A stretch of DNA of 64,000 bases, from the NCBI RefSeq assembly GCF_003576375.1, contig NZ_QWGE01000001.1:868001-932000 (forward strand), written 5' to 3'. Source of the stretch: Pontibacter oryzae. Its GTDB lineage: Bacteria; Bacteroidota; Bacteroidia; Cytophagales; Hymenobacteraceae. The notes beneath the pieces are model-generated. The model saw only the letters and a program-made list of their open reading frames with translations, ran no database searches and had not been told where the DNA came from. The translations under genes were made by a program, and so were the position numbers. The stretch's first letter is position 1, and each line of letters opens with the position of its first letter. This document shows positions 1 through 64,000 of this stretch, in pieces.

Positions 1-100
1 TTATTATATAGTTCAAATAAAAAGCCCACATTTCAGATGAGCTATACATTTAATAACGCGATTGGCAAGCTATAGGTTAAGGCAAGGCGCACTAAAACAC

Positions 101-133
101 AAAAGCGCCTGCCCCTTTTCAAGGGCAGGCGCA
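101..133 (-). terminator. Rho-independent terminator of the first YtxH gene
   Basis: A perfect 10-bp stem pairs GCGCCTGCCC (105-114) with its complement (123-132). On the minus strand it is followed by TTTT and a T-rich stretch. It lies about 90 nt downstream of the stop codon of the minus-strand gene ending at 225, so it fits as that gene's terminator. Confidence 0.75.
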
Positions 134-224
134 TCCGTTGGCAGCACATAAGCCTCCTCAGCAAGACGTCGCTTTATGCTACATCTTAGTTTAAGTGCTT
201 CCTTATACTATATTTTGTATGGCA

Positions 225-500
225 TTAAGCTTTATTAGAGCTATCAGTGTTTGTGCCTCTAGCTGCGGCAGCATCACCTTCTTGTTCTGACTTTCCAAAC
301 TTATCGCCGCTCATCTTTTTAATTTCTTCTAAGCCATCCTGAAGGTTTTTTTCCAGGTCTTTGCTCATTTTGCCAGCCCACTTTTTAATGCTGCCTCTTG
401 TAGCTTCCCCAGTTTCAGGAGCCATTAATAAGCCGGCAATCACACCAGCGCTTGCACCGGCAAGCATTGCCAGCAGTACCTTTCCGCTATTATCTTTCAT
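225..500 (-). CDS. YtxH domain-containing protein
   Basis: This 91-residue protein starts with a short basic N-terminus, then one glycine/alanine-rich membrane segment (about residues 8-27) ending in APETG, and then a charged, lysine-rich helical tail. That is the usual layout of YtxH (general-stress, membrane-anchored) proteins; the APxxG turn after the hydrophobic helix is the family hallmark. The biochemical role is not known. A second YtxH gene lies just upstream on the same strand, about 140 nt away, and a strong terminator follows this one. The two probably arose by duplication. Confidence in the family is high; nothing in the sequence points to a specific partner. Confidence 0.85.
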   Translation of the reverse strand: MKDNSGKVLLAMLAGASAGVIAGLLMAPETGEATRGSIKKWAGKMSKDLEKNLQDGLEEIKKMSGDKFGKSEQEGDAAAARGTNTDSSNKA

Positions 501-638
501 AGTTTTATTTTATAATTCTGTTCAATAATCTGTACGTACTTTTACTAACGGCTAACAAGAGCATTAAGTTATATCTATACTACAGAATTCTATTATATCT
601 TTTGGTAAGCTATGGTTTACGTTGGGATTTGTTAGTTG

Positions 639-1055
639 CTACTTACTGATATTAAATTCAGAAATCATGCGTACCACCTCGTCTTTAGTTTTGCCAAGCT
701 TTGTCTGAAGGCGCTCGAACAGTTCGCTTTCTTTGCCCTGCTTATAGCTCAGGTCTTCCTCGGTCAGGTCGGCATAGTTTTTTCGTAACTGTCTTTTCAC
801 ATCGTCCCAGGAGCCATGCATTACGAGTTGCTCTTCTTCAGGGCTGCCTTTGCCTGTGCGTGCTTTCAGGCTGGCAGTCCACTTTTTCACGTTGCTGTTA
901 ACCTCATCGCTGGCTTTATTCAGATGGCGCATTACCTCTTCACGAGCGTCGCGGCCATTCTTGGGAGCTAACAGCAAGCCTGCCACTACACCTGCGCCGA
1001 TTCCGCCTAAGGTAGCTAATAAAATTTTGCTGCTGTTTTTATCCATCTCATTCAT
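639..1055 (-). CDS. YtxH protein with CsbD-like C-terminal domain
   Basis: This 138-residue protein begins with a YtxH segment: a membrane helix at about residues 10-30 followed by APKNG. After a polar linker it carries a second module (about residues 81-135) that reads like a CsbD-type stress domain: GSWDDVKRQLRKNYADLTEE, then a Gly-Lys-rich turn and the helix LFERLQTKLGKTKDEV. CsbD proteins are small general-stress proteins of unknown mechanism, normally free-standing. Joining the two would tether the CsbD helices to the inner membrane. The ATG at 1055 has a second in-frame ATG three codons later. The YtxH call is firm; the CsbD assignment rests on pattern resemblance. Confidence 0.8.
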   Translation of the reverse strand: MNEMDKNSSKILLATLGGIGAGVVAGLLLAPKNGRDAREEVMRHLNKASDEVNSNVKKWTASLKARTGKGSPEEEQLVMHGSWDDVKRQLRKNYADLTEEDLSYKQGKESELFERLQTKLGKTKDEVVRMISEFNISK

Positions 1056-1236
1056 AATTGTTAGGGTTTATCTGGTTTTAGGTTGTATAAGGTTAAAACA
1101 GATCTTGAAAGGAAGGCACTAACTCTGTTTTAATTCTTTATTTTTGTGCTTCAAGATACATACGGCTTTTGCTCTTCCGGGTTAGCACCTCCTTTACCTT
1201 GAGCCGTATACTAGCATGTTTACTATATGTATAATC

Positions 1237-1473
1237 ATGAAAAGATACATTTTGGTTTCGTTACTGCTTGCCATGGCAGGTATTTCTTCCTGCAGAAACA
1301 CCCCTGCACAAAGCACCTGCATTGATCCCGCCAAAATTAACACTGATGGCATATGCACCATGCAATACGAGCCCGTATGTGGCTGCGATGGAAAGACCTA
1401 TAGCAACCCATGCATGGCTGAAAACGCAGGCCTCACTTCATACACTGTAGGGCCATGCGCTGACACACTATAG
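1237..1473 (+). CDS. Kazal-type protease inhibitor-like lipoprotein
   Basis: This is a 78-residue secreted lipoprotein. It opens with a signal sequence ending in a lipobox (AGISSC), so the mature protein should be anchored by the lipidated cysteine. The mature part has six further cysteines in a Kazal arrangement: C-x7-C-G-C, then DGKTYSNPC, and a final GPC. Kazal domains block serine proteases by presenting a loop to the active site; here that would act at the cell envelope. I chose the ATG at 1237 because it starts the signal peptide directly; an in-frame ATG at 1216 would add seven unneeded residues. The cupin gene follows 21 nt downstream. Confidence 0.85.
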
Positions 1474-1494
1474 ACAAAAAAAACACGCAACTAT

Positions 1495-1866
1495 ATGAGC
1501 GAGAAGAAATTTTTTAAGCAAACGAAACCGTTCCGGGTACCCACCCACGACGGCAAACTGATCGAAGAGCACTTTGGCCACGCATCTACCCGAACCAGCC
1601 AGTTTAGTGTAGCCCACATGGTTGCGCCACCGCATTGGAGCGAGCCACACCAGACCCCACAGTTTGATGAAATCACGATCGTGACAAGAGGCAAAAAAAT
1701 GATTGAGATTGACGGGGAGGAAGTGGAGGTAAACGCCGGCGAATCCATACTTATAAAAGCTGGGGCCCGCATTCGTTACGCTAACCCTTACGATCATGAG
1801 ACTGAGTACTGGTCGGTCTGCATTCCGGCCTTTGATATTAGCACTGTAAACCGGGAAGAGGAGTAA
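1495..1866 (+). CDS. Cupin domain-containing protein
   Basis: This 123-residue protein is a single cupin barrel. The histidine-bearing first motif lies around residues 46-60 (PPHWSEPHQTPQFDE) and the second conserved strand pair, ending in AGESILIKAG, follows at about residues 80-91. The two histidines and a glutamate are the usual metal ligands of small cupins, but the substrate cannot be read from the sequence. There is no signal peptide, so it should be cytoplasmic. It follows the Kazal gene closely and ends before a strong bidirectional terminator shared with fabI on the other strand. Confidence 0.8.
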   Translation: MSEKKFFKQTKPFRVPTHDGKLIEEHFGHASTRTSQFSVAHMVAPPHWSEPHQTPQFDEITIVTRGKKMIEIDGEEVEVNAGESILIKAGARIRYANPYDHETEYWSVCIPAFDISTVNREEE

Positions 1867-1940
1867 TAAGTATACCGTGGCCGCTAACTGTATGCAAATC
1901 TGTTCCTAGTGACAGCCCAGCGCGGCAGGGTCTAGCTTTA

Positions 1941-1986
1941 AAAAACAGAAGGGCTCCTGCTAATTAGCAGGAGCCCTTCTGTTTTT
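1941..1986. terminator. Bidirectional terminator between cupin gene and fabI
   Basis: The 46-nt stretch is a perfect palindrome: a stem containing AGAAGGGCTCCTGC and its complement, flanked by an A-run on the left and a T-run on the right. It therefore terminates transcription in both directions and sits between two convergent genes. Confidence 0.9.
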
Positions 1987-2035
1987 GTTCTATACATTGC
2001 TAGGCGAAGCTTGGAGCTGCTGGCAAGTATGTGTT

Positions 2036-2848
2036 CTACTTTTGTATCATGTTGATGATATCCTCAGAGATACCCATGTTACTGAAACCACCATCGTGCA
2101 TCAGGTTCTGCATAGTTACCATTTTGGTAAGGTCTGAGAACAAGGTGATGCAGTAGTTTGCGCAGTCTTCGGCAGAAGCGTTGCCAAGCGGCGACATCTT
2201 ATCAGCGTAATCGTAGAATACATCGAACCCGCCAACCCCTGTACCGGCTGTGGTTTTAGTAGGCGACTGAGAGATCGTGTTTACGCGCACGTTCTTGGCC
2301 TTACCATAGCGGTAGCCATAGTTGCGGGCAATAGACTCCAGTACAGCCTTAGCCTGAGACATATCGGTATAATCAGGGAATACGCGCTGCGCCGCGATGT
2401 AAGAAAGCGCAACCACAGAACCCCACTCGTTCAGGGCATCTAGCTTTTCAGCTACCTGCATTACTTTATGGAAAGAAAGGGCAGAAATATCAAGCGTTTT
2501 CAGGAACCAATCGTAGTTTAGGTCGCCGTAAGACTTGCCTTTGCGGATGTTCGGGCTCATGCCGATAGAGTGCAGCACGAAGTCGATCTTGCCACCCAGG
2601 ATCTCCTGTGCCTGCGTAAACAGGTTTTCTAGGTCCTCTAGTGATGTTGCATCGGCAGGAATGATCTCAGCGTTGCACTCTTCAGCAAGCTTCTTGATCT
2701 CGCCCATACGCATTGCCAGTGGCGCGTTGGTCAATACAAACTCGGCACCTTCTTCTTTTGCAATTTTGGCAACTTTCCAGGCAATCGACTTCTCGTCCAG
2801 CGCCCCGAAAATGATTCCTTTTTTCCCTTTAAGCAGATTATAAGCCAT
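2036..2848 (-). CDS. fabI: Enoyl-[acyl-carrier-protein] reductase (NADH), FabI
   Basis: FabI reduces the trans-2 double bond of enoyl-ACP in the last step of each fatty-acid elongation cycle in the cytoplasm. The 270-residue length is normal for the family. The N-terminus has the short-chain dehydrogenase fold typical of FabI (GIIFGALDEKSIAWKVAK, binding NADH), and the catalytic Tyr-x6-Lys pair is present in YTDMSQAK, after SYIAAQRVFPD. The C-terminal MHDGGFSNMG completes the substrate-binding end. The gene lies downstream of recN with an 82-nt gap and ends at a strong terminator, so it may be read from its own promoter or as the end of the upstream row. FabI is the classical target of triclosan-type inhibitors. 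Confidence 0.97.
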   Translation of the reverse strand: MAYNLLKGKKGIIFGALDEKSIAWKVAKIAKEEGAEFVLTNAPLAMRMGEIKKLAEECNAEIIPADATSLEDLENLFTQAQEILGGKIDFVLHSIGMSPNIRKGKSYGDLNYDWFLKTLDISALSFHKVMQVAEKLDALNEWGSVVALSYIAAQRVFPDYTDMSQAKAVLESIARNYGYRYGKAKNVRVNTISQSPTKTTAGTGVGGFDVFYDYADKMSPLGNASAEDCANYCITLFSDLTKMVTMQNLMHDGGFSNMGISEDIINMIQK

Positions 2849-2930
2849 GTCTTTATTGTTGTTTGTTCGTTACTATACTTTTACCATCCCGGCACACCCG
2901 GAATTGAAGCAGCAATATAGCAATATCTGA

Positions 2931-4628
2931 TTACAAGGAAAGCAACTCTTTTGCACTTTGATAGGCGTTGGCGCTTGGATTTGCCCCGGCTATCATGTGC
3001 GCTATCTCGTTCACGCGCTCCTCATCGTTCAGCTTCTTCACACGGCTGATGGTGCGGTCCTCGGTGTCGTGTTTGTATACGAAGTAATGCGCATTGCCCT
3101 GTGCCGCAATCTGCGGCAAGTGCGAGATAGCGATAATCTGGTGTTTTTGGGCCATTTGCTGCATCATTTTGCCCACTTTTACAGCCACCTCACCCGATAT
3201 ACCAGTATCGATCTCATCGAAAACGATGGTTGGCAGAGCCGTTTTATCGGCAAGCATGTACTTTATACTTAGCATAAGGCGCGAGAACTCACCACCTGAC
3301 GCTGCTTTAATGAGTGTTTGCGGCTGCGCCCCTTTGTTGGCGCTAAAAAGTATGCTGATGTCGTCGGTACCCGTTGCTGAAGGCGCCACCTCGTTATGCT
3401 GGATAACAATGCGTGCATTTGGCATACCCAGTTCTGCCAGCAATTTGTATAGCTCTTCCTCGAACGTGCCGAATGAGGCTCTTCGCCGCTCCGAAAGTAT
3501 GGCTGCTTTCTCCAGCACGTCCTGCTCTGCCTTTTTCATGGCCTTCTCGGTATTGGCAATGGCGGTGTCCAGGTTTAGCACGCTGCCCACCTTACTTTCC
3601 AGTTCCCGCTGAATTTCCAGCAGTTCCGCAATGGTTTGCACCTGGTGCTTGCGCTGCAACGTATAGATCACGTTCAGGCGCTCCTGCACCTCCAGGGTTC
3701 GCTCCGGGTTAGCTTCTGTGTTTCGTTCCGCATCTTCCAGTTCGGCAGCAATATCGTTCAATTCGATCATGCAGCTTTCGGTGCGGTTGCGCAGCTCCTC
3801 ATACTTTGCCGAAAATTGCGCCAGTTGGCTAATGGTATAGGCCGTATCTTTCAGGGCTGAAGTAATGTTAAACTCCGACTCTGTTAGGCTTTGCACTGCA
3901 TTGGTTAGCTTCAGTTTTATGTCTTCGGCATTTTCCAGTTGCTTCAGCTCGTTTTCAAGCTCTTCCTGCTCAGCCTCCTGAAGCCCTACCTCCTCCAGCT
4001 CGCTCAATAAGAAAGCATGGTAATCGTGCTCTTTCTGTGCCTGTGCCAGCTGGTCGGTCAGTTTTTTGTAATCGCTTTCCAGCTTTTTGTACTGCCGGTA
4101 GCTCTCGTTATAGTTGCGCAGGTAAGACAGGTTTCCAGCATAGATATCGAAGGTAGTGTTGCCCATGGCTGCCGTGTTGCCGGCATAGATATCCAGTATA
4201 TTCAGCTGGTAGCTTGTGTCGCCAAGCTGTAGCGTATCGTGCTGCGAATGGATGTCCATCAGATTCTCGCCGATCTTCCGGATTACGTCCAGCGTAACGG
4301 GCGTGTCGTTCACAAAGGCACGGCTCTTTCCGCTTGGGCTGATCTCGCGGCGCAGAATGCACTGGTTATCGAAGTCGAGGTCTTCTTTGGAGAAAAGCTC
4401 CTGCAGGTTGTAGCTCGAAATATCGAACACGCCTTCTATCACGCATTTCTCATCCTGCTTAAACAGCAGCTTGGTATCGGCACGGTTGCCCAGCAGCAAG
4501 CCAATGGCCCCCAGCATAATGGATTTACCGGCACCTGTTTCGCCTGTAATAATGTTGAGCACCGGCGATGGGTTCATCTCCAGCTTCTCAATAAGGGCGT
4601 AATTCTTTATTTTGAGATCTATCAGCAT
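2931..4628 (-). CDS. recN: DNA repair protein RecN
   Basis: RecN is an SMC-like ATPase that acts in the cytoplasm during recombinational repair of double-strand breaks. The 565-residue product has the Walker A motif GETGAGKS near residues 29-36, a long central coiled coil (about residues 160-370, rich in E, K, Q and L) and a C-terminal ABC head with the signature SGGEFSRLMLSIK, Walker B (PTIVFDEIDTGISG) and the switch region AISHLPQIAA. These are all the elements expected of a complete RecN. It is the penultimate gene of the minus-strand cluster that begins with the OstA-like gene. A run of degenerate AAGACA repeats lies just upstream of its start. Confidence 0.96.
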   Translation of the reverse strand: MLIDLKIKNYALIEKLEMNPSPVLNIITGETGAGKSIMLGAIGLLLGNRADTKLLFKQDEKCVIEGVFDISSYNLQELFSKEDLDFDNQCILRREISPSGKSRAFVNDTPVTLDVIRKIGENLMDIHSQHDTLQLGDTSYQLNILDIYAGNTAAMGNTTFDIYAGNLSYLRNYNESYRQYKKLESDYKKLTDQLAQAQKEHDYHAFLLSELEEVGLQEAEQEELENELKQLENAEDIKLKLTNAVQSLTESEFNITSALKDTAYTISQLAQFSAKYEELRNRTESCMIELNDIAAELEDAERNTEANPERTLEVQERLNVIYTLQRKHQVQTIAELLEIQRELESKVGSVLNLDTAIANTEKAMKKAEQDVLEKAAILSERRRASFGTFEEELYKLLAELGMPNARIVIQHNEVAPSATGTDDISILFSANKGAQPQTLIKAASGGEFSRLMLSIKYMLADKTALPTIVFDEIDTGISGEVAVKVGKMMQQMAQKHQIIAISHLPQIAAQGNAHYFVYKHDTEDRTISRVKKLNDEERVNEIAHMIAGANPSANAYQSAKELLSL

Positions 4629-4633
4629 ATACT

Positions 4634-4666
4634 AAGACACAAGACTATAGACATAAGATACAAGAC
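4634..4666. repeat. Degenerate AAGACA short-repeat tract
   Basis: The spacer just upstream of recN contains four imperfect copies of an AAGACAC/AAGACTA/AGACATA/AAGATAC unit. A similar tract in the opposite orientation occurs at 37768-37793. No gene or clear hairpin accounts for it. Confidence 0.5.
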
Positions 4667-4753
4667 TTTTGGCCTATGCTAAAGTTCGGTAATTCTATTC
4701 TTTTTTTGAAGTATGGATTTACTGCTAAAATTTAGATTGGGTTTGCAAGCGCG

Positions 4754-4984
4754 CTACCAGGCCGCTTCCACGTCATAGATTATCTCCTCTACCTCGCCTA
4801 CCGCGAAAGTATGGATGTGCGCGCGCATGTCCTGCAGCTGCATACTTTCCGAGTCAAGCGCTTTTAGCTTGCCCGTAAGCACTGTCTTAGCGCGCGTGAC
4901 AAGCTGCACGGCTGGCTGCTGCAGCAGTTCCAAAGTATGGTTTGGCAAGTCGTTTCGGAAGATGCGGATTTGGCGTTTGCCCAT
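4754..4984 (-). CDS. Small conserved-looking protein of unknown function
   Basis: I do not recognise this 76-residue protein. It starts MGKRQIRIFRNDLP and is mostly polar and helical, with no signal peptide, membrane segment or cysteine motif. A hydrophobic, beta-rich middle (about residues 20-50) might form a small barrel or Sm-like fold, but this is guesswork. I chose the ATG at 4984; an in-frame GTG at 5002 would add six residues. It lies between the DUF4835 gene and recN on the same strand, in an otherwise well-conserved gene row, which is the main reason to believe it is real. Confidence 0.6.
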   Translation of the reverse strand: MGKRQIRIFRNDLPNHTLELLQQPAVQLVTRAKTVLTGKLKALDSESMQLQDMRAHIHTFAVGEVEEIIYDVEAAW

Positions 4985-5056
4985 AGGTGTAAGTATAAAC
5001 ACAGCAGTACTTTCTGCCCCGTGAAGTTACACCCTTTTCGTGAAATTCTAAAAATT

Positions 5057-5962
5057 TTAGCGTTTTAGCAAAATCTCGTATTTGCTATTGTTGGTGGGGT
5101 CGGTCTGCGATAAGATGGTGTAAGCCTGCTGCTTCTGGGCCGGGGTGGCTGTTTTGAACATGTTTGCCAACTCATCAGCCTTGGCATCGAAGAACGCGCG
5201 AAGTATGGCTGCATTGGGTTTCTGCTGCTGCAGGCGCTGGATGCCCGTTAGCATGCCAAGCACGTTTTGCCGGGCCTCCTCAGGCTTCTCGGCCATTTGG
5301 TCCAGCCCCTGGCGGTGCATGGTGTAAATCCCTTCCCGGAACGGCAAAAACTGCGGATCCTGCACGTTATCGATCAGCCAATAGCGGTTACGGTTACTGT
5401 CGAATGCTTTCCAACCGGCGTAGCCCGCCCCTTGTGAGGAGGCCACGTTAAGTATGGAACGAGCCTGGTCGAAAGCGGCGGCGCCACCTAAACGGCCAAA
5501 GCTATCGTTATCCATCCCGATGATCATGTAGGCGTAAAAAGCCAGCATCGATGACAGGTTGGAAGTATAATTGTTCTCTGCGTAATCCAGCGGCTCGGCA
5601 TTGCTGAAACGAAAGGTCCAGTCTTTATCGATAAAGGAGAAAAGTGTGGATTCGTAGCCTGTGCCATAGGCCGGCCTAACAGAAAGCACCTGCACGTTGG
5701 CTTTAAACACGCCGATTTCAGGCATCTCCGTCAGGTTGATAAGCAGGCGGCACTTTATGCGCTCATCGGCGCGGTATTGTTGGCTGGTCCAGCGGCGATT
5801 GTTCATAAACTCGAAAACGCGCGTCTGCATATCCGTGAACAGTTGCCGGTCTGTATACTGTACTTGCTCGCTGTTTACCACTACATCGCACTGCAACTCC
5901 TGCGCGCTGGCAGGCCAGGCAGCTATGAGCAGTATAAGCAAAACAAGTAATTTCCTAGCCAT
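5057..5962 (-). CDS. DUF4835 family exported protein (PorD-like)
   Basis: This 301-residue protein has a cleavable signal peptide (about residues 1-20, ending ASA-QE) and no other membrane segment, so it should be periplasmic or outer-membrane associated. The sequence pattern (LQCDVVVNSEQVQ near the mature N-terminus, then NNRRWTSQQYRADERIKC) matches the DUF4835 family, which some annotation schemes name PorD and tie to the type IX secretion system; I recall that link rather than prove it. Its start overlaps the end of the coaB reading frame by 8 nt, a sign of translational coupling. The order coaBC, DUF4835, recN is widespread in Bacteroidota. No other type IX secretion gene lies in this window. 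Confidence 0.85.
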   Translation of the reverse strand: MARKLLVLLILLIAAWPASAQELQCDVVVNSEQVQYTDRQLFTDMQTRVFEFMNNRRWTSQQYRADERIKCRLLINLTEMPEIGVFKANVQVLSVRPAYGTGYESTLFSFIDKDWTFRFSNAEPLDYAENNYTSNLSSMLAFYAYMIIGMDNDSFGRLGGAAAFDQARSILNVASSQGAGYAGWKAFDSNRNRYWLIDNVQDPQFLPFREGIYTMHRQGLDQMAEKPEEARQNVLGMLTGIQRLQQQKPNAAILRAFFDAKADELANMFKTATPAQKQQAYTILSQTDPTNNSKYEILLKR

Positions 5963-6647
5963 GTAGTCGTTTCCAGATTAAGTCTACAATATCCTGTGCC
6001 ACTTCACTTTTAGGTTTTAGCTCAAAAGTATGCGTGGCCTCTTCCTCAATAATGGTGATCTTGTTCGTATCGTGTGCAAACCCAGCCCCAGGATCATTCA
6101 GCGAGTTAAGCACGATCATATCAAGGTTCTTTTTATGCAGCTTTTGGCGGGCGTTGGCACTTTCGTTATCGGTTTCGAGGGCAAAGCCTACCGAGAACTG
6201 CCATTCCTTTTTCTGCTTGCCGAGTGCTGCCGCGATATCAACGTTCTTAACCAACGTTATCGTCAGTTCGTCGCCTGCTTTTTTTATCTTTTTATCCGCA
6301 ACGGTCTTCGGTCGGTAATCGGCAACGGCGGCGGCAAAAACCCAGACATCGGCGGCCTCGGCGCGCTTCTGCATGGCTTTATACATTTCGTTGGCAGTGG
6401 TTACCTGAATAACGTCGATGTTGGCGTGATGCGTGCGCTGGTTGGTTGGCCCGGAGACAAGTTGCACCATGGCCCCCTGCTGCGCAAAGCACTCTGCTAA
6501 TGCGTAACCCATTTTGCCCGTCGAGTGGTTCCCGATAAAGCGCACCGGGTCTATCGGCTCGTGCGTTGGCCCTGCCGTTAGCAGCACCGTTTTGCCTTTA
6601 AACGATTTTTCCGTCACCTGAAAAAAATTTCTGAAGCACTTGTACAA
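5955..6647 (-). CDS. coaBC: CoaB half of frameshifted coaBC (phosphopantothenate-cysteine ligase)
   Basis: CoaB joins cysteine to 4'-phosphopantothenate using CTP, the second step from pantothenate to coenzyme A. The readable domain begins around KSFKGKTVLLTAGPTHEPID and continues through FIGNHSTGKMGYALAE and KIKKAGDELTITLVKNVDI, all conserved in CoaB. It is in a different frame from the CoaC half. The first residues of this frame (about nine codons from 6647) are simply the out-of-frame reading of the CoaC end, and the only possible upstream start is TTG. Removing one T from the seven-T run of the coding strand (6621-6627) would fuse both halves into the normal bifunctional protein of about 400 residues. 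See the CoaC half and the finding on this site. Confidence 0.85.
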   Translation of the reverse strand: MYKCFRNFFQVTEKSFKGKTVLLTAGPTHEPIDPVRFIGNHSTGKMGYALAECFAQQGAMVQLVSGPTNQRTHHANIDVIQVTTANEMYKAMQKRAEAADVWVFAAAVADYRPKTVADKKIKKAGDELTITLVKNVDIAAALGKQKKEWQFSVGFALETDNESANARQKLHKKNLDMIVLNSLNDPGAGFAHDTNKITIIEEEATHTFELKPKSEVAQDIVDLIWKRLHG

Positions 6648-7158
6648 TTTCCTCCGGCTCGGCCATGCGCCCCTGCCCTACCAAGCCGCTTGCCAGCTCG
6701 CCATGGCCAGCCTCAATCACCCAGTTGCCATAGCCTTGCAGTTTCCGGAAGTTGTTCTGCACCGCAGGGTGCTGGTACATATCCAAATCCATGGCCGGGG
6801 CCACAAAAACCGGGCAGCGCGCCGACAGGTAAGTGGCGCTAAGCAAGTTATCGCAGAAGCCGTTAGCCATTTTGGCCACCGTGTTGGCGCTTGCCGGAGC
6901 TACCACCATGGCATCGGCCCAAAGGCCCAGGTCCACGTGGTTGTTCCACACGCCGCTCTCGTCTCTCACAAACTGGCTAAGCGCCGGCCTTTTAGACAGC
7001 GTGGCGAGTGTAAGAGGGGTTATAAACTCAGAGGCAGAAGCAGTCATGATGACCTGAACTTCTGCCTCTGCCTTTACGAGTAGCCGGACAAGCAGCGCAG
7101 CTTTATAGGCTGCTATGCTTCCGCATACTCCCAATATGATCCGTTTACCTTTCAGCAT
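6598..7158 (-). CDS. coaBC: CoaC half of frameshifted coaBC (phosphopantothenoylcysteine decarboxylase)
   Basis: CoaC is an FMN enzyme that decarboxylates phosphopantothenoylcysteine to phosphopantetheine for coenzyme A synthesis. This frame gives 186 residues with the flavoprotein start RIILGVCGSIAAYKA, the conserved histidine in NNHVDLGLWAD, the FMN/substrate segment ASANTVAKMANGFCDNLLS, and the variant APAMDLDMYQHP. The flap motif reads HGELASGLVGQGRMAEP, with Ser where proteobacterial enzymes have Cys. The frame stops at 6598 shortly after the last CoaC residues, because the downstream CoaB domain has slipped to another frame. The gene follows rpoZ with a 13-nt gap on the same strand. Confidence 0.87.
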   Translation of the reverse strand: MLKGKRIILGVCGSIAAYKAALLVRLLVKAEAEVQVIMTASASEFITPLTLATLSKRPALSQFVRDESGVWNNHVDLGLWADAMVVAPASANTVAKMANGFCDNLLSATYLSARCPVFVAPAMDLDMYQHPAVQNNFRKLQGYGNWVIEAGHGELASGLVGQGRMAEPEEIVQVLQKFFSGDGKIV

Positions 7159-7171
7159 TCGCCTGAAGGTG

Positions 7172-7501
7172 TTACAGGTTGATCTCCTCCTCTGTTTCTT
7201 CGTCTGGCTTTCTTACGTACACCTTCTTCTCCAGGAACTCTTCAATAGCGAGGTTGGTTGGCTTAGGCAGGCGCTCGTAATACTTAGAGATCTCGATTTG
7301 CTCACGGTTCTCGAAAACCTCCTCCAGATTGTCTACAGTAGTAGCAAACTCAGCCAGCTTAGAGTTTAATTCCTCTTTCAGCTTAACGGCTACCTGGTTA
7401 GCTCTTTTAGAAATTACTGCCACAGACATGTATACGTTGCCGGTTTGCTCTGCAAAATCGGCCATGTTGCGGGTAACGATTGATGATGGAACTGATGCCA
7501 T
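7172..7501 (-). CDS. rpoZ: RNA polymerase omega subunit (Rpb6 family)
   Basis: This 109-residue protein is the small omega subunit, which helps assemble and stabilise RNA polymerase. The N-terminal segment SSIVTRNMADFAEQTGNVYM and the following SVAVISKRANQVA match the omega/Rpb6 helix that holds the beta-prime C-terminus. The acidic C-terminal tail (DEETEEEINL) is typical of Bacteroidota forms, which are longer than the E. coli protein. It lies between bamD (12-nt gap) and coaBC (13-nt gap), consistent with one transcript for the cluster. Confidence 0.92.
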   Translation of the reverse strand: MASVPSSIVTRNMADFAEQTGNVYMSVAVISKRANQVAVKLKEELNSKLAEFATTVDNLEEVFENREQIEISKYYERLPKPTNLAIEEFLEKKVYVRKPDEETEEEINL

Positions 7502-7513
7502 ATATAGTATACT

Positions 7514-8338
7514 TTATGAATTCTGTTTATTTGATTCTCTAATGGTAGCCAAGGCAGCCTGCACGGCATCGTAAGCGCGCTCAGCCTCGCGGCGATACTT
7601 GCTTTCCGGGTACATATCTACAAACGACTGGAAATAGTCTACTGCTTGGTCGTAACGCTCTTCCTGCTTGTCCGGCACGCTTTCTTGTGCGAAACGGTAC
7701 TGCGCATCAAGTCTTAAGTAAGCGGCCTCCTCGGCGTACGGCGACGAGGCGTGCTCTTGCAGAAAGTTATTCAGAGCCACGGCGGCTGATCTCCAGTAAC
7801 GCAATTGGTAGTATAAACGCGCCTGGTTAAAGTCTTTCTTATCGAGTTTCAGGTAGAGTTCTTCGATGATTCTATTGGCCTCGGGCACCAGCTCACTTTG
7901 CGGGTAGCGCACCAGAAACTCCTCATACGCCTCTATGGCCGTAACGGTTGGCGTCTGGTCTTCCTCGTAGCTCGGCGACTGCTCATACAACGACTGTGCC
8001 TGCATAAACATGGCCTCCTCGGCTAACGGGCTACGCGGGTACGTTGTAAAGAAGTTGCGGAAATAGGCATCGCTCAGGATGTAATTGCCCTGCATGTAGT
8101 GCGCCTTTGCGCGGTAGAACTGCGCTTTTTCTGCCTCTTCGGTACCGGCCAGCAGGTCGGTTACCTGGTCTAGTAGCTGAGAAGAGCGGTAATATTCCTC
8201 TTGCTCATAATACTCCAGCGCAGCCTGGTACTTCTTGCTTACATCTGTGCTTTTCAGCAACTTTTGGAAGTTACTGCAGCCAGTAGCGAGTAGCAACAGG
8301 CAAAAAAGTGCGATACTATGGAAAAAGCCTCTATTCAT
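7514..8338 (-). CDS. bamD: Outer membrane assembly lipoprotein BamD
   Basis: BamD is an essential lipoprotein of the BAM complex that inserts beta-barrel proteins into the outer membrane. The 274-residue precursor has a signal peptide with lipobox LLATGC (Cys21) and then a chain of tetratricopeptide-like helices (KKYQAALEYYEQEEYYRSSQ, YFRNFFTTYPRSPLAEEAMF, AYEEFLVRYPQSELV), the normal five-TPR build. The two adjacent genes also serve the envelope or transcription: the OstA-like gene lies 77 nt upstream and rpoZ 12 nt downstream. The length and repeats are typical of Bacteroidota BamD. Confidence 0.94.
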   Translation of the reverse strand: MNRGFFHSIALFCLLLLATGCSNFQKLLKSTDVSKKYQAALEYYEQEEYYRSSQLLDQVTDLLAGTEEAEKAQFYRAKAHYMQGNYILSDAYFRNFFTTYPRSPLAEEAMFMQAQSLYEQSPSYEEDQTPTVTAIEAYEEFLVRYPQSELVPEANRIIEELYLKLDKKDFNQARLYYQLRYWRSAAVALNNFLQEHASSPYAEEAAYLRLDAQYRFAQESVPDKQEERYDQAVDYFQSFVDMYPESKYRREAERAYDAVQAALATIRESNKQNS

Positions 8339-8415
8339 GAACAGGCAAAATTATAGAATATCCGATTGATTTACAAAACAGAATGCGTAAAGGTACCAGC
8401 TTTCTTCCTGTCCCG

Positions 8416-10119
8416 CTAATTTTTCTTCTTTGGGGCCGGTTTCTTACTGTTGGCCGGCGCTTTTTTAGCCGGGGCGGTTTCTTTCTTGACCGGGGATTTA
8501 GGCTTGGCCACCACTTGCTCTTTGGTTGGCCTTAAATCTGCCAGCCAGGCAAAGCCCTCCAGTTGGCGGGCATCCTCTCCTAACTCGTGCGGCGGAATAA
8601 AACTGGCATCCGGCTGCACCAGAAACGAGATTGTCTTGAGTTTATTTTGCCCGAACTTGAGCACCATATCACTGCAGATGGCCTTGTTCATGCCCGTCAG
8701 GGTTGTATCTCCCTCTAAGGCAAAGTATAAGCTCTCGCCGTTGCCGTTAACATTTACCCGAACAATATCGCCCTCGGTAAAAAAAGCGGTCATGTCGCGG
8801 CCTTTCACTTGGTTGTAATTCTTAAGCGAGTCCTCGGAGGCAATAAAGGCGTTGGAGTACATGTACATGCGGTCGATGGTCTTGTTGCGCAGCTGTATAT
8901 GTATAGTATCAGAAACCAGCTGGCTCTTATCGTTCCAGAGTACTGGCTTCACGTTCATGTGCATAATTGAGTCGGTGCGGTTATAGCTCAGCGAGTCAGC
9001 CTTCCCCTGCAGGTCAGATTTGAAGATTTTAACGTTCGGGTAAGCAAAAATCATACTTGCCGTTCTAGCGCCCTTTGCCTCCTGCGAGTATAAAGTATCG
9101 GCGGAAAGATACAAGGTATCGGCATCCATGATGGTTTCCATCACGGGGCGGCCATGCACCTTCGCCTCTCCCCTGTCGCGCCAGTAGCGGCCCACTTGCC
9201 CCCGTATCGTCACGTCATCCTTCAACGATTTTAGGGCCACGTTTACCTCAGCCAGGCCGTAGCCCCGGTTTTGGTCATAGTATAGCTTGTCGCCGCTCAG
9301 GCGATATTCCTTGGTAAGTATGTAAGCGTTGCGGCCAAACCGCGATATTTTGGTGATGGTGTTATACGTTCCCTCTTCGGCGTACAGGTCGCCCTGCTGG
9401 CCCTGGATAAACGTTGGCCCCTGAAAGTATACTACCTTAGTGAGCGTGTTATACCGCATGTTCTGGGCCACAATGTTATAATCTGCAGTGGTTACATTAA
9501 CATCCTGCTGAAAATCAAACATCTTGGTCTTTGTATTATAAGAGCCACGTTTGCTCACCAAGCGGTTCTCCGGATCCACGATGGTGCCGCCCTCGGTATA
9601 TGTAGCGGTGCGGGTATTCAGGTTGTAATCCAAGCTTGGCGTGGTCAGGGTCATGCGGGGGTCGCGCATCACTACGTTGCCGGTGATTCTAGCCGAGCGG
9701 GTGTCGCCGTTGTAAGTGGCCTGGTTGCCGGTGATGTTCACGGTATCGGCCTGGTTTATGCGCACGTTCCCAAAGGCCTCCAGCACATTCTGCTCTTTAT
9801 ACTGATACACGGAGTCGGCGTAGAGCGTGCCGTCTTTCTGCTTAAAGATCACGTTGCCGATCAGCTTGTCGATGCGCTGGCCGTTAAACGTACCGCCGAT
9901 CAGGCTGTCTGCCTGCTGCAGATCAACAGGTACCCTTTCGCCCTGTCCCTGCTGCTGCTGCTGCTTCTGCTGTGCAGGTGGTTGCTGGGTTTGCGGCCGG
10001 GCTTGCTGTTGAGGGGCAGGCCGCAGTGTGGCGGGTTGCCTCTGTGTGCCGCTTTGCCCAAAAACGGTGGCCGCCATCAGGGTAAAGACAAGAGAAAAGA
10101 GTATTTTTGCGTTCTTCAT
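8416..10119 (-). CDS. OstA-like (LptA/LptD-type) LPS transport protein
   Basis: This 567-residue secreted protein has a signal peptide (about residues 1-22), a glutamine/proline-rich linker (about 23-65), and then a long run of short beta-strand repeats such as VYQYKEQNVLEAFGNVRINQ and GNQATYNGDTRSARITGNV. These repeats follow the OstA/LptA jellyroll pattern, whose members shuttle lipopolysaccharide across the periplasm. The C-terminus is a Lys/Pro/Ala-rich tail. The Bacteroidota family is usually called OstA-like protein; it is larger than E. coli LptA and lacks an obvious LptD barrel. It heads the minus-strand cluster with bamD downstream, matching a role in outer membrane building. Confidence 0.88.
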   Translation of the reverse strand: MKNAKILFSLVFTLMAATVFGQSGTQRQPATLRPAPQQQARPQTQQPPAQQKQQQQQGQGERVPVDLQQADSLIGGTFNGQRIDKLIGNVIFKQKDGTLYADSVYQYKEQNVLEAFGNVRINQADTVNITGNQATYNGDTRSARITGNVVMRDPRMTLTTPSLDYNLNTRTATYTEGGTIVDPENRLVSKRGSYNTKTKMFDFQQDVNVTTADYNIVAQNMRYNTLTKVVYFQGPTFIQGQQGDLYAEEGTYNTITKISRFGRNAYILTKEYRLSGDKLYYDQNRGYGLAEVNVALKSLKDDVTIRGQVGRYWRDRGEAKVHGRPVMETIMDADTLYLSADTLYSQEAKGARTASMIFAYPNVKIFKSDLQGKADSLSYNRTDSIMHMNVKPVLWNDKSQLVSDTIHIQLRNKTIDRMYMYSNAFIASEDSLKNYNQVKGRDMTAFFTEGDIVRVNVNGNGESLYFALEGDTTLTGMNKAICSDMVLKFGQNKLKTISFLVQPDASFIPPHELGEDARQLEGFAWLADLRPTKEQVVAKPKSPVKKETAPAKKAPANSKKPAPKKKN

Positions 10120-10126
10120 TTATCAA

Positions 10127-10220
10127 TAAGATGTTAGATGCTAGATACTAGACAATAGACTTTTCCTGATTTAAGTATGATTATCAGAAAGCCTAAAATC
10201 TAACGTCTAATATCTAAGTA
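10127..10220. repeat. Intergenic imperfect inverted repeats (TTAGATG/TCTAACG family)
   Basis: The spacer between the divergent OstA-like gene and tilS holds imperfect copies of a TTAGATGCTAGATACTAGAC-like unit at about 10131-10161 and the reverse-complement type (AATCTAACGTCTAATATCTA) at about 10197-10216. The pair could fold as a weak hairpin. An AAGTAT motif copy lies between them. Confidence 0.45.
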
Positions 10221-10264
10221 CTTTATAACATCAAAATTAGAAAAAAATTACCAGCCGCTGCTTT

Positions 10265-11596
10265 ATGCTTCAGAAAGTTTCAAGTTTCATACAAACGCGC
10301 CAACTGTGTGCGCCCGACAGTAAAATATTAGTAGCCGTTAGCGGCGGCATCGATTCGGTGGTGCTGTGCGAGGTACTGCACCAGCTAAAGTATGCATTTG
10401 CCGTGGCGCACTGCAATTTCGGACTGCGCGCCGAGGATGCCGAGGCCGACCAGCTGTTCGTCAAAAAGCTGGCCAAGAAGTATGACGTTCCTTTTTTTAC
10501 GGAGAACTTTAACACCAGCGCCTTTGCCGAGCAGGAAAAGCTATCAACACAAATGGCGGCCCGCACGCTGCGCTACCAGTGGTTCGAGCAGGTGCGCCAG
10601 CAGGAAGGCTACGATTATATTGCCACCGCGCACCACAGCAACGACCTTACCGAGACCATGCTGCTGCACCTGACCAAAGGCACTGGCATTGCTGGCTTGC
10701 ATGGCATACCGGCCAAGAATGGCTACATCATCCGCCCGCTGCTAACGGTTACCAAAGACGACATTTACGAGCTTGTAACGGAGCGCAAACTGATCTGGCG
10801 CGAGGACAGCTCTAACATCACCACCAAATACCAGCGCAACAAGATCCGCCACGAGGTTATTCCGGTTCTAAAAGAGATCAACCCAAGCCTAGAGGGAACC
10901 ATGCAGCACACCGCCGAGCGTGTGAGCCATGCCGAAAGTATAGTGGCTGCCTACATCGAGAACCTGCGCGAGCAAAGTATAAAAGAGGCAGAAAACGCCA
11001 CTTATATTTCGTTGGTGCCGCTGCAAAATGCCACGGGCCTGCCGGTGGTGCTGCACGAGCTGCTGCGCCCGTACAATTTCAGCTACAGCGTGGTGCTAGA
11101 GCTGGTTGATTCCCTGGAAGGCCTATCGGGAAAGCAGTTCGACTCGCCGACCCATACTTTGGCAAAAGACCGCGACCAACTAGTGATTACGCCCCGCAAC
11201 CTGAGCAGCTTCGGAAGTATACTTATACAGGAGGGAGATACCACGGTAGAGGCCGGAAACCACACGTTCAGCATAAAGTATGTTGATGCCGACAAGTATA
11301 AACTCAACACCAAACCGCATGTGGCTGCCCTCGATGCCGAACAGCTGCGCTTTCCGTTGAAGCTGCGCGCCTGGCAGGAAGGCGACTGGTTTGTACCCCT
11401 AGGCATGAACGGCAAGAAAAAAATCAGCGATTTCCTGATCGATAAGAAAGTACCGGCCAACTTAAAAGGCCAAACGCTGGTATTAGTATCAGACCAGTCT
11501 ATTGCCTGGGTCGTGGGCCAGCGCCTCGATAACCGCTTTAAAGTAACAGACAAAACTGAGCGGGTAGTGGAAATATCTATAGGGCGTAGCTCGTAG
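10265..11596 (+). CDS. tilS: tRNA(Ile)-lysidine synthase TilS
   Basis: TilS uses ATP and lysine to convert C34 of tRNA-Ile(CAU) to lysidine, so that it reads AUA instead of AUG. The 443-residue protein has the PP-loop motif SGGIDS at residues 26-31, then AHCNFGLRAEDAEADQ, the ATAHHSNDLTET segment and EDSSNITTKYQRNKIRH, all characteristic of TilS. The C-terminal tRNA-binding region ends with DKKVPANLKGQTLVLVSD. This enzyme is of special note here because AUA codons recur in this genome as part of the over-represented AGTATA and ATACTT words. The gene is transcribed divergently from the OstA-like gene. Confidence 0.95.
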   Translation: MLQKVSSFIQTRQLCAPDSKILVAVSGGIDSVVLCEVLHQLKYAFAVAHCNFGLRAEDAEADQLFVKKLAKKYDVPFFTENFNTSAFAEQEKLSTQMAARTLRYQWFEQVRQQEGYDYIATAHHSNDLTETMLLHLTKGTGIAGLHGIPAKNGYIIRPLLTVTKDDIYELVTERKLIWREDSSNITTKYQRNKIRHEVIPVLKEINPSLEGTMQHTAERVSHAESIVAAYIENLREQSIKEAENATYISLVPLQNATGLPVVLHELLRPYNFSYSVVLELVDSLEGLSGKQFDSPTHTLAKDRDQLVITPRNLSSFGSILIQEGDTTVEAGNHTFSIKYVDADKYKLNTKPHVAALDAEQLRFPLKLRAWQEGDWFVPLGMNGKKKISDFLIDKKVPANLKGQTLVLVSDQSIAWVVGQRLDNRFKVTDKTERVVEISIGRSS

Positions 11597-11599
11597 TAC

Positions 11600-11678
11600 G
11601 TATCAAGTATCACGACGCCTACAGTGCGTATTTTACGATTAAAAAAAGTCATGATACCTGTGTCGTGATACTTGATAC
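11600..11678. repeat. 17-bp inverted repeat downstream of tilS
   Basis: A perfect 17-bp arm (GTATCAAGTATCACGAC at 11600-11616) is repeated inverted at 11662-11678, with a 45-nt loop. Each arm contains one AAGTAT/ATACTT hexamer. It begins 4 nt after the tilS stop, so it could act as a 3' RNA structure, though no T-run follows at once. Confidence 0.7.
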
Positions 11679-11760
11679 AAAAACGAAGTTTTTATAATAG
11701 AATTTTCTAATTTTACAGGAGTTAACCGAATCTCAAACTAAAATAAAACCATATCCGACA

Positions 11761-12699
11761 ATGAAAGTAACCGTAGTTGGAGCAGGTAACGTTGGGGCTA
11801 CGTGCGCCGATGTGCTGGCTTACCGCGAAATCGCGAACGAAGTAGTACTAGTGGATATTAAAGAAGGATTTGCTGAAGGCAAGGCTCTGGATATCTGGCA
11901 GAAAGCGCCAATTAACCTATACGATACACGCACTGTAGGTGTAACAAACGATTATAGCAAAACCGCTGGCTCTGATGTAGTGGTTATCACATCTGGTTTG
12001 CCGCGCAAGCCAGGCATGACCCGCGATGACCTGATCTCTACAAACGCTGGCATCGTGCAGTCTGTAACCGAAAACATCGTGAAGCACTCTCCGGATGCTA
12101 TCATTATTGTGGTATCTAACCCGCTGGATGTAATGACGTACGCAGCGCACATCACCTCTAAGCTGCCACGCACCCGCGTAATGGGTATGGCTGGCATCCT
12201 GGATACGGCGCGTTACCGTGCATTTCTGGCTGAGGAGCTGAACGTATCTCCAAAAGACATCCAGGCAGTACTGATGGGTGGCCACGGCGACACCATGGTT
12301 CCGCTTCCGCGCTACACTACTGTGGGCGGTATTCCGGTAACCGAGCTGATCTCAGAAGATAAACTGAACGCAATTGTTGACCGCACCAAGAACGGTGGTG
12401 GCGAATTGGTAAAACTGATGGGTACTTCTGCCTGGTATGCACCAGGTTCTGCAGCTGCCCAAATGGTGGAGGCTATCGTGCGCGACCAGCGCCGTGTGTT
12501 CCCGGTTTGCGTGAAGCTTGAAGGCGAGTATGGCATTGATGGCGTATACCTTGGCGTGCCAGTTATACTTGGTAAAAACGGTATCGAGAAGATTATCGAG
12601 CTGCAGCTGAACGAAGACGAGAAGCAACTGCTTGAAACTTCTCGCGGCCACGTGAAAGAGGTAATGGATGCGCTGGACAATATGTCTGCCAAAGCGTAA
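11761..12699 (+). CDS. mdh: Malate dehydrogenase
   Basis: Mdh oxidises malate to oxaloacetate with NAD in the TCA cycle. The 312-residue protein is of the lactate-dehydrogenase-like type. It has the NAD-binding GAGNVG at residues 7-12, the substrate arginines in PRKPGMTRDDL, the conserved IIVVSNPLDVMTY, and the catalytic histidine in GGHGDTMVPLPRYTTVGG. The codon use is regular and the gene carries only one copy of the AAGTAT hexamer, in keeping with a highly expressed housekeeping gene. It is followed by a strong bidirectional terminator. Confidence 0.97.
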   Translation: MKVTVVGAGNVGATCADVLAYREIANEVVLVDIKEGFAEGKALDIWQKAPINLYDTRTVGVTNDYSKTAGSDVVVITSGLPRKPGMTRDDLISTNAGIVQSVTENIVKHSPDAIIIVVSNPLDVMTYAAHITSKLPRTRVMGMAGILDTARYRAFLAEELNVSPKDIQAVLMGGHGDTMVPLPRYTTVGGIPVTELISEDKLNAIVDRTKNGGGELVKLMGTSAWYAPGSAAAQMVEAIVRDQRRVFPVCVKLEGEYGIDGVYLGVPVILGKNGIEKIIELQLNEDEKQLLETSRGHVKEVMDALDNMSAKA

Positions 12700-12713
12700 G
12701 CTATCCTATACTT

Positions 12714-12763
12714 AAAAAGCAGCGGGTGCACTTTTAACATGAAGTGCACCCGCTGCTTTTTTT
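12714..12763. terminator. Bidirectional terminator between mdh and the HD-domain gene
   Basis: A stem of about 20 bp (AAAAAGCAGCGGGTGCACTT and its complement) with an 8-nt loop has an A-run on its left and a T-run on its right. It separates convergent genes and should stop transcription from both sides. Confidence 0.9.
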
Positions 12764-12770
12764 ATACTTG

Positions 12771-13955
12771 TCAATGGGCAATCCAGAGCTGCGCGATGGC
12801 AAACGATAGCACCGAGGCAATAAATCCAAACATAAACACACTGTAAGCCACGCGCAGCTTTCTGTACTTGCGTTCCAGAATTACACCCAGGTTATAGTTA
12901 TCCCGGATCAGGCTGCCGTAAAGGAAATCGGAATCATCCATTACCCGCTTCAGAGCCCATTCATATTCCTCCACGGGCATGCGGTGGTAATTGCCAAAAA
13001 ACAGCAGGTTGGCTCTTTTCTTCTCGATGTCCTCTTTGTTAAATCGCCCCTGCGTGAGTTTGGGCAGGGTAACAAGTATGGTGAACACAACCGTGGTGAG
13101 TGATGTGGCCGTCAGGATAACGGCAGGCACGATCAGGCGCGGCTCCTCCTCCAGTTTCCGGAAAACCACCGAAACCAGCAACGATACGATAATGGAACTG
13201 ATGGTAAGCAGAATCTGTGCTTTGCTGTCGGCCATATCGCTGAGGCGGATGTGGTTGCTAGACATAACCCGGAACATGGTTTCCACGCCACGCTCGGTTT
13301 TCTTGGGCTTCTTCTCCTTCTTCTCTTTTTTATCTTTGGCCGCTGGCTCCTGGGCAAAGGTATGCTCTGCTTTCAGGAGTTGTTGCAGATTATCCGCTTT
13401 GCCCTCCTGAAGAGCCTGGCGGCAGAAGTCGGTGTGGTAGCAATGCCGCTCCAGAAACTGTATACTTGCCCGGTTCCATACTTCCTCCTGCAGCTCCCGC
13501 TCTGTACGGAGCTCGGTTTCCTGGCGTACCTGCTCGTTCTTATTTGCAAAATCCAACGTGCCTAGATGGAAAAGGTCGGCATCGCAGAGGATTTGCGCCG
13601 GCAGCGAAGCCGGCCGCTGTGGCATTTTGGTGGCAAGTATACATTCCTTCACTTTGGCCCGAAGCGCTTCAGAAGCCTGCTTCTCTGACAGGAACGCATC
13701 GGCCAGTTCAGCGCTCTTTTCCTCATGATCCTCCTGGTGGGTAAACAGATAGCCTACATCATGAAACCACGCTGCAATTTTAACGGCCAGGTACTCCAGT
13801 TCATTCAAAGCATAGTGCCCTGAGATACGCTCTGCAGCAGTTACCACTTCCTCGGTATGCTCCACGCTGTGGTAAGGCAACACGCTGGTTCCATGTGCCT
13901 GAAAGAGCCCACGCACGTGCGCCGCTGTATCAAGGATTAACTTTATTCCATCCAT
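12771..13955 (-). CDS. HD-domain protein fused to a Pycsar-type (DUF5706) membrane effector domain
   Basis: The 394-residue protein has two parts. Residues 1-200 form an HD phosphohydrolase-type domain with the metal-ligand set PYHSVEHT (H29, H33), FHDVG (H65, D66) and CDADLFHLG (D125, D127). A lysine-rich linker (residues 205-222) leads to a membrane part with helices at about 246-266, 273-297 and 368-391. The entry to the first helix reads MFRVMSSNHIRLSDMADSKA, which matches the DUF5706/PycTM domain used by Pycsar antiphage effectors. The HD part probably hydrolyses a nucleotide; the substrate cannot be read. It lies 20 nt downstream of the BamA-like gene. No nucleotide cyclase is near, so a defence role is unproven. 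Confidence 0.82.
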   Translation of the reverse strand: MDGIKLILDTAAHVRGLFQAHGTSVLPYHSVEHTEEVVTAAERISGHYALNELEYLAVKIAAWFHDVGYLFTHQEDHEEKSAELADAFLSEKQASEALRAKVKECILATKMPQRPASLPAQILCDADLFHLGTLDFANKNEQVRQETELRTERELQEEVWNRASIQFLERHCYHTDFCRQALQEGKADNLQQLLKAEHTFAQEPAAKDKKEKKEKKPKKTERGVETMFRVMSSNHIRLSDMADSKAQILLTISSIIVSLLVSVVFRKLEEEPRLIVPAVILTATSLTTVVFTILVTLPKLTQGRFNKEDIEKKRANLLFFGNYHRMPVEEYEWALKRVMDDSDFLYGSLIRDNYNLGVILERKYRKLRVAYSVFMFGFIASVLSFAIAQLWIAH

Positions 13956-13975
13956 CTCAAAAATCTGTGATAACT

Positions 13976-16564
13976 CTAGAACCGGAAGCCTACCGAAAAG
14001 TATGGCAACACACCATCCTCCGAAAAACCAACCACACCATGCAGCAGGATCAGCTCGGCCGGGGTTACATAAAAACCGCCTCCAAAGCCATCGTGCCAGC
14101 CACTAGATTTCACGCCGTTGCTGGACCACACGCGCCCTACATCGTTAAATCCGATTAAGCCCACCGACCCCGGAAACAGGAAAGAAGTAAAGTCAAACAG
14201 CTTCATGCGCAGCTCCAGGTTGTGGTAAAGCATCTGCTCACCGGCAAAACGGAAGTTGCGGTAGCCCCGCAGGTTGTTGGTGCCGCCAAGGTACAGTAGC
14301 TGGAAAAAAGCAGGATCGCCGAAGGTGCTTCCGCCGCCTACGCGGTTTGCCACCACCAGCTTGTCCGACAGGCTAAAGTATACTCCAAGTTCGGACTGCA
14401 GGCGGCCATACTTGTTCTCGCTGCCGTTAAACTGTGTGATGCCCCTGAGGCTGGTGTTCCAGTAAATGCCTTTGGATGGCGATAATGTGTTATTACGGGT
14501 ATCAAGGGTAAAGCCGCCTACTAAACCTCCGTAGTAGCTGGTTGTAAACAGGTTTTCTTCAGGGTTTTGCTCGCTGAACACATTAATAAAACGCCCTTCG
14601 TTATCTTCCGGCTCCATGCTGAAAAACTGGCTGGTAACGCCGGCATACACCTTAAATTTAGGAGCAAGCTGGCGTTGCAGTGTAGCCTCTGCATTCACAA
14701 AATCATAGCGGGTGCGGTAAAAGCGAATAGGTCTATCTGTTTCCTTGATAAACTCAGTGCCATTGCCTACCCCAAAAAAGTTACTGGTATTGTTCGGCGC
14801 ATTTGCATCCAGTTGCAGTGCCAGATCATACTTACCAATCAGTTTCGGGAAATCGCCCTGATAACTGCCAAAATAAGCGTTGGTTGCCAGCGCATGCCCC
14901 AGCATGAAGCGGTGCTTTGCGGCATAAGGCTCTCTGCGGAAACCGTGCTTGATATACTGAAAACCTGCTCCCAGCAGTACGCCGTCGTCCAGGTTATAGC
15001 CGATTGTGGCCAATGGCATCAGCACGTTATACTTAAAACTACGGCCATCATAGTTGTTCACAAGGGTGTCATTGGCAAGTTTAAGTTTGGCTAGGCTGCC
15101 TTTTGGCACCTGGTTATCATCATCTTTGCGGTCGTAGATCAGTAACCTGCGCTTGTTCGGGAAATTTTTAGCTACCCGGAACGTATCAGCTTTGCCGCCG
15201 CCAATCAAGCGCACTCTTATATTTGATTTGGTCTCGCCTTCTACAGTAAAAAGGTCCTCGTCGCCACGGCCATACAAGCGCAACTCTTGGGTAACATCCG
15301 GGGAAAACGTGCGCTGCATCAGTAGCTTATCGCGGTTGCCCTCCTTTTTAATTTTGTATACTTTCAGATCGATGTTGCCGCCGGGCAGGTAGTTCAGGTT
15401 AAACTCCTCGTGCTTGTCGGAGCCGGCAATGTCCACTTCGCGCGCCAGGAAACGATAGTACTTCATTGCCTGGTTTTCCAGGTCATCGCGCCGCGCAATC
15501 ATTTTGCGGGTGATCTCCTCTCCTGAAATCGCATACACAGGCTTGGGCATACGTTTTACGGCCTGGGCAATAAGCGCATCGTTCAGTTGCTGCTGCACAT
15601 AGCGTATTTCCTTGCGCCAGTCGTCCTCGCTCAGGTAAGTCAGGAAGTAGCGGTCGAAATAGCGGGCATTAAAGTTGTAGCCCTCCACATCCCGTATCTC
15701 GGCATCAAATCCTTGGAACTTGGGCATGATCCACTTGCGGGAGCCGATCTTTGGGATAACGCCTTGGTTCGTGAAGAATACCTGGTCGCGGTCGCGGGGG
15801 ATGGGGTCGTAGATTTTGTTGCCCTCTTCATCCTCGCGTTGGCGCCAGCGCCACTGGTCCTCGTGCCGGTCCCAGTCGCCTATAACAATATCCAGGAGGC
15901 GGGCACGAAGCACGGCACGCTGGTCAACGCGGTTGTCATTGTCCTCTTCCAGTTCATCTAGCACCTTCTCGGTATTATCTGTATCCAAGCCGGGGTTGAT
16001 AGGCTCCCGTTCTTCAAACAAGTATACCGCGTTGGCATACTCCTTTCTATACTTACCCAACGCCGGATCATCAGGAAGATAAACTACGCTCGGGTTGGCA
16101 TGCGGTACTTGCAGAGCCTCGGCCAAAGGCGGCACTACTAAAGCGGCAAACGGATGAGAAGCCGATATCTGGTCTTGCACGATGACTTTTGCCACCGTAG
16201 GGCGCAGGTTTTCCGGCAATGCTTTCTCAGGATCTTTCTGGATGGTTCGCAGCACCCACTCTTTGCCGGTAGCATCCTCGAGCCGAAGCGATTTGGTTTG
16301 CTGCCCGCCGCCACGCTCTGTAATGCGCAGGCCGCCCTGCTCCTGGCTTAAGTGGAACACGCGCATTTTAACAGGTGTAGCCCAAATTTTTCGGTAGTTC
16401 TCTCCAAACCAGAAGCGGTGGGCTTTCTTTACAGAATCATACTCTGGGGCAATTGCCACCGTTATACTATCCTGTTGCGGTATGTTTTGTGCCTGGGCCA
16501 AGGTGAAATAACTGCCCATTAGCAGTAGGCCCAACGTTAGGCGTAGTTTTATAGTTGGTGTCAT
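13976..16564 (-). CDS. BamA/TamA-type outer membrane barrel with kinase-like N-terminal region
   Basis: This 862-residue exported protein has a signal peptide (about residues 1-26) and a C-terminal Omp85-type barrel: the lid-loop motif GGTNNLRGYRNF, then GLIGFNDVGRVW, and a terminal aromatic residue (SVGFRF). I see no POTRA repeats. Instead residues 90-265 resemble the HipA/PI4K/FAM20C kinase-like fold: a hairpin with TGKEWVLRTIQK (candidate nucleotide lysine K110), a catalytic-loop-like GDWDRHEDQW (D232, R233, H234), and then IPRDRDQVF (D258, D260) where a metal-binding Asp would lie. This could be a surface or periplasmic kinase carried on a barrel. Upstream is a GAF-domain gene (38-nt gap) and downstream the HD-Pycsar gene (20-nt gap). 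Confidence 0.8.
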   Translation of the reverse strand: MTPTIKLRLTLGLLLMGSYFTLAQAQNIPQQDSITVAIAPEYDSVKKAHRFWFGENYRKIWATPVKMRVFHLSQEQGGLRITERGGGQQTKSLRLEDATGKEWVLRTIQKDPEKALPENLRPTVAKVIVQDQISASHPFAALVVPPLAEALQVPHANPSVVYLPDDPALGKYRKEYANAVYLFEEREPINPGLDTDNTEKVLDELEEDNDNRVDQRAVLRARLLDIVIGDWDRHEDQWRWRQREDEEGNKIYDPIPRDRDQVFFTNQGVIPKIGSRKWIMPKFQGFDAEIRDVEGYNFNARYFDRYFLTYLSEDDWRKEIRYVQQQLNDALIAQAVKRMPKPVYAISGEEITRKMIARRDDLENQAMKYYRFLAREVDIAGSDKHEEFNLNYLPGGNIDLKVYKIKKEGNRDKLLMQRTFSPDVTQELRLYGRGDEDLFTVEGETKSNIRVRLIGGGKADTFRVAKNFPNKRRLLIYDRKDDDNQVPKGSLAKLKLANDTLVNNYDGRSFKYNVLMPLATIGYNLDDGVLLGAGFQYIKHGFRREPYAAKHRFMLGHALATNAYFGSYQGDFPKLIGKYDLALQLDANAPNNTSNFFGVGNGTEFIKETDRPIRFYRTRYDFVNAEATLQRQLAPKFKVYAGVTSQFFSMEPEDNEGRFINVFSEQNPEENLFTTSYYGGLVGGFTLDTRNNTLSPSKGIYWNTSLRGITQFNGSENKYGRLQSELGVYFSLSDKLVVANRVGGGSTFGDPAFFQLLYLGGTNNLRGYRNFRFAGEQMLYHNLELRMKLFDFTSFLFPGSVGLIGFNDVGRVWSSNGVKSSGWHDGFGGGFYVTPAELILLHGVVGFSEDGVLPYFSVGFRF

Positions 16565-16602
16565 ATATTCTGTGTGATTGCCAAGAGTATACTTGGCTAA
16601 AG

Positions 16603-18936
16603 CTAAAGGGTTATGCGCAGGCGCACGGCTTTTAAGCCTGAAATACCTTGCAGCGGCTCCAGCTCCAGAAATTCCGGTGCCGGTTGCAGCTTCCCTTCCT
16701 CTATTAAGCGCTCATACGCAGCCGTATACATTTTAATTTCCTGCTCGTTGGCATATACGATGCAAATGGTTCCGGGCTGAGTCAGGCGCTCTTCGCTGTG
16801 CAGCAAATGCACCTTATCTATCCGTTTTTTCATCACCTCGTACCGAATGCTGTAGGCACCGTCTACATCAAAAATCCGCTCATCCCTTCTAAAGCTCAGG
16901 TTGATTTTGTGCAAGTGTACAAGTATAAGCTGCGTAGTCTGGAGAGGATACGGCAAGTATGGCTGCAGGTTATATACGGCTTTTGCCATATTAAGGATGG
17001 ATTGTAACTGCCATTGGATGATCTGGCGAATTCCCTGGCTTTCTTCGTATTTTATTTCCGGGGAAATTGCACTGCCTACATACAGGTTATACTCGAGCCC
17101 ATCCGTCTGGAAACGATCTATGTAATAAGGTATAAGGCCTTTCAGGCTACGCTTCTCTTGCACCAATACGCGCTTCAGGGTTTTGTTTACCTCCAATATA
17201 CTTTGGTCATACTCATTTCTTGAGGCGTAAAACATACTAGTGGCATCTTCTAGTTGCGCTTTAAGGTGGTTTGCCGCCTCTGGCTGTACGTTATGGTTGA
17301 GAAGCTGCGCGATGGTGTGCTGCAGATGCTCACTTACCTGCGTTTCCACTTCCAGGTTCATCTCTTTATCAAGCTGGGCCAATAAGGCTGCCGTGGTTTT
17401 GCTTTCAGCTTCCATGCTTTCCGGTAAGAGCGCATGCAGGTGTTGCAACTGCTTTTTAAAGTCGCTGGCGGTGGCCTGCAGGCGTAGCACGCTTGAGTTC
17501 TTAACGTCAACGGCAGCGTAAAAGGGCGTTAGCTCATCGAACCGCACTGCAGGAGTAGGCGCCAAGTCTTTGTTGCCCTGGGTCACTTGCCGCAGCGCCT
17601 GCCAGGCCGCATCCCTGAATTTCCAAAGCACGGATGGGTGGATGGCAGTATAGCGCTCCAGGATAAAGCTGTTCATAACCAACCGAAACTTATCCTGCAG
17701 GTAGAGCAGAAACTCACGGTACATGGGCAAAGCTCTTTCCACTCGGTGCCGCATGGTCATGTCCACAAAATCCGGTTCGGTACTACCCAGCTCAATTACG
17801 CCTATCAACTCGCTTTGGTGGTACACCGGAAAGAAAGCCATACTTCTAAGCCCATACTTGTGCAGGTAGCGCGCCACGTCATCATCCTCGTTGCCCGTGA
17901 TGATATCGTACGAGATGTTGTTGTGCAGCAACTGGTGATTGGCACAGAAAGAAAACAAAATTCGGAAGATATGCTCCAACTCCTCAGGGGTGTGGTGCTC
18001 ACGGAGCTGGCTAAACACGATGCTGGTTGTAGAGAAAGTGTCGTGGTAGACATATTCCTTATTTACCTTCACCAAGGGCATAAACCCTAAACGCGCTTTA
18101 TCTGTGCCTAATAACGACGAAGTAGCTGCCATGACTTGTGCGAGTATATCTTGCTCAGGCAAAGCGTGCAGGTTCACGATAATATTGTTCAGGCGCAACA
18201 AAGACTCTTCCTCTGTTTCGTCTTTTAGCTTAAAAATCAGGAAACCCTCTATTACAATGTTACTGAGTGGCAGCGGAACCGCTATCAAATTCATACTTTT
18301 GATATTCCCGCGGGCATACTCCAGCCATTCTTCCCTCATTTCAGGTTTATCGCCTTCCCAACGGATTGTAATGAACTGATGGTTGCTAACAAGCCGGTAA
18401 TAGCGCGCACAAACCTGGCAATGGTCTTCCAGTGTCATATACTCTACCGGCTCCGCGCCAAATGTTTCATGTGGAATCTCGTAGCAGTGGTGCAGTACTT
18501 GCCGGTAAAGGTTTTGAAGCGCTTTTTCCTCTTGCTCGGCTTCGTCGGCAGGCTGTAGCTTCAGGGCCTGCGTTTGTTCTTCCAGCACCAGTTCGGCAAA
18601 TGCCTTGGAGTAGGAGAAAAAGCGCATCGGCGATGGTGTGCCAATCGCAAAGAGCAGGTTTTGGTCTTCCTCAAAAGGATATACATGGTTTAGCTGCAGC
18701 AACTCAATCAGCTCTTGGTGCCCGGCAAGTATACCCCAGTCAGTAATTGGTTTTATTAGGCGCTCATCGCTTTTAATCAAGCCAATGATGCGTTGCAGGT
18801 ACGTCCGGTAAATTTGGTTCTGGCACTTTTGCAGCTGTTTTTCCAAAAACTGCAGGTATTGTGCAAAGCTCAGCTCCCAGGCCAGTGCCGGAACCGGCTC
18901 CTGAAGGCGTGGCTCATTTATACCTAGTATTTCCAT
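16603..18936 (-). CDS. GAF domain-containing cytoplasmic protein
   Basis: This 777-residue protein has no signal peptide or membrane segment. The central part (about residues 330-430) reads like a GAF sensor fold: LHKYGLRSMAFFPVYHQSELIGVIELGSTE is its typical core. The N-terminal third is helical with a possible second divergent sensor domain (NLIAVPLPLSNIVIEGFLIF), and the C-terminal region is a long helical stretch plus a small alpha/beta end. No kinase, GGDEF or DNA-binding domain is visible, so the output is unknown. Bacteroidota genomes carry many such GAF proteins. It is the first gene of a three-gene row with the BamA-like and HD-Pycsar genes. Confidence 0.75.
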   Translation of the reverse strand: MEILGINEPRLQEPVPALAWELSFAQYLQFLEKQLQKCQNQIYRTYLQRIIGLIKSDERLIKPITDWGILAGHQELIELLQLNHVYPFEEDQNLLFAIGTPSPMRFFSYSKAFAELVLEEQTQALKLQPADEAEQEEKALQNLYRQVLHHCYEIPHETFGAEPVEYMTLEDHCQVCARYYRLVSNHQFITIRWEGDKPEMREEWLEYARGNIKSMNLIAVPLPLSNIVIEGFLIFKLKDETEEESLLRLNNIIVNLHALPEQDILAQVMAATSSLLGTDKARLGFMPLVKVNKEYVYHDTFSTTSIVFSQLREHHTPEELEHIFRILFSFCANHQLLHNNISYDIITGNEDDDVARYLHKYGLRSMAFFPVYHQSELIGVIELGSTEPDFVDMTMRHRVERALPMYREFLLYLQDKFRLVMNSFILERYTAIHPSVLWKFRDAAWQALRQVTQGNKDLAPTPAVRFDELTPFYAAVDVKNSSVLRLQATASDFKKQLQHLHALLPESMEAESKTTAALLAQLDKEMNLEVETQVSEHLQHTIAQLLNHNVQPEAANHLKAQLEDATSMFYASRNEYDQSILEVNKTLKRVLVQEKRSLKGLIPYYIDRFQTDGLEYNLYVGSAISPEIKYEESQGIRQIIQWQLQSILNMAKAVYNLQPYLPYPLQTTQLILVHLHKINLSFRRDERIFDVDGAYSIRYEVMKKRIDKVHLLHSEERLTQPGTICIVYANEQEIKMYTAAYERLIEEGKLQPAPEFLELEPLQGISGLKAVRLRITL

Positions 18937-19062
18937 GGCGTTCTTTCGAAAATTGATAGCCTTTAAGAAAACAGCATTAAAGTATGTATGGGCGGCTACA
19001 CTTTTGCCATACGGATCTGTTTATGTAGAGTAAACAGCGCGGCAAGGCTTTGGTTAGGGCCT

Positions 19063-19110
19063 TAAACCAAGAACGGCCCCCTTTGTTCGAAGGGTGCCGT
19101 TCTCGGTTTA
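19063..19110 (-). terminator. Hairpin at the end of the first rhomboid gene
   Basis: An imperfect stem pairs AAACCAAGAACGGC with GCCGTTCTCGGTTT around a CCCCCTTTGTTCGAAGGG loop. It overlaps the stop codon of the rhomboid gene ending at 19108. On the minus strand the T-run is short, so termination strength is uncertain. Confidence 0.5.
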
Positions 19111-20019
19111 ATCTTTTTGGCTGGCCTGGAAGAGCTTCTGCTTCTCTTCTTTGGACAGGCTTTCGTAGCCGGAGCTCGATATTTTATCTAAAATGCGGTC
19201 TATCTCGTGCTGACTTGGGCTTAGCGGTCCGCTGTTGGGCTTAGTGCCGTTTGGCTTGGCAGTGCTGCCTGTGCTAAAGCGCCGGTGCGTTATTTTCAGT
19301 TTGGGCTTTCGTTTGAAGAGGTTGCCGAAGAAATCCGTTACGGCAAGCACCGGCCGGCCCATGTCGTTGCCGCGTTGCAGTTGCTTTATAAAGAGCCAGC
19401 CTATAAAAGCGCCCCCAATGTGCGCAATGTTGCCGCCCGCGTTGCTGCCGATAGCCCCCGAAATGGAGAGCAGCACCAGAAACGCCGCAATATACTTAAT
19501 CTTCACCGGCCCGATCAGGATGAGGTTGAACGAGTAGTTCGGAAGCAAGGTGGCAGCCGCCATCACAATCGCCAGCACGCTTGCCGAGGCCCCGATCATG
19601 GTGCCGATCACCATGCGGTCCGCGAAGTATGGAATAAAGTTGTAGCTGAGCAAGTATAAAACCGCCCCGGCAATACCACCCAGCACATACAGGCTCAGCA
19701 GCTTTCTATCACCGACGTACTCCCGGATCAGTTGGCCAAACCAGTACAGGTTAAGCATATTAAAGATGATGTGCAGGAAACCTTCGTGCGTGAAGAAGTA
19801 GGTGATCAGCGTCCAGGGGTGCGTGGCAAAGTATAGCGGGGAAGAGCTTATGGCCAGGTTACTGAAGATTAGCGCATACAGCCATTCGCCGCTGGTGATG
19901 AACAGGATCGTGCGCAGCACAATCAGCACCACAAACACAATCACGTTGATGAGTATGAGCTGCTTAAGTATATTATTGGGCTGCCGGAAAGCAGTTTTTA
20001 TATCGTCGATTATACTCAT
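19108..20019 (-). CDS. Rhomboid family intramembrane serine protease (first of two)
   Basis: Rhomboids cut membrane proteins inside the bilayer with a Ser-His pair. This 303-residue protein has six hydrophobic helices, the oxyanion-type motif HIIFNM (N87), the catalytic serine in GASAS (S145; most rhomboids have GASG here) and the catalytic histidine in NIAHIGGAFIG (H200). A cytoplasmic C-terminal tail of about 90 residues is polar (STGSTAKPNGTKPNSGP...). The substrate is not known. It follows the second rhomboid gene by only 6 nt, so both are probably co-transcribed with mutL further upstream on the same strand. Confidence 0.9.
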   Translation of the reverse strand: MSIIDDIKTAFRQPNNILKQLILINVIVFVVLIVLRTILFITSGEWLYALIFSNLAISSSPLYFATHPWTLITYFFTHEGFLHIIFNMLNLYWFGQLIREYVGDRKLLSLYVLGGIAGAVLYLLSYNFIPYFADRMVIGTMIGASASVLAIVMAAATLLPNYSFNLILIGPVKIKYIAAFLVLLSISGAIGSNAGGNIAHIGGAFIGWLFIKQLQRGNDMGRPVLAVTDFFGNLFKRKPKLKITHRRFSTGSTAKPNGTKPNSGPLSPSQHEIDRILDKISSSGYESLSKEEKQKLFQASQKD

Positions 20020-20025
20020 TATGCC

Positions 20026-20805
20026 TTAGTAGTTTCTGTAGTCGTTTTGTTGCCACATTCTTACCATTATATACGCGAAGAGCATTCCCCCGAGGTGTGC
20101 AAAGTGTGCTACGTTATCTCCGGGTACGCGGTTAAACCCGGAGTACAACTCAAAGAGCCCGTAAAACAAGACAAAGTACTTTGCTTTAATCGGGACCGGC
20201 AAAAACAGCAGCATCAGCTCGAGGTTAGGGAATAGCAGGCCGAAGGCCATCAGGATGCCAAAAACGGCACCCGAGGCGCCAAGCATCGGACTGTTAAATG
20301 CCCGCCCAAACACAAAGCGCACGGCTTCTTTGCTTTCTTCTATATAAGTAGTGTTATCCGGGTTGCGCTGGTAAGCCACCGCAAACTCTGTGTTATACTG
20401 CCCCTTAAAGTGGTCCTCCATATAATTGTAGAAGCCCATTGGGGTTGGGTTTTCTATGTAGATGCTGGTTTCCTCCTCAAGCCCATTCAGCTCATAAGCC
20501 CTTACGCCAGAATATAGCAGGCTTGCCCCCAAACCGGTTATCAGGTAAAAAGCCAGCAAGCGCTGCGGCCCCCAGAAGCGCTCCAGCATGGGCCCGAAGA
20601 TGAAAAGGCTGAACATGTTGCTGAACAGGTGCCCCCACCCGCCATGCATAAACATGTGCGTAAACAGCTGCACCGGCCTGAACATGTCGGAGCCAAAGTA
20701 ATGCAGGGCAAACGTCTCGATGCTTACAAGCCCGCTAAGCTGCAATAAGTAAACGACCACATTGATGATCAGGAGGTTCCTGACCATAGGGGTGATATTG
20801 AACAT
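20026..20805 (-). CDS. Rhomboid family intramembrane serine protease (second of two)
   Basis: This 259-residue rhomboid has the motif HLFSNM (N63), the catalytic serine in MLGASGAVFG (S178) and the histidine in NVAHFAHLGGMLF (H237). Between its early and later helices is a polar insert (about residues 103-172) containing charged loops, absent from its neighbour, which probably faces the periplasm and may shape substrate choice. The gene is 6 nt upstream of the other rhomboid gene on the same strand and about 125 nt downstream of mutL. The two proteins share only the family core, so this is an old tandem pair rather than a recent copy. Confidence 0.9.
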   Translation of the reverse strand: MFNITPMVRNLLIINVVVYLLQLSGLVSIETFALHYFGSDMFRPVQLFTHMFMHGGWGHLFSNMFSLFIFGPMLERFWGPQRLLAFYLITGLGASLLYSGVRAYELNGLEEETSIYIENPTPMGFYNYMEDHFKGQYNTEFAVAYQRNPDNTTYIEESKEAVRFVFGRAFNSPMLGASGAVFGILMAFGLLFPNLELMLLFLPVPIKAKYFVLFYGLFELYSGFNRVPGDNVAHFAHLGGMLFAYIMVRMWQQNDYRNY

Positions 20806-20929
20806 GCGCGTTTCAGTTTTTGAAGTATAAGCCAGGCTTTATCAAACCCATGCTTTATACTTTAGCTTATATTGACTCTAAAAGTATAAGTCCTGCATAC
20901 TTTCGAACCAACAATTTAACAATTAACCG

Positions 20930-22789
20930 TTATCCTTTCAGGAAAAGCTCGTGCAGCTGGTTCAGCTCCATAATCACGAGCGTTTTCTGGCCACCGGGCG
21001 TGTAGTTAGGCACCTGGCAGGCAAACAGCTTGTCTACGAGCGAATTCATTTCAAGGTCGCTCATGCGTGCCAGCGAGCGCGAGGCCAGCCTTTTGGCCAT
21101 GGCCCGGGCCAGGTTTTCCCGTTTATCAAGCTTTAACGTAGCCGAATTGTTTTTGTATTGCTCTATTAATTCCTCCAGCAGTTCTTTTTCATCGGCGGCA
21201 TGCACATCGGCGGGTATTCCATTAAGTATGATGGTGTTTCCGCCAAAATCCTCAAACTGAAAGCCCATATCTTTAAACTCTGCCGCCAGCTCTTTTATAA
21301 GTATGGCATCGGTGGCAGAAAGCTCTACGGTCTGTGGGAAGAGCAGCGCCTGCGACGCGCCTGTCTTCTTCTGAAGCGAGACGTTATACTTCTCATACAA
21401 GATTCGCTCCTGCGCTGCCTGCTGGTCAATGATCATCACCCCGGACTTTACCTGCACCAGCAAATACTTCTGATGTATCTGAATGGCCTTCTTAGTGGAG
21501 GCAGGCACAGTATCGGAGGCGGCAAAGGCTTCGTCCAGCAAACCCATACCTGAAAAGGCTGAACTTGTGTGCTCTTCTTGCACCGGCTCTTTCATGGGCT
21601 CGTACAACTGCTCCCACCCTCTGGAAGTTGCCCGTTTGGTAGTGGTGGCCGGCGGCGTGAACCCCGGAAACGACGAGCTTTCGCTGCTGCTTCTGGGCTT
21701 TGGCTCCGACTCAAACTCGCTGTTGAAGCCGCCTTGCAAACGTATGGGCTGTAGGGGCGCGTAGTTCACATCCTGCTCAAAATCCAAAGACGGGGCTATG
21801 TTATAGGCGCCTAAGGCACGTTTTACGGCTGCATGCACAATGGCGTACACCGTTTTCTCGTCCTCAAACTTTATCTCTGTTTTAGTGGGGTGCACGTTAA
21901 TATCGATCTTCTCCGGGTCGATGTCGATGAACAGAACATAGAACGGGTGGTTCTCCTTGGCTACCAGGCCCTCAAAGGCCGTCATGACCGCATGGTTCAG
22001 GTAGCCGCTTTTTACGAAGCGGTTGTTTACGAAGAAGAATTGCTCACCGCGTGCTTTCTTGGCGTGCTCTGGTTTGCCCACATAGCCTTTCACTACCAGA
22101 AAGCCTGTGTCTTCCTCGCAGTAGGCCATCTGGTTTTTATAGGTGCTCCCGAAAATGCTGACGATGCGCTGGCTCAGCTTGGTGGCCGGCAGGTTAAACA
22201 CCTCCATCTCGTTGTGGTGCAGCGTAAAGGTTACCTCTGGATAGGCAAGCGCCACCCGCTGAAACTCCTCCAGGATATGGCGCATCTCCACAGCGTTGGA
22301 TTTCAGGAAATTTCGCCGGGCGGGCACGTTATAAAATAGGTTTTTCACGGAGATAGACGTGCCTTCTGGGGCCACTACTGGCTCCTGCCCTACTACTTCC
22401 GAGCCCTCTATCACCAGCTTGGTGCCTGTATCGGAGTGCTGCGTTCGGGTTTTAAGCTCTACTTGCGCCACCGCGCCAATAGATGCCATGGCCTCGCCCC
22501 TAAAACCCATAGTCCGGATCTGGAACAGATCTTCGGTGGAGCGGATTTTAGATGTGGCGTGGCGCTCAAAGCACATGCGCGCATCCGTTTCCGACATGCC
22601 TATGCCGTTATCCACTACTTGTACCAGTTGCTTGCCTGCCTCCTTCACGATCAGCTGTATGCTGGAGGCCTGCGCATCAATGGCGTTCTCCAGCAGCTCT
22701 TTAACTACAGATGCAGGGCGTTGCACCACTTCTCCAGCCGCAATCTGGTTAGCCAGGAAATCAGGCAGTAAATGTATGATGTCGGGCAT
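20930..22789 (-). CDS. mutL: DNA mismatch repair protein MutL
   Basis: MutL couples mismatch recognition by MutS to strand removal. The 619-residue protein has a normal GHKL ATPase half: ELLENAIDAQ, VDNGIGMSE, TSKIRSTEDL and GFRGEAMASIG. The C-terminal half is present but its endonuclease motifs look lost: the DQHA-like site reads DQQAAQER (D455), the AC-x-x-A-V region reads AMAKRLASRS, and the C-P-H-G position reads YTPGGQ. These residues bind the metal in nicking MutL proteins, so this one may lack that activity. The middle linker is Ser/Pro/Glu rich. The gene starts the minus-strand row with the two rhomboids. Confidence 0.95.
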   Translation of the reverse strand: MPDIIHLLPDFLANQIAAGEVVQRPASVVKELLENAIDAQASSIQLIVKEAGKQLVQVVDNGIGMSETDARMCFERHATSKIRSTEDLFQIRTMGFRGEAMASIGAVAQVELKTRTQHSDTGTKLVIEGSEVVGQEPVVAPEGTSISVKNLFYNVPARRNFLKSNAVEMRHILEEFQRVALAYPEVTFTLHHNEMEVFNLPATKLSQRIVSIFGSTYKNQMAYCEEDTGFLVVKGYVGKPEHAKKARGEQFFFVNNRFVKSGYLNHAVMTAFEGLVAKENHPFYVLFIDIDPEKIDINVHPTKTEIKFEDEKTVYAIVHAAVKRALGAYNIAPSLDFEQDVNYAPLQPIRLQGGFNSEFESEPKPRSSSESSSFPGFTPPATTTKRATSRGWEQLYEPMKEPVQEEHTSSAFSGMGLLDEAFAASDTVPASTKKAIQIHQKYLLVQVKSGVMIIDQQAAQERILYEKYNVSLQKKTGASQALLFPQTVELSATDAILIKELAAEFKDMGFQFEDFGGNTIILNGIPADVHAADEKELLEELIEQYKNNSATLKLDKRENLARAMAKRLASRSLARMSDLEMNSLVDKLFACQVPNYTPGGQKTLVIMELNQLHELFLKG

Positions 22790-23217
22790 CCGATTTTTTA
22801 ACTCCTTATTACTATATAGATTTTTTTTACTCTAAATCAGCTATTTTAACCTTCGTGGTCAAATTTTTGCATTCACTAAATAGTAAAGGCAGAACTAATT
22901 CAGGAATAAAATTATTATTAATTTACAGACTGATTCTTATCAGGGGCTGGAAATTTAGCCAACAGAGTCGCTTTTCTTCTCATCTGGGAAAGTATAGCGA
23001 TATGTATATTAAAGCTGGGGCTGGTGGCGTTAGCAATGTAAGGCTACTCTTGATGCCACGTTAGCTGCAGGCAGGCTGTAAAGCTCTCCACCTTCATTTC
23101 AAATCAGCTGACGGCAATACTGATAAAACCTCATAAATTAGGTCTGTGTTTATGTATCGCCTTATGCAAAATTAGGCTTAATTTTGACTTGTTCCAATTA
23201 ATATAAAAGTAGCGTAG
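22790..23217. other. 428-nt spacer between divergent mutL and GH3 fusion gene
   Basis: No convincing gene is present. A short open frame on the plus strand has no family features. The right end contains a -7-like promoter element (TAATTTTG at 23179-23186). One AAGTAT copy lies in the middle. Confidence 0.5.
23179..23186 (+). promoter_or_regulatory. Bacteroidota -7 element upstream of the GH3 fusion gene
   Basis: TAATTTTG matches the -7 consensus TAnnTTTG. It would place the start of transcription near 23193, giving a leader of about 25 nt. A good -33 TTG is not seen at the usual distance, so the call is partial. Confidence 0.45.
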
Positions 23218-26166
23218 ATGTTGAAGAGTTTTAGTATTGGGTTGTTGATTCTTGTTTTCCTTGTCATGGGGCCGCTGATGTCGTTAAAGTCGTCGGAGGA
23301 GGTCGTTGTACACCCACAAGAGAAGCAATGGGTCGACAGCGTGATGACGACTCTTTCGCCAGCGCAACGCATCGGGCAGCTGTTTATGGTGGCTGCATAC
23401 TCCAACAAAAACGACAAGCATGTACGCGAGATAGATACCCTTGTAAGCCGCTACGGCATTGGCGGTATTATGTTTATGCAGGGCGGGCCCATGCGCCAGG
23501 CTGTGTTAACCAACCGCTTTCAGGCGGCCGCCAAGGTGCCCTTACTAATTGCCATGGATGCCGAGTGGGGCTTGGATATGCGCCTGGACAGCAGCATGCA
23601 CTTTGCCCGCCAAATGACGCTGGGCGCCATGGATGATGACCGCTATATTTACCTGATGGCCCGTGAGATTGCGCTGAAAATGAAGCGCATGGGCGTAAAT
23701 GTAAGCTTCTCCCCGGTGCTGGACGTTAACAACAACGCTAACAACCCAGTTATCGGAAGCCGCTCGTTCGGTGAGTCTAAGGAGGAGGTAGCCCGCCGCG
23801 GTGTGGCATACATCCAAGGATTGCAGGACCATGGCGTTATTGCGGTGGCCAAGCATTTCCCTGGCCACGGCGACACGGATACTGATTCTCACCTTTCGCT
23901 TCCTGTTATACCGCACAATCTGCAACGCCTGACTAATGTTGAACTGTATCCGTTTAAACAGTCTTTTGATGCCGGCGTGATGGGTGTGATGGTAGCGCAT
24001 TTATATCTGCCTGCCGTAGACTCTACCCGCAACCAGGCAGCCACGCTCTCGAAGCCGATTGTTACAGGCCTTTTAAAAGATAAAATGAAGTATAAAGGCT
24101 TAGTATTTACCGATGCCCTGAATATGAAAGGCGTGAGCCGCTACTATAAGCCAGGCGAAGTTGACCTGAAAGCCCTGATGGCTGGTAACGACGTGTTGCT
24201 GTTCCCGGAAGATGTGCCCACTGCTATTGATAAAATTAGCAAGGCAGTGCAGAAAGGGCAAATTACGCAGGACGAGATCGACCAGCGCGTGCGCAAAATA
24301 CTGCACGCCAAATATTGGTCAGGGCTTAACAAGTATCAGCCTGTAAAACTTGAGAACCTGCAGCGTGAGGTAGACCGCCCGATCAGCACCGTGATTCAGG
24401 AGCAGCTCTATGAGCATGCGGTAACGGTAGTAGAGAATGAGAATAACCTCCTGCCTTTCCGCAACCTCGACACCCTAAGTATAGCATCCGTGGCCATTGG
24501 CGCTTCGGTAAACAACGCATTTCAGAAAACGCTAGGCAATTACGCTCCAGTTAAACAATTTACTATACCAGATCGTTTTGCGCCTGATTCAGCGTTTACG
24601 AAAATCATCCCGCAATTACAGGACAACGATGTCGTGGTGATAAGTATACATGGCATGAACCTAACGCCAGCTAAAAACTTCGGCATCGGCACAGGCACAC
24701 TGGCCTTTATACAGTACCTGCGCGAGCGTACCGATAAAAAAGTAGTGGTGGCCATGATGGGCAACGCCTATGGCCTGAAGTTGCTGGAAGACAACAAGTG
24801 GCTTGTGTGCGGCTACGAGGATAATCCGGTGTCGCAGACGTTGGTGCCGCAGGTGCTTTTCGGGGCACGCGCCGCGCAGGGCAAATTGCCAGTTTCTGCC
24901 AGCAAGAAGTATAAGGCAGGTATTGGTTTGCCAACAGCATCGCTGGGCCGCCTGAAGTATGGCGTACCCGAAAGCGTAGGCATGAGTTCTGAGGTGCTGC
25001 AACAAATCGACAATATCGCTACGGAAGCTATCACGTATGCAGCCACGCCTGGTTGCCAGGTGCTGGTGGTAAAAGACGGCACCGTAGTTTTCAACAAATC
25101 GTATGGCTACTATACTTACGATCAGGCCAAACCTGTCACTAACAACACCGTCTACGACATCGCCTCTATTACTAAAGTAGCGGCTACGCTGCAGGCTATC
25201 ATGTTCCTGAAAGATCAGGGTAAGATAAAACTAGATGCAAAAGTATCAACTTACTTACCTGAGCTGAAAGGGACCAATAAGGAAAACCTGGTGATGCGGG
25301 ACGTCCTGGCGCACCAGTCCGGTTTGCGCCCCGGCTTGCCTACCTGGCAAAAAACCATCGACAAGCGAAAACTGAAGGATACGTATTACGCCAGCACCCA
25401 GAACGATTATTATACAAACGAGGTAATCCCAGGGGTATACTCTATTAAGTCAATGGAAGACTCGCTTTGGGCCTGGACAGTGAGAACCCCGTTGCGCGCC
25501 AAGCAAAAAGACGGTACCTACGATTACGCTTATAGCGATCTGGGCTTTTACATGATGAAGCGCGTTGCCGAGACCATGCTTAACCAGCCGCTCAACGAGT
25601 TTATGGACCAGAACTTTTACACGCCGCTTGGCCTCAGCAACCTAACGTATATGCCGCTCCTGAAGCACCCGCGTGAGATTATCGCCCCCACCGAAGACGA
25701 TAATTATTTCCGTAAGAACCTGATCTGGGGTACTGTGCACGACCAGGGCGCAGCCATGATGGGCGGCGTAGGTGGCCATGCCGGGCTTTTCTCTAATGCA
25801 AACGACCTGGCCATACTTTTGCAGATGAACATGAACAACGGGAACTATGGCGGCCACAGATACTATAGCACCGATGTGGTGAGCGAGTTTGCAGAGCATC
25901 AGTACAAAGGCAGCCGCCGTGGCCTGGGCTGGGATAAACCAGCATTAGACGGGAACGGCGCTACATCAAGTATGGCTTCTGAGAGCACCTTTGGGCACAC
26001 GGGCTTTACAGGCACTGGCGCTTGGGTTGACCCCGGCAACAAATTGATTTATGTGTTTCTGTCGAACCGCGTGTATCCGGATGCCAGCAATACTAAGCTC
26101 GTAAAGTATAACATCCGGACCAGGATACATGATGTGGTTTATAAGGCCATCGTACCGAAAACATAA
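23218..26166 (+). CDS. GH3 beta-N-acetylhexosaminidase fused to a beta-lactamase-type serine hydrolase
   Basis: This 982-residue exported protein has two enzymes in one chain. The N-terminal half is family-3 glycoside hydrolase of the NagZ type: KHFPGHGDTDTDSH (212-225) supplies the His-Asp dyad and FTDALNMKG holds the nucleophile Asp299. The C-terminal half (from about residue 580) is a class C beta-lactamase/penicillin-binding fold with the nucleophile motif SITK (S650, K653), then a YSDLGF block in place of the usual Y-x-N, and the late HTGFTG motif. An N-terminal hydrophobic segment (5-21) exports it. Together they suggest periplasmic trimming of peptidoglycan sugars and peptides. A terminator-like hairpin follows. 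Confidence 0.93.
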   Translation: MLKSFSIGLLILVFLVMGPLMSLKSSEEVVVHPQEKQWVDSVMTTLSPAQRIGQLFMVAAYSNKNDKHVREIDTLVSRYGIGGIMFMQGGPMRQAVLTNRFQAAAKVPLLIAMDAEWGLDMRLDSSMHFARQMTLGAMDDDRYIYLMAREIALKMKRMGVNVSFSPVLDVNNNANNPVIGSRSFGESKEEVARRGVAYIQGLQDHGVIAVAKHFPGHGDTDTDSHLSLPVIPHNLQRLTNVELYPFKQSFDAGVMGVMVAHLYLPAVDSTRNQAATLSKPIVTGLLKDKMKYKGLVFTDALNMKGVSRYYKPGEVDLKALMAGNDVLLFPEDVPTAIDKISKAVQKGQITQDEIDQRVRKILHAKYWSGLNKYQPVKLENLQREVDRPISTVIQEQLYEHAVTVVENENNLLPFRNLDTLSIASVAIGASVNNAFQKTLGNYAPVKQFTIPDRFAPDSAFTKIIPQLQDNDVVVISIHGMNLTPAKNFGIGTGTLAFIQYLRERTDKKVVVAMMGNAYGLKLLEDNKWLVCGYEDNPVSQTLVPQVLFGARAAQGKLPVSASKKYKAGIGLPTASLGRLKYGVPESVGMSSEVLQQIDNIATEAITYAATPGCQVLVVKDGTVVFNKSYGYYTYDQAKPVTNNTVYDIASITKVAATLQAIMFLKDQGKIKLDAKVSTYLPELKGTNKENLVMRDVLAHQSGLRPGLPTWQKTIDKRKLKDTYYASTQNDYYTNEVIPGVYSIKSMEDSLWAWTVRTPLRAKQKDGTYDYAYSDLGFYMMKRVAETMLNQPLNEFMDQNFYTPLGLSNLTYMPLLKHPREIIAPTEDDNYFRKNLIWGTVHDQGAAMMGGVGGHAGLFSNANDLAILLQMNMNNGNYGGHRYYSTDVVSEFAEHQYKGSRRGLGWDKPALDGNGATSSMASESTFGHTGFTGTGAWVDPGNKLIYVFLSNRVYPDASNTKLVKYNIRTRIHDVVYKAIVPKT

Positions 26167-26186
26167 AAAATAACAGTAGTTTAGCG

Positions 26187-26223
26187 AGTGCAGCAACAAA
26201 AGTTGGCTGCACTTGTTGTTTTG
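26187..26223 (+). terminator. Terminator after the GH3 fusion gene
   Basis: The stem AGTGCAGC (26187-26194) pairs with GCTGCACT (26206-26213), with partial AAC/GTT extension inside the loop. It is followed by TTGTTGTTTTG. It sits between the stop at 26166 and the bshA start at 26240. Confidence 0.65.
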
Positions 26224-26239
26224 TCACACACCTGAGACT

Positions 26240-27376
26240 ATGAGAATTGGTATAGTTTGTTACCCTACCTTTGGCGGAAGCGGCGTTGTAGCCACCGAAT
26301 TAGGAAAGGCGCTTGCCCTAATGGGCCATAAAGTACACTTTATCACCTACAGCCAACCTGCCCGCCTCGACATGTTCAGCGAGAACCTGTTTTACCACGA
26401 GGTGTACATTCCGTCTTACCCCTTGTTCCAATACCCGCCTTACGAGCTGGCGCTGGCGAGCAAAATGGTAGACATTGTGCGTTTCGAGAAACTGGATGTG
26501 CTGCACGTACACTATGCCATTCCGCACGCATCCGCAGCCTTTATGGCCAAGCAGATTTTGCGCACGAAGGGCATCAATATTCCGGTAATCACTACCCTGC
26601 ATGGCACAGATATTACACTGGTTGGCAAGGATGCCTCGTTTGAGCCGGTGGTTACCTTTAGTATAAACCAGTCTGATGGAGTAACGGCCGTATCGGATAG
26701 CCTGCGCGCTGAAACCTACGATTACTTCCAGATAGAGAAGGACATTGAGGTTATCCCCAACTTTATAAACCTGGATAAGTTTAAGCGCCAAAAGAAAGAG
26801 CATTTCAGGCTGGCCATAGCGCCAAACAACGAAAAGCTGCTGGTGCATACTTCTAACTTCCGGGGCGTGAAACGGGTGGAAGACGTAATCCGGATCTTTG
26901 CCAAGGTAAGAGAGAAAGTATCGAGCAAGCTGCTGATGGTAGGCGACGGCCCTGACCGCCCGAAAATGGAAAAGCTTTGCCGCGAACTGCAGATTTGCCA
27001 GGATGTGCGCTTTCTGGGTAAACTGGAAGCCGTTGAAGAAGTGCTTTCTATTGCCGACCTTTTCCTGATGCCATCCGAGAAAGAGAGTTTTGGACTGGCA
27101 GCTCTCGAAGCCATGGCCTGCGAGGTTCCGGTGATCTCCTCTAACGCGGGCGGAATTCCGGAGTTAAACATCAATGGTGAAACAGGATTTGTTAGCCCTG
27201 TGGGCGCTGTAGACGATATGGTGGAAAATGCGCTATACATTCTGGACGATGCGCACCTGCCCCAGTTTAAGGCAAACGCCCTGAGCCGTGCCCGGGATTT
27301 CGACATCGAAAAAATTGTACCTTTATACGAAAAGCTCTACCAGAAAACGATAAACGAACAGCTGGCACTGCTCTAA
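26240..27376 (+). CDS. bshA: N-acetyl-alpha-D-glucosaminyl L-malate synthase BshA
   Basis: BshA links UDP-GlcNAc to L-malate, the first step of bacillithiol synthesis, the low-molecular-weight thiol of many Bacteroidota and Firmicutes. The 378-residue protein is a GT-B glycosyltransferase with the start RIGIVCYPTFGGSGVVATEL, the family-typical HVHYAIPHA and TTLHGTDITLVG, and the C-terminal donor-binding region (MPSEKESFGLAALEAMACEVP, SNAGGIPE). I chose the ATG at 26240; an in-frame ATG at 26213 adds nine residues that do not fit the fold and lies in the preceding terminator. The partner genes bshB and bshC are not in this window. Confidence 0.93.
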   Translation: MRIGIVCYPTFGGSGVVATELGKALALMGHKVHFITYSQPARLDMFSENLFYHEVYIPSYPLFQYPPYELALASKMVDIVRFEKLDVLHVHYAIPHASAAFMAKQILRTKGINIPVITTLHGTDITLVGKDASFEPVVTFSINQSDGVTAVSDSLRAETYDYFQIEKDIEVIPNFINLDKFKRQKKEHFRLAIAPNNEKLLVHTSNFRGVKRVEDVIRIFAKVREKVSSKLLMVGDGPDRPKMEKLCRELQICQDVRFLGKLEAVEEVLSIADLFLMPSEKESFGLAALEAMACEVPVISSNAGGIPELNINGETGFVSPVGAVDDMVENALYILDDAHLPQFKANALSRARDFDIEKIVPLYEKLYQKTINEQLALL

Positions 27377-27405
27377 GTGTGTCACTTTCATACAAGTATA
27401 AAAAC

Positions 27406-27447
27406 AAAAAGAACCGGTTACCTGCTGCGTAGCCGGTTCTTTTTTTA
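27406..27447 (+). terminator. Terminator after bshA
   Basis: A stem AAAAAGAACCGG pairs with CCGGTTCTTTTT across a 15-nt loop and is followed by TTTT. It lies 30 nt after the bshA stop. Confidence 0.85.
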
Positions 27448-27494
27448 TACCTTATAGGCTTATTTAATTCAGCCCTCTTACGCCATACCAAACT

Positions 27495-29387
27495 ATGAGC
27501 AAGGATAAGTACTATATCATCGACTTCGACAGCACCTTTACGCAGGTGGAGGCCCTGGATGAACTGGGAGCCATCTCACTACAAAACCACCCCGACCGGG
27601 AGCAGATCCTGGAACAGGTTAAACACATTACTGATAGCGCTATGGCTGGCAGCAGCTCGTTTGCTGAAGGACTTAGCAAGCGCTTGGAACTACTGCAGGC
27701 CCACCAGAATCACCTACCCCAGCTCATCGGTACGCTTAAAGAGAAGGTTTCCGAATCCATCCGCCGCAACAAGGATTTCCTGCACCAATACTCCGACCAT
27801 ATCCTGATCGTATCCAGCGGGTTTAAAGAGTTTATCACGCCCATCGTAACAGAGTATGGCATAAAAGAGGAGAATATCTACGCCAACACCTTTCAGGTAG
27901 ATGAGCAGGGCAACCTGGTCGGGTTTGACACAGAAAACCTGCTGAGCCGCGACAAGGGCAAGATAAAGCTACTCGAGCAACTGGCTTTGCCCGGCGATGT
28001 ATACGTGCTGGGCGATGGTTACACGGATTATGAGATCAAGGAGGCCGGTATGGCCAACAAGTTTTACGCGTTTACCGAGAACGTAACCCGCGACAGCGTG
28101 GTGGCCAAGGCCGAGCACATTGCCCCCAGCCTGGACGAGTTTCTCTATCAAAATAAATTACCGATGGCCATATCATACCCCAAAAACCGCATTAGCGTGC
28201 TGCTGCTCGAGAACGTGCACCCACAGGCCGTGGATCTTTTCCGGAAGGAGGGCTACCAGGTAGAAACCGTAAACGGAGCGCTGAGCGAAGAGGAGCTTTG
28301 CGAAAAGATAAAGAACGTTTCCATACTTGGCATCCGCAGCAAAACCCACGTTACGCGCAAAGTGCTGGAGCATGCCAACCGCCTGATGTGTGTGGGCGCC
28401 TTCTGCATCGGCACAAACCAGATTGATCTGGATGCCTGTTTAGAGGCTGGCATTACGGTGTTTAACGCGCCATACAGCAATACCCGAAGCGTGGTAGAGC
28501 TGGCTTTGGGCGAGATTATCATGCTGAGCCGCGGGGTAGTAGACAAGAGCAACAAGATGCACCAGGGCCAGTGGGACAAATCGGCGAAGGGCAGCTTTGA
28601 GGTGCGCGATAAGAAGCTTGGCATTGTAGGATACGGCAACATTGGCGCACAGCTTTCGGTGCTGGCCGAGGCCATGGGCATGGAAGTATACTATTACGAT
28701 GTGATTGAGAAACTACAGCTTGGCAATGCCCGCAAGTGCAGCACGCTGCATGAGCTGCTGGAGAAAGTTGATATTGTTACGCTGCACGTGGATGGCCGCC
28801 CGGAAAACAAGAACATGTTTGGGGCCGATGAGTTTGCCGCCATTAAGGACGGCGCGATTTTCCTGAACCTGAGCCGTGGCCATGTGGTGGATATCGAGGC
28901 GCTGGTGCAAAGTATAAAATCCGGGAAGGTAAGCGGGGCCGGCGTGGATGTGTTCCCCGAGGAACCTGCCACCAACAGCGACCCTTTTGAAAGCGAGCTA
29001 AGCGGCCTGCCAAACGTAATCCTGACGCCACACGTGGGAGGCAGCACCTCTGAAGCCCAGGTAAACATCGCCAATTTTGTGCCTAACCGCATGATGGATT
29101 ACATCAACTCCGGGAACACTTACGGCAGCGTAAACTTCCCGAACCTACAGTTGCCGGAGCTGAAGAACGCGCACCGCCTCATCCACATTCACGCCAACGT
29201 GCCGGGAGTTCTGGCAAACATCAACCAGGTGCTTGCCAAAAACCAGGTGAACATTTTGGGCCAATATCTCAAAACCAACGAGCGCGTGGGTTACGTGATT
29301 ACCGACATCGACAAGGCTTACGACAAGCAGGTGATCAACGACATGAAGCAGGTGGGGCATACCATCAAGTTCCGCATACTTTATTAA
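27495..29387 (+). CDS. serA: Bifunctional phosphoserine phosphatase-phosphoglycerate dehydrogenase (SerB-SerA fusion)
   Basis: The 630-residue chain carries two enzymes of serine synthesis. Residues 1-225 are a HAD phosphatase of the SerB kind: DFDST (D10, D12 nucleophile pair), VSSGFKEF, and LGDGYTDYEIKEAG (D174). Residues 230-630 are a D-3-phosphoglycerate dehydrogenase: NAD motif GIVGYGNIG (377-385), catalytic Arg461 in NLSRGHVVD, Glu490 in FPEEP and His513 in TPHVGGS, ending in an ACT-like domain (about 560-630, RLIHIHANVPGVLANINQVL) that may sense serine. SerA does the first and SerB the last step of the pathway; the middle step is by SerC, encoded 49 nt downstream. Both active sites look intact. 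Confidence 0.9.
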   Translation: MSKDKYYIIDFDSTFTQVEALDELGAISLQNHPDREQILEQVKHITDSAMAGSSSFAEGLSKRLELLQAHQNHLPQLIGTLKEKVSESIRRNKDFLHQYSDHILIVSSGFKEFITPIVTEYGIKEENIYANTFQVDEQGNLVGFDTENLLSRDKGKIKLLEQLALPGDVYVLGDGYTDYEIKEAGMANKFYAFTENVTRDSVVAKAEHIAPSLDEFLYQNKLPMAISYPKNRISVLLLENVHPQAVDLFRKEGYQVETVNGALSEEELCEKIKNVSILGIRSKTHVTRKVLEHANRLMCVGAFCIGTNQIDLDACLEAGITVFNAPYSNTRSVVELALGEIIMLSRGVVDKSNKMHQGQWDKSAKGSFEVRDKKLGIVGYGNIGAQLSVLAEAMGMEVYYYDVIEKLQLGNARKCSTLHELLEKVDIVTLHVDGRPENKNMFGADEFAAIKDGAIFLNLSRGHVVDIEALVQSIKSGKVSGAGVDVFPEEPATNSDPFESELSGLPNVILTPHVGGSTSEAQVNIANFVPNRMMDYINSGNTYGSVNFPNLQLPELKNAHRLIHIHANVPGVLANINQVLAKNQVNILGQYLKTNERVGYVITDIDKAYDKQVINDMKQVGHTIKFRILY

Positions 29388-29408
29388 GAGCGTGAAACGG
29401 CTGCCTAC

Positions 29409-29437
29409 AACTTTCTAACTTCTAAACTTTCTAACCT
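29409..29437. repeat. CTTTCTAAC pyrimidine repeat between serA and serC
   Basis: The spacer holds three near-copies of CTTTCTAAC/CTTCTAAAC. The same kind of tract occurs at 30531-30575 and 31811-31877. Its 3' end runs into the TTG start of serC. Confidence 0.5.
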
Positions 29438-30525
29438 TGAATACTAAAGTATACTTCACCCCTGGTCCCTCGGAGCTGTACCCAACCGTGCCGGTACACA
29501 TGCACACGGCAATGGAGGATAAAATCGGGAGCATTTCGCACCGAAGCAAGCAGTTCCAGGAAATCTATGCTAAAGCGGAAAGCGGCCTGCGCGAGCTACT
29601 GCAGCTGCCCGACGAGTATGAGGTGTTTTTCGTGGCCTCGGCTACAGAGATCTGGGAGCGTGCCATCCAGAACAACGTGCAGCGCGAGAGCTTCCATTTG
29701 GTGAATGGCTCTTTCTCGAAGCGCTTTTACGAAACTGCTGCCGAACTAGGCCGCGAGACCAGGCAACACGAAGCGCCGTTTGGGCAGGGTTTCGATGTGC
29801 AACGCATCAGCGTGCCGAGCTCGGCCGAGTTAATCGCCCTGATCCAGAATGAGACCAGTTCGGGTGCCTGCATGCCGGTGGATGAGATTAATCAGTTCCG
29901 GGAGAAAGCCGCTGCGGATGCGTTGATCTACGTGGATGCCGTGTCCTCGCTGCCCTACCCTGCTTTCGATTTTGCGAAGGTGGATTCGGTATACTTCTCT
30001 GTGCAGAAGTGCTTTGGTTTGCCGGCTGGTTTGGGTGTGTGGCTCGTAAATGACCGGTGTATGGCCAAGGCCAGAAGTATGCAGGAAAGCGGAACATCCA
30101 TAGGTTCTTATCATACCTTGCCTGCCTTGCTTGAGAAAGCATTGGCCAGCCAAACCGTGGAAACGCCGAACGTGCTGAATATCTACCTGCTAGGCAAGGT
30201 GCTGGAAGACATGAACCGCAAAGGCGTGGAAACCATCCGAAGCGAAACCGAGGCAAAAGCAACCCAAATTTATACTTACTTGGAGCGCAGCGCAGTATTC
30301 TCTCCTGCCGTGGAGAACCCGAAACATCGTTCTAAAACCACCATTGTGGCCAATTCAACTATTTCATCAGCAGAGGTGAACAAGCAACTAGCCGCTTTCG
30401 ATATGCAGGTGGGCAGTGGCTACGGCAAGTATAAAGAGGCTCAGATCCGCATCGCCAACTTCCCGACGCACAGCCCCGAACAGGTTGAAAAACTGGTAAG
30501 TAAGCTGGAGGAACTGTTTGGGTAA
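29437..30525 (+). CDS. serC: Class V aminotransferase, probable phosphoserine aminotransferase SerC
   Basis: This 362-residue PLP enzyme is a class V aminotransferase. It has the typical N-terminal TPGPSELYPTVP, the PLP phosphate region, the Asp in IYVDAVSSLPYP and the Schiff-base lysine in YFSVQKCFGLPAG (K191). Because the preceding gene carries both SerA and SerB, the missing middle step (phosphohydroxypyruvate plus glutamate to phosphoserine) is the natural job. The start is TTG at 29437; no ATG occurs before the essential TPGP motif, so the TTG is needed. The two genes are separated by a CTTTCTAAC repeat tract. A relaxed substrate range, as with other class V enzymes, remains possible. 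Confidence 0.85.
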   Translation: MNTKVYFTPGPSELYPTVPVHMHTAMEDKIGSISHRSKQFQEIYAKAESGLRELLQLPDEYEVFFVASATEIWERAIQNNVQRESFHLVNGSFSKRFYETAAELGRETRQHEAPFGQGFDVQRISVPSSAELIALIQNETSSGACMPVDEINQFREKAAADALIYVDAVSSLPYPAFDFAKVDSVYFSVQKCFGLPAGLGVWLVNDRCMAKARSMQESGTSIGSYHTLPALLEKALASQTVETPNVLNIYLLGKVLEDMNRKGVETIRSETEAKATQIYTYLERSAVFSPAVENPKHRSKTTIVANSTISSAEVNKQLAAFDMQVGSGYGKYKEAQIRIANFPTHSPEQVEKLVSKLEELFG

Positions 30526-30530
30526 GCAAG

Positions 30531-30575
30531 TTCTAAACGACTTTCTAACCTTCTAACCTCCCAACTTTCTAACTT
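30531..30575. repeat. CTTTCTAAC pyrimidine repeat downstream of serC
   Basis: This tract contains TTCTAAAC, CTTTCTAAC, CTTCTAACC and CTTTCTAAC in series in the gap between convergent serC and the gene ending at 30569. It overlaps the end of the latter by a few bases. Confidence 0.5.
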
Positions 30576-31108
30576 AAAAAGCTTTGCTTCGCCTCTAGTT
30601 TAGTGGCGCTAATGGCATTGGCTGTCGGGTCTTGCTCGTTGGCAAGCACATGCTCGAGCACGCGCTTGGCCAAGTCTGTGCCTTTCGCGCCTTCGGGCAG
30701 TGCCTTAAAAGTTTTGTTGATCAGGTTAACCACATCCTCGCGGGCATGGTTTACTTGCTGCCATACCTGCTCGCTCATGTATACTTGCTGCGACATGTTG
30801 TGGCTAAACTCATTCCGGATCTCGGCCAGCAATACGCGGTGATACTCTGCCGCCGACTGCCCAGCCGGGCTAATGCGCAACATCAGGTTACTTGGCGTGA
30901 TACGCTCCAGTAGCAGCACAATGCGCTCATAAGCCTGTAGCCTGATTGGCAAAACTACTTTTGCGTTGTCATCATCTTTCTGCTCCGTTCGCAAGCGGTC
31001 CTGCCGTTCGTAATGTTTCTGCATCAGGAAGTATAAACCTGCCACCAATACCAGCGCCGGTAAAATCAGTTTTAGAAGTTCTGCCAGCAGTAAGAATAAG
31101 TTACCCAT
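30569..31108 (-). CDS. Membrane-anchored protein of unknown function
   Basis: I do not recognise this 179-residue protein. It has one N-terminal hydrophobic helix (about residues 3-28, LFLLLAELLKLILPALVLVA) that should anchor it in the inner membrane. A charged stretch (ERQDRLRTEQKDDDNAK) follows, and then a mainly helical cytoplasmic domain containing RLQAYERIVLLLERITPSNL and EYHRVLLAEIRNEFSHNMSQ. Coils are likely. I chose the ATG at 31108 because the membrane helix starts there; an in-frame ATG at 31216 would put about 36 unlikely residues in front. It is divergent from the Fe-S carrier gene. Confidence 0.7.
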   Translation of the reverse strand: MGNLFLLLAELLKLILPALVLVAGLYFLMQKHYERQDRLRTEQKDDDNAKVVLPIRLQAYERIVLLLERITPSNLMLRISPAGQSAAEYHRVLLAEIRNEFSHNMSQQVYMSEQVWQQVNHAREDVVNLINKTFKALPEGAKGTDLAKRVLEHVLANEQDPTANAISATKLEAKQSFLS

Positions 31109-31233
31109 CGTAATCGTTGTTTTAAAGTATAAATATCGTGAAAAATTAATTCTGTATACCTGAATCATTTCATAGCTTTGCCTGTTAACCAAGTACAACG
31201 TGAGGCAATGAGGCATTTCTGCATTTAATTGCT

Positions 31234-31241
31234 TAAATTTG
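31234..31241 (+). promoter_or_regulatory. Bacteroidota -7 element upstream of the Fe-S carrier gene
   Basis: TAAATTTG matches the TAnnTTTG consensus and lies 25 nt before the start codon at 31266, so the leader would be short. No clear -33 TTTG is seen at 18-21 nt upstream. Confidence 0.45.
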
Positions 31242-31265
31242 TGGCTACAAATAAAGATTTATACT

Positions 31266-31613
31266 ATGGCAACCCAAACTAAAACTGCACCTATAACTTT
31301 GACAGCAAGAGCCTTGGAAGAGGTAAGAAATATTTTGAAAGAAAAGAACGTACCGGGCGAGTATGGTCTGCGCGTAGGTGTGCAGGGTGGTGGCTGTTCC
31401 GGACTCTCTTACCTATTGGGTTTTGATAAGCCAAAAGAGTCTGACGAAACGTTTGATGTAGATGGCGTAACCCTTATCATGGATAAAAAGCACGGCATGT
31501 ACGTAATGGGCATGGAGGTTGACTTTCAGGATGGCTTGAACGCCCGTGGTTTTACCTTCAACAACCCACAGGCAACAAGCACCTGCGGTTGCGGCAGCTC
31601 ATTCTCTGCATAA
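31266..31613 (+). CDS. A-type iron-sulfur carrier protein (IscA/SufA/ErpA family)
   Basis: This 115-residue protein delivers Fe-S clusters to target enzymes. It has the three conserved cysteines of A-type carriers: Cys44 in GGGCSGLSY, and Cys107 and Cys109 in the C-terminal CGCG. The beta-rich core (LRVGVQ, FDVDGVTLIMDKK, DFQDGLNARGFTFNNP) is standard. I chose the ATG at 31266; an in-frame ATG at 31239 adds nine residues that lie inside the promoter region. Whether it is ErpA, IscA or SufA cannot be told from the sequence, as no other Fe-S assembly gene is adjacent. Confidence 0.92.
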   Translation: MATQTKTAPITLTARALEEVRNILKEKNVPGEYGLRVGVQGGGCSGLSYLLGFDKPKESDETFDVDGVTLIMDKKHGMYVMGMEVDFQDGLNARGFTFNNPQATSTCGCGSSFSA

Positions 31614-31641
31614 CTCAGAAACCTTCTTTCTCTTTAGATAA

Positions 31642-31675
31642 ACAAAGCCCGGCCAATACAGCCGGGCTTTGTTGT
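31642..31675 (+). terminator. Terminator after the Fe-S carrier gene
   Basis: The 10-bp stem AAAGCCCGGC (31644-31653) pairs with GCCGGGCTTT (31661-31670) over a 7-nt loop and is followed by GTTGTTTGT. Confidence 0.8.
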
Positions 31676-31810
31676 TTGTATGCGTTTAGAGTTAGGCTAT
31701 TTTATACTTGATTAAGCCACGTTGAATTTTAAAGAGACTGAAAATAAAAGCCTGTTAACCTAAATCATCCTGCTCTCAGAGCTTTGGAATTATCTTAAAC
31801 TGGATAAAAC

Positions 31811-31877
31811 TCTCTACCTCCTAAACTCCTCCCCTCACTACCTTTCTAACTTTCTACCTTCCAAACTTTCTAACTCT
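31811..31877. repeat. CTTTCTAAC pyrimidine repeat downstream of the chaN-like pseudogene
   Basis: This tract has repeated units CTACCTCC, CTAAACTCC, CCTTTCTAAC, TTTCTACC and CTTTCTAAC. It reaches the stop codon end of the ChaN-like reading frame at 31876. Confidence 0.5.
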
Positions 31878-32757
31878 AGTATGTTTTTGTCATACTTTGA
31901 GGCACCACAAGTATAAAATCGGCTTTGCTTTTATGGTCTTCAGACAGCTTCTCCAGGTCCTCCTGGTACACGGTTGTAATGGTGCGAAGCTGTGCCTGCG
32001 GCCTGGCCTGTTTCAGGTACCAGCCAATCCCTTCAAAATTATCGGAATGATAAGCGCCGTTCAGGTGCAGCACCTGCTTGCCTTGTTGTAGTTGCCCAAG
32101 TATAAAATGTGCCATAGTGGCATCCTTCAGCGCCTGAGCCTGCACAATGTTCTGGCTTTTGGTATTGCCGTGCGTGCTGTTGCCAAACATAGCCAGCATG
32201 TTTTTATAGCCGGGCAGTTCCATATCTACGGTAATTGGCTGCGGAGCAATGTACTTTTTAGCCTCGGTGGTTATACCCTGCAACGCGCTCAGGCCACCAC
32301 CAGAAACCATGGCAGCGTAGCGGCGGGGCACATTAGTGGCTATAAACGGAATGTGCTGCTCTTTGGCATACTGCACGATGGGCTTGTAGTCCGTGGCATA
32401 ATTGGTCCATGGCCGCGATTCCTGCTCAAAGTTCTTTTCAGGCACTTGCCCGGAGAGGTACTCGTTCAGCACCAATTGCACATCCGCCTCAAACATCTCT
32501 GCACCAATAGCTAGGTTCTGTGGCGCTGCCTAGTGCATACCTTTGGCTACTTCCAGTTGCAGCCAGTGCGCAATAGGGTCGTTGTGTTGCTCACCAAACA
32601 GAACTACGTCCGCTTCCTGCAGCTGTTTTAGCATTTTGCCATAGCTTATACTTTTGCCGTCGTGGGTAAACAACTGGTAAGCAGGTTTGTCGTTCTTCTG
32701 AGCCATAGTGCTTATACTTAAAGCCAGTAAAAACAGCGCCAAGAGTGTGCTTTTCAT
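31876..32757 (-). pseudogene. ChaN family (TIKI-like) lipoprotein/haem-binding protein, interrupted by an in-frame TAG
   Basis: The frame runs without shift from an ATG at 32757 to 31876 but carries one TAG at 32530-32532. The first part (75 residues) has a signal peptide and the family motif VLFGEQHNDPIAHWLQLEV. The second part continues with IGAEMFEADVQLVLNEYLSG, VPRRYAAMVSGGGLSALQG and HLNGAYHSDNFEGIGWYL, which complete the ChaN/Tiki domain of about 290 residues. ChaN proteins bind haem or have a metallohydrolase-like fold; the exact role here is unknown. Either the gene is a recent pseudogene or the TAG is a sequencing error. A restart at ATG 32496 would lack the signal peptide and the His-bearing motif. 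Confidence 0.8.
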
Positions 32758-32796
32758 ACTTATATCGTTGGTTTTGAGTTCAGGGATTTAAGATAC

Positions 32797-32831
32797 AAAA
32801 AAGCCGCAACCTTAGTAGGCTCCGGCTTTTT
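32797..32831 (-). terminator. Terminator of the DUF6624 lipoprotein gene
   Basis: AAAAAGCCG pairs with CGGCTTTTT across a 16-nt loop. On the minus strand the hairpin is followed by a T-run. It lies about 26 nt after the stop of the gene ending at 32858. Confidence 0.75.
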
Positions 32832-32857
32832 CTTATCTCCACAAATGTGATTAACTT

Positions 32858-33520
32858 CTATAAGGTAACGTGATTTTCAGGAATTTCCTGATTGGGGTCA
32901 AAAATTGCACCGAGTCTCTTTGCGTTCTCTTCCACTGTTAACTCAAAACCTGCTTCCTGCCGGCGTTTGTTTACAATCTCCACATCTTCAATTGGCCACA
33001 TGGTGTGTTTTCCATCTTCTCTAAGGTAACTTACAGCTTGGGTGCCATACAGTTGCTTCCTGCCCTGAAACATTAAGAGCCTGTCTCTCATCATGGCTGC
33101 ATCCGTACTGCTTGCCTCCCCTTGTTTAGCCATTTCCTCCATCAGCGGCAGGTACTTCGCAATAGTTTCAGTATTTGAATGCTGCACGACTAGAAATAAT
33201 GTTCCTGCTGCTTTCACGCCAATCTTACTTTTCGGGAGCCATCCGTACTTTTCTAGTATGGGCAGCACCTTTGCCTGATTGGCAGAATCGACCTGGTGCA
33301 TTTTGCTGATGTATACTTTCTGCCTATCAGGATCGGCACTGATGGAGTCCCAGTTTACATCGCGCACGCCTTGGTCAAGGTCATAAATTTGCTCCAACTC
33401 CTGTTGCAGCAAAGTATAATCCGGCTGGCCTTCCTGAGTAGTTGCTCCCACTTGATTATCTGTGGCATTTTGGCACCCGGCCATGAGCAGCAGAAGTACA
33501 AAAAGCTTAACAATTTTCAT
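32858..33520 (-). CDS. DUF6624 domain lipoprotein
   Basis: This 220-residue lipoprotein starts with a signal peptide and lipobox LLMAGC. The body matches the DUF6624 pattern: DQGVRDVNWDSISADPDRQK, ISKMHQVDSANQAKVLPILE, KYGWLPKSKIG, LFLVVQHSN, and then DRLLMFQGRKQLYGTQ. The family is of unknown function, present in many Bacteroidota. I chose the ATG at 33520; the in-frame ATG at 33553 lies inside the preceding ABC permease gene and would add eleven residues before the signal peptide. It follows the permease gene closely (11-nt gap), so it may be the last gene of the ABC transporter row. Confidence 0.85.
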   Translation of the reverse strand: MKIVKLFVLLLLMAGCQNATDNQVGATTQEGQPDYTLLQQELEQIYDLDQGVRDVNWDSISADPDRQKVYISKMHQVDSANQAKVLPILEKYGWLPKSKIGVKAAGTLFLVVQHSNTETIAKYLPLMEEMAKQGEASSTDAAMMRDRLLMFQGRKQLYGTQAVSYLREDGKHTMWPIEDVEIVNKRRQEAGFELTVEENAKRLGAIFDPNQEIPENHVTL

Positions 33521-33531
33521 CTTTCGCCCTA

Positions 33532-34887
33532 CTACACCCTGTAAAACAGCCACTTCGACAGTTCTTTGTAGTTTACCTTTTTGCCATACATCAGGATTCC
33601 CACACGGTAGATGCGGCTGGCGATCCAGGTGGTGAAGATAAAACCTGCCACTAGCAGCCCCATCGAGAGCAGCAGTTCCCAGGCCGGCACACCAAACGGC
33701 ACGCGCACCATCATCACAATCGGAGAGGTAAACGGAATGATCGACATCCAGAAAGCCACAGGGCCATCAGGGTTTTTGAGCACCAACGAGTACGACATGA
33801 TAAACGAGATAACCAGCGGAATCGTGATCGGCATCATAAACTGCTGTGTATCCGTTTCGTTATCCACGGCAGCGCCAATCGCCCCGAACAGCGACCCATA
33901 AAGCAGGTAGCCACCCAAAAAGTAAAAGATGAAACAGATAAATATCAGCCCGATGTTCAGGTTTGCAAAGCTCTGCTTTACATCCTGAATGGTGTTGGCA
34001 AACTCGTCTTTCTCAGAATCTTGTTGTACAGCCTCGTCATCTCCGCCCGATTCCTCGCCTTGTGCAGCCACTTGTCCAGCCGCGTATTGCGCTGCCGGCG
34101 AGGGCGCAGCATCCACCCCAAAAGCAGCCGAAACACCTGTAACAGCAATAAACGAAAGTATGATCCAGAGCAGAAACTGCGTAAGGCCCACAGCGGCAAT
34201 CCCCATAATCTTACCCATCATCAACTGAAAAGGCTTTACCGACGAGATCATCACTTCCACAATACGGCTGGTCTTCTCCTCTATCACGCCGCGCATAATC
34301 TGCACACCATACATAAAAATGAAGAAGTAGATAATTACAGCGCCCACTACGCCAGCCACAGAAGTTATAATGGCATTGTTGTCTTTCTCGCCTTGGTCGC
34401 TGAGGTTAATGGCCGTTAGGCTTACGTTGGCTTTTATCTTGTCGAGCATCTCGCGGTCTAGGCCTGAGGCCAGGTAGCGCTGGCTTTCAATCTCTTTTTC
34501 CAGCATGTTCTCGAGGCGCACCTGTGTTTGTATGCTGATGTTTTTCTTACCGTATACTACAAAGCCTTCCGGGTTGTCCAACGACATTTCCGGGATGTAA
34601 AGCAGTGCGGTATTATCAGTTTCCTGGTAAATGGTTTTGGCTTGGTCCAGAGTACCTGCCAATGGTATAAAATTCAGGTCTTTTTTGTTTTCGAGCTTGC
34701 CCTCAAACAAGCCGCTTCTATCGAGCACCATCACCGTCTCCGAGTCGCCGGACATGGAAATAAGCAGGCCGGGCAGGATCATGAACGTGGCCAGCAGCAG
34801 TGGCGTAAGCAGCGTCATGATGATAAAACTCTTCTTACGCACACGCGAAATATACTCGCGCTTTATAATCAGCCAGATTTTAGACAT
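33532..34887 (-). CDS. ABC-2 type transporter permease
   Basis: This 451-residue inner-membrane protein is the membrane half of an ABC exporter. It has an N-terminal membrane helix (FIIMTLLTPLLLATFMILPG), a large extracytoplasmic domain (about residues 50-180), and then a cluster of five or six helices from about residue 185 on. The motif RGVIEEKTSRIVEVMISSVKP is the classic NatB/ABC-2 signature. A poly-acidic loop (EESGGDDEAVQQDSEKDEF, around residue 275) is inserted between two helices. The start overlaps the upstream ATPase gene by 8 nt, so the two are translationally coupled. The cargo is not known; sodium export and lipid or peptide export are all possible in this family. Confidence 0.9.
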   Translation of the reverse strand: MSKIWLIIKREYISRVRKKSFIIMTLLTPLLLATFMILPGLLISMSGDSETVMVLDRSGLFEGKLENKKDLNFIPLAGTLDQAKTIYQETDNTALLYIPEMSLDNPEGFVVYGKKNISIQTQVRLENMLEKEIESQRYLASGLDREMLDKIKANVSLTAINLSDQGEKDNNAIITSVAGVVGAVIIYFFIFMYGVQIMRGVIEEKTSRIVEVMISSVKPFQLMMGKIMGIAAVGLTQFLLWIILSFIAVTGVSAAFGVDAAPSPAAQYAAGQVAAQGEESGGDDEAVQQDSEKDEFANTIQDVKQSFANLNIGLIFICFIFYFLGGYLLYGSLFGAIGAAVDNETDTQQFMMPITIPLVISFIMSYSLVLKNPDGPVAFWMSIIPFTSPIVMMVRVPFGVPAWELLLSMGLLVAGFIFTTWIASRIYRVGILMYGKKVNYKELSKWLFYRV

Positions 34888-35791
34888 GGTGGGTTTCCTT
34901 TACTTTACGGATGAAAATATCGTTTATACTAGGCACTAACTCCACAAAAGAGTGTACCTCTACACGCTGAATCAGGTAGCGCAGCAAATCGTTCGGGGAA
35001 GCATTGTTCAGGAGTTTCACATTAGCCCTGAAGATGCCATGATTATCATGCTGCTCCAGCACATCAAAATCCGGGGAGGTGATCATAAGTTGGCCATTCC
35101 CGATGATCTGGTAGGTATCCGTTTTATACGCATCTCGGATTTCTTTCACCGGGCCATCCAGCACCTTTTGGGCGTGGTTGATGAGCGCAATATTATCGCA
35201 AAGCTCTTCCACAGACTCCATGCGGTGCGTAGAGAAAATAATAGTGGCACCCTTATCGCGCAGGCTCAAAATCTCATCCTTGATCAGGTTGGCATTGATA
35301 GGGTCAAAGCCAGAGAAAGGTTCATCAAGTATAATCAGGGCAGGCTCGTGCAGCACAGTGGCTATAAACTGCACCTTCTGCTGCATACCTTTCGAGAGGT
35401 CTTCGATGTGCTTGCCAAGCCACTCACGTATCTCGAAACGATCAACCCAGGCTTTGATGCGAGCTGTAGCCTCGCTTTTGCTCAGCCCCTTCAGTTGCGC
35501 CAAATATAACAGCTGCTCACCAACTTTCATTTTCTTGTAGAGGCCACGCTCTTCCGGCAAGTATCCCATCTCCCGTATATGATCTGGCTTTAAGCGCTCA
35601 CCTCTAAAGTATATTTTACCGGTATCAGCGCCTGTTATCTGGGTTATAATCCGGATAAGTGAAGTTTTCCCGGCTCCGTTTGGCCCTAGCAGACCAAATA
35701 TGCAGCCCTGCGGAATCTCAAAGCTCACGTTATCGAGAGCGGTGTGGTTGGCGTAAGTCTTGGTAACGCCTTCTATTTTCAGAATACTCAA
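34880..35791 (-). CDS. ABC transporter ATP-binding protein (NatA-like)
   Basis: This 303-residue ATPase drives the adjacent permease. It has Walker A GPNGAGKT (36-43), the Q-loop region, the signature LSKGMQQKV, Walker B IILDEPFSGFDP and the H-loop IIFSTHRMES. The C-terminal 80 residues form the small DUF4162-like domain common in NatA-type and drug-exporter ATPases. The start is preceded by a clear spacer after the dnaJ terminator, so this gene heads the row ATPase > permease > DUF6624 lipoprotein. Confidence 0.93.
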   Translation of the reverse strand: MSILKIEGVTKTYANHTALDNVSFEIPQGCIFGLLGPNGAGKTSLIRIITQITGADTGKIYFRGERLKPDHIREMGYLPEERGLYKKMKVGEQLLYLAQLKGLSKSEATARIKAWVDRFEIREWLGKHIEDLSKGMQQKVQFIATVLHEPALIILDEPFSGFDPINANLIKDEILSLRDKGATIIFSTHRMESVEELCDNIALINHAQKVLDGPVKEIRDAYKTDTYQIIGNGQLMITSPDFDVLEQHDNHGIFRANVKLLNNASPNDLLRYLIQRVEVHSFVELVPSINDIFIRKVKETHHV

Positions 35792-35960
35792 GGGTGTCTG
35801 GGTTTTGGTTTACTCAAATATAAGTATTCTGAAAGACAGTGCACCCGCCCTTGGAGTTAAATCTACAAAGAGAAGTATAGCATAGATGAAACCCTATTTA
35901 TAGCCGCCAGAGGATTAACAACCTGTTAGTATTAGGTTGAAAGTGACAGAAAGTATAAAG

Positions 35961-36001
35961 AAAAAGCCCGGCCCTCCGTATAAAACGGAAAGCCGGGCTA
36001 A
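35961..36001 (-). terminator. Terminator of the grpE-dnaJ operon
   Basis: AGCCCGGC pairs with GCCGGGCT, with an inner CCTCCG/CGGA stem. On the minus strand the hairpin ends in TTTTTC. It lies 22 nt after the dnaJ stop. Confidence 0.8.
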
Positions 36002-36023
36002 AACTATAGGAAAGGATTGCCTT

Positions 36024-37172
36024 TTACTGGAAGTAATCTTTTACTTTCTCAAAGAAGCCTTTCTCGTTCTTACCGGGGTTCGGTGTAAAGTTGCTTGAGT
36101 AACGCAGGCCTTCCAGCACAGCTTTCTCATCGCTGCTCAACGATTTCGGCGTCCATACATTCACGTGGATCAGCTGATCGCCTTTTCCGTACCCGTTTAT
36201 ATCCTGTATACCTTTGCCACGGAGCCTGAAAATCTCACCGCTCTGCGTGCCCGGCTTAATGTTGATTTTTACTTTGCCAGTGATAGTTGGCACTTCTACC
36301 TCAGCGCCCAGGGCCGCATCTATAAAGCTGATGTATTGCTCATAGATCACGTTGTTGCCTTCGCGCTTCAAGGTTGGGTGCGGCTCTTCCTCAATCTGAA
36401 TCAGCAAGTCGCCTGGCACGCCACCACGTTCCGGCACGTTGCCTTTGCCGCTCATGGATAGCTGCATGCCGTCCATTACGCCGCCTGGCACGTTAATCGC
36501 GATTACCTCTTCCTGCAGCTCTCTACCGCTGCCGTGACAGGTTTCGCAGTTGTTGGTTACAATGCGGCCTTCGCCGTTACAGGTTGGGCAGGTTGCCGTA
36601 GAAACCATCTGCCCCAGCATGGTATTTACCACCTTGCGCACCTGTCCGGAACCCTGACAGGTACCGCAAGTCTGCATATCGGTGCCGTTTTTAGCGCCGT
36701 TGCCCCCACAAGTGTTACAGGCTACATAACGCTTCACCTTTATCTTTTTCTCAACGCCGTTGGCAATCTCCTCCAGGTTAAGCTTTAACTTAATGCGCAG
36801 GTTAGAACCTTTGCGGGTACGGCGCCCACCGCCCGAGCGGCCTCCTCCGAAGAAGCTCTCAAACGGGCTGCCTCCTCCGCCGCCAAATATATCGCCGAAC
36901 TGCGAGAAAATATCATCCATGTTCATGCCACCGCCGCCGAAGCCGCCGTTCATACCCTGATGGCCGAACTGATCGTAGCGCTGGCGTTTTTGCTGGTCGC
37001 TCAGAACTTCGTAGGCCTCTGCAGCCTCTTTAAACTTATCTTCAGCAGTCGGGTCGTCCGGGTTTTTATCCGGGTGGAATTTAATGGCGATTTTGCGGTA
37101 AGCCTTCTTTATCTCCTCCTGCGTGGCGCTTTTGCTTACACCCAAAATCTCATAATAATCTCTCTTAGCCAT
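36024..37172 (-). CDS. dnaJ: Chaperone protein DnaJ
   Basis: DnaJ (Hsp40) hands unfolded proteins to DnaK and stimulates its ATPase. The 382-residue protein is type I: an N-terminal J domain with HPD at residues 33-35, a Gly-rich and Phe-rich linker ([14 protein letters not shown]), four zinc-binding repeats ([32 protein letters not shown]), and two beta-sandwich substrate domains. It is preceded by grpE with a 3-nt gap, as expected for a co-transcribed heat-shock pair. dnaK is not in the window. Confidence 0.97.
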
Positions 37173-37175
37173 TGC

Positions 37176-37739
37176 TTACGCTCCTATTACAACTTTCGCA
37201 AAACGGATAACCTTTTCATTTAAAGTATATCCTTTTTCAATTACATCAACGATTTTTCCTTTCAGCTCCTCCGACGGGGCAGGTATCTGCGTCACCGCTT
37301 CATGAAGCTCGCTGTCAAAATCGTCGCCGGCCTTTGTTTCCATAGGTTTCAGGCCTTTCTGGTGCGTTACATGCTTTAGCTTATGGAAAACAAGTTCCAA
37401 GCCTTGCAGCATCACATCCAGGTCTTTACTGGTTTCCATCGACTGCCGCGCGCGCTCCATATCATCTAGCACAGGCAGCAATTCTGTCATCACATCCTGC
37501 GAGGCAGTTTTAGCCAGCTCCAGGCGCTCTTTAGCTGTGCGGCGGCGGAAGTTCTCGAACTCAGCCATCAGGCGCACAAACTTATCCTTCATTTCTGCCA
37601 ACTCAATGGCCGTAGTGTCTTCCTGCGTTTCTGCAGTGTTTTCTTCTACTTGGTCTAGCTCCTCTTGGGTAGCTGCATTGGCAGTGTTTTCCTGTAATTC
37701 CTCTTGTTCCTGCTCCTTTTTAATATCTTTATCTGACAT
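37176..37739 (-). CDS. grpE: Nucleotide exchange factor GrpE
   Basis: GrpE swaps ADP for ATP on DnaK. The 187-residue protein starts with an acidic low-complexity region (EQEQEELQENTANAATQEEL), followed by the long dimerising helix (KFVRLMAEFENFRRRTAKER) and the C-terminal beta domain (LHEAVTQIPAPSEELKGKI), which are the hallmark of the family. It stands 3 nt ahead of dnaJ. An AAGACA-type repeat and direct TTGGCA repeats lie upstream; I see no CIRCE or other standard heat-shock operator. Confidence 0.94.
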   Translation of the reverse strand: MSDKDIKKEQEQEELQENTANAATQEELDQVEENTAETQEDTTAIELAEMKDKFVRLMAEFENFRRRTAKERLELAKTASQDVMTELLPVLDDMERARQSMETSKDLDVMLQGLELVFHKLKHVTHQKGLKPMETKAGDDFDSELHEAVTQIPAPSEELKGKIVDVIEKGYTLNEKVIRFAKVVIGA

Positions 37740-37767
37740 ATTGCCTTAAAAAAGTTAGGTTGATTGG

Positions 37768-37793
37768 TCTATTGTGTCTTGTCAATTGTCTTG
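37768..37793. repeat. AAGACA-type repeat tract upstream of grpE
   Basis: The spacer has GTCTATTGTGTCTTGTCAAT, followed by TGTCTTG; in reverse complement these are AAGACA/AAGACACAA units, the same family as at 4634-4666 next to recN. Confidence 0.45.
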
Positions 37794-37903
37794 CCAAACC
37801 GCTGTTTGTGCCAAGATGGCATTATTACATTGCTGAATAGTTAAATTGTTGATTGTTGTTTTCTTATAGATAGAACTATTTAGCAATTGCACTGAAGGCG
37901 CTC

Positions 37904-37946
37904 AAAAAAAATCGGTAGAAAGCTGTGCAGCCTCTACCGATCTCTG
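37904..37946 (-). terminator. Terminator of the hpt-adk-obgE row
   Basis: ATCGGTAGA pairs with TCTACCGAT over a 13-nt loop; on the minus strand it is followed by a run of eight T. It lies 30 nt after the obgE stop. Confidence 0.85.
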
Positions 37947-37971
37947 TTTTATACGTTAGCCGGGCTGTGCC

Positions 37972-38964
37972 TTAACTGTTAAGCGCCTCCCAGATCATGT
38001 CTTTTAGTGGGGTAATATTTTTTCCGGTTACGCTGGAAATAAACACTGCCGGTAAACCTTCTGGCAACGTGGCGCGCATTTCCTGCTCCAATTCCTCATC
38101 CAGCATATCGGACTTGGTAATGGCCAGCACACGCTTTTTATCCAATAGCTCCGGGTTAAAGGTCTTCAGCTCGTTTAGCAACACCTGGTACTCCTCGGCG
38201 ATATCTGCACTCTCACAGGAAACCATAAATAAGAGCATGGAGTTCCGTTCGATGTGTCTTAAGAAGCGAAGACCCAAGCCTTTACCTTCCGAGGCGCCCT
38301 CAATAATACCCGGAATATCAGCCATCACAAACGATTTATAATCGCGGTAGGCCACTACCCCCAGGTTAGGCTCCAGGGTTGTAAATGCGTAATTGGCAAT
38401 CTTAGGTTTCGCCGCTGACACAACCGATAGCAACGTAGATTTACCCGCATTTGGGAAACCTACTAAACCAACATCGGCTAGTAGTTTGAGTTCCAGCACC
38501 ACCCATTCCTCAATGCCGGGTTCGCCGGGCTGGGCATAGCGTGGGGTCTGGTTAGTAGGAGATTTGAAGTGTGCATTACCCAGGCCGCCTCTGCCGCCCG
38601 GTGTAAGTATGATTTCCTGCCCGTCTTCGGTGATCTCGCACATCAATTCACCGGTCTCCACGTTTCTGGCGATGGTTCCCAGCGGCACTTCCAGCACTTC
38701 ATCTTGGCCTTGTGCCCCAAACGAGTGGTTAGGCCCACCGTTATGGCCGTTTTCGGCGATGATGTGCTTGCGGTACTGCAAGTGCAGCAATGTCCAGAGT
38801 TGGGAATTGCCGCGAAGTATGATGTGCCCCCCCCGGCCGCCGTCGCCCCCATCAGGGCCGCCTTTAGCCGTAGTCTTATCGCGGTGCAAGTGCGCTGAGC
38901 CACCTCCACCATGCCCGGAACGGGAGCAAATTTTAACGTAATCTATAAAGTTGCTTGATGCCAA
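37972..38964 (-). CDS. obgE: GTPase ObgE/CgtA
   Basis: ObgE is a GTPase that binds the 50S ribosomal subunit and links growth to ribosome maturation. The 330-residue protein has the glycine-rich Obg fold ([33 protein letters not shown]) and the GTPase motifs GFPNAGKST (G1), [12 protein letters not shown] (G3) and TKSD (G4). It lacks the C-terminal extension of some Firmicutes forms. It lies 20 nt after adk on the same strand. Confidence 0.96.
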
Positions 38965-38984
38965 ACCTTGTTAAGCTTAAATGC

Positions 38985-39581
38985 TTATTTTTTCTCTTTC
39001 TGCTTTTCTTTCACTGCATCAATCTGCTGGCATAGTGCCTTAAAGATATCTTCTATCTCGCCGATGCCATCCACTGCGCAAAACTTACCCTGGCCGGCAT
39101 AATAGTCTGCCACAGGTGCTGTTTTGGAGTTATATTCCTGCACGCGTTTGCGAATCAGTGTTTCGTTCTGATCATCTGGGCGACCTGATGTTTGGCCGCG
39201 CAGCAACAAACGCTTCGTAAGCTCCTCATCATCTACGCGCAGCGCAATCATGCAAGAGATTTCTGTTTCGTTATCCTGCAACAGTTTGTCCAGGCCTTGC
39301 GCTTGCGGCACAGTGCGCGGAAAACCATCGAAGATGAAGCCCGGTGCATGGCGGTGCTCCTTCACTTTGTTTTCAATCATACCGATTACCACTTCATCGG
39401 GTACCAGCAGACCGCTATCCATCAGCTTTTTCGCTTCCAGACCAAGGGCTGTGCCTGCAGCAATCTCTGAACGCAGCAGGTCACCGGTAGAAAGGTGAAT
39501 CAGGTTGTATTTATCAATCAGATTTTGACTTTGGGTACCTTTTCCAGCACCTGGAGGGCCAAACAAAACGATGTTGAGCAT
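38985..39581 (-). CDS. adk: Adenylate kinase
   Basis: Adk interconverts AMP plus ATP with two ADP. The 198-residue protein starts MLNIVLFGPPGAGKGTQ, with the P-loop at residues 8-16, the AMP-binding STGDLLR and GFPRTVPQAQG, and the LID region that, as in many Bacteroidota, has no zinc cysteines. I chose the ATG at 39581; an upstream in-frame ATG at 39668 would put a 29-residue hydrophobic extension in front of the P-loop. It is in a row with hpt upstream and obgE downstream. Confidence 0.95.
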   Translation of the reverse strand: MLNIVLFGPPGAGKGTQSQNLIDKYNLIHLSTGDLLRSEIAAGTALGLEAKKLMDSGLLVPDEVVIGMIENKVKEHRHAPGFIFDGFPRTVPQAQGLDKLLQDNETEISCMIALRVDDEELTKRLLLRGQTSGRPDDQNETLIRKRVQEYNSKTAPVADYYAGQGKFCAVDGIGEIEDIFKALCQQIDAVKEKQKEKK

Positions 39582-39709
39582 ATCTTCTAGCTTAATGTAA
39601 AAAGCAAATATAAGTATAAATACGAAGTACTTTTTGATTATTTGAGGTATAGGCCACGCTGCTAGCATTTGGGCCTTAGATGCCTGCTAACGCTACTATT
39701 ACCCCAAGG

Positions 39710-40252
39710 TTACGACACGATGGAGTAAACATCGCGCAGGTTTCTACCCAAGCCATTATAGTCTAAACCATAGCCCACCACAAAATCATTCGGGATGCTG
39801 CGGGCCACATATTTGATCTTCATATCATGCTGCAGGCAGTCGGGCTTCATCAGTAGTGTGGCTACTTCCACAGAGGCCGGGCTTTTCTCTTTTAGCTGCT
39901 GCAACAGGCCGTGCACGGTGTGGCCGGTATCCACAATATCCTCCAGAATAACCACGTGGCGGCCAAAGATATCTTCGGTCAGCCCTAGAATTTCCTTTAC
40001 CTTACCCGTGCTGTGCATATCCTGATAGCTTGATAAACGGATAAAGGAAACCTCGCAAGGGATGGAAACACGCTTCAGTAGATCAGATACAAACATGAAA
40101 GAGCCGTTTAATACCGCCAGAAACAGTGGCTGCTTGTCAGCATAGTCCTTGTCTATCTGCTCGGCAAGCATGGTAATGCGAGCGATTATCTCTTCTTCGA
40201 AAATATAGGTGCTAAACTCACTGTCGTGAATCTGAATGGTACGCGGTTCCAT
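39710..40252 (-). CDS. hpt: Hypoxanthine phosphoribosyltransferase
   Basis: Hpt salvages hypoxanthine (and often guanine) using PRPP to make IMP or GMP. The 180-residue protein has the PRPP-binding motif VVILEDIVDTGHT, the typical loop with LNGSFMFVSDLL, and the base-binding KPDCLQHDMKIKYVAR, all in the expected order. It is the first gene of a purine and growth row, hpt > adk > obgE, with about 130 nt to adk. The spacer before adk contains no other gene. Confidence 0.93.
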   Translation of the reverse strand: MEPRTIQIHDSEFSTYIFEEEIIARITMLAEQIDKDYADKQPLFLAVLNGSFMFVSDLLKRVSIPCEVSFIRLSSYQDMHSTGKVKEILGLTEDIFGRHVVILEDIVDTGHTVHGLLQQLKEKSPASVEVATLLMKPDCLQHDMKIKYVARSIPNDFVVGYGLDYNGLGRNLRDVYSIVS

Positions 40253-40291
40253 ATTGTAATTGTTTAATACTTGTACAAAGGTAAGTATAAA

Positions 40292-40326
40292 ATAAAAAAT
40301 AAGCCCAACACAAAGGCTGGGCTTAT
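40292..40326 (-). terminator. Terminator of the membrane pyrophosphatase gene
   Basis: ATAAGCCCA pairs with TGGGCTTAT across a 10-nt loop. On the minus strand it is followed by TTTTTTATTTTA. It lies 23 nt after the stop at 40349. Confidence 0.8.
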
Positions 40327-40348
40327 ACTTTTATAGCAACAAAGCTTA

Positions 40349-42610
40349 TTACTCAGCAGGTATACCACTAATTCTAAAGGTGTTATGCGGTTTTGCGCTT
40401 ATACTTGCGGTGGCAGGCGCGGTGTTGGCTTCGTTCAGGTTGATCGGCTCCAATTCGATTGGCGGCTCCGGTATGGCCGGCTCGCGCTCAAAGCCAATGT
40501 GCGGGGCAATAACCAGTGAAACGATGGACATGAGCTTGATCAGGATGTTCATACTTGGCCCTGAGGTATCCTTGAAAGGGTCGCCTACTGTGTCGCCGGT
40601 AACGGATGCCTTATGCGGGTCTGAGCCCTTATACTCCATCTTTCCGTTGATCTCTACACCTTTCTCGAATGATTTCTTGGCATTATCCCAGGCACCGCCG
40701 GCGTTAGACTGGAACATGGCCATCAACACACCCGATACGGTTACGCCGGCCAGCAAGCCGCCAAGGATTTCCGGCGAGGAAGTATCCGGGAACACCCCTC
40801 TGAACCCAAACCCGACGATCAGCGGCACAATCAGGGCAATGGCACCAGGCAACATCATCTCACGGATAGCCGCTTGTGTAGAAATGGCTACGCACTTCTC
40901 ATACTCCGGTTGGCCGGTGCCCTCCATAATGCCCGGGATTTCGCGGAACTGCCTGCGCACCTCATGCACCATCGCCATCGCCGCCCGGCCCACCGCAGAG
41001 ATAGCCAGCGCTGAGAAGATAAACGGAATCATGGCTCCTATAAACAGGCCTGCCAATACCGGCGCTTTGTAAAGGTCAATGCTATCGATGCCTGCAATGC
41101 CCACAAAAGCCGCGAAAAGCGCTAAGGAGGTAAGTGCCGCTGAGGCAATGGCAAAGCCTTTTCCAGTTGCCGCCGTGGTGTTACCTACTGCATCCAGGAT
41201 ATCGGTACGTCCGCGCACTTCTTTAGGAAGCTCACTCATTTCGGCGATACCGCCGGCATTATCGGCAATAGGCCCGAAGGCATCAATAGCCAACTGCATG
41301 GCGGTGGTAGCCATCATGCCGGCTGCGGCAATCGCCACGCCATACAAACCAGCAGAAGCATAGGAAAGCACGATACCCGCTGCCAAAACTATAATCGGCA
41401 AAACAGTAGAGTGCATACCTACCGCTAAACCAGCGATGATATTGGTGGCATGGCCCGTTGAGGATTGCTGCACAATGGAGTTAACCGGCTTTTTACCCAT
41501 GGCAGTGTAATACTCCGTGATGATACTCATTAGGGTCCCCACCACCAGACCCACCAACACGGCCATAAACACGCCGGTTGGCGTAAACTCGAAATTACGC
41601 AGGTTCAGGTTATCGGGCAGTAGCCAGAAAATGACAAAGTATGCCGCTATCGCGGTAAGTATAACCGAGATCCAGTTGCCGCGGTTCAGGGCTGCCTGCA
41701 CGTCGCCGCCTTCTTTTACACGCACAAAAAGCATCCCCATAAAGGAGAACACAATGCCCAAACCGGCAATGAGCATCGGAAGTATGATCGGGGAAAGGCC
41801 TCCAAAATTATCTGTGGCCACCACTTCGCGGCCCAGCACCATGGTTGCCAGAATTGTGGCTACATAAGAGCCGAAAAGGTCAGCGCCCATACCAGCCACG
41901 TCGCCTACGTTATCGCCCACGTTATCGGCAATGGTAGCTGGGTTACGTGGGTCATCTTCCGGGATACCGGCTTCTACCTTGCCCACCAGGTCGGCGCCCA
42001 CGTCGGCCGCTTTGGTATAGATACCGCCACCCACACGGGCAAACAAGGCTATACTTTCAGCACCCAGCGAGAAGCCAGTTAGTACCTCCAGGGCAATCTC
42101 CATCTGCACGCCATGTACATCGGCACCCTGGCTCTGCACAAAAATGTAATAGAAAAGTATGAACAGAGAACCCAGGCCCAGCACGGCCAAGCCGGCCACT
42201 CCCATACCCATTACGGAGCCGCCTGCAAAGGAAACTGCCAATGCCCGGGACAAGCTGCTGCGCGCAGCCTCTGCGGTACGCACATTAGCCTTGGTAGCAA
42301 TCCGCATTCCTATAAAACCTGCCAGCGCCGAGAAAAAAGCGCCGATCAGAAAGGCACCAACAATCAAGGGGTGAGACTTTTCGCCGGTATACCCTAAGTA
42401 AGCTAGAAAAATAGATGCGATGACGGCAAAATAAGCCAGCACTTTATACTCAGCTTTCAGAAAGGCCATTGCGCCCTCTGCAATATGGCGCGCAATAGTG
42501 CTCATGCGTTCGTTGCCGCTTGGCTGCTTTGTTACCCAAGCCGATCTTATAGCTGTGTAAATCAAAGCGACCACTCCAAAAGCAGGAATTGTGTAAAGAA
42601 TAGGTTCCAT
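40349..42610 (-). CDS. hppA: Membrane-bound ion-translocating pyrophosphatase
   Basis: This 753-residue, 15- or 16-helix membrane protein couples pyrophosphate hydrolysis to pumping of Na+ or H+. The catalytic core motifs are complete: [40 protein letters not shown] and [16 protein letters not shown]. An Ala at the position equivalent to 460 (GNTTAA) is the mark of the K+-dependent group. The C-terminal tail beyond the last helix (about 45 residues) is Pro/Ile-rich and looks like an extension absent from most family members. The gene stands alone with its own terminator. Confidence 0.94.
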
Positions 42611-42811
42611 TCAGTAGGGTTAAAGGTTAGAGGGATATTCGAATATAGCTATTAAAGAACGGAGATAATTTAGACTTTTCCAAATGTTCCACGTGCTTTC
42701 AAATTACACCTTATACACACTATGCCATTAGCTGCTAACGAGTTGCAACACTAAATCAAAAATGAGTGATTCTACAGCTCTTAAGGCAACTTTTACAGGT
42801 TTCACAGCAAT

Positions 42812-42848
42812 AAAAAAGGCCGGCTCTGCTTTAGAACCGACCTCTTTT
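42812..42848 (-). terminator. Terminator of the small lipoprotein gene
   Basis: An imperfect stem pairs AAAAGGCCGGCTCT with AGAACCGACCTCTTTT around CTTT. On the minus strand it ends in a T-run. It lies 27 nt after the stop at 42875. Confidence 0.65.
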
Positions 42849-42874
42849 CTAATCGTATTAAATGTCTTTATTGC

Positions 42875-43315
42875 TTAAAAATAGGCGTCCGTCAGTGTGA
42901 GTGTATACTTGGCTTTGTAGTTGCCCAGGCGCTCATACTTCCAGCGGCTGGCACTGCTGAGGTTATATATCGCGGGCCTTCCATTGCTTTTGGCGGTAAC
43001 TTTAAAAGCCTGCAGTTCCTGGTTGTTCTTTTCGATGTCCCATACGTGTTCATCATCATTGCCGGAGCTAACCCATACTTCAGCAGATCCGTCAGGAGCT
43101 AACGTATAATAGCTTTTGCCATCGCCAATCACTATGGCAACGCTATTCCTGTTTATCTCTGTCACCAGTTCTACTGTCGTGGCTGTATTATTCTCAACAA
43201 TGTAAGTATACTGAGGCTCTTTGTTAAAGGCCTTATCAAATAAATGCTCGCAAGACGAGAGCACGAAAAGTAAGCCTAGCAGCAAGGCACCAGGCGGCAT
43301 AAGTTTTGTTTTCAT
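42875..43315 (-). CDS. Small lipoprotein of unknown function
   Basis: This 146-residue lipoprotein starts with a signal peptide and lipobox LLFVLSSC. I do not recognise the mature part. It is polar and beta-rich, with repeated aromatic and charged residues (YTYIVENNTATTVELVTE, AEVWVSSGNDDEHVWDIEKN). The C-terminal half ends KYTLTLTDAYF, which could be a beta-sandwich edge. I chose the ATG at 43315; the in-frame ATG at 43330 is five codons further up. It stands alone between the pyrophosphatase and the M42 peptidase genes. Confidence 0.65.
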   Translation of the reverse strand: MKTKLMPPGALLLGLLFVLSSCEHLFDKAFNKEPQYTYIVENNTATTVELVTEINRNSVAIVIGDGKSYYTLAPDGSAEVWVSSGNDDEHVWDIEKNNQELQAFKVTAKSNGRPAIYNLSSASRWKYERLGNYKAKYTLTLTDAYF

Positions 43316-43352
43316 AGTATAGTGTATCAATCTCCTAATATAAAGAAAAATA

Positions 43353-44267
43353 CTATAACCTCTCCATCAGTACCTTATAAAGCGCTACCATACTTTCTAT
43401 GTCTTTTTTGTGAACAATCTCGTTGGGCGTATGCACATTGTCTTCGGGGGCCCCGACAAAGCACCAATCCCAAGGGTAGGCACTATGCTGTAGCTCTTTC
43501 GCGTCACTGCCGCCCGAGCCCTCTACTTCCAGCTGGTGCGGAATACCGGCTTCTCTGGCGATGGCAATAATGCGCTGCACATAAGCCCGCCGCGGAATCA
43601 GGCTGTCGCGCAAAGAGATTACCACGCCTTGGCCCGCCTGCACGCCCTCAGTTATCCAAGTTATATCAGAAATGATGCCTTGCTTTACGCCGTAATGCTC
43701 ATAAATATATTTGGCCAGATACGCTACAGAGCCGCCGCCGTGCTCTTCCCAGCAGCTAAAGGCGATAATTCCGTTCTCCAGCGTTTCTGCTACCTGCAAG
43801 GCGCTCCATACACCAAGGCGGTTGTCGAGGTAGCAGCTCTGCACGGTTTCCTCGGTTTCCCGGAAGTCACATTTAAAAACCAGTTCTGTGCCTCTTTCTA
43901 TCTCACGCTCATATTCATAAGTTAGTTCGTGTGTTTCTTCGTCATACTTCAGGGTGCACTCAATTTTGCCCTGGCTGTCTTCGCCTACCAGAACATAGCC
44001 TGTTTCTACATCCGGGCCACCAATGCGCACCAACTGGTTGCCGTACCTAACCGTAAACCCAATAGAATCCAAATGAGCAAAAATTGCACTTTTAGGTTTC
44101 CCAAAAACTAACAGAATACAATCCTGAAACTCGGCTCCGTACAATACTTCAGGCTGGTGTTTCCAAGCCCCTTTACTGGCCTCAATGTATTCTATAAGAA
44201 ATTCTGATAGTTTTTGTTCATTACCAGACGGTGCATGTATTTTGCACAGCTTTTCGAGAAATTTCAT
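43353..44267 (-). CDS. M42 family zinc aminopeptidase-like protein
   Basis: The 304-residue cytoplasmic protein has the metal ligands of M42 peptidases: His65 and Asp67 in FAHLDSIG, Asp148 in CYLDNRLG, the catalytic Glu in [10 protein letters not shown] (E174/E175), Asp201 in IISDITW and His279 in [10 protein letters not shown]42 enzymes (FrvX/TET-like) trim N-terminal residues from peptides. The spacing and HTPNE ending are standard; the protein is a little shorter than typical members (about 340-360). The gene is transcribed away from the TPR gene. Confidence 0.88.
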
Positions 44268-44290
44268 AATTTTTTTATTTTTACGGAATT

Positions 44291-44298
44291 CAAATTTA
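44291..44298 (-). promoter_or_regulatory. Possible -7 element of the M42 gene
   Basis: On the minus strand TAAATTTG matches TAnnTTTG and lies 23 nt before the ATG at 44267. No good -33 element is visible, so this is tentative. Confidence 0.35.
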
Positions 44299-44377
44299 AT
44301 AGAATTGTTGTACTTTTATAATTGAGATAGTTGCAAATGCCACAAGTATCTTCAAACCACTAATTTTTAGGTTATAC

Positions 44378-45625
44378 ATGAAGAAGTTTCTTACAGCCCT
44401 CTTCACGCTTTTTTTCCCACTGTTAGCTGTAGCACAACAGCCACTTGTGCCTTCAGATACTACAGCCATGCGCCAGGTTACCTTTGATGAGATTGAGGTG
44501 TTGCCAACGGCTACAAAAGTGAAAGGTATGCTGCTCCTGAACAGGGATGTGCAGTATGAGCTTGAGGGTGCCGTAGACAACATGTATAACTTTAAGTATG
44601 AGCGCGCCGAGAAGCAGTTTAAATCCTTGCGACGCCGCTACCCTGAGCACCCGCTCCCATACTTCCTGATGGGCCTGAGCCAGTGGTGGAAGATTGTTCC
44701 TACCAACATCCAGACGCTAAAGTACGATGATGCCTTTTTTGCTTATATGGATACCACTATCCAGAAAGCCGAAGCCATGTATGATGAGGATGACCGTAAT
44801 GTAGAGGCAGCGTTTTTCCTGGCCGCCTCTTATGGGTTTACGGCCCGCCTGCACTCCGAGCGCAGTAACTGGCGTAAAGCAACTGTAGCCAGCAAACGCT
44901 CTCTGGATTTTATGGAGAAAGCCAAGGCTGGCAATGGCCTCAGCCCTGAGTTTCTTTTCGGTGAGGCGCTTTTTAACTATTATTCTGTTTGGATTCCTGA
45001 AAATTACCCGATGCTTCGCCCCGTACTTGTTTTTTTCCCCAACGGAGACAAGCGCCTGGGCCTAAAGCAGCTGGAGTATGTAGCAAACAGCGGGTTTTAT
45101 ACGGGTACCGAGTCTAAGTTCTTCCTGATGAAAATTCTTGCCAACGAAGAAAAGAACATGAGCGAAGCCTTGAAGGTATCAGAAGAGTTAGCGCTTAAAT
45201 ATCCAGACAATGCATATTTTGCACGTTTTTACGCGCGGTTGCTTTTTGTGCAAGGCCACTTCTCAAAGGCCGAGCGCGTGTCTTTAGGCATCCTAAATAA
45301 GATTGAGCAACACATGCCTGGTTACGAACCCGTTAGCGGCCGATATGCTTCTTATATTCTTGCTTATATTAATCAGCATAAGTACCGCGATTTTGAGAAG
45401 GCCAAAGAATACTACCAAAGCGCCATTACGTTTGCCGAGATGTCTGGTGCGCGCGATTCAGGGTATTTCCTGAATTCATACCTAAATTTGGCGCGTATCG
45501 CGAAACAGCAACAAGATAGAGCTGCTGCAAAAAAATATTATGCTATTGTATACAAAGCCAGTGACAAGAAATCATCTACCTACGAGGAAGCAAAAAGCTA
45601 CTTGAAATCAAACCGTAAAAGCTAA
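44378..45625 (+). CDS. Secreted tetratricopeptide repeat protein
   Basis: The 415-residue protein has a signal peptide (about residues 1-19, ending AVAQQ) and a series of TPR-type helical pairs: YNFKYERAEKQFKSLRRRYP, MSEALKVSEELALKYPDN, and FEKAKEYYQSAITFAEMSG. Such proteins act as scaffolds in the periplasm or outer membrane. No enzymatic motif is visible. It is a single-gene unit on the plus strand followed by a strong bidirectional terminator. Confidence 0.85.
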   Translation: MKKFLTALFTLFFPLLAVAQQPLVPSDTTAMRQVTFDEIEVLPTATKVKGMLLLNRDVQYELEGAVDNMYNFKYERAEKQFKSLRRRYPEHPLPYFLMGLSQWWKIVPTNIQTLKYDDAFFAYMDTTIQKAEAMYDEDDRNVEAAFFLAASYGFTARLHSERSNWRKATVASKRSLDFMEKAKAGNGLSPEFLFGEALFNYYSVWIPENYPMLRPVLVFFPNGDKRLGLKQLEYVANSGFYTGTESKFFLMKILANEEKNMSEALKVSEELALKYPDNAYFARFYARLLFVQGHFSKAERVSLGILNKIEQHMPGYEPVSGRYASYILAYINQHKYRDFEKAKEYYQSAITFAEMSGARDSGYFLNSYLNLARIAKQQQDRAAAKKYYAIVYKASDKKSSTYEEAKSYLKSNRKS

Positions 45626-45647
45626 ACCTCTACAAGGGTATCTATTA

Positions 45648-45695
45648 CAAACAGAAGGGGCAGCCAATTGGATTGGCTGCCCCTTCTGTTTGTAT
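45648..45695. terminator. Bidirectional terminator between the TPR gene and the UXS gene
   Basis: The stem AAACAGAAGGGGCAGCCAA pairs with TTGGCTGCCCCTTCTGTTT over 5 nt, about 19 bp long. The outer A/T runs suit termination in both directions between convergent genes. Confidence 0.88.
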
Positions 45696-45707
45696 ATTTT
45701 ATACCGG

Positions 45708-46676
45708 TTACACAGTCTGTGACTGCGCGGCCGGGTTCAGTATCTTCTCCTTGAAGAACTCAAGCGTGCGCTCCAGGCCCTCTGCGCGATCCACCTTAGG
45801 CTCCCAGCCAAGCACCTCCTTAGCCAATGAGATGTCCGGCTGGCGTTTCTGCGGGTCGTCTTTGGGCAGCGGCTGGTATTCCACCTTCAGCTCCACACCC
45901 GTCAGGCGGCAGATTTCCTCGGCAAACTCCCGGATGGTGATCTCGGATGGGTTGCCCACGTTCACAGGCAGGTGGTAGTCGCTCAGCAGCAGGCGGTAGA
46001 TGCCCTCCACCAAATCGTCCACGTAGCAGAACGAGCGCGTCTGGCTCCCGTCGCCGAAGATGCTTAGCGGCTCGCCGCGCAGCGCCTGGCTCAAGAAGGC
46101 AGGCAGCACGCGTCCGTCGTCCAGGCGCATCCGCGGCCCATAGGTGTTGAAGATGCGCACGATGCGTGTCTCCAAGCCGTGGTGCATCTGGTAGGCCATC
46201 GTCATGGCCTCCTGGAAGCGCTTGGCCTCATCATAGCAGCCGCGCGGCCCCACCGGGTTCACGTTGCCCCAGTAGTTCTCCTGCTGCGGGTGCACCAGCG
46301 GGTCGCCGTACACCTCGGAGGTCGAGGCGATGAGCATGCGCGCGCCCTTGGCCTTGGCCAGGCCCAAAAGGTTGTGCGTGCCCAAAGAGCCTACCTTCAG
46401 CGTCTGTATCGGAATCTTGAGGTAATCGATCGGGCTGGCCGGTGAGGCAAAGTGCAGGATGTAGTCCAGGTGGCCCGGCACGTGCACGAACTTCGACACG
46501 TCGTGGTGGTAAAACTCGAACTGCTCCAGCTTAAACAGGTGCTCGATGTTTTCCAGGCTTCCTGTGATCAGGTTATCCATGGCGATCACATGGTACCCCT
46601 CTTTTATAAATCTGTCGCACAGGTGGGAGCCAAGGAACCCAGCCCCTCCCGTGATAAGTACTCTCTTTCTGCTCAT
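45708..46676 (-). CDS. UDP-glucuronate decarboxylase-like epimerase (UXS family)
   Basis: UXS converts UDP-glucuronate to UDP-xylose. This 322-residue SDR protein has the NAD motif GGAGFLG (10-16), the catalytic set STSEVYG plus Tyr148-x3-Lys152 in CYDEAKR, and the family-typical YHHDVSKF and [10 protein letters not shown]. Its start overlaps the end of the UGD gene (46673-46676), a strong sign of co-expression: UGD makes the UDP-glucuronate that this enzyme uses. The pair is clearly higher in GC than its neighbours and carries almost no AAGTAT copies. It may supply UDP-xylose for capsule or LPS sugars. Confidence 0.9.
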
Positions 46677-48028
46677 AGTTTTATGGTTGCGTTAGCCTGC
46701 AGCTGCTTTTTCACCCCGATGCCATAATAGCAGAAGCCCTTCTCGCTCATCTCCACGGCATCGTATATGTTTCGGCCATCGAAAACGACCTTCTCTTTCA
46801 TCAGCTTGCTAACCACGTTGAAGTTGGGCGAGCGGAACTCGGGCCACTCGGTCACCAGCAGCAGCGCGTCAGCGTCGATAAGCGCCTCGTACTCGTCCTT
46901 GCCGTACTCGATGGTGTCGCCCAGCATATGGCGTGCCTCCTTCATGGCCACCGGGTCGTAGGCGCGCACCTTGGCGCCTTGCTCCAGCAGCTTCTCTATG
47001 ATCACCAGCGAAGGCGCCTCGCGCATGTCGTCGGTCTTGGGTTTGAAGGAAAGGCCCCAGATGGCGAAGGTCTTGCCGGCCAGCTCGCCGTTGAAATGCC
47101 TGTGCACCTTGTCGTACATCACCTCCTTTTGGCGGTCGTTCACCTCCTCCACAGACTGCAGCACGCGCATCTGGTAGCCGTTCTCAGCCGCTGTCTTGAT
47201 GAGCGCCTTCACATCCTTGGGGAAGCAGGAGCCACCGTACCCGATGCCCGGATAGATGAACTTGTTGCCGATGCGCGCATCGGACCCGATGCCCTTGCGC
47301 ACCATGTTTACATCGGCGCCCATGATCTCGCATAGGTTGGCAATGTCGTTCATGAACGATATCTTGGTGGCCAGCATCGCGTTGGCCGCATACTTGGTCA
47401 TCTCGGCAGAGGGTATGTCCATGACGATGAGCGGGTGTCCGTTCATCAGGAAGGGCTTGTAGAGCTTGTTCATCACCTTCTCGGCCTGCTCCGAGGATAC
47501 GCCCACCACAATGCGGTCGGGCTTGAGGAAGTCCTCGATGGCGGCCCCCTCTTTCAAAAACTCCGGGTTAGAGGCCACATCGAATGGGATGTCCACGCCG
47601 CGTGCCTCCAGCTCCTCGGAGATGGCCTGGCGCACTTTGCGGGCAGTGCCCACCGGCACGGTGCTCTTCGTAACCACTACCAGGTAGTCGGTCATGTGGC
47701 GGCCTATCTCGCGGGCCACGGCCAGCACGTACTTCAGGTCGGCCGAGCCGTCCTCACCCGGGGGCGTTCCCACCGCGATGAATGCCGCCTCGCAGCCGCA
47801 GCCCTGGATCGAGCCGGCAAGGTCGGTCGAGAAGGTCAGGCGCTCCTTCTGGGCGTTGCGCACCACCATCTCCTCCAGCCCTGGCTCATAGATGGGCAGG
47901 ATGCCCTTCTTCAGGTTCTCTATCTTCTTCTCGTCTATGTCGATGCAGGTAACGTCGATGCCGACCTCCGCAAAGCATGTCCCCGTCACCAGGCCAACGT
48001 ATCCCGTGCCAACTACTGCTATTCTCAT
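46673..48028 (-). CDS. UDP-glucose 6-dehydrogenase (UGD)
   Basis: UGD oxidises UDP-glucose to UDP-glucuronate with two NAD+. The 451-residue protein has the N-terminal GTGYVG NAD motif, the conserved STVPVGT, the central helix region with [20 protein letters not shown], and the catalytic cysteine in YGGSCFPKD (C268). Lines within the gene reach about 65% GC, above the rest of the window. The gene is 3-4 nt overlapped by UXS and preceded by a 547-nt spacer. The product feeds the UXS enzyme downstream. Confidence 0.93.
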
Positions 48029-48575
48029 AAATATTGTCTTAAGGCTACAAATATAATATTATTAAGTCTAACACTCTGTGTACAAACCATTAAACTTATA
48101 AAAAAATATAATTTATCGGTGCAATGCATTACTTGGACAAAGACTGGGTCTATGTTTATACTTTGGCCATATGCATAAGCTCTGGTTGCTGCTAACAAAT
48201 CCAGCCCTGAAGCACAGAAAGGGCTAAGATATAATATCTTTCTAAAATTTCTCTGCTTTTAACAAGTATGTAATGCGTTGGAATTCTTGCACCAGTCGGC
48301 AAAGGGTACGAAGTATTCTCCTCATTTGTTATCCAATTATCGTTATATATCGCTTTAGCGCTATAAGTTGTTACGGACCTAGTTTATATAATTAGTGCTT
48401 ATTTGTTTCTTTTTCGATTAGCAAAGGCCCCTACATTATATGCCCTGTGCAACCGAATATGCCGCTAAAAAGCAAGGCGTGTTAATTAGTCTGAATGGTC
48501 TGCTTTTTTAAGTTAAAAAAACAACTTGCTCTCGTGATAGAAGTATAGTTTAATAGCAATCACCCCTAACTTATT
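48029..48575. other. 547-nt AT-rich spacer between UGD and the alpha/beta hydrolase gene
   Basis: No gene, RNA gene or clear terminator is visible. A weak hairpin (AGCCCT/AGGGCT at 48203-48226) and AT-rich stretches are present. Promoters for both divergent genes must lie here, but no element is clear enough to mark. Confidence 0.4.
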
Positions 48576-49469
48576 ATGAAACCAGACTGGTTAGATAAAA
48601 AAGAGTATCCCTTCAAATCAAAGTTCATTGAGCTCGAAGCAGGTAAAATGCATTACATAGATGAGGGTAAAGGAAACCCAATTGTAATGATCCATGGCAC
48701 ACCTTCGTGGTCTTTTCTGTACCGCAACTTGATAAAAATCTTGCGCAAAAAGTACCGCTGCATTGCCATGGATATGATTGGTTTCGGCCTATCTGACAAG
48801 CCTGATAGCTGGGATTACAGACCCCGCTCCCATGCTGCGAACTTTCAGCAACTCATGGAGCATTTGCAACTGAAGAATGTAACCTTGCTGGTGCATGACT
48901 TTGGTGCTCCCATTGGCTTGGCTTATGCTATTAACCATCCGGAAAATGTTTCGAGCATTGTCATGCTTAACTCCTGGACATGGTCTTTATCTAAACACCA
49001 GTCGTTTGGCAAAGCCAGCAAGTACCTTGTAGGGCCTTTAGGAAAGTTTCTGCACTCCAAACTTAACGTGTCGGCTCATACGCTAATCCATGAATTATTT
49101 AAGGATGAGGAGCAAATGCCGGAGCCAATAAAAGAGCATTATATTAAGGCATTGGGTAACCCTGAAGATCGTGTGCGAAATCTGGCTTGCGCCCGTGAAT
49201 TAATTGGCGTAAGTAAGTGGTATGACGAATTGTGGAAGGAACGCCATAAGATCCAGGATATTCCAACGCTTATACTTTGGGGAGAACGCGACAAACTGAT
49301 AAAAGTGGAGGCCTTACAGCGATGGAAAGTATTCTTCCATGAGTGCTATGTTATCCCATTTGAGGATGGAGGCCATTTTCTGCAGGAAGAGAGCGCAGAG
49401 GATATCGCAAACTATGTTGGCAACTTCGTAAAAGAAGAGTCTAAAAAGCATGAGGCCATTAGCAACTAG
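48576..49469 (+). CDS. Alpha/beta hydrolase, haloalkane dehalogenase-like
   Basis: This 297-residue protein has the fold order of haloalkane dehalogenases: HGTPSWSFLYR, the nucleophile elbow VHDFGAPIG (Asp108), a cap domain, and the late base in EDGGHFLQEE. Dehalogenases of this group need an Asn in HGN and a Trp after the nucleophile (HDWG) to hold the halide; here they are Thr42 and Phe109. The catalytic Asp-His pair is kept, so it is probably a hydrolase, but dehalogenation may be weak or lost. The natural substrate cannot be read from the sequence. It is a single gene between spacers. Confidence 0.75.
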   Translation: MKPDWLDKKEYPFKSKFIELEAGKMHYIDEGKGNPIVMIHGTPSWSFLYRNLIKILRKKYRCIAMDMIGFGLSDKPDSWDYRPRSHAANFQQLMEHLQLKNVTLLVHDFGAPIGLAYAINHPENVSSIVMLNSWTWSLSKHQSFGKASKYLVGPLGKFLHSKLNVSAHTLIHELFKDEEQMPEPIKEHYIKALGNPEDRVRNLACARELIGVSKWYDELWKERHKIQDIPTLILWGERDKLIKVEALQRWKVFFHECYVIPFEDGGHFLQEESAEDIANYVGNFVKEESKKHEAISN

Positions 49470-49559
49470 CTCTTCGCCTACATTTTTCAATCTCACATAG
49501 GCATAGAAAAGACAACAAGCCTTTCTATAATTTTAACATATTAAAAACAATTGATTATC

Positions 49560-49745
49560 ATGAGAATCCCCCCTAAAAACACCCAAACGACTCCCATGGA
49601 GGAAAATAACACACTTAATGAGTCACATGTTAACCTCATGCAATCGTGGCTGAACCTGCGCCGCATGGATAATAAGCTAGCTGCCACTAAGTATAAAGAT
49701 TTAACAGAGCACCCAAAACCGTCTAGAAAGCAAAAAAGCATATGA
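49560..49745 (+). CDS. Small hypothetical protein
   Basis: This 61-residue frame begins with MRIPPKNTQTTP and is polar and lysine/asparagine rich, with no signal peptide or known motif. It lies alone between the hydrolase gene and a terminator on the plus strand. It may be a real small protein or chance coding; there is no ribosome-binding site to help. An in-frame ATG at 49551 is also possible. Confidence 0.35.
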   Translation: MRIPPKNTQTTPMEENNTLNESHVNLMQSWLNLRRMDNKLAATKYKDLTEHPKPSRKQKSI

Positions 49746-49777
49746 GCCAGCAAATGCATCATTACTCCGAAGGAAAC

Positions 49778-49818
49778 AAAACAGGCGCTACCCATGAGTA
49801 TGCGCCTGTTTTATTTTT
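49778..49818. terminator. Bidirectional terminator between the small ORF and glcD-like gene
   Basis: AAAACAGGCGC pairs with GCGCCTGTTTT over a 13-nt loop. Outer A- and T-runs are present on both sides, so it can stop both convergent transcripts. Confidence 0.85.
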
Positions 49819-51222
49819 CTAGAATATCTTACCCGGGTTAAGTATACCTCTCGGGTCGAACAGCTCCTTTATGCCCCGCATGAGGCGAAGCTGTATTTCA
49901 TTTAAGGCAATGCCGATGTACTGGCGTTGCACCAGGCCAATGCCGTGCTCGCCTGAAATCGTTCCGCCTAACTCTACGCAAAGCTCAAAAATCTCTTTTA
50001 TACCTTCAGGCAGTTTGTGTTGCCAGTCCTCATCACTCATGTCGCCTTTAATGATATTGACGTGCAGGTTGCCATCGCCGGCGTGCCCGTAGCAGACTGA
50101 TTTAAAGTTATACTTCGCTCCAATCTCTTTCACGCCTCTTAGCAGCTTCGGTAACTCAGCGCGCGGCACCACTGTATCCTCTTCTTTATAGATAGAATTA
50201 CCTTTTACCGCATGGGCCACATTGCGGCGCAGTTGCCACAAGTCGTTTTTCTGCTTCTCGGTATCGGCAACAAGTATATCGCCTACATCAAAATTTTCCA
50301 GAACCTCATACACGCGCTCTGCATCCTTAAACAGCAGATCCATGTCGTTGCCGTCCAACTCAATCAGCAGGTGGGCCCGGATGTCCTCTGGCAGGCTGAG
50401 GTCCAGGCCAAGGTAGCGCACGGCCCACTCAATAGCGTCACGCTCCATAAACTCCAACGCCGAAGGCACGATGCCGGCTACGAAAATTCTGGAAACGGCG
50501 GCGCATGCCTCTTCCTCGCTTCGGAAAGGCACCAGCATAACTAAGTTTTGGGTTGGGTATGGAATAAGCTTAAACACGATCTTGGTAATCACGCCTAAAG
50601 TACCTTCGCTACCCACCATCAGTTGTGTCAGGTTATACCCTGTGGCATTTTTAAGGACATTGGCTCCGGTCCAGGTTATTTCACCGGTTGGCAGAACCAC
50701 CTCTACGTTTAGCACATAATCTTTAGTAACACCATACTTCACGGCTCTCGGACCACCGCTGGATTCGCTTAAGTTGCCACCCAAAAAGCAGCTGCCGCGG
50801 CTGGATGGGTCTGGCGGGTAAAACAAGCCACGCTCAATAACCGCTTCCTGGAAAACCTGTGTTATTACACCTGGCTCCACAGTGGCCTGCAGGTTGCGCT
50901 CATCAATTTCAATGATGCTATTTAAGCGCTCCGTAGAAAGAATGACGCCTTTATGAATGGCTAGCGCACCGCCACTCAAACCGGTTCCGGCTCCGCGTGG
51001 TGTCACCGGAATAAGATTTTCGTGGCAGTACTGCATAATACGGCTTATCTCAGCAGCGTTAGCAGGTTTAAGAACCACTTCAGGTTCGTAGCGCAGGTCT
51101 TCTGTTTCGTCGTGGGTGTAACGGAGCATCTCTTCGGCAGCGGCAGGCAGCACTAGGTGCTGTTCGCCTACAATTGCCGCGAGTGCTTTTACAGCCTCAG
51201 GGGTGATCGGGTTAAATTTCAT
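49819..51222 (-). CDS. FAD-linked oxidase, GlcD-type subunit
   Basis: This 467-residue protein is a flavoprotein of the GlcD/lactate dehydrogenase (VAO) family that oxidises 2-hydroxy acids such as glycolate or D-lactate. The FAD-binding half holds PVTPRGAGTGLSGGA and the GGNLSESSGGPRAVKYG segment; the C-terminal half has the substrate domain with the VCYGHAGDGNLHVNI motif. The family core is complete; whether the substrate is glycolate or lactate is open, and no iron-sulfur partner is next to it. I chose the ATG at 51222; a TTG two codons upstream is also open. It is divergent from the NlpC/P60 gene. Confidence 0.9.
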   Translation of the reverse strand: MKFNPITPEAVKALAAIVGEQHLVLPAAAEEMLRYTHDETEDLRYEPEVVLKPANAAEISRIMQYCHENLIPVTPRGAGTGLSGGALAIHKGVILSTERLNSIIEIDERNLQATVEPGVITQVFQEAVIERGLFYPPDPSSRGSCFLGGNLSESSGGPRAVKYGVTKDYVLNVEVVLPTGEITWTGANVLKNATGYNLTQLMVGSEGTLGVITKIVFKLIPYPTQNLVMLVPFRSEEEACAAVSRIFVAGIVPSALEFMERDAIEWAVRYLGLDLSLPEDIRAHLLIELDGNDMDLLFKDAERVYEVLENFDVGDILVADTEKQKNDLWQLRRNVAHAVKGNSIYKEEDTVVPRAELPKLLRGVKEIGAKYNFKSVCYGHAGDGNLHVNIIKGDMSDEDWQHKLPEGIKEIFELCVELGGTISGEHGIGLVQRQYIGIALNEIQLRLMRGIKELFDPRGILNPGKIF

Positions 51223-51296
51223 TTTCAAAAAGCTGGGCTTATGCTTAAATTAGCCAGTGATTAAACATTGTTCTACTCGCTTTGCTAAAATACACT

Positions 51297-51911
51297 TTGA
51301 AATCACTTTTTACTACTTCCGCGCTTTTTATCTTTTTTTTACTGCTGATGGCTGCCTGCCAGTCCTCACAGCCTGTGTTTAGCAAGCGTGGCGAAGAATA
51401 CCGGTCGGCACGGGAGATTGCGGCTGCAAAACGCGCTTCCCGCCGCGGGCAACGGGAAGGCAGCATGGCCTCTACTTCTAAGGATCGTACCAGCCGCACC
51501 CGCATGCATAACCGTAACCTGGACAAGGATGTGGCTACCGTAATAAAAACAGCCCGCTCCTACACCGGTGTACCTTACAAATGGGGCGGCACTACGCGCG
51601 TTGGCATGGATTGCTCGGGGCTTTTGTGTACTTCTTTCCAAAGTATAGACGTTACCCTGCCGCGCACATCGGATGAGCAGAGCCGCTATGGCGATAACGT
51701 AAAACCGAAGGACATACGCGAAGGTGACCTAGTTTTTTTTGGCGAGAGCAAGCGGAATATTACGCATGTAGGCATGGTTACAGAAGTGATCAGCGAGGAT
51801 GAGGTACGGTTTATACATGCTTCCACTTCCCTTGGTGTAATGGAGAACAACTTATACTCCGATTACTATAAAAAGCTATTTGTGAAAGCCGTAAGGCCGC
51901 CGGTTTTTTAA
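51297..51911 (+). CDS. NlpC/P60 family lipoprotein
   Basis: NlpC/P60 enzymes cleave peptidoglycan stem peptides at the D-Glu-diamino acid bond. This protein of about 204 residues has a lipoprotein signal ending LLLMAAC (Cys21 in the shorter form) and a basic Ser/Arg-rich linker. The catalytic domain has Cys106 in MDCSGLL, His157 in THVGMV and His174 in FIHAS. No ATG is near; I chose the TTG at 51297, which starts the signal peptide cleanly, but a TTG at 51282 is equally open. The catalytic residues are intact. It is followed directly by the Oar-like TonB receptor gene, after a 134-nt spacer with an inverted repeat. Confidence 0.9.
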   Translation: MKSLFTTSALFIFFLLLMAACQSSQPVFSKRGEEYRSAREIAAAKRASRRGQREGSMASTSKDRTSRTRMHNRNLDKDVATVIKTARSYTGVPYKWGGTTRVGMDCSGLLCTSFQSIDVTLPRTSDEQSRYGDNVKPKDIREGDLVFFGESKRNITHVGMVTEVISEDEVRFIHASTSLGVMENNLYSDYYKKLFVKAVRPPVF

Positions 51912-51996
51912 CTTTTAAAATACGTTATATATAACTATTTTTATATTATCATTTGATTTTTTCACACTGATTTAATATTAAAAGCCTATAAACCAC

Positions 51997-52044
51997 GTAC
52001 TTAATAACTAATCTCAATATTTCATTTGATTAGTTATTAAGTAC
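51997..52044 (+). promoter_or_regulatory. 17-bp perfect inverted repeat abutting the start codon of the TonB receptor
   Basis: GTACTTAATAACTAATC (51997-52013) is repeated inverted at 52028-52044, with a 14-nt loop. The right arm ends one base before the ATG at 52046. In RNA it would form a hairpin next to the start codon, able to hinder ribosome access. As DNA it could be a dimeric repressor site. No T-run follows, so it is not a terminator. Confidence 0.7.
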
Positions 52045-52045
52045 T

Positions 52046-55000
52046 ATGAAACTTTTCTACAATTTACTCTTACTGGTAATCACCTGTACGCTCCCTGCAA
52101 GTATGGCCTGGGCTCAGGGTACTACCACAGCAGCACTTAGCGGCACCGTAAAAGATCAGGCGGGCAATACACTCCCCGGAGCCACAGTTATCGCCGTGCA
52201 TACTCCCACAAATGCGCAATATGTAGCCGGCACCAATACTGATGGCTATTACAATATCCAAAACATGCGCGTGGGTGGCCCTTACACTGTCCGGACATCC
52301 TACATAGGTTACCAAGAACAACAGCTAACTGATGTAAACCTGGCACTTGGCCAGACTGCCCGAGTCGATTTTATACTATCCGAGAGCAACCGGCAACTCG
52401 GCGAGGTGCAGATCGTAGGCGAACGCAACGACATCTTCAACCAAGACCGGACTGGGGCAGCCACCAACGTATCGCGCGAGCAGATAGAAAACCTGCCAAC
52501 GCTCAGCCGCAGCCTCCAGGATTTTACCCGCCTCACGCCACAGGCATCCGGAAACTCCATAGCCGGCTCTAACAACCGTTACAACAACATTACCATTGAT
52601 GGCGCCGTGAACAACGACGTGTTTGGGCTATCGGGCAGCGGCACACCTGGTGGGCAGGCGGGTACGCAGCCTATCTCTCTAGATGCTATACAGGAAATAC
52701 AAGTTGTAGTAGCGCCCTATGACGTGAAGCTTGGTAACTTTACCGGCGGCGGAATTAATGCCGTGACTCGCTCGGGCACCAACACTTTCAGTGGATCTGT
52801 GTATGGCTATGGCCGCAACGAACATACAATCGGTAAATCTGTTGTGGGGCCGCGTGAACGGGCAGACCAGTTTGAAAATTATCAGTTAGGCGTTCGGGTT
52901 GGCGGCCCAATTATAGAGGATAAGCTGTTTTTCTTTTTCAACTACGATGCCACCCGTTTTACCGAACCCGTTCGTTTTGCGCCAGGCTCCGCAGAGTCGC
53001 AGATTCCGATCAATGTTACCCAGCAGCTTTCTGACTTTGTGCTGAGTGAGTATGGCTACGACGTCGGCTCGTTTGGGCGCATCGACAGGGAAACGCAGAG
53101 CGACAAGTTCTTTGGCAGGATAGACTGGAACATCAATGACAAGCACCAACTCACCGTTCGGCACAACATTGTGGATGCCTTTGATGATAACATCTCGCGG
53201 AGCAGCGACTTTATACGTTTTGGCAACAACGCTTACCGTTTCAACAGCTCCACCAACAGTTCGGTGCTGGAGCTGAATAGCCGCTTCTCGAATGAGTTCT
53301 CCAACAACCTGATTGTGGGCTACACCCGTGTACGGGAGCGCAGAGAAACGCAGGGTGATTTCTTTCCGCAGATCACCATCTTCGACCCAATTGCAGACTT
53401 TGAGTTTGGCTCTCAGCGCTCCTCTACCGCCAACGAGCTGGACCAGGATATCTTCGAGTTTACGGATAACCTAACCTACCTGGTAGGCCGCCATAATTTC
53501 ACGTTCGGTACCCATAACGAGTTTTTTAAGTTCAGAAACCTGTTTATAAACAATTTTAATGGCCGATGGGAGTACAATAGCCTGGATGATTTTTTCAACG
53601 ATAACCCTAGACGGGTACGTGCTACGTACTCGCTGCTCGACAACAACCCCACTCCTGCCGGCGAGTTTGATGCCATGCAGCTGGGCTTTTATGTACAGGA
53701 TGAGTATACTTTCTCCGAACAGCTGAAAGTTACGCTCGGCCTGCGCCTGGATATTCCGGTTTTTCCGGATAAGCCACAGGAGAACCTCGCCTTCGAAAAT
53801 GATTTCAGCAGCACTTATCCCGGCCTGGAAACCGACCGTGCGCCAAGCGGGGAGTTGCTATGGGCCCCGCGCTTAGGCTTTAACTACACACCAACCGAAG
53901 ACCGGTCGTTGCAGATACGGGGCGGAACCGGGTTCTTTACCGGCCGTGTGCCGTTTGTGTGGCTCTCAAACCAATTTATAAACACCGGCACTGTGCTGGG
54001 TACCATTGACCGCAGAAACCCTGGTGGCTTTGTGGAAGACGTTAACCAGCTGATAGACCCAACCTTGCCGCAAACCTTCGAGATTAACGTAATTGCCAAC
54101 GACTTTAACTTGCCGCAAGTGTGGCGCAGCAACCTGGCTGTGGATTATACTTTGCCTTATGAGGTTTTTCTGACCGTGGAGGGTATTTACTCTAAAACAC
54201 TGAACGATGTGGTATACCGCGATCTGAACCTAGTAGCCCCATCTGGCACCCTATCGGGCGGCCCTGATAACCGAGAAATTTACCCAGCCAACCGCCGTAT
54301 AAACAGCAACTATACAAATGTGGTATTGCTAGATAACACTGACAAAGGCTACCGCTACAGCCTGACCGGCCAGCTACGAAAAGATTTCCTGGATGGATTG
54401 AATACTACCTTGGCATATACATATGGCAAGTCTAAAGACGTAAATAGCGGCACCAACTCTACTGCTCTTTCTAATTATGAGTTTAACCAGATTGTAAATA
54501 GCCCGAACGATCCGCAACTCTCTTTCTCTCGTTTCGATATACGCCACAGGATTGTAGGCAGTGCTGGTTATATCTTTAAGTATGGCGCAAACGATAACTT
54601 CGCCACGGGTGTTTCTCTGTTCTACGAAAGCCAATCGGGTCAACCGTTCACTTACCTGTACAATGGCGACCTAAACCGGGAAGGGAATTTTGCCAACGAT
54701 CTGATTTATGTGCCTCGCACGCAAAGCGACATTAACCTGGTTCCTTTTACCTCTGGCGGCGTAACATTCTCGGCAGACCAACAGTGGGAAGCGCTGGATG
54801 ACTTTATAGAAAACGATGACTACCTAAGTGAGCGCCGTGGCCAATATGCCGAACGGAACGGTGCCCGAATGCCCTGGACGCACCAGTTTGACCTGCGCAT
54901 ATTTCAGGACTTCGTTTTTGAGGCAGGTAACAACAGTCATAAATTTCAGCTGACCTTCGATATTTTTAATGTAGGCAACCTGCTTAACCGCGACTGGGGC

Positions 55001-55174
55001 CGCCAGTATTTTGTAAACAACAGTGCAAACGAGATAATACGTTATGCAGGCCTAAATACAGATCAAAACCCTACGTTTACCTTCAACCCTAGTAACATCC
55101 GCTACAACATCGCCCCGTTCGCATCGAGATGGCAAGGGCAAATTGGCTTGAGGTACCTGTTTAATGACAGGTAA
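52046..55174 (+). CDS. TonB-dependent receptor, Oar-like (first of two paralogues)
   Basis: This 1042-residue outer-membrane protein has a signal peptide (to about residue 23), then a carboxypeptidase-D-like beta-sandwich (VKDQAGNTLPGATVIAVHTP), then a plug domain (NLPTLSRSLQDFTRLTPQ, ITIDGAVNNDVFGLSGSG, INAVTRSGTN) and a large beta-barrel. The Oar-type layout and the C-terminal RWQGQIGLRYLF match this family, which takes up large substrates or supports protein secretion. No SusD-like partner is adjacent. A paralogue is encoded at 60077-63313 with the same domain order. The gene is preceded by the start-site inverted repeat. Confidence 0.88.
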   Translation: MKLFYNLLLLVITCTLPASMAWAQGTTTAALSGTVKDQAGNTLPGATVIAVHTPTNAQYVAGTNTDGYYNIQNMRVGGPYTVRTSYIGYQEQQLTDVNLALGQTARVDFILSESNRQLGEVQIVGERNDIFNQDRTGAATNVSREQIENLPTLSRSLQDFTRLTPQASGNSIAGSNNRYNNITIDGAVNNDVFGLSGSGTPGGQAGTQPISLDAIQEIQVVVAPYDVKLGNFTGGGINAVTRSGTNTFSGSVYGYGRNEHTIGKSVVGPRERADQFENYQLGVRVGGPIIEDKLFFFFNYDATRFTEPVRFAPGSAESQIPINVTQQLSDFVLSEYGYDVGSFGRIDRETQSDKFFGRIDWNINDKHQLTVRHNIVDAFDDNISRSSDFIRFGNNAYRFNSSTNSSVLELNSRFSNEFSNNLIVGYTRVRERRETQGDFFPQITIFDPIADFEFGSQRSSTANELDQDIFEFTDNLTYLVGRHNFTFGTHNEFFKFRNLFINNFNGRWEYNSLDDFFNDNPRRVRATYSLLDNNPTPAGEFDAMQLGFYVQDEYTFSEQLKVTLGLRLDIPVFPDKPQENLAFENDFSSTYPGLETDRAPSGELLWAPRLGFNYTPTEDRSLQIRGGTGFFTGRVPFVWLSNQFINTGTVLGTIDRRNPGGFVEDVNQLIDPTLPQTFEINVIANDFNLPQVWRSNLAVDYTLPYEVFLTVEGIYSKTLNDVVYRDLNLVAPSGTLSGGPDNREIYPANRRINSNYTNVVLLDNTDKGYRYSLTGQLRKDFLDGLNTTLAYTYGKSKDVNSGTNSTALSNYEFNQIVNSPNDPQLSFSRFDIRHRIVGSAGYIFKYGANDNFATGVSLFYESQSGQPFTYLYNGDLNREGNFANDLIYVPRTQSDINLVPFTSGGVTFSADQQWEALDDFIENDDYLSERRGQYAERNGARMPWTHQFDLRIFQDFVFEAGNNSHKFQLTFDIFNVGNLLNRDWGRQYFVNNSANEIIRYAGLNTDQNPTFTFNPSNIRYNIAPFASRWQGQIGLRYLFNDR

Positions 55175-55196
55175 TATAGTTACAGAACGCAAATAA

Positions 55197-55235
55197 ACGC
55201 AGCAGGCCACCCGGAATCCAAGTGGCCTGCTGCGT
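55197..55235. terminator. Hairpin between the Oar-like gene and the lipoprotein gene
   Basis: ACGCAGCAGGCCAC pairs with GTGGCCTGCTGCGT across an 11-nt loop. Neither strand has a long T-run, but the stem is strong and lies between convergent genes. Confidence 0.7.
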
Positions 55236-55253
55236 ATTACGAAATAAGGCTAC

Positions 55254-56417
55254 TTATTCCCCGTCTTTCGGAGGAGTGAAATTGCCTTCTTCTCTTTTAA
55301 TCAGGATAACTGATACTAAACCTCCTGGGTAAGAATCATAAGTAACCGTGAACTTCTGACCAACAGCTGCATTCGGGAACTTTGACTTTAACAGCTCGCT
55401 CATGGCAAACAAAATGTCTTCGCTTGACCATGAGAAAGTGTTGAAATTACCATACTTCGCCAGGTTTGCTCTGTTCGACTCAGAGCTAATATTCGCCTGA
55501 TCAGCAATCCAAGCATAGTCTGCTGCTACAAGGCCGTAAGAAATGCTACGGTCTGCAACCCACTTTGTGCCTTTCTTCTCAAAACGCAGTACTTCTTTGG
55601 TAACCACATCGCCCTCTACAGCAACCCAACGTACGCCATTGAATACCATAGCCATTACCTGCTGCACAGTTTTACTGCCATTGTAGTAGGCATAGCTGAC
55701 ATACTTTACATCATTGGTTTCGTTCCCAACAATGCTTTTATTCAGGAACCTGTTGAAGTGGTCAGCTAAAACATTATCATCTGCTGCAGTGAAATTGTTG
55801 AAACGGTTTCTACCGGCTTCTACATAGTCCTCACCTGAAACATGATAGGCATCAAGCCACATCCCATTTGTGAAATAATACGAGTCGGTAGTTTCGATGT
55901 AACGTGGCTCTGCGCTTCCGTTATACCAAGTATAAGTAAGCAGGGCTAGCGTGCCTTCTTCCGCATCTGGGTACTTAGCACTTAAAAAAGTAGTTACCTG
56001 AGCCTCCTTGTCGAAGCTTGTATATCTGGCACCGCCTAAAGCATAATCCTCATCTTCTAAAGTATAATACTTAACGCTGGACACAGTATTATCGCCAAAC
56101 TTGAACACCAAATTGTTGTAGGTGATTGCAGCTTTGGTTTTGTTACCAACCTGAGGGAAATTCTTATCCAGAATTATCGGGATAAGTTCACTCGCTTGCT
56201 CTTCATCTGCAAAATAATGTTCTGAGGCAACATAGGCAGGCGCAGTGCCTTTACCCTTAAACAGTTCGTAATCTTTTGCAGATAGCTCTGTTTTTATATC
56301 AGCCTCGTATTCATTGGATAATTTTTCATCCAACTCATTATACACATCCTCCATTGGGTCGCAAGCCGTAAAGGACATAGCTGCAACAGAAGCGATTACA
56401 TATATATATTTTTTCAT
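55254..56417 (-). CDS. Lipoprotein encoded with a TonB receptor, unknown function
   Basis: The 387-residue protein starts with a signal and lipobox SFTAC (Cys19), so it is a surface or periplasmic lipoprotein. The mature part is Tyr/Asp/Ser-rich with repeated beta segments and no SusD-type TPR pattern. It lies 23 nt after the TonB receptor gene on the same strand, so it is probably part of the same uptake system, in place of SusD. I do not recognise the domain, so the ligand is unknown. The AAGTAT hexamer occurs a few times in the gene. Confidence 0.75.
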   Translation of the reverse strand: MKKYIYVIASVAAMSFTACDPMEDVYNELDEKLSNEYEADIKTELSAKDYELFKGKGTAPAYVASEHYFADEEQASELIPIILDKNFPQVGNKTKAAITYNNLVFKFGDNTVSSVKYYTLEDEDYALGGARYTSFDKEAQVTTFLSAKYPDAEEGTLALLTYTWYNGSAEPRYIETTDSYYFTNGMWLDAYHVSGEDYVEAGRNRFNNFTAADDNVLADHFNRFLNKSIVGNETNDVKYVSYAYYNGSKTVQQVMAMVFNGVRWVAVEGDVVTKEVLRFEKKGTKWVADRSISYGLVAADYAWIADQANISSESNRANLAKYGNFNTFSWSSEDILFAMSELLKSKFPNAAVGQKFTVTYDSYPGGLVSVILIKREEGNFTPPKDGE

Positions 56418-56440
56418 CTTAATTTAGCTTATCTACTAGA

Positions 56441-59011
56441 TTAGAAGTTAATTTTTAAGCCGGTTGTCCAGGTTCTTCCTGTACCGAAGAATACGCTAGA
56501 ACCGATCGCATCACCGTTCTTATCTTCATCATTGATGTCATCACCGTTCTGAGCATCTGAGATATACTCTGTATCCATCACGTTATTGACGTTGGCGTAT
56601 AGCGATGCTTTCAGGCCGGCAATGTTAAATTTGAAGGATGCATTCAGATCGAGAAGAGAGAAAGCAGGAACTTCCCATACTTTCATACCTGGCTCAGTCA
56701 AGGTTGTCGGATCGAAGTCAGCATTATAGTTGGCGTAGTAGTTGTAATCGAAGCCAAACTTCAGATCATCTAGTACAGAGTAGCTAGCGCCTAAGGCAGC
56801 AGTAGTCTGTGCAGCATCACCTACTTTAATGCCTTTCATATAGATAGGGCCATAATCTTCAGACTCTGTTCTGTCTTCGTTGAAAACCGTGATCTTGTCT
56901 AGGTTGTTTGTCCACTCCCAGTTACCCACAGAGGCCATACCTCTAACGCTTAGCTTGGTAGTTGGCTGGTACGTGAAGTCTAGTTCAACGCCTTGGTGCA
57001 GGGCATCAACTCCAAGGATGTTAGCAAAGAACTGCTCGCCGCTCTGGCCAGTGATTACATCCGTGAAAGATCTGTCGTTCCAGCTTGTGCGGTATAGGTT
57101 AATGTTACCATTCAGCTTTGCGCTTCTGTAACCATAACCCAACTCGTAACTAAGGATTTTCTCGTTCTTAGCATCTTTGTTGATGATGTTCTTGTTCTCC
57201 AAAAAGATTGCGTTGAAGAATGGCGCTTTTTCGAAGTAGCCTAGGTTGGCAAACACGTTGTGGTTTTCGGAAAGGTTATAGTTAGCACCACCTTTTGCCT
57301 GATATCCGAAAAAGTTCTGGTAATCAGTCGCCTGGTTGCCTTCTTCGTACTGGAAGTAGTCGATGCGCTTGTAAGAAGTGTTAGAAGCCGCTAGTGACAC
57401 GAAAGCTGACAGAGTTCCATCAGTATACTCACCTTGCAAGAAGCCACCTTCCCATAGCACCAGGCCATCGTTGTAGTAGCTAATCTTATCACCTACACGT
57501 GCTCTGTTGTTCGGGTTGTTCACATTTGAGTTATCCAAGTGGTAATCGGCACCTAACAAGTCATAAACCTCTCTAAAGTGAACACCTTTGTAGTAGCGCA
57601 AATCGGCACCGCCTAGTATGTTAAAGTTGGCATTAATGCTTTTTTGGTATGTAGAAAGGGCACCATACCAGGTATGGTCGTTTCTAGAGGCATAGCGATA
57701 TGCTCTGGCATGGCCATCTACAGAGTTTCTGTTGATGTCGACCATTTGGTCTAAGTCATATGGGGAATACTGATCTCCCGTTCTGATAGTATCAACGTTA
57801 AGCGAACGGTCTGTGCTGATACCACCGCCGCCACCGGTACCTTTAGATACATAAACAGCAGTAGACAGGAAAGACGACTCATCGATTGTCCAGTAGTGGT
57901 TCAGTGAGATCTGTGGTTTGTGGTAGAAGTTATCTTCCACGTTTACAACCTCACCGTCTTTCACTCCCCAGTCAGAGTTCCACCTGAGGCCTTGTGGCGC
58001 ATTTCTGTAATCCTGAATAGACTCGCGTGTCTGGCGCTGGCCATGGTACTGAGGCGCTCCAAAGCCAGTTAAAGAAAGCGTATGCTTCTCGTTGATCAGC
58101 TTCGATACGTTAAAGAAGTAGTTGTACCCTTTAAACTCTAGCCCATCGGCCCAGCCATTACCTTCAGTTTTAGAACCTGATGCAGCAAATGCCCAGCCAT
58201 CTTCAGTTAAGCCCGTGGCATATGAGAAGCCAACTTTGTTATAGCCGTCGTTACCGATGCCATAGAAAAGCGAACCTCCTTTTGTTGCATCAGTAGTTTT
58301 GGTAATGATGTTAATAGTACCACCGATAGAAGGAACGGCTACCTTAGAAGCACCCAGACCACGCTGAACCTGCATTGATTTGGTAACATCTGTAAGGCCA
58401 GCCCAGTTAGACCAGTATACACGGCCATTCTCCATGTCGTTTACCGGAACACCATTGATCATAACAGCTACGTTTTCGCTTTGGAAACCACGCAGGTTAA
58501 TTCTGGAGTCACCGAATCCACCACCTTGCTTAGTAGCATAAACACCTGGTGTCGATTTCAAAAGCTCTGGGAATTCCTGGTTCGAAGCTTTTTCAGTAAT
58601 GATCTCGCTAGTGATCGTAGACATCGCAACTGGAGTTTCTCTGTCGATAGCGTAACTGTTTGTAGTGATAAGCACCTCGTTAATAGAGGTAACGTTAGAC
58701 TCCATAAGGATAGAGCCAAGATTCTTCTTGCCGTTCAGGCCAGCAATCGAAACTTCCTTCTGCATATAGCCGACGAAGTTTACAAGTATGGCTGACGCAT
58801 TGGCGTCATCTACCTGTAGGGAGAAGGTACCATCTAAAGAGGTTGGAACCGCTTTTTCTGTACCTTTTAAGACAACTGTTGCTCCTGGCAAAGGCTCTTT
58901 CGTTGCGCCATCCACAACTTTACCTGTAACGGTGCCTTGAGCAAACAAGTCCTTGGGTGTTAAGCTGGTTAATAAGACCAGCATAACAAGACTAAGTAAA
59001 TTGTACTTCAT
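56441..59011 (-). CDS. TonB-dependent receptor with carboxypeptidase-D regulatory-like domain
   Basis: This 856-residue outer-membrane receptor has a signal peptide (to about residue 25), then a CarboxypepD-like domain (VTGKVVDGATKEPLPGATV), then a plug (TPGVYATKQGGGFGDSRINL, NGVPVNDMENGRVYWSNW) and a barrel. It ends GRTWTTGLKINF, with a terminal aromatic residue for barrel folding. This is the smaller kind of receptor used for siderophores or metals. A lipoprotein gene follows 23 nt downstream. The promoter at 59052-59083 fits the Bacteroidota consensus. Confidence 0.92.
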   Translation of the reverse strand: MKYNLLSLVMLVLLTSLTPKDLFAQGTVTGKVVDGATKEPLPGATVVLKGTEKAVPTSLDGTFSLQVDDANASAILVNFVGYMQKEVSIAGLNGKKNLGSILMESNVTSINEVLITTNSYAIDRETPVAMSTITSEIITEKASNQEFPELLKSTPGVYATKQGGGFGDSRINLRGFQSENVAVMINGVPVNDMENGRVYWSNWAGLTDVTKSMQVQRGLGASKVAVPSIGGTINIITKTTDATKGGSLFYGIGNDGYNKVGFSYATGLTEDGWAFAASGSKTEGNGWADGLEFKGYNYFFNVSKLINEKHTLSLTGFGAPQYHGQRQTRESIQDYRNAPQGLRWNSDWGVKDGEVVNVEDNFYHKPQISLNHYWTIDESSFLSTAVYVSKGTGGGGGISTDRSLNVDTIRTGDQYSPYDLDQMVDINRNSVDGHARAYRYASRNDHTWYGALSTYQKSINANFNILGGADLRYYKGVHFREVYDLLGADYHLDNSNVNNPNNRARVGDKISYYNDGLVLWEGGFLQGEYTDGTLSAFVSLAASNTSYKRIDYFQYEEGNQATDYQNFFGYQAKGGANYNLSENHNVFANLGYFEKAPFFNAIFLENKNIINKDAKNEKILSYELGYGYRSAKLNGNINLYRTSWNDRSFTDVITGQSGEQFFANILGVDALHQGVELDFTYQPTTKLSVRGMASVGNWEWTNNLDKITVFNEDRTESEDYGPIYMKGIKVGDAAQTTAALGASYSVLDDLKFGFDYNYYANYNADFDPTTLTEPGMKVWEVPAFSLLDLNASFKFNIAGLKASLYANVNNVMDTEYISDAQNGDDINDEDKNGDAIGSSVFFGTGRTWTTGLKINF

Positions 59012-59025
59012 CTTTTGACTATTAA

Positions 59026-59042
59026 GATTGGTTGGTTGATTT
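59026..59042 (-). promoter_or_regulatory. Shared leader box of the TonB receptor gene
   Basis: On the minus strand the leader reads AAATCAACCAACCAATC. The leader of the divergent Oar-like gene has the same 17-nt word with one change (60060-60076). The match suggests a common translational or regulatory signal. Confidence 0.55.
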
Positions 59043-59051
59043 AATTGGGTG

Positions 59052-59083
59052 CAAAATTACAACGGTAAGACAGTAATTTTCAA
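59052..59083 (-). promoter_or_regulatory. Promoter of the TonB receptor gene ending at 56441
   Basis: On the minus strand TTG (59081-59083) is followed after 21 nt by TAATTTTG (59052-59059). This matches the -33 TTTG/TTG and -7 TAnnTTTG pattern. The -7 region then reads CACCCAA. Confidence 0.65.
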
Positions 59084-60024
59084 CTAAAAGCATTAAAAAA
59101 AGATAAAAAAATCAAACCAAAACTTAACAGCATTTTAACTAAAATATCTTAATTATTTTTACATATACAAGATTATCAATCATTTGCAAACCACACAACT
59201 AACTAACCCTAAGAATCAAATCCCCAAAAGTGCAATAAACTTATTTGTTTAAAAACAAACCAACAAGTTGGATGAATCCAATATTCTAATCTTACAAATC
59301 ATTACAGCAAACAACAACCAATAGGCTAGAAGAAGCCTATAAATGCCTAGAAGTATAATTTTAGAACGGCAACATAGAAAACAATATCGATAACATTAGT
59401 TGAACTATACAGCTATCCTGCAATTCTACTTCCCAGCAATAATCAATATAAATTATACAAGTAAACCTATCATATTAAAAAATGACAAAAGGAGTAATGT
59501 TATTTGTTTATAAATATTCCATATAATAAAAATCATAATAATGAAGCATGATTATATACTTACTAAATAATCAATTGCTATTTTGATAATTTATCACAAA
59601 TCCAACTACTACTGCAATGATTATACATAATCACTCCGCACATCAACAATGCTAAAAGTTTCAAATTTGAATACCTAGTAACTTTTGAGACAATTAATGC
59701 GCAGACCAGACACCAGCCTTAGACACATACAAACAGGACAAAAACCTGTTTGCACCAAATTAATATTATTAGAAAAGTTACATTTACAAGAATTAAACAA
59801 TCACACAATTAACCGCCGCGCTAAACACACATTTGCAAATACAAATATGTAATTTATCAAACGCTGTTGCATTAGCAATTAAAAGCCTAACCTATATAGG
59901 CAACTAAACCTATAAGTTACTGAAGGGCAAATGATACAACATTGACCAACTCTTTACCATACGCAAATTCGCTTAAGCACATATACAGCTTATTAGGTTA
60001 ACAAATAAATAATATATAACTCGC

Positions 60025-60054
60025 TTGTAATCACGAAAAGCTGTTCTAATTTTG
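60025..60054 (+). promoter_or_regulatory. Promoter of the second Oar-like gene
   Basis: TTG (60025-60027) is followed after 19 nt by TAATTTTG (60047-60054). The start of transcription should fall near 60061, giving a leader of about 16 nt. Confidence 0.7.
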
Positions 60055-60059
60055 CGCCA

Positions 60060-60076
60060 AAATCAATCAACCAATC
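60060..60076 (+). promoter_or_regulatory. Shared leader box of the second Oar-like gene
   Basis: AAATCAATCAACCAATC directly precedes the ATG at 60077. It is the same as the box in the divergent TonB receptor leader except for one base. Confidence 0.55.
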
Positions 60077-63000
60077 ATGAAAAAATTTTATCAAAAGTTA
60101 TCAATCATGTTTGCCTTAGTGCTGCTTGTGCAGTACAGCTGGGCGCAAGGGGTAACCACCTCTTCGATGACTGGTATTGTAACAGACCTTAAAGGCGAAG
60201 GCTTGCCAGGTGCTACAGTTGTTGCAGTGCATACGCCATCTGGCTCTCAGTATGGCACAACAACTGGTGCTGACGGCCGATTTACGATTGTAAATATGCG
60301 CGTTGGTGGTCCTTACAAAGTTACTGCCCGTTACCTTGGCTTCCAGGAGCAGGTAGCAAACAACATCGACCTGAAGCTCGGTCTTTCCACATCGGTTCCT
60401 TTCAAACTATCAGAGCAATCTAATGCGCTGTCAGAAGTTCAGGTCGTGTCTGACCGTAACAGCCCTATGAGCTCTGAGAAAACTGGTGCTGCTACAAACG
60501 TTTCGAGAGAGGTTGTTCAGTCAATCCCTACTGTAAGCAGAGGCTTAAAAGATTTCACGAAGATCTCTCCTTTAGCTAATACAAGCGGTAACGGAACTCA
60601 ATTTGCAGGTACTAATAACAGATACAACCAGTTTGCTATTGACGGTTTGATCAATAACGACGTGTTTGGTCTTGCCGGATCTGGTACAAACGGTGGCCAA
60701 ACAGGAATCGAGCCTGTGTCCTTAGATGCAATTGAAGAGTTCCAGATCAACATTGCACCATATGATGTTAGACAAGGGGGCTTTACTGGTGGTGGTATCA
60801 ACGCCGTTACTCGTTCAGGTACAAACAACTACCAAGGCTCTATCTATTATTATGGCAACAACGAGAAACTTGTTGGCGGCCGTAGCCCTATAACTGGCGA
60901 AAAAGCTAAATACCCTGAATATAATGACTCTCAGTATGGTTTCCGTATTGGCGGTCCGATCCTGAAGAATAAGCTTTTCTTCTTCCTAAACGGTGAGATG
61001 ACTCGTAGCATTACGCCACTTGCCTTTGACCCGACTGACCCTAACTCAGGCTCTAAACTAACAATGGATGAGATTAACAGAGTAATCTCAACAGTAAAAA
61101 GAGTCGCTCCTAATTACGACCTAGGCTCTTACGGTGAGATCAATGATGAGCTGAACTCTAACAAGTTGTTGGCCAAAATAGACTGGAACATAAACAACAA
61201 CCATAAGCTGACGCTGCGCCACAGCTACGCTTACGGTGAGAACATAGATAACAGCCGTAACAACAACTCATTGCGTTTCTACAACAACGGTCAATTCTTC
61301 CCTTCTACTACCAACTCAACTGGTTTAGAGTTGAACAGCACGTTTAACAACAAGTATGCTAACAACTTGTTGCTTGGTTATACAAGAGTACGTGATGACC
61401 GTGATCCCCTCGGTGATCCATTCCCTTATGTTCGTATTCAGAACTTAACAGGAAGCAGCTCAATCCAGCTTGGTAGCGAAAACTCTTCAGTGGCTAACCA
61501 ACTTGATCAGGATGTATTCTCTTTAACTGACAACTTCAGCATATTCGCAGGTAAGCATACCTTTACTTTCGGTACGCACAACGAGTTCTATAGCTTCTAC
61601 AACTTGTTCGTGCAGAACATCTACGGACAATATGTATACAACTCACTTGCTGACTTCGAGAAAATAGGTACTGCAGAAGAAACTGCTCCTGTTTACTACC
61701 AAGTTGGTTATTCTTTTGAAAACGACGGTCCTTTGCAGTCTAAAGGTGCCTCAGATTTCTCTGCAATGCAGCTTGGCCTTTATGCTCAGGACGACATCCA
61801 GCTTACAAATGACCTGAAGGTTACATTTGGTATCAGAGCAGACTTGCCACTCCTAAATGATAAAGCAGCATATAACGATCAGTTTTTCAAAACGTACGGA
61901 TCAAGAGGTTTGTCTACAGACCAACTGCCAGAAACCAAGGTGCTTTGGTCTCCAAGAGTTGGTTTCAACTGGGATGTGTTAGGAGACAATACGTTAAAAG
62001 TTAGAGGAGGTACCGGTATCTTCACAGGCCGTGTTCCTTTTGTATGGGTATCAAACCAATACACAAACAACGGTACACTTAACGGTACTTACTCTGTAGG
62101 TAGCACTTCATCAAGCGCTAAGCCAATCACAAACCCTGCGGGCATTAAGTTTGTAGCAGATCCTTATGCACAACCTACTGCAGCAACATATAATGGCAAA
62201 GATGGTCGTGGCGATATCAACATTACTTCTGAAGATTTCCAGTACCCGCAGGTTTTCAGATCAAACATCGGTGTAGACAAGCAGCTTCCTTGGGGCTTAG
62301 TGGCCTCTTTTGAAGCTATCTTCAGCAAAGGCTTGAACAACGTAACGTTCAAAAACCTGAACAGAGAAGTAGACTCCAACTTTACTTTTGACGCCACAGA
62401 TAAGAGACCTCGTTATAAGACAGGCCGTACCGATTCTAACTTCAATGAGATAATCCTGCTTGAGAACTCAAACAAAGGTTATTCTTATAACTTGGTTGCT
62501 CAGCTTCAGAAAAACTTTGAGAATGGCTTTACTGGTTCAGTAGCTTATACTTATGGCCAGTCTAAGGACCTGAACTCAGGTACATCAAGCACAGCTTACT
62601 CTAACTGGAGATTCCTGAACAACGTAACTGGCCCGAACGAAAATGTTGAGTCTTATGCTAACTTCGATCTGCGCCACAGAGTAACAGGCTTTGTTTCTTA
62701 CAGAAAAGAGTACTTCAATCACTTTGCAACACAGGTATCGTTATTCTACAACGGTCAGGCTGGCCAAGCACTTTCTTACATATATGATGGTGACTTAAAT
62801 AACGATGGTACTACCAACGACTTGATCTTTGTTCCTGCAACCCGAGCTGATATAAACTTGGTGGATGTAAAAGACTCAAAAGGCGTTGTAACCATGACGG
62901 CTGATGATCAGTGGACTGCCCTTAATGCTTTCATTGAAGGAGATGAATATCTGAACGAGCGCCGTGGACAGTATGCACAGAGAAACGGTGCAAGACTTCC

Positions 63001-63313
63001 GTTCCAGCACCAGTTCGACCTTAAAGTTCTTCAGGACCTAGGTCTGCAGATCGGAAACAGCAAAAACAAGCTACAACTGTCTTTCGACGTGATGAACGTA
63101 GGAAACCTTATTAATAAAGACTGGGGTAAGTCATACTTCGTGTCTAACCAAGGTTTTAACCTAATCCGTTACGCTGGTATTCAGTCAGGCACTACTAATA
63201 AGCCTACTTTCCAGTACACAGCTGCTGGCCAAACTGATGGCAAAGTATACTCAACTTCTGACTACTCTTCTCGTTGGAGAGGCCAGATTGGTATCCGCTA
63301 CATTTTCAACTAA
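60077..63313 (+). CDS. TonB-dependent receptor, Oar-like (second of two paralogues)
   Basis: This 1078-residue outer-membrane receptor repeats the layout of its paralogue at 52046: signal peptide (to about residue 23), a CarboxypepD-like domain (DLKGEGLPGATVVAVHTPSG, MRVGGPYKVTARYLGFQEQ), a plug (FTKISPLANTSGNG, AIDGLINNDVFGLAGSG, INAVTRSGTN) and a barrel ending RWRGQIGIRYIFN. The order and many blocks are shared, so both come from one duplication. This copy uses more T- and A-ending codons and almost lacks the AAGTAT hexamer, as if highly expressed. It has its own promoter and shared leader box. A terminator follows. Confidence 0.9.
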   Translation: MKKFYQKLSIMFALVLLVQYSWAQGVTTSSMTGIVTDLKGEGLPGATVVAVHTPSGSQYGTTTGADGRFTIVNMRVGGPYKVTARYLGFQEQVANNIDLKLGLSTSVPFKLSEQSNALSEVQVVSDRNSPMSSEKTGAATNVSREVVQSIPTVSRGLKDFTKISPLANTSGNGTQFAGTNNRYNQFAIDGLINNDVFGLAGSGTNGGQTGIEPVSLDAIEEFQINIAPYDVRQGGFTGGGINAVTRSGTNNYQGSIYYYGNNEKLVGGRSPITGEKAKYPEYNDSQYGFRIGGPILKNKLFFFLNGEMTRSITPLAFDPTDPNSGSKLTMDEINRVISTVKRVAPNYDLGSYGEINDELNSNKLLAKIDWNINNNHKLTLRHSYAYGENIDNSRNNNSLRFYNNGQFFPSTTNSTGLELNSTFNNKYANNLLLGYTRVRDDRDPLGDPFPYVRIQNLTGSSSIQLGSENSSVANQLDQDVFSLTDNFSIFAGKHTFTFGTHNEFYSFYNLFVQNIYGQYVYNSLADFEKIGTAEETAPVYYQVGYSFENDGPLQSKGASDFSAMQLGLYAQDDIQLTNDLKVTFGIRADLPLLNDKAAYNDQFFKTYGSRGLSTDQLPETKVLWSPRVGFNWDVLGDNTLKVRGGTGIFTGRVPFVWVSNQYTNNGTLNGTYSVGSTSSSAKPITNPAGIKFVADPYAQPTAATYNGKDGRGDINITSEDFQYPQVFRSNIGVDKQLPWGLVASFEAIFSKGLNNVTFKNLNREVDSNFTFDATDKRPRYKTGRTDSNFNEIILLENSNKGYSYNLVAQLQKNFENGFTGSVAYTYGQSKDLNSGTSSTAYSNWRFLNNVTGPNENVESYANFDLRHRVTGFVSYRKEYFNHFATQVSLFYNGQAGQALSYIYDGDLNNDGTTNDLIFVPATRADINLVDVKDSKGVVTMTADDQWTALNAFIEGDEYLNERRGQYAQRNGARLPFQHQFDLKVLQDLGLQIGNSKNKLQLSFDVMNVGNLINKDWGKSYFVSNQGFNLIRYAGIQSGTTNKPTFQYTAAGQTDGKVYSTSDYSSRWRGQIGIRYIFN

Positions 63314-63333
63314 CCTAAACAGTTAGTTTCAAT

Positions 63334-63365
63334 AAAAGGGGCAGCCAAAGCTGCCCCTTTTATTT
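63334..63365 (+). terminator. Terminator after the second Oar-like gene
   Basis: AAAAGGGGCAGC (63334-63345) pairs with GCTGCCCCTTTT (63350-63361) over a 4-nt loop, followed by ATTTT. Confidence 0.88.
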
Positions 63366-63388
63366 TGCACAAATTTTTACAACAATGT

Positions 63389-63418
63389 TTTGCATATAAA
63401 ATAATTCCCCTATTTTTG
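63389..63418 (+). promoter_or_regulatory. Promoter of tRNA-Ala
   Basis: TTTG (63389-63392) is followed after 18 nt by TATTTTTG (63411-63418), a full -33/-7 match. The tRNA begins 13 nt after the -7 element, fitting a start near 63424. Confidence 0.75.
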
Positions 63419-63430
63419 TGCTCACAATAC

Positions 63431-63504
<74 letters not shown>

Positions 63505-63507
63505 CTG

Positions 63508-63536
63508 AAGGCAACCTATACGGGTTGCCTTTTTTG
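63508..63536 (+). terminator. Terminator after tRNA-Ala
   Basis: AAGGCAACC pairs with GGTTGCCTT across a 6-nt loop, followed directly by TTTTTG. It starts 4 nt after the tRNA. Confidence 0.88.
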
Positions 63537-63715
63537 TTTTAAGTCGATGCCATACTTTATTTACATCCTATACTCAGCAAAGGCTGGAGTTACGCCCCTT
63601 TTACTTACCTAAATATCGCTTGCTATTCACGGGCTATTATCTATAACTACTAAACAGCACCTGGCCTGCCCCGTAACTCCTATACATTCTAACTGAAACT
63701 TAAAACAGAGCGGCC

Positions 63716-64000
63716 ATGGCTTATAACTTCGAAGACAAGCAGCAAGAGGCAAGTAACATGCTTGCCAAAGTAGCGGAACAGATGGGAACAGAAGACATGC
63801 ACCAGGCAGCCCGTGTTTTCAGGGCGGTGTTGCAGGCCATCCGCGACAGGCTTCCGATACACGATGCCATTCGCTTTTCAGCCGGTTTGCCTATCATCTG
63901 GAAGGGCGTGTACTTTGATCAATACAACCCAACTGTGGTTCCCGTGAGGATGCAGCACCGGCAGGAATGGATAAACTTTATCCGAAGCAAAAATGCCTTT
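63716..64000 (+). CDS. DUF2267 domain protein (truncated by the window end)
   Basis: The visible 95 residues start MAYNFEDKQQEASNMLAKVA and contain HQAARVFRAVLQAIRDRLPI and FSAGLPIIWKGVYFDQYNP, which match the DUF2267 family of small proteins of unknown function. The rest lies beyond the window. The ATG at 63716 is the first clear start after the tRNA terminator and has no other ATG nearby. The role is not known. Confidence 0.8.
   Translation, partial: MAYNFEDKQQEASNMLAKVAEQMGTEDMHQAARVFRAVLQAIRDRLPIHDAIRFSAGLPIIWKGVYFDQYNPTVVPVRMQHRQEWINFIRSKNAF

Follow-up and report, generated by a model that had tools for sequence, protein, structure and literature searches.

We established computationally the gene, its architecture, its predicted fold, its conservation and its neighbourhood within a window of 64,000 nucleotides of the Pontibacter oryzae genome, in which one open reading frame with an ATG start (13976..16564, minus strand) encodes an 862-residue protein, K-Omp85, comprising a signal peptide, a kinase-fold domain (K), an all-beta linker and an Omp85 barrel. 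The putative Sec-type signal peptide (residues 1–26; 16487..16564, minus strand) was recognised by eye from its basic start, hydrophobic core and AQA end, from which we infer export, and a rough regular expression found a hydrophobic N-terminus in 145 of 187 K-barrel proteins. K spans about residues 53–374 in an AF2 model (15443..16408, minus strand) and includes the end of the beta-3 strand, LRTIQK (residues 105–110; 16235..16252, minus strand), placed by conservation and a predicted strand at residues 102–107 (model residues 76–81), together with a catalytic loop GDWDRHEDQW (residues 229–238; 15851..15880, minus strand) and a DRD motif (residues 258–260; 15785..15793, minus strand), both located by conservation and profile alignments. 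The linker (residues 376–497; 15074..15439, minus strand) was delimited from the secondary structure of the model (model residues 350–471), and the barrel (about residues 515–862, ending in F862; 13979..15022, minus strand) from a Pfam match and an alignment of 43 rows. Also on the minus strand, a gene for a 394-residue HD-PycTM protein (12771..13955; PF18967 114 bits, PF01966 31.3 bits) lies 20 bp downstream and one for a 777-residue protein with a weak GAF match (GAF777, 16603..18936; PF01590 22.3 bits, cut-off 22.4) lies 38 bp upstream, giving the order GAF777, K-Omp85, HD-PycTM. Two adjacent rhomboid genes are found upstream of GAF777 (19108–20805), and rhomboid genes directly adjoin the K-barrel gene in four Pontibacter loci.

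The C-terminus had been read from the sequence as an Omp85-type barrel on account of its lid, LRGYRNF (residues 765–771), and terminal Phe, and profile matches and conservation confirmed this. PF01103 matched residues 609–821 with 51.8 bits (cut-off 24) and PF19143 matched with 28.9 bits (cut-off 23.1), while NCBIfam NF047779 reached 109.1 bits, under its cut-off of 200; R766 and G767 of the (V/L)RG(F/Y) lid motif were invariant in all 43 aligned rows, and the terminal aromatic residue, F862, was kept in at least 90% of them. The further proposal that a kinase-like region stands in place of POTRA repeats agreed with the absence of any match of a Pfam POTRA model to the window protein at E ≤ 5, and with a model in which the region between K and the barrel is purely beta and K adopts a kinase fold. 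N-terminal domains of Omp85 proteins face the periplasm, and by analogy K would lie on the periplasmic side.

Structure prediction linked K to kinases. The AF2 model of residues 27–520 (pLDDT 93.0, pTM 0.92) was compared with known structures using VIA-align, and the 50 matches listed for K were entries for PI4KII, CotH, CtkA, HipA/HipT (with entries titled ‘MDT protein’, which we take to be HipA), PI3K/VPS34, mTOR and ATM. The sequence-only reading had likened residues 90–265 to HipA, PI4K and FAM20C on the basis of TGKEWVLRTIQK (residues 99–110), GDWDRHEDQW and IPRDRDQVF (residues 255–263), all three of which occur in the open reading frame at the residues it gave; the kinase fold and the likeness to HipA and PI4KII were borne out, whereas FAM20C was absent from the 50 matches listed, CotH and CtkA being present, and the domain extends further, to about residue 374 (matches span residues 27–375, model residues 1–349). 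The two lobes of the protein-kinase-like (PKL) fold were present in the model, as were a catalytic Asp loop (D232) and an Asp at the DFG position (D258), which aligned with CtkA, HipA and CotH. R106 falls within the predicted beta-3 strand and K110 directly past it, and both are conserved; R106 seems to occupy, or lie near, the site of the ATP-binding lysine, with K110 as the next candidate. The model thus supports placing K with PI4KII, CotH, CtkA and HipA in the protein-kinase-like fold.

Sequence profiles pointed in the same direction but, taken alone, constitute weak evidence for a kinase relation. Neither Pfam nor NCBIfam had a model that matched residues 1–500 of the window protein at E ≤ 5; PF07804 (HipA) and PF08757 (CotH) matched neither the window protein at E ≤ 5 nor any of 66 family members at E ≤ 0.1, PI3/PI4-kinase Pfam models likewise matched neither, and the 66-row alignment (A2) shared no Pfam family, with none matching more than 2 of 66 rows at E ≤ 0.1. 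A CotH profile built from 30 loci was matched by no K family member. In profile comparisons, K scored 33.7 against CotH (29 rows, the empty L127 left out) and 31.6 against HipA_C (28 rows, leaving out L167, which contains stops, and the empty L150), exceeding all 100 column-shuffled profiles in each case (15.0 ± 2.0, maximum 20.3, and 14.5 ± 2.2, maximum 23.4, respectively). Reversed profiles scored 13.6 (CotH) and 14.2 (HipA_C) and eight unrelated profiles from the same loci 14.0 to 20.6, while CotH against HipA gave 24.1–25.1 and unrelated controls between other pairs up to 22.6. The alignments were in register, placing DRHEDQW on HipA DDHTKNF and IPRDRDQVF on CotH IPyDyDntF, such that D232 fell in the column of the HipA catalytic Asp, Q237 opposite the HipA Asn, D258 at the DFG-Asp position and D260 on the CotH DxD. 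Probabilities from hhalign were low, at 16–22% with 86 non-redundant rows, and a narrower alignment (66 rows, Neff 3.5) gave poorer results for both CotH (5–6%, P 0.006–0.008, in register) and HipA (0.7%, P 0.08, out of register). When the 66-row A2 profile was searched against all PDB sequences, CtkA ranked top (E 0.047) and in register, followed by HDAC6 (E 0.72), likewise aligned on the DWD.H stretch, which indicates that a short motif can supply much of such a profile score. Single-sequence PDB searches with the N-terminal half returned barrels and chance matches only.

Conservation was assessed in 86 non-redundant members with mutual identity below 62%, after 3 of 409 matches had been dropped for being under 200 residues long. 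The most conserved residues were D225 (86 of 86), R233 (85), D230, E184 and W238 (84 each), K110 (83) and D131 (82), and those singled out in the sequence-only reading were also largely kept (D258 80, D232 79, D260 79 and H234 75, in addition to R233), as was R259 (80). R106 was present in 79 of 85 members, and position 237 held Q in 78 of 86 and N in 6. A set of nine positions (R, K, E, D, R, H, Q/N, D, D, with Q or N accepted at 237) was complete in 77 of the 78 sequences with the metallophosphatase-K-barrel architecture, in 175 of 188 with K-barrel and in 126 of 142 with K alone, none of these sets being de-duplicated. Retention of the named residues, profile scores above those of shuffled profiles and the predicted fold together indicate that the resemblance to kinases goes beyond chance. 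Neither of the two results that would have spoken against the sequence-only reading, a model unlike kinases or loss of the DRH and DRD residues across the family, was observed.

Some members have nonetheless lost motif residues, with D232 replaced by N or S in 7 of 86, one of them a lipoprotein of the same Pontibacter oryzae genome, and D258 or D260 substituted in several. Three K-barrel proteins (L181, L182 and L184; family label f17) have RHY or RQY in place of DRD and, judged from these substitutions, are likely to be non-catalytic; loss of DRD in such divergent members implies that some copies may be dead. A K-alone lipoprotein elsewhere in the Pontibacter oryzae genome (L003, 1474–3099, contig C4) reads GDWSRHEDNW, with S at D232, and its tandem paralogue retains D, such that it is possibly an inactive copy beside an active one. 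Substitutions of this kind, together with the arginine apparently present at the usual beta-3 lysine site, the Gln that mostly (78 of 86) replaces the metal-binding Asn, and a periplasm in which we know of no ATP, count against an active kinase, and would fit a non-catalytic, pseudokinase-like sensor that gates or regulates the barrel and whose ligand is a nucleotide, polyphosphate or a phosphorylated molecule. We regard such a sensor as possible and yet unlikely, as the nine motif positions are kept in most members and a pure binding domain would not require all of them.

K defines a very large family, its main domain without a Pfam name and so far seen in Bacteroidota: of 7999 candidates scored in a protein search with residues 40–515, at least 5981 had E ≤ 0.001. 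The 120 matches listed came from genera including Pontibacter, Mucilaginibacter, Chitinophaga, Rufibacter and Cytophaga and were near 860 or near 1220 residues long, the longer ones often with PF00149; among plasmids, 5 of 72,556 records matched, all from Bacteroidota. Three architectures were found across loci, K-barrel (81 open reading frames, not de-duplicated), metallophosphatase-K-barrel (64) and K alone (22), with one incomplete phosphatase-K, and the Pontibacter oryzae genome encodes five copies: the window gene, a 1272-residue metallophosphatase-K-barrel protein (L002) and three without a barrel (L003, L004 and L005). In a tree of 86 non-redundant K domains, architecture changed 11 times compared to 38.6 with shuffled labels, and the window protein fell in a K-barrel clade (support 99/86) within a larger clade (100/98) of mostly metallophosphatase-K-barrel proteins, suggesting that it may have lost the phosphatase. 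Members are annotated as ‘outer membrane protein assembly factor’ or ‘surface antigen’, and such source names, along with an Omp85 barrel bearing the RG lid motif, would suit a barrel engaged in protein assembly or secretion in which K substitutes for POTRA in substrate recognition or chaperone docking and the kinase fold is inherited and unused. We consider this improbable given that K also occurs without a barrel, mostly with a lipobox (94 of 142 K-alone proteins by a rough regular expression), that its catalytic residues are conserved, and that its neighbours are PPK1, HD-PycTM, cyclase and SixA genes and not assembly genes. The residues past the lipobox Cys in K-alone proteins P0121–P0240 form two groups, one acidic (CADDD-like) and one basic (CARKN-like). 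Acidic residues at this position recall the surface-export signal of Bacteroidota lipoproteins, and by analogy the CADDD-like proteins might be exposed at the cell surface.

Gene neighbourhoods were described in 120 loci, of which 80 were the best named matches and 40 were chosen for divergence, two of the latter (G070 and G019) having been picked because a CotH gene was noticed nearby. Neighbours included relatives of HD-PycTM (39) and GAF777 (26), SdiA-regulated-type propellers (32), PPK1 (19), cyclases (12) and SixA (8); these counts are descriptive. PPK1, propeller, PAP2, GAF777 and K-barrel genes are consecutive on one strand in two Mucilaginibacter loci (L044 and L047), and in Pontibacter oryzae genes for a complete PPK1, a DUF6268 protein, the metallophosphatase-K-barrel protein and an HD-PycTM protein directly follow one another, with both PycTM genes of this genome adjoining its two barrel-bearing K genes. 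In four other Pontibacter loci (L035–L037 and L041) the K gene has neither HD-PycTM nor GAF777 neighbours, which means that the pairing has exceptions. Five loci (L094, L100, L192, L193 and L210) carry a CotH kinase gene no more than about 2 kb from the K gene.

Coupling was quantified across 148 genomes, taking K matches from at most three scored candidates per genome; the K and PPK1 counts are lower bounds. With a 16 kb limit and a PycTM score cut (50 strong genes of 64) that were both set after the data had been seen, at least 37 of 50 strong PycTM genes had a K gene within 16 kb compared to 0.55 expected, at least 32 of 50 within 5 kb, and at least 37 of all 64 within 16 kb. Strong PycTM genes occurred in at least 46 of 53 genomes with K and in 2 with no K among the matches listed (Fisher p = 3 × 10−28, uncorrected for kinship); for any PycTM gene the corresponding numbers were at least 47 of 53 and 9. 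PPK1 was within 16 kb of K in at least 18 of 49 genomes compared to 0.69 expected, 12 of the 18 belonging to one family and the other six to five families.

The PycTM association raises the alternative that the cluster is a Pycsar-like anti-phage system with K-Omp85 as its accessory. The window HD-PycTM protein matched the PADLOC models for PycTM and for CBASS-type 2TM effectors (E = 2.2 × 10−17), and at one locus (L217 in genome G089, 11605–18039) a metallophosphatase-K-barrel gene precedes genes for a class III cyclase and a short PycTM protein, which matched PADLOC PycC weakly (E = 2 × 10−6) and PycTM (E = 2 × 10−21), respectively; loci like this one could be mistaken for Pycsar defence systems. 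However, no PADLOC model matched the window K-Omp85 protein, and the window has no cyclase open reading frame from 8416 to 22789, a stretch in which the Pycsar combination of PycTM with an adjoining pyrimidine cyclase is therefore not found. Moreover, K is present in at least 53 of 148 genomes and in many families is paired with one and the same neighbour, as in a conserved module rather than a patchy defence gene, and PPK1 is a common neighbour. We thus judge a defence role highly improbable, despite the coupling of PycTM and K genes over the 148 genomes.

We favour, with modest confidence, the view that K-Omp85 is catalytically active, as an atypical kinase or phosphotransferase that is attached to the outer membrane, faces the periplasm and acts on an envelope substrate within a phosphate- or nucleotide-linked module that includes HD-PycTM and often PPK1. 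Activity is favoured because the catalytic set has been kept over deep divergence and in all three architectures, including barrel-less lipoproteins. The barrel would hold K at the outer membrane, where it may catalyse phosphotransfer to a lipid headgroup, glycan or protein of the envelope and cooperate in signalling with the membrane HD-PycTM protein and also, in many genomes, with PPK1; the metallophosphatase-K-barrel relatives, with their calcineurin-like phosphoesterase, would then be kinase-phosphatase pairs on one chain. The link to PPK1 makes polyphosphate a candidate donor and nothing more. A more specific version, which we consider quite unlikely, is that K uses polyphosphate made by PPK1, or phosphate relayed from it, instead of cytoplasmic ATP, with the metallophosphatase-K-barrel protein writing and erasing an envelope phosphate mark that the inner-membrane HD-PycTM partner reads out. 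If K is active, phosphotransfer chemistry would take place in a compartment without an accepted ATP source. The coupling with HD-PycTM and PPK1 provides a concrete module, which suggests that PycTM proteins may act outside phage defence and that polyphosphate possibly has a part in the envelope of Bacteroidota.

Among the kinases that K resembles, CtkA and HipA/HipT are cytoplasmic or secreted soluble enzymes. Unlike K-Omp85, they (3akk, 4pu5, 8ezs; PF07804) have no barrel. Type II phosphatidylinositol 4-kinases (4wtv, 4yc4, 4hnd), which matched K structurally at just 12–14% identity, are eukaryotic membrane-bound lipid kinases whose Pfam models K does not match, and CotH kinases (5jd9, 5jda; PF08757) lack the DRHxxQ spelling of the K catalytic loop. 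In the literature searched, to which subscription journals and preprints mostly did not belong, we found no description of a kinase domain in any Omp85 protein; a survey of polymorphic toxins was the sole paper found to combine Omp85, ‘kinase domain’ and ‘barrel’, the accessible part of PMC9758233 deals with the Legionella kinome, and that of PMC8115612, on phosphate starvation in F. johnsoniae, yielded no D15/Omp85 entry. The abstract of PMC11116518 ascribes at least one POTRA to Omp85 proteins, whereas none was found in K-Omp85, and POTRA is not required for the noNterm class in the available text of the Omp85 survey PMC4104836. The ‘Metallo’ class of that survey joins PF00149 to an Omp85 barrel, as in the Pontibacter oryzae paralogue L002 and the listed relatives, and its available text calls PF00149 a metalloprotease domain, which in Pfam is a calcineurin-like phosphoesterase; a K domain between phosphoesterase and barrel is not described there, the word ‘kinase’ occurring 0 times. 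The patatin-Omp85 protein PlpD (PMC11116518) likewise carries an enzyme domain N-terminal to an Omp85 barrel, that domain being a patatin lipase in PlpD and a predicted kinase fold in K-Omp85.
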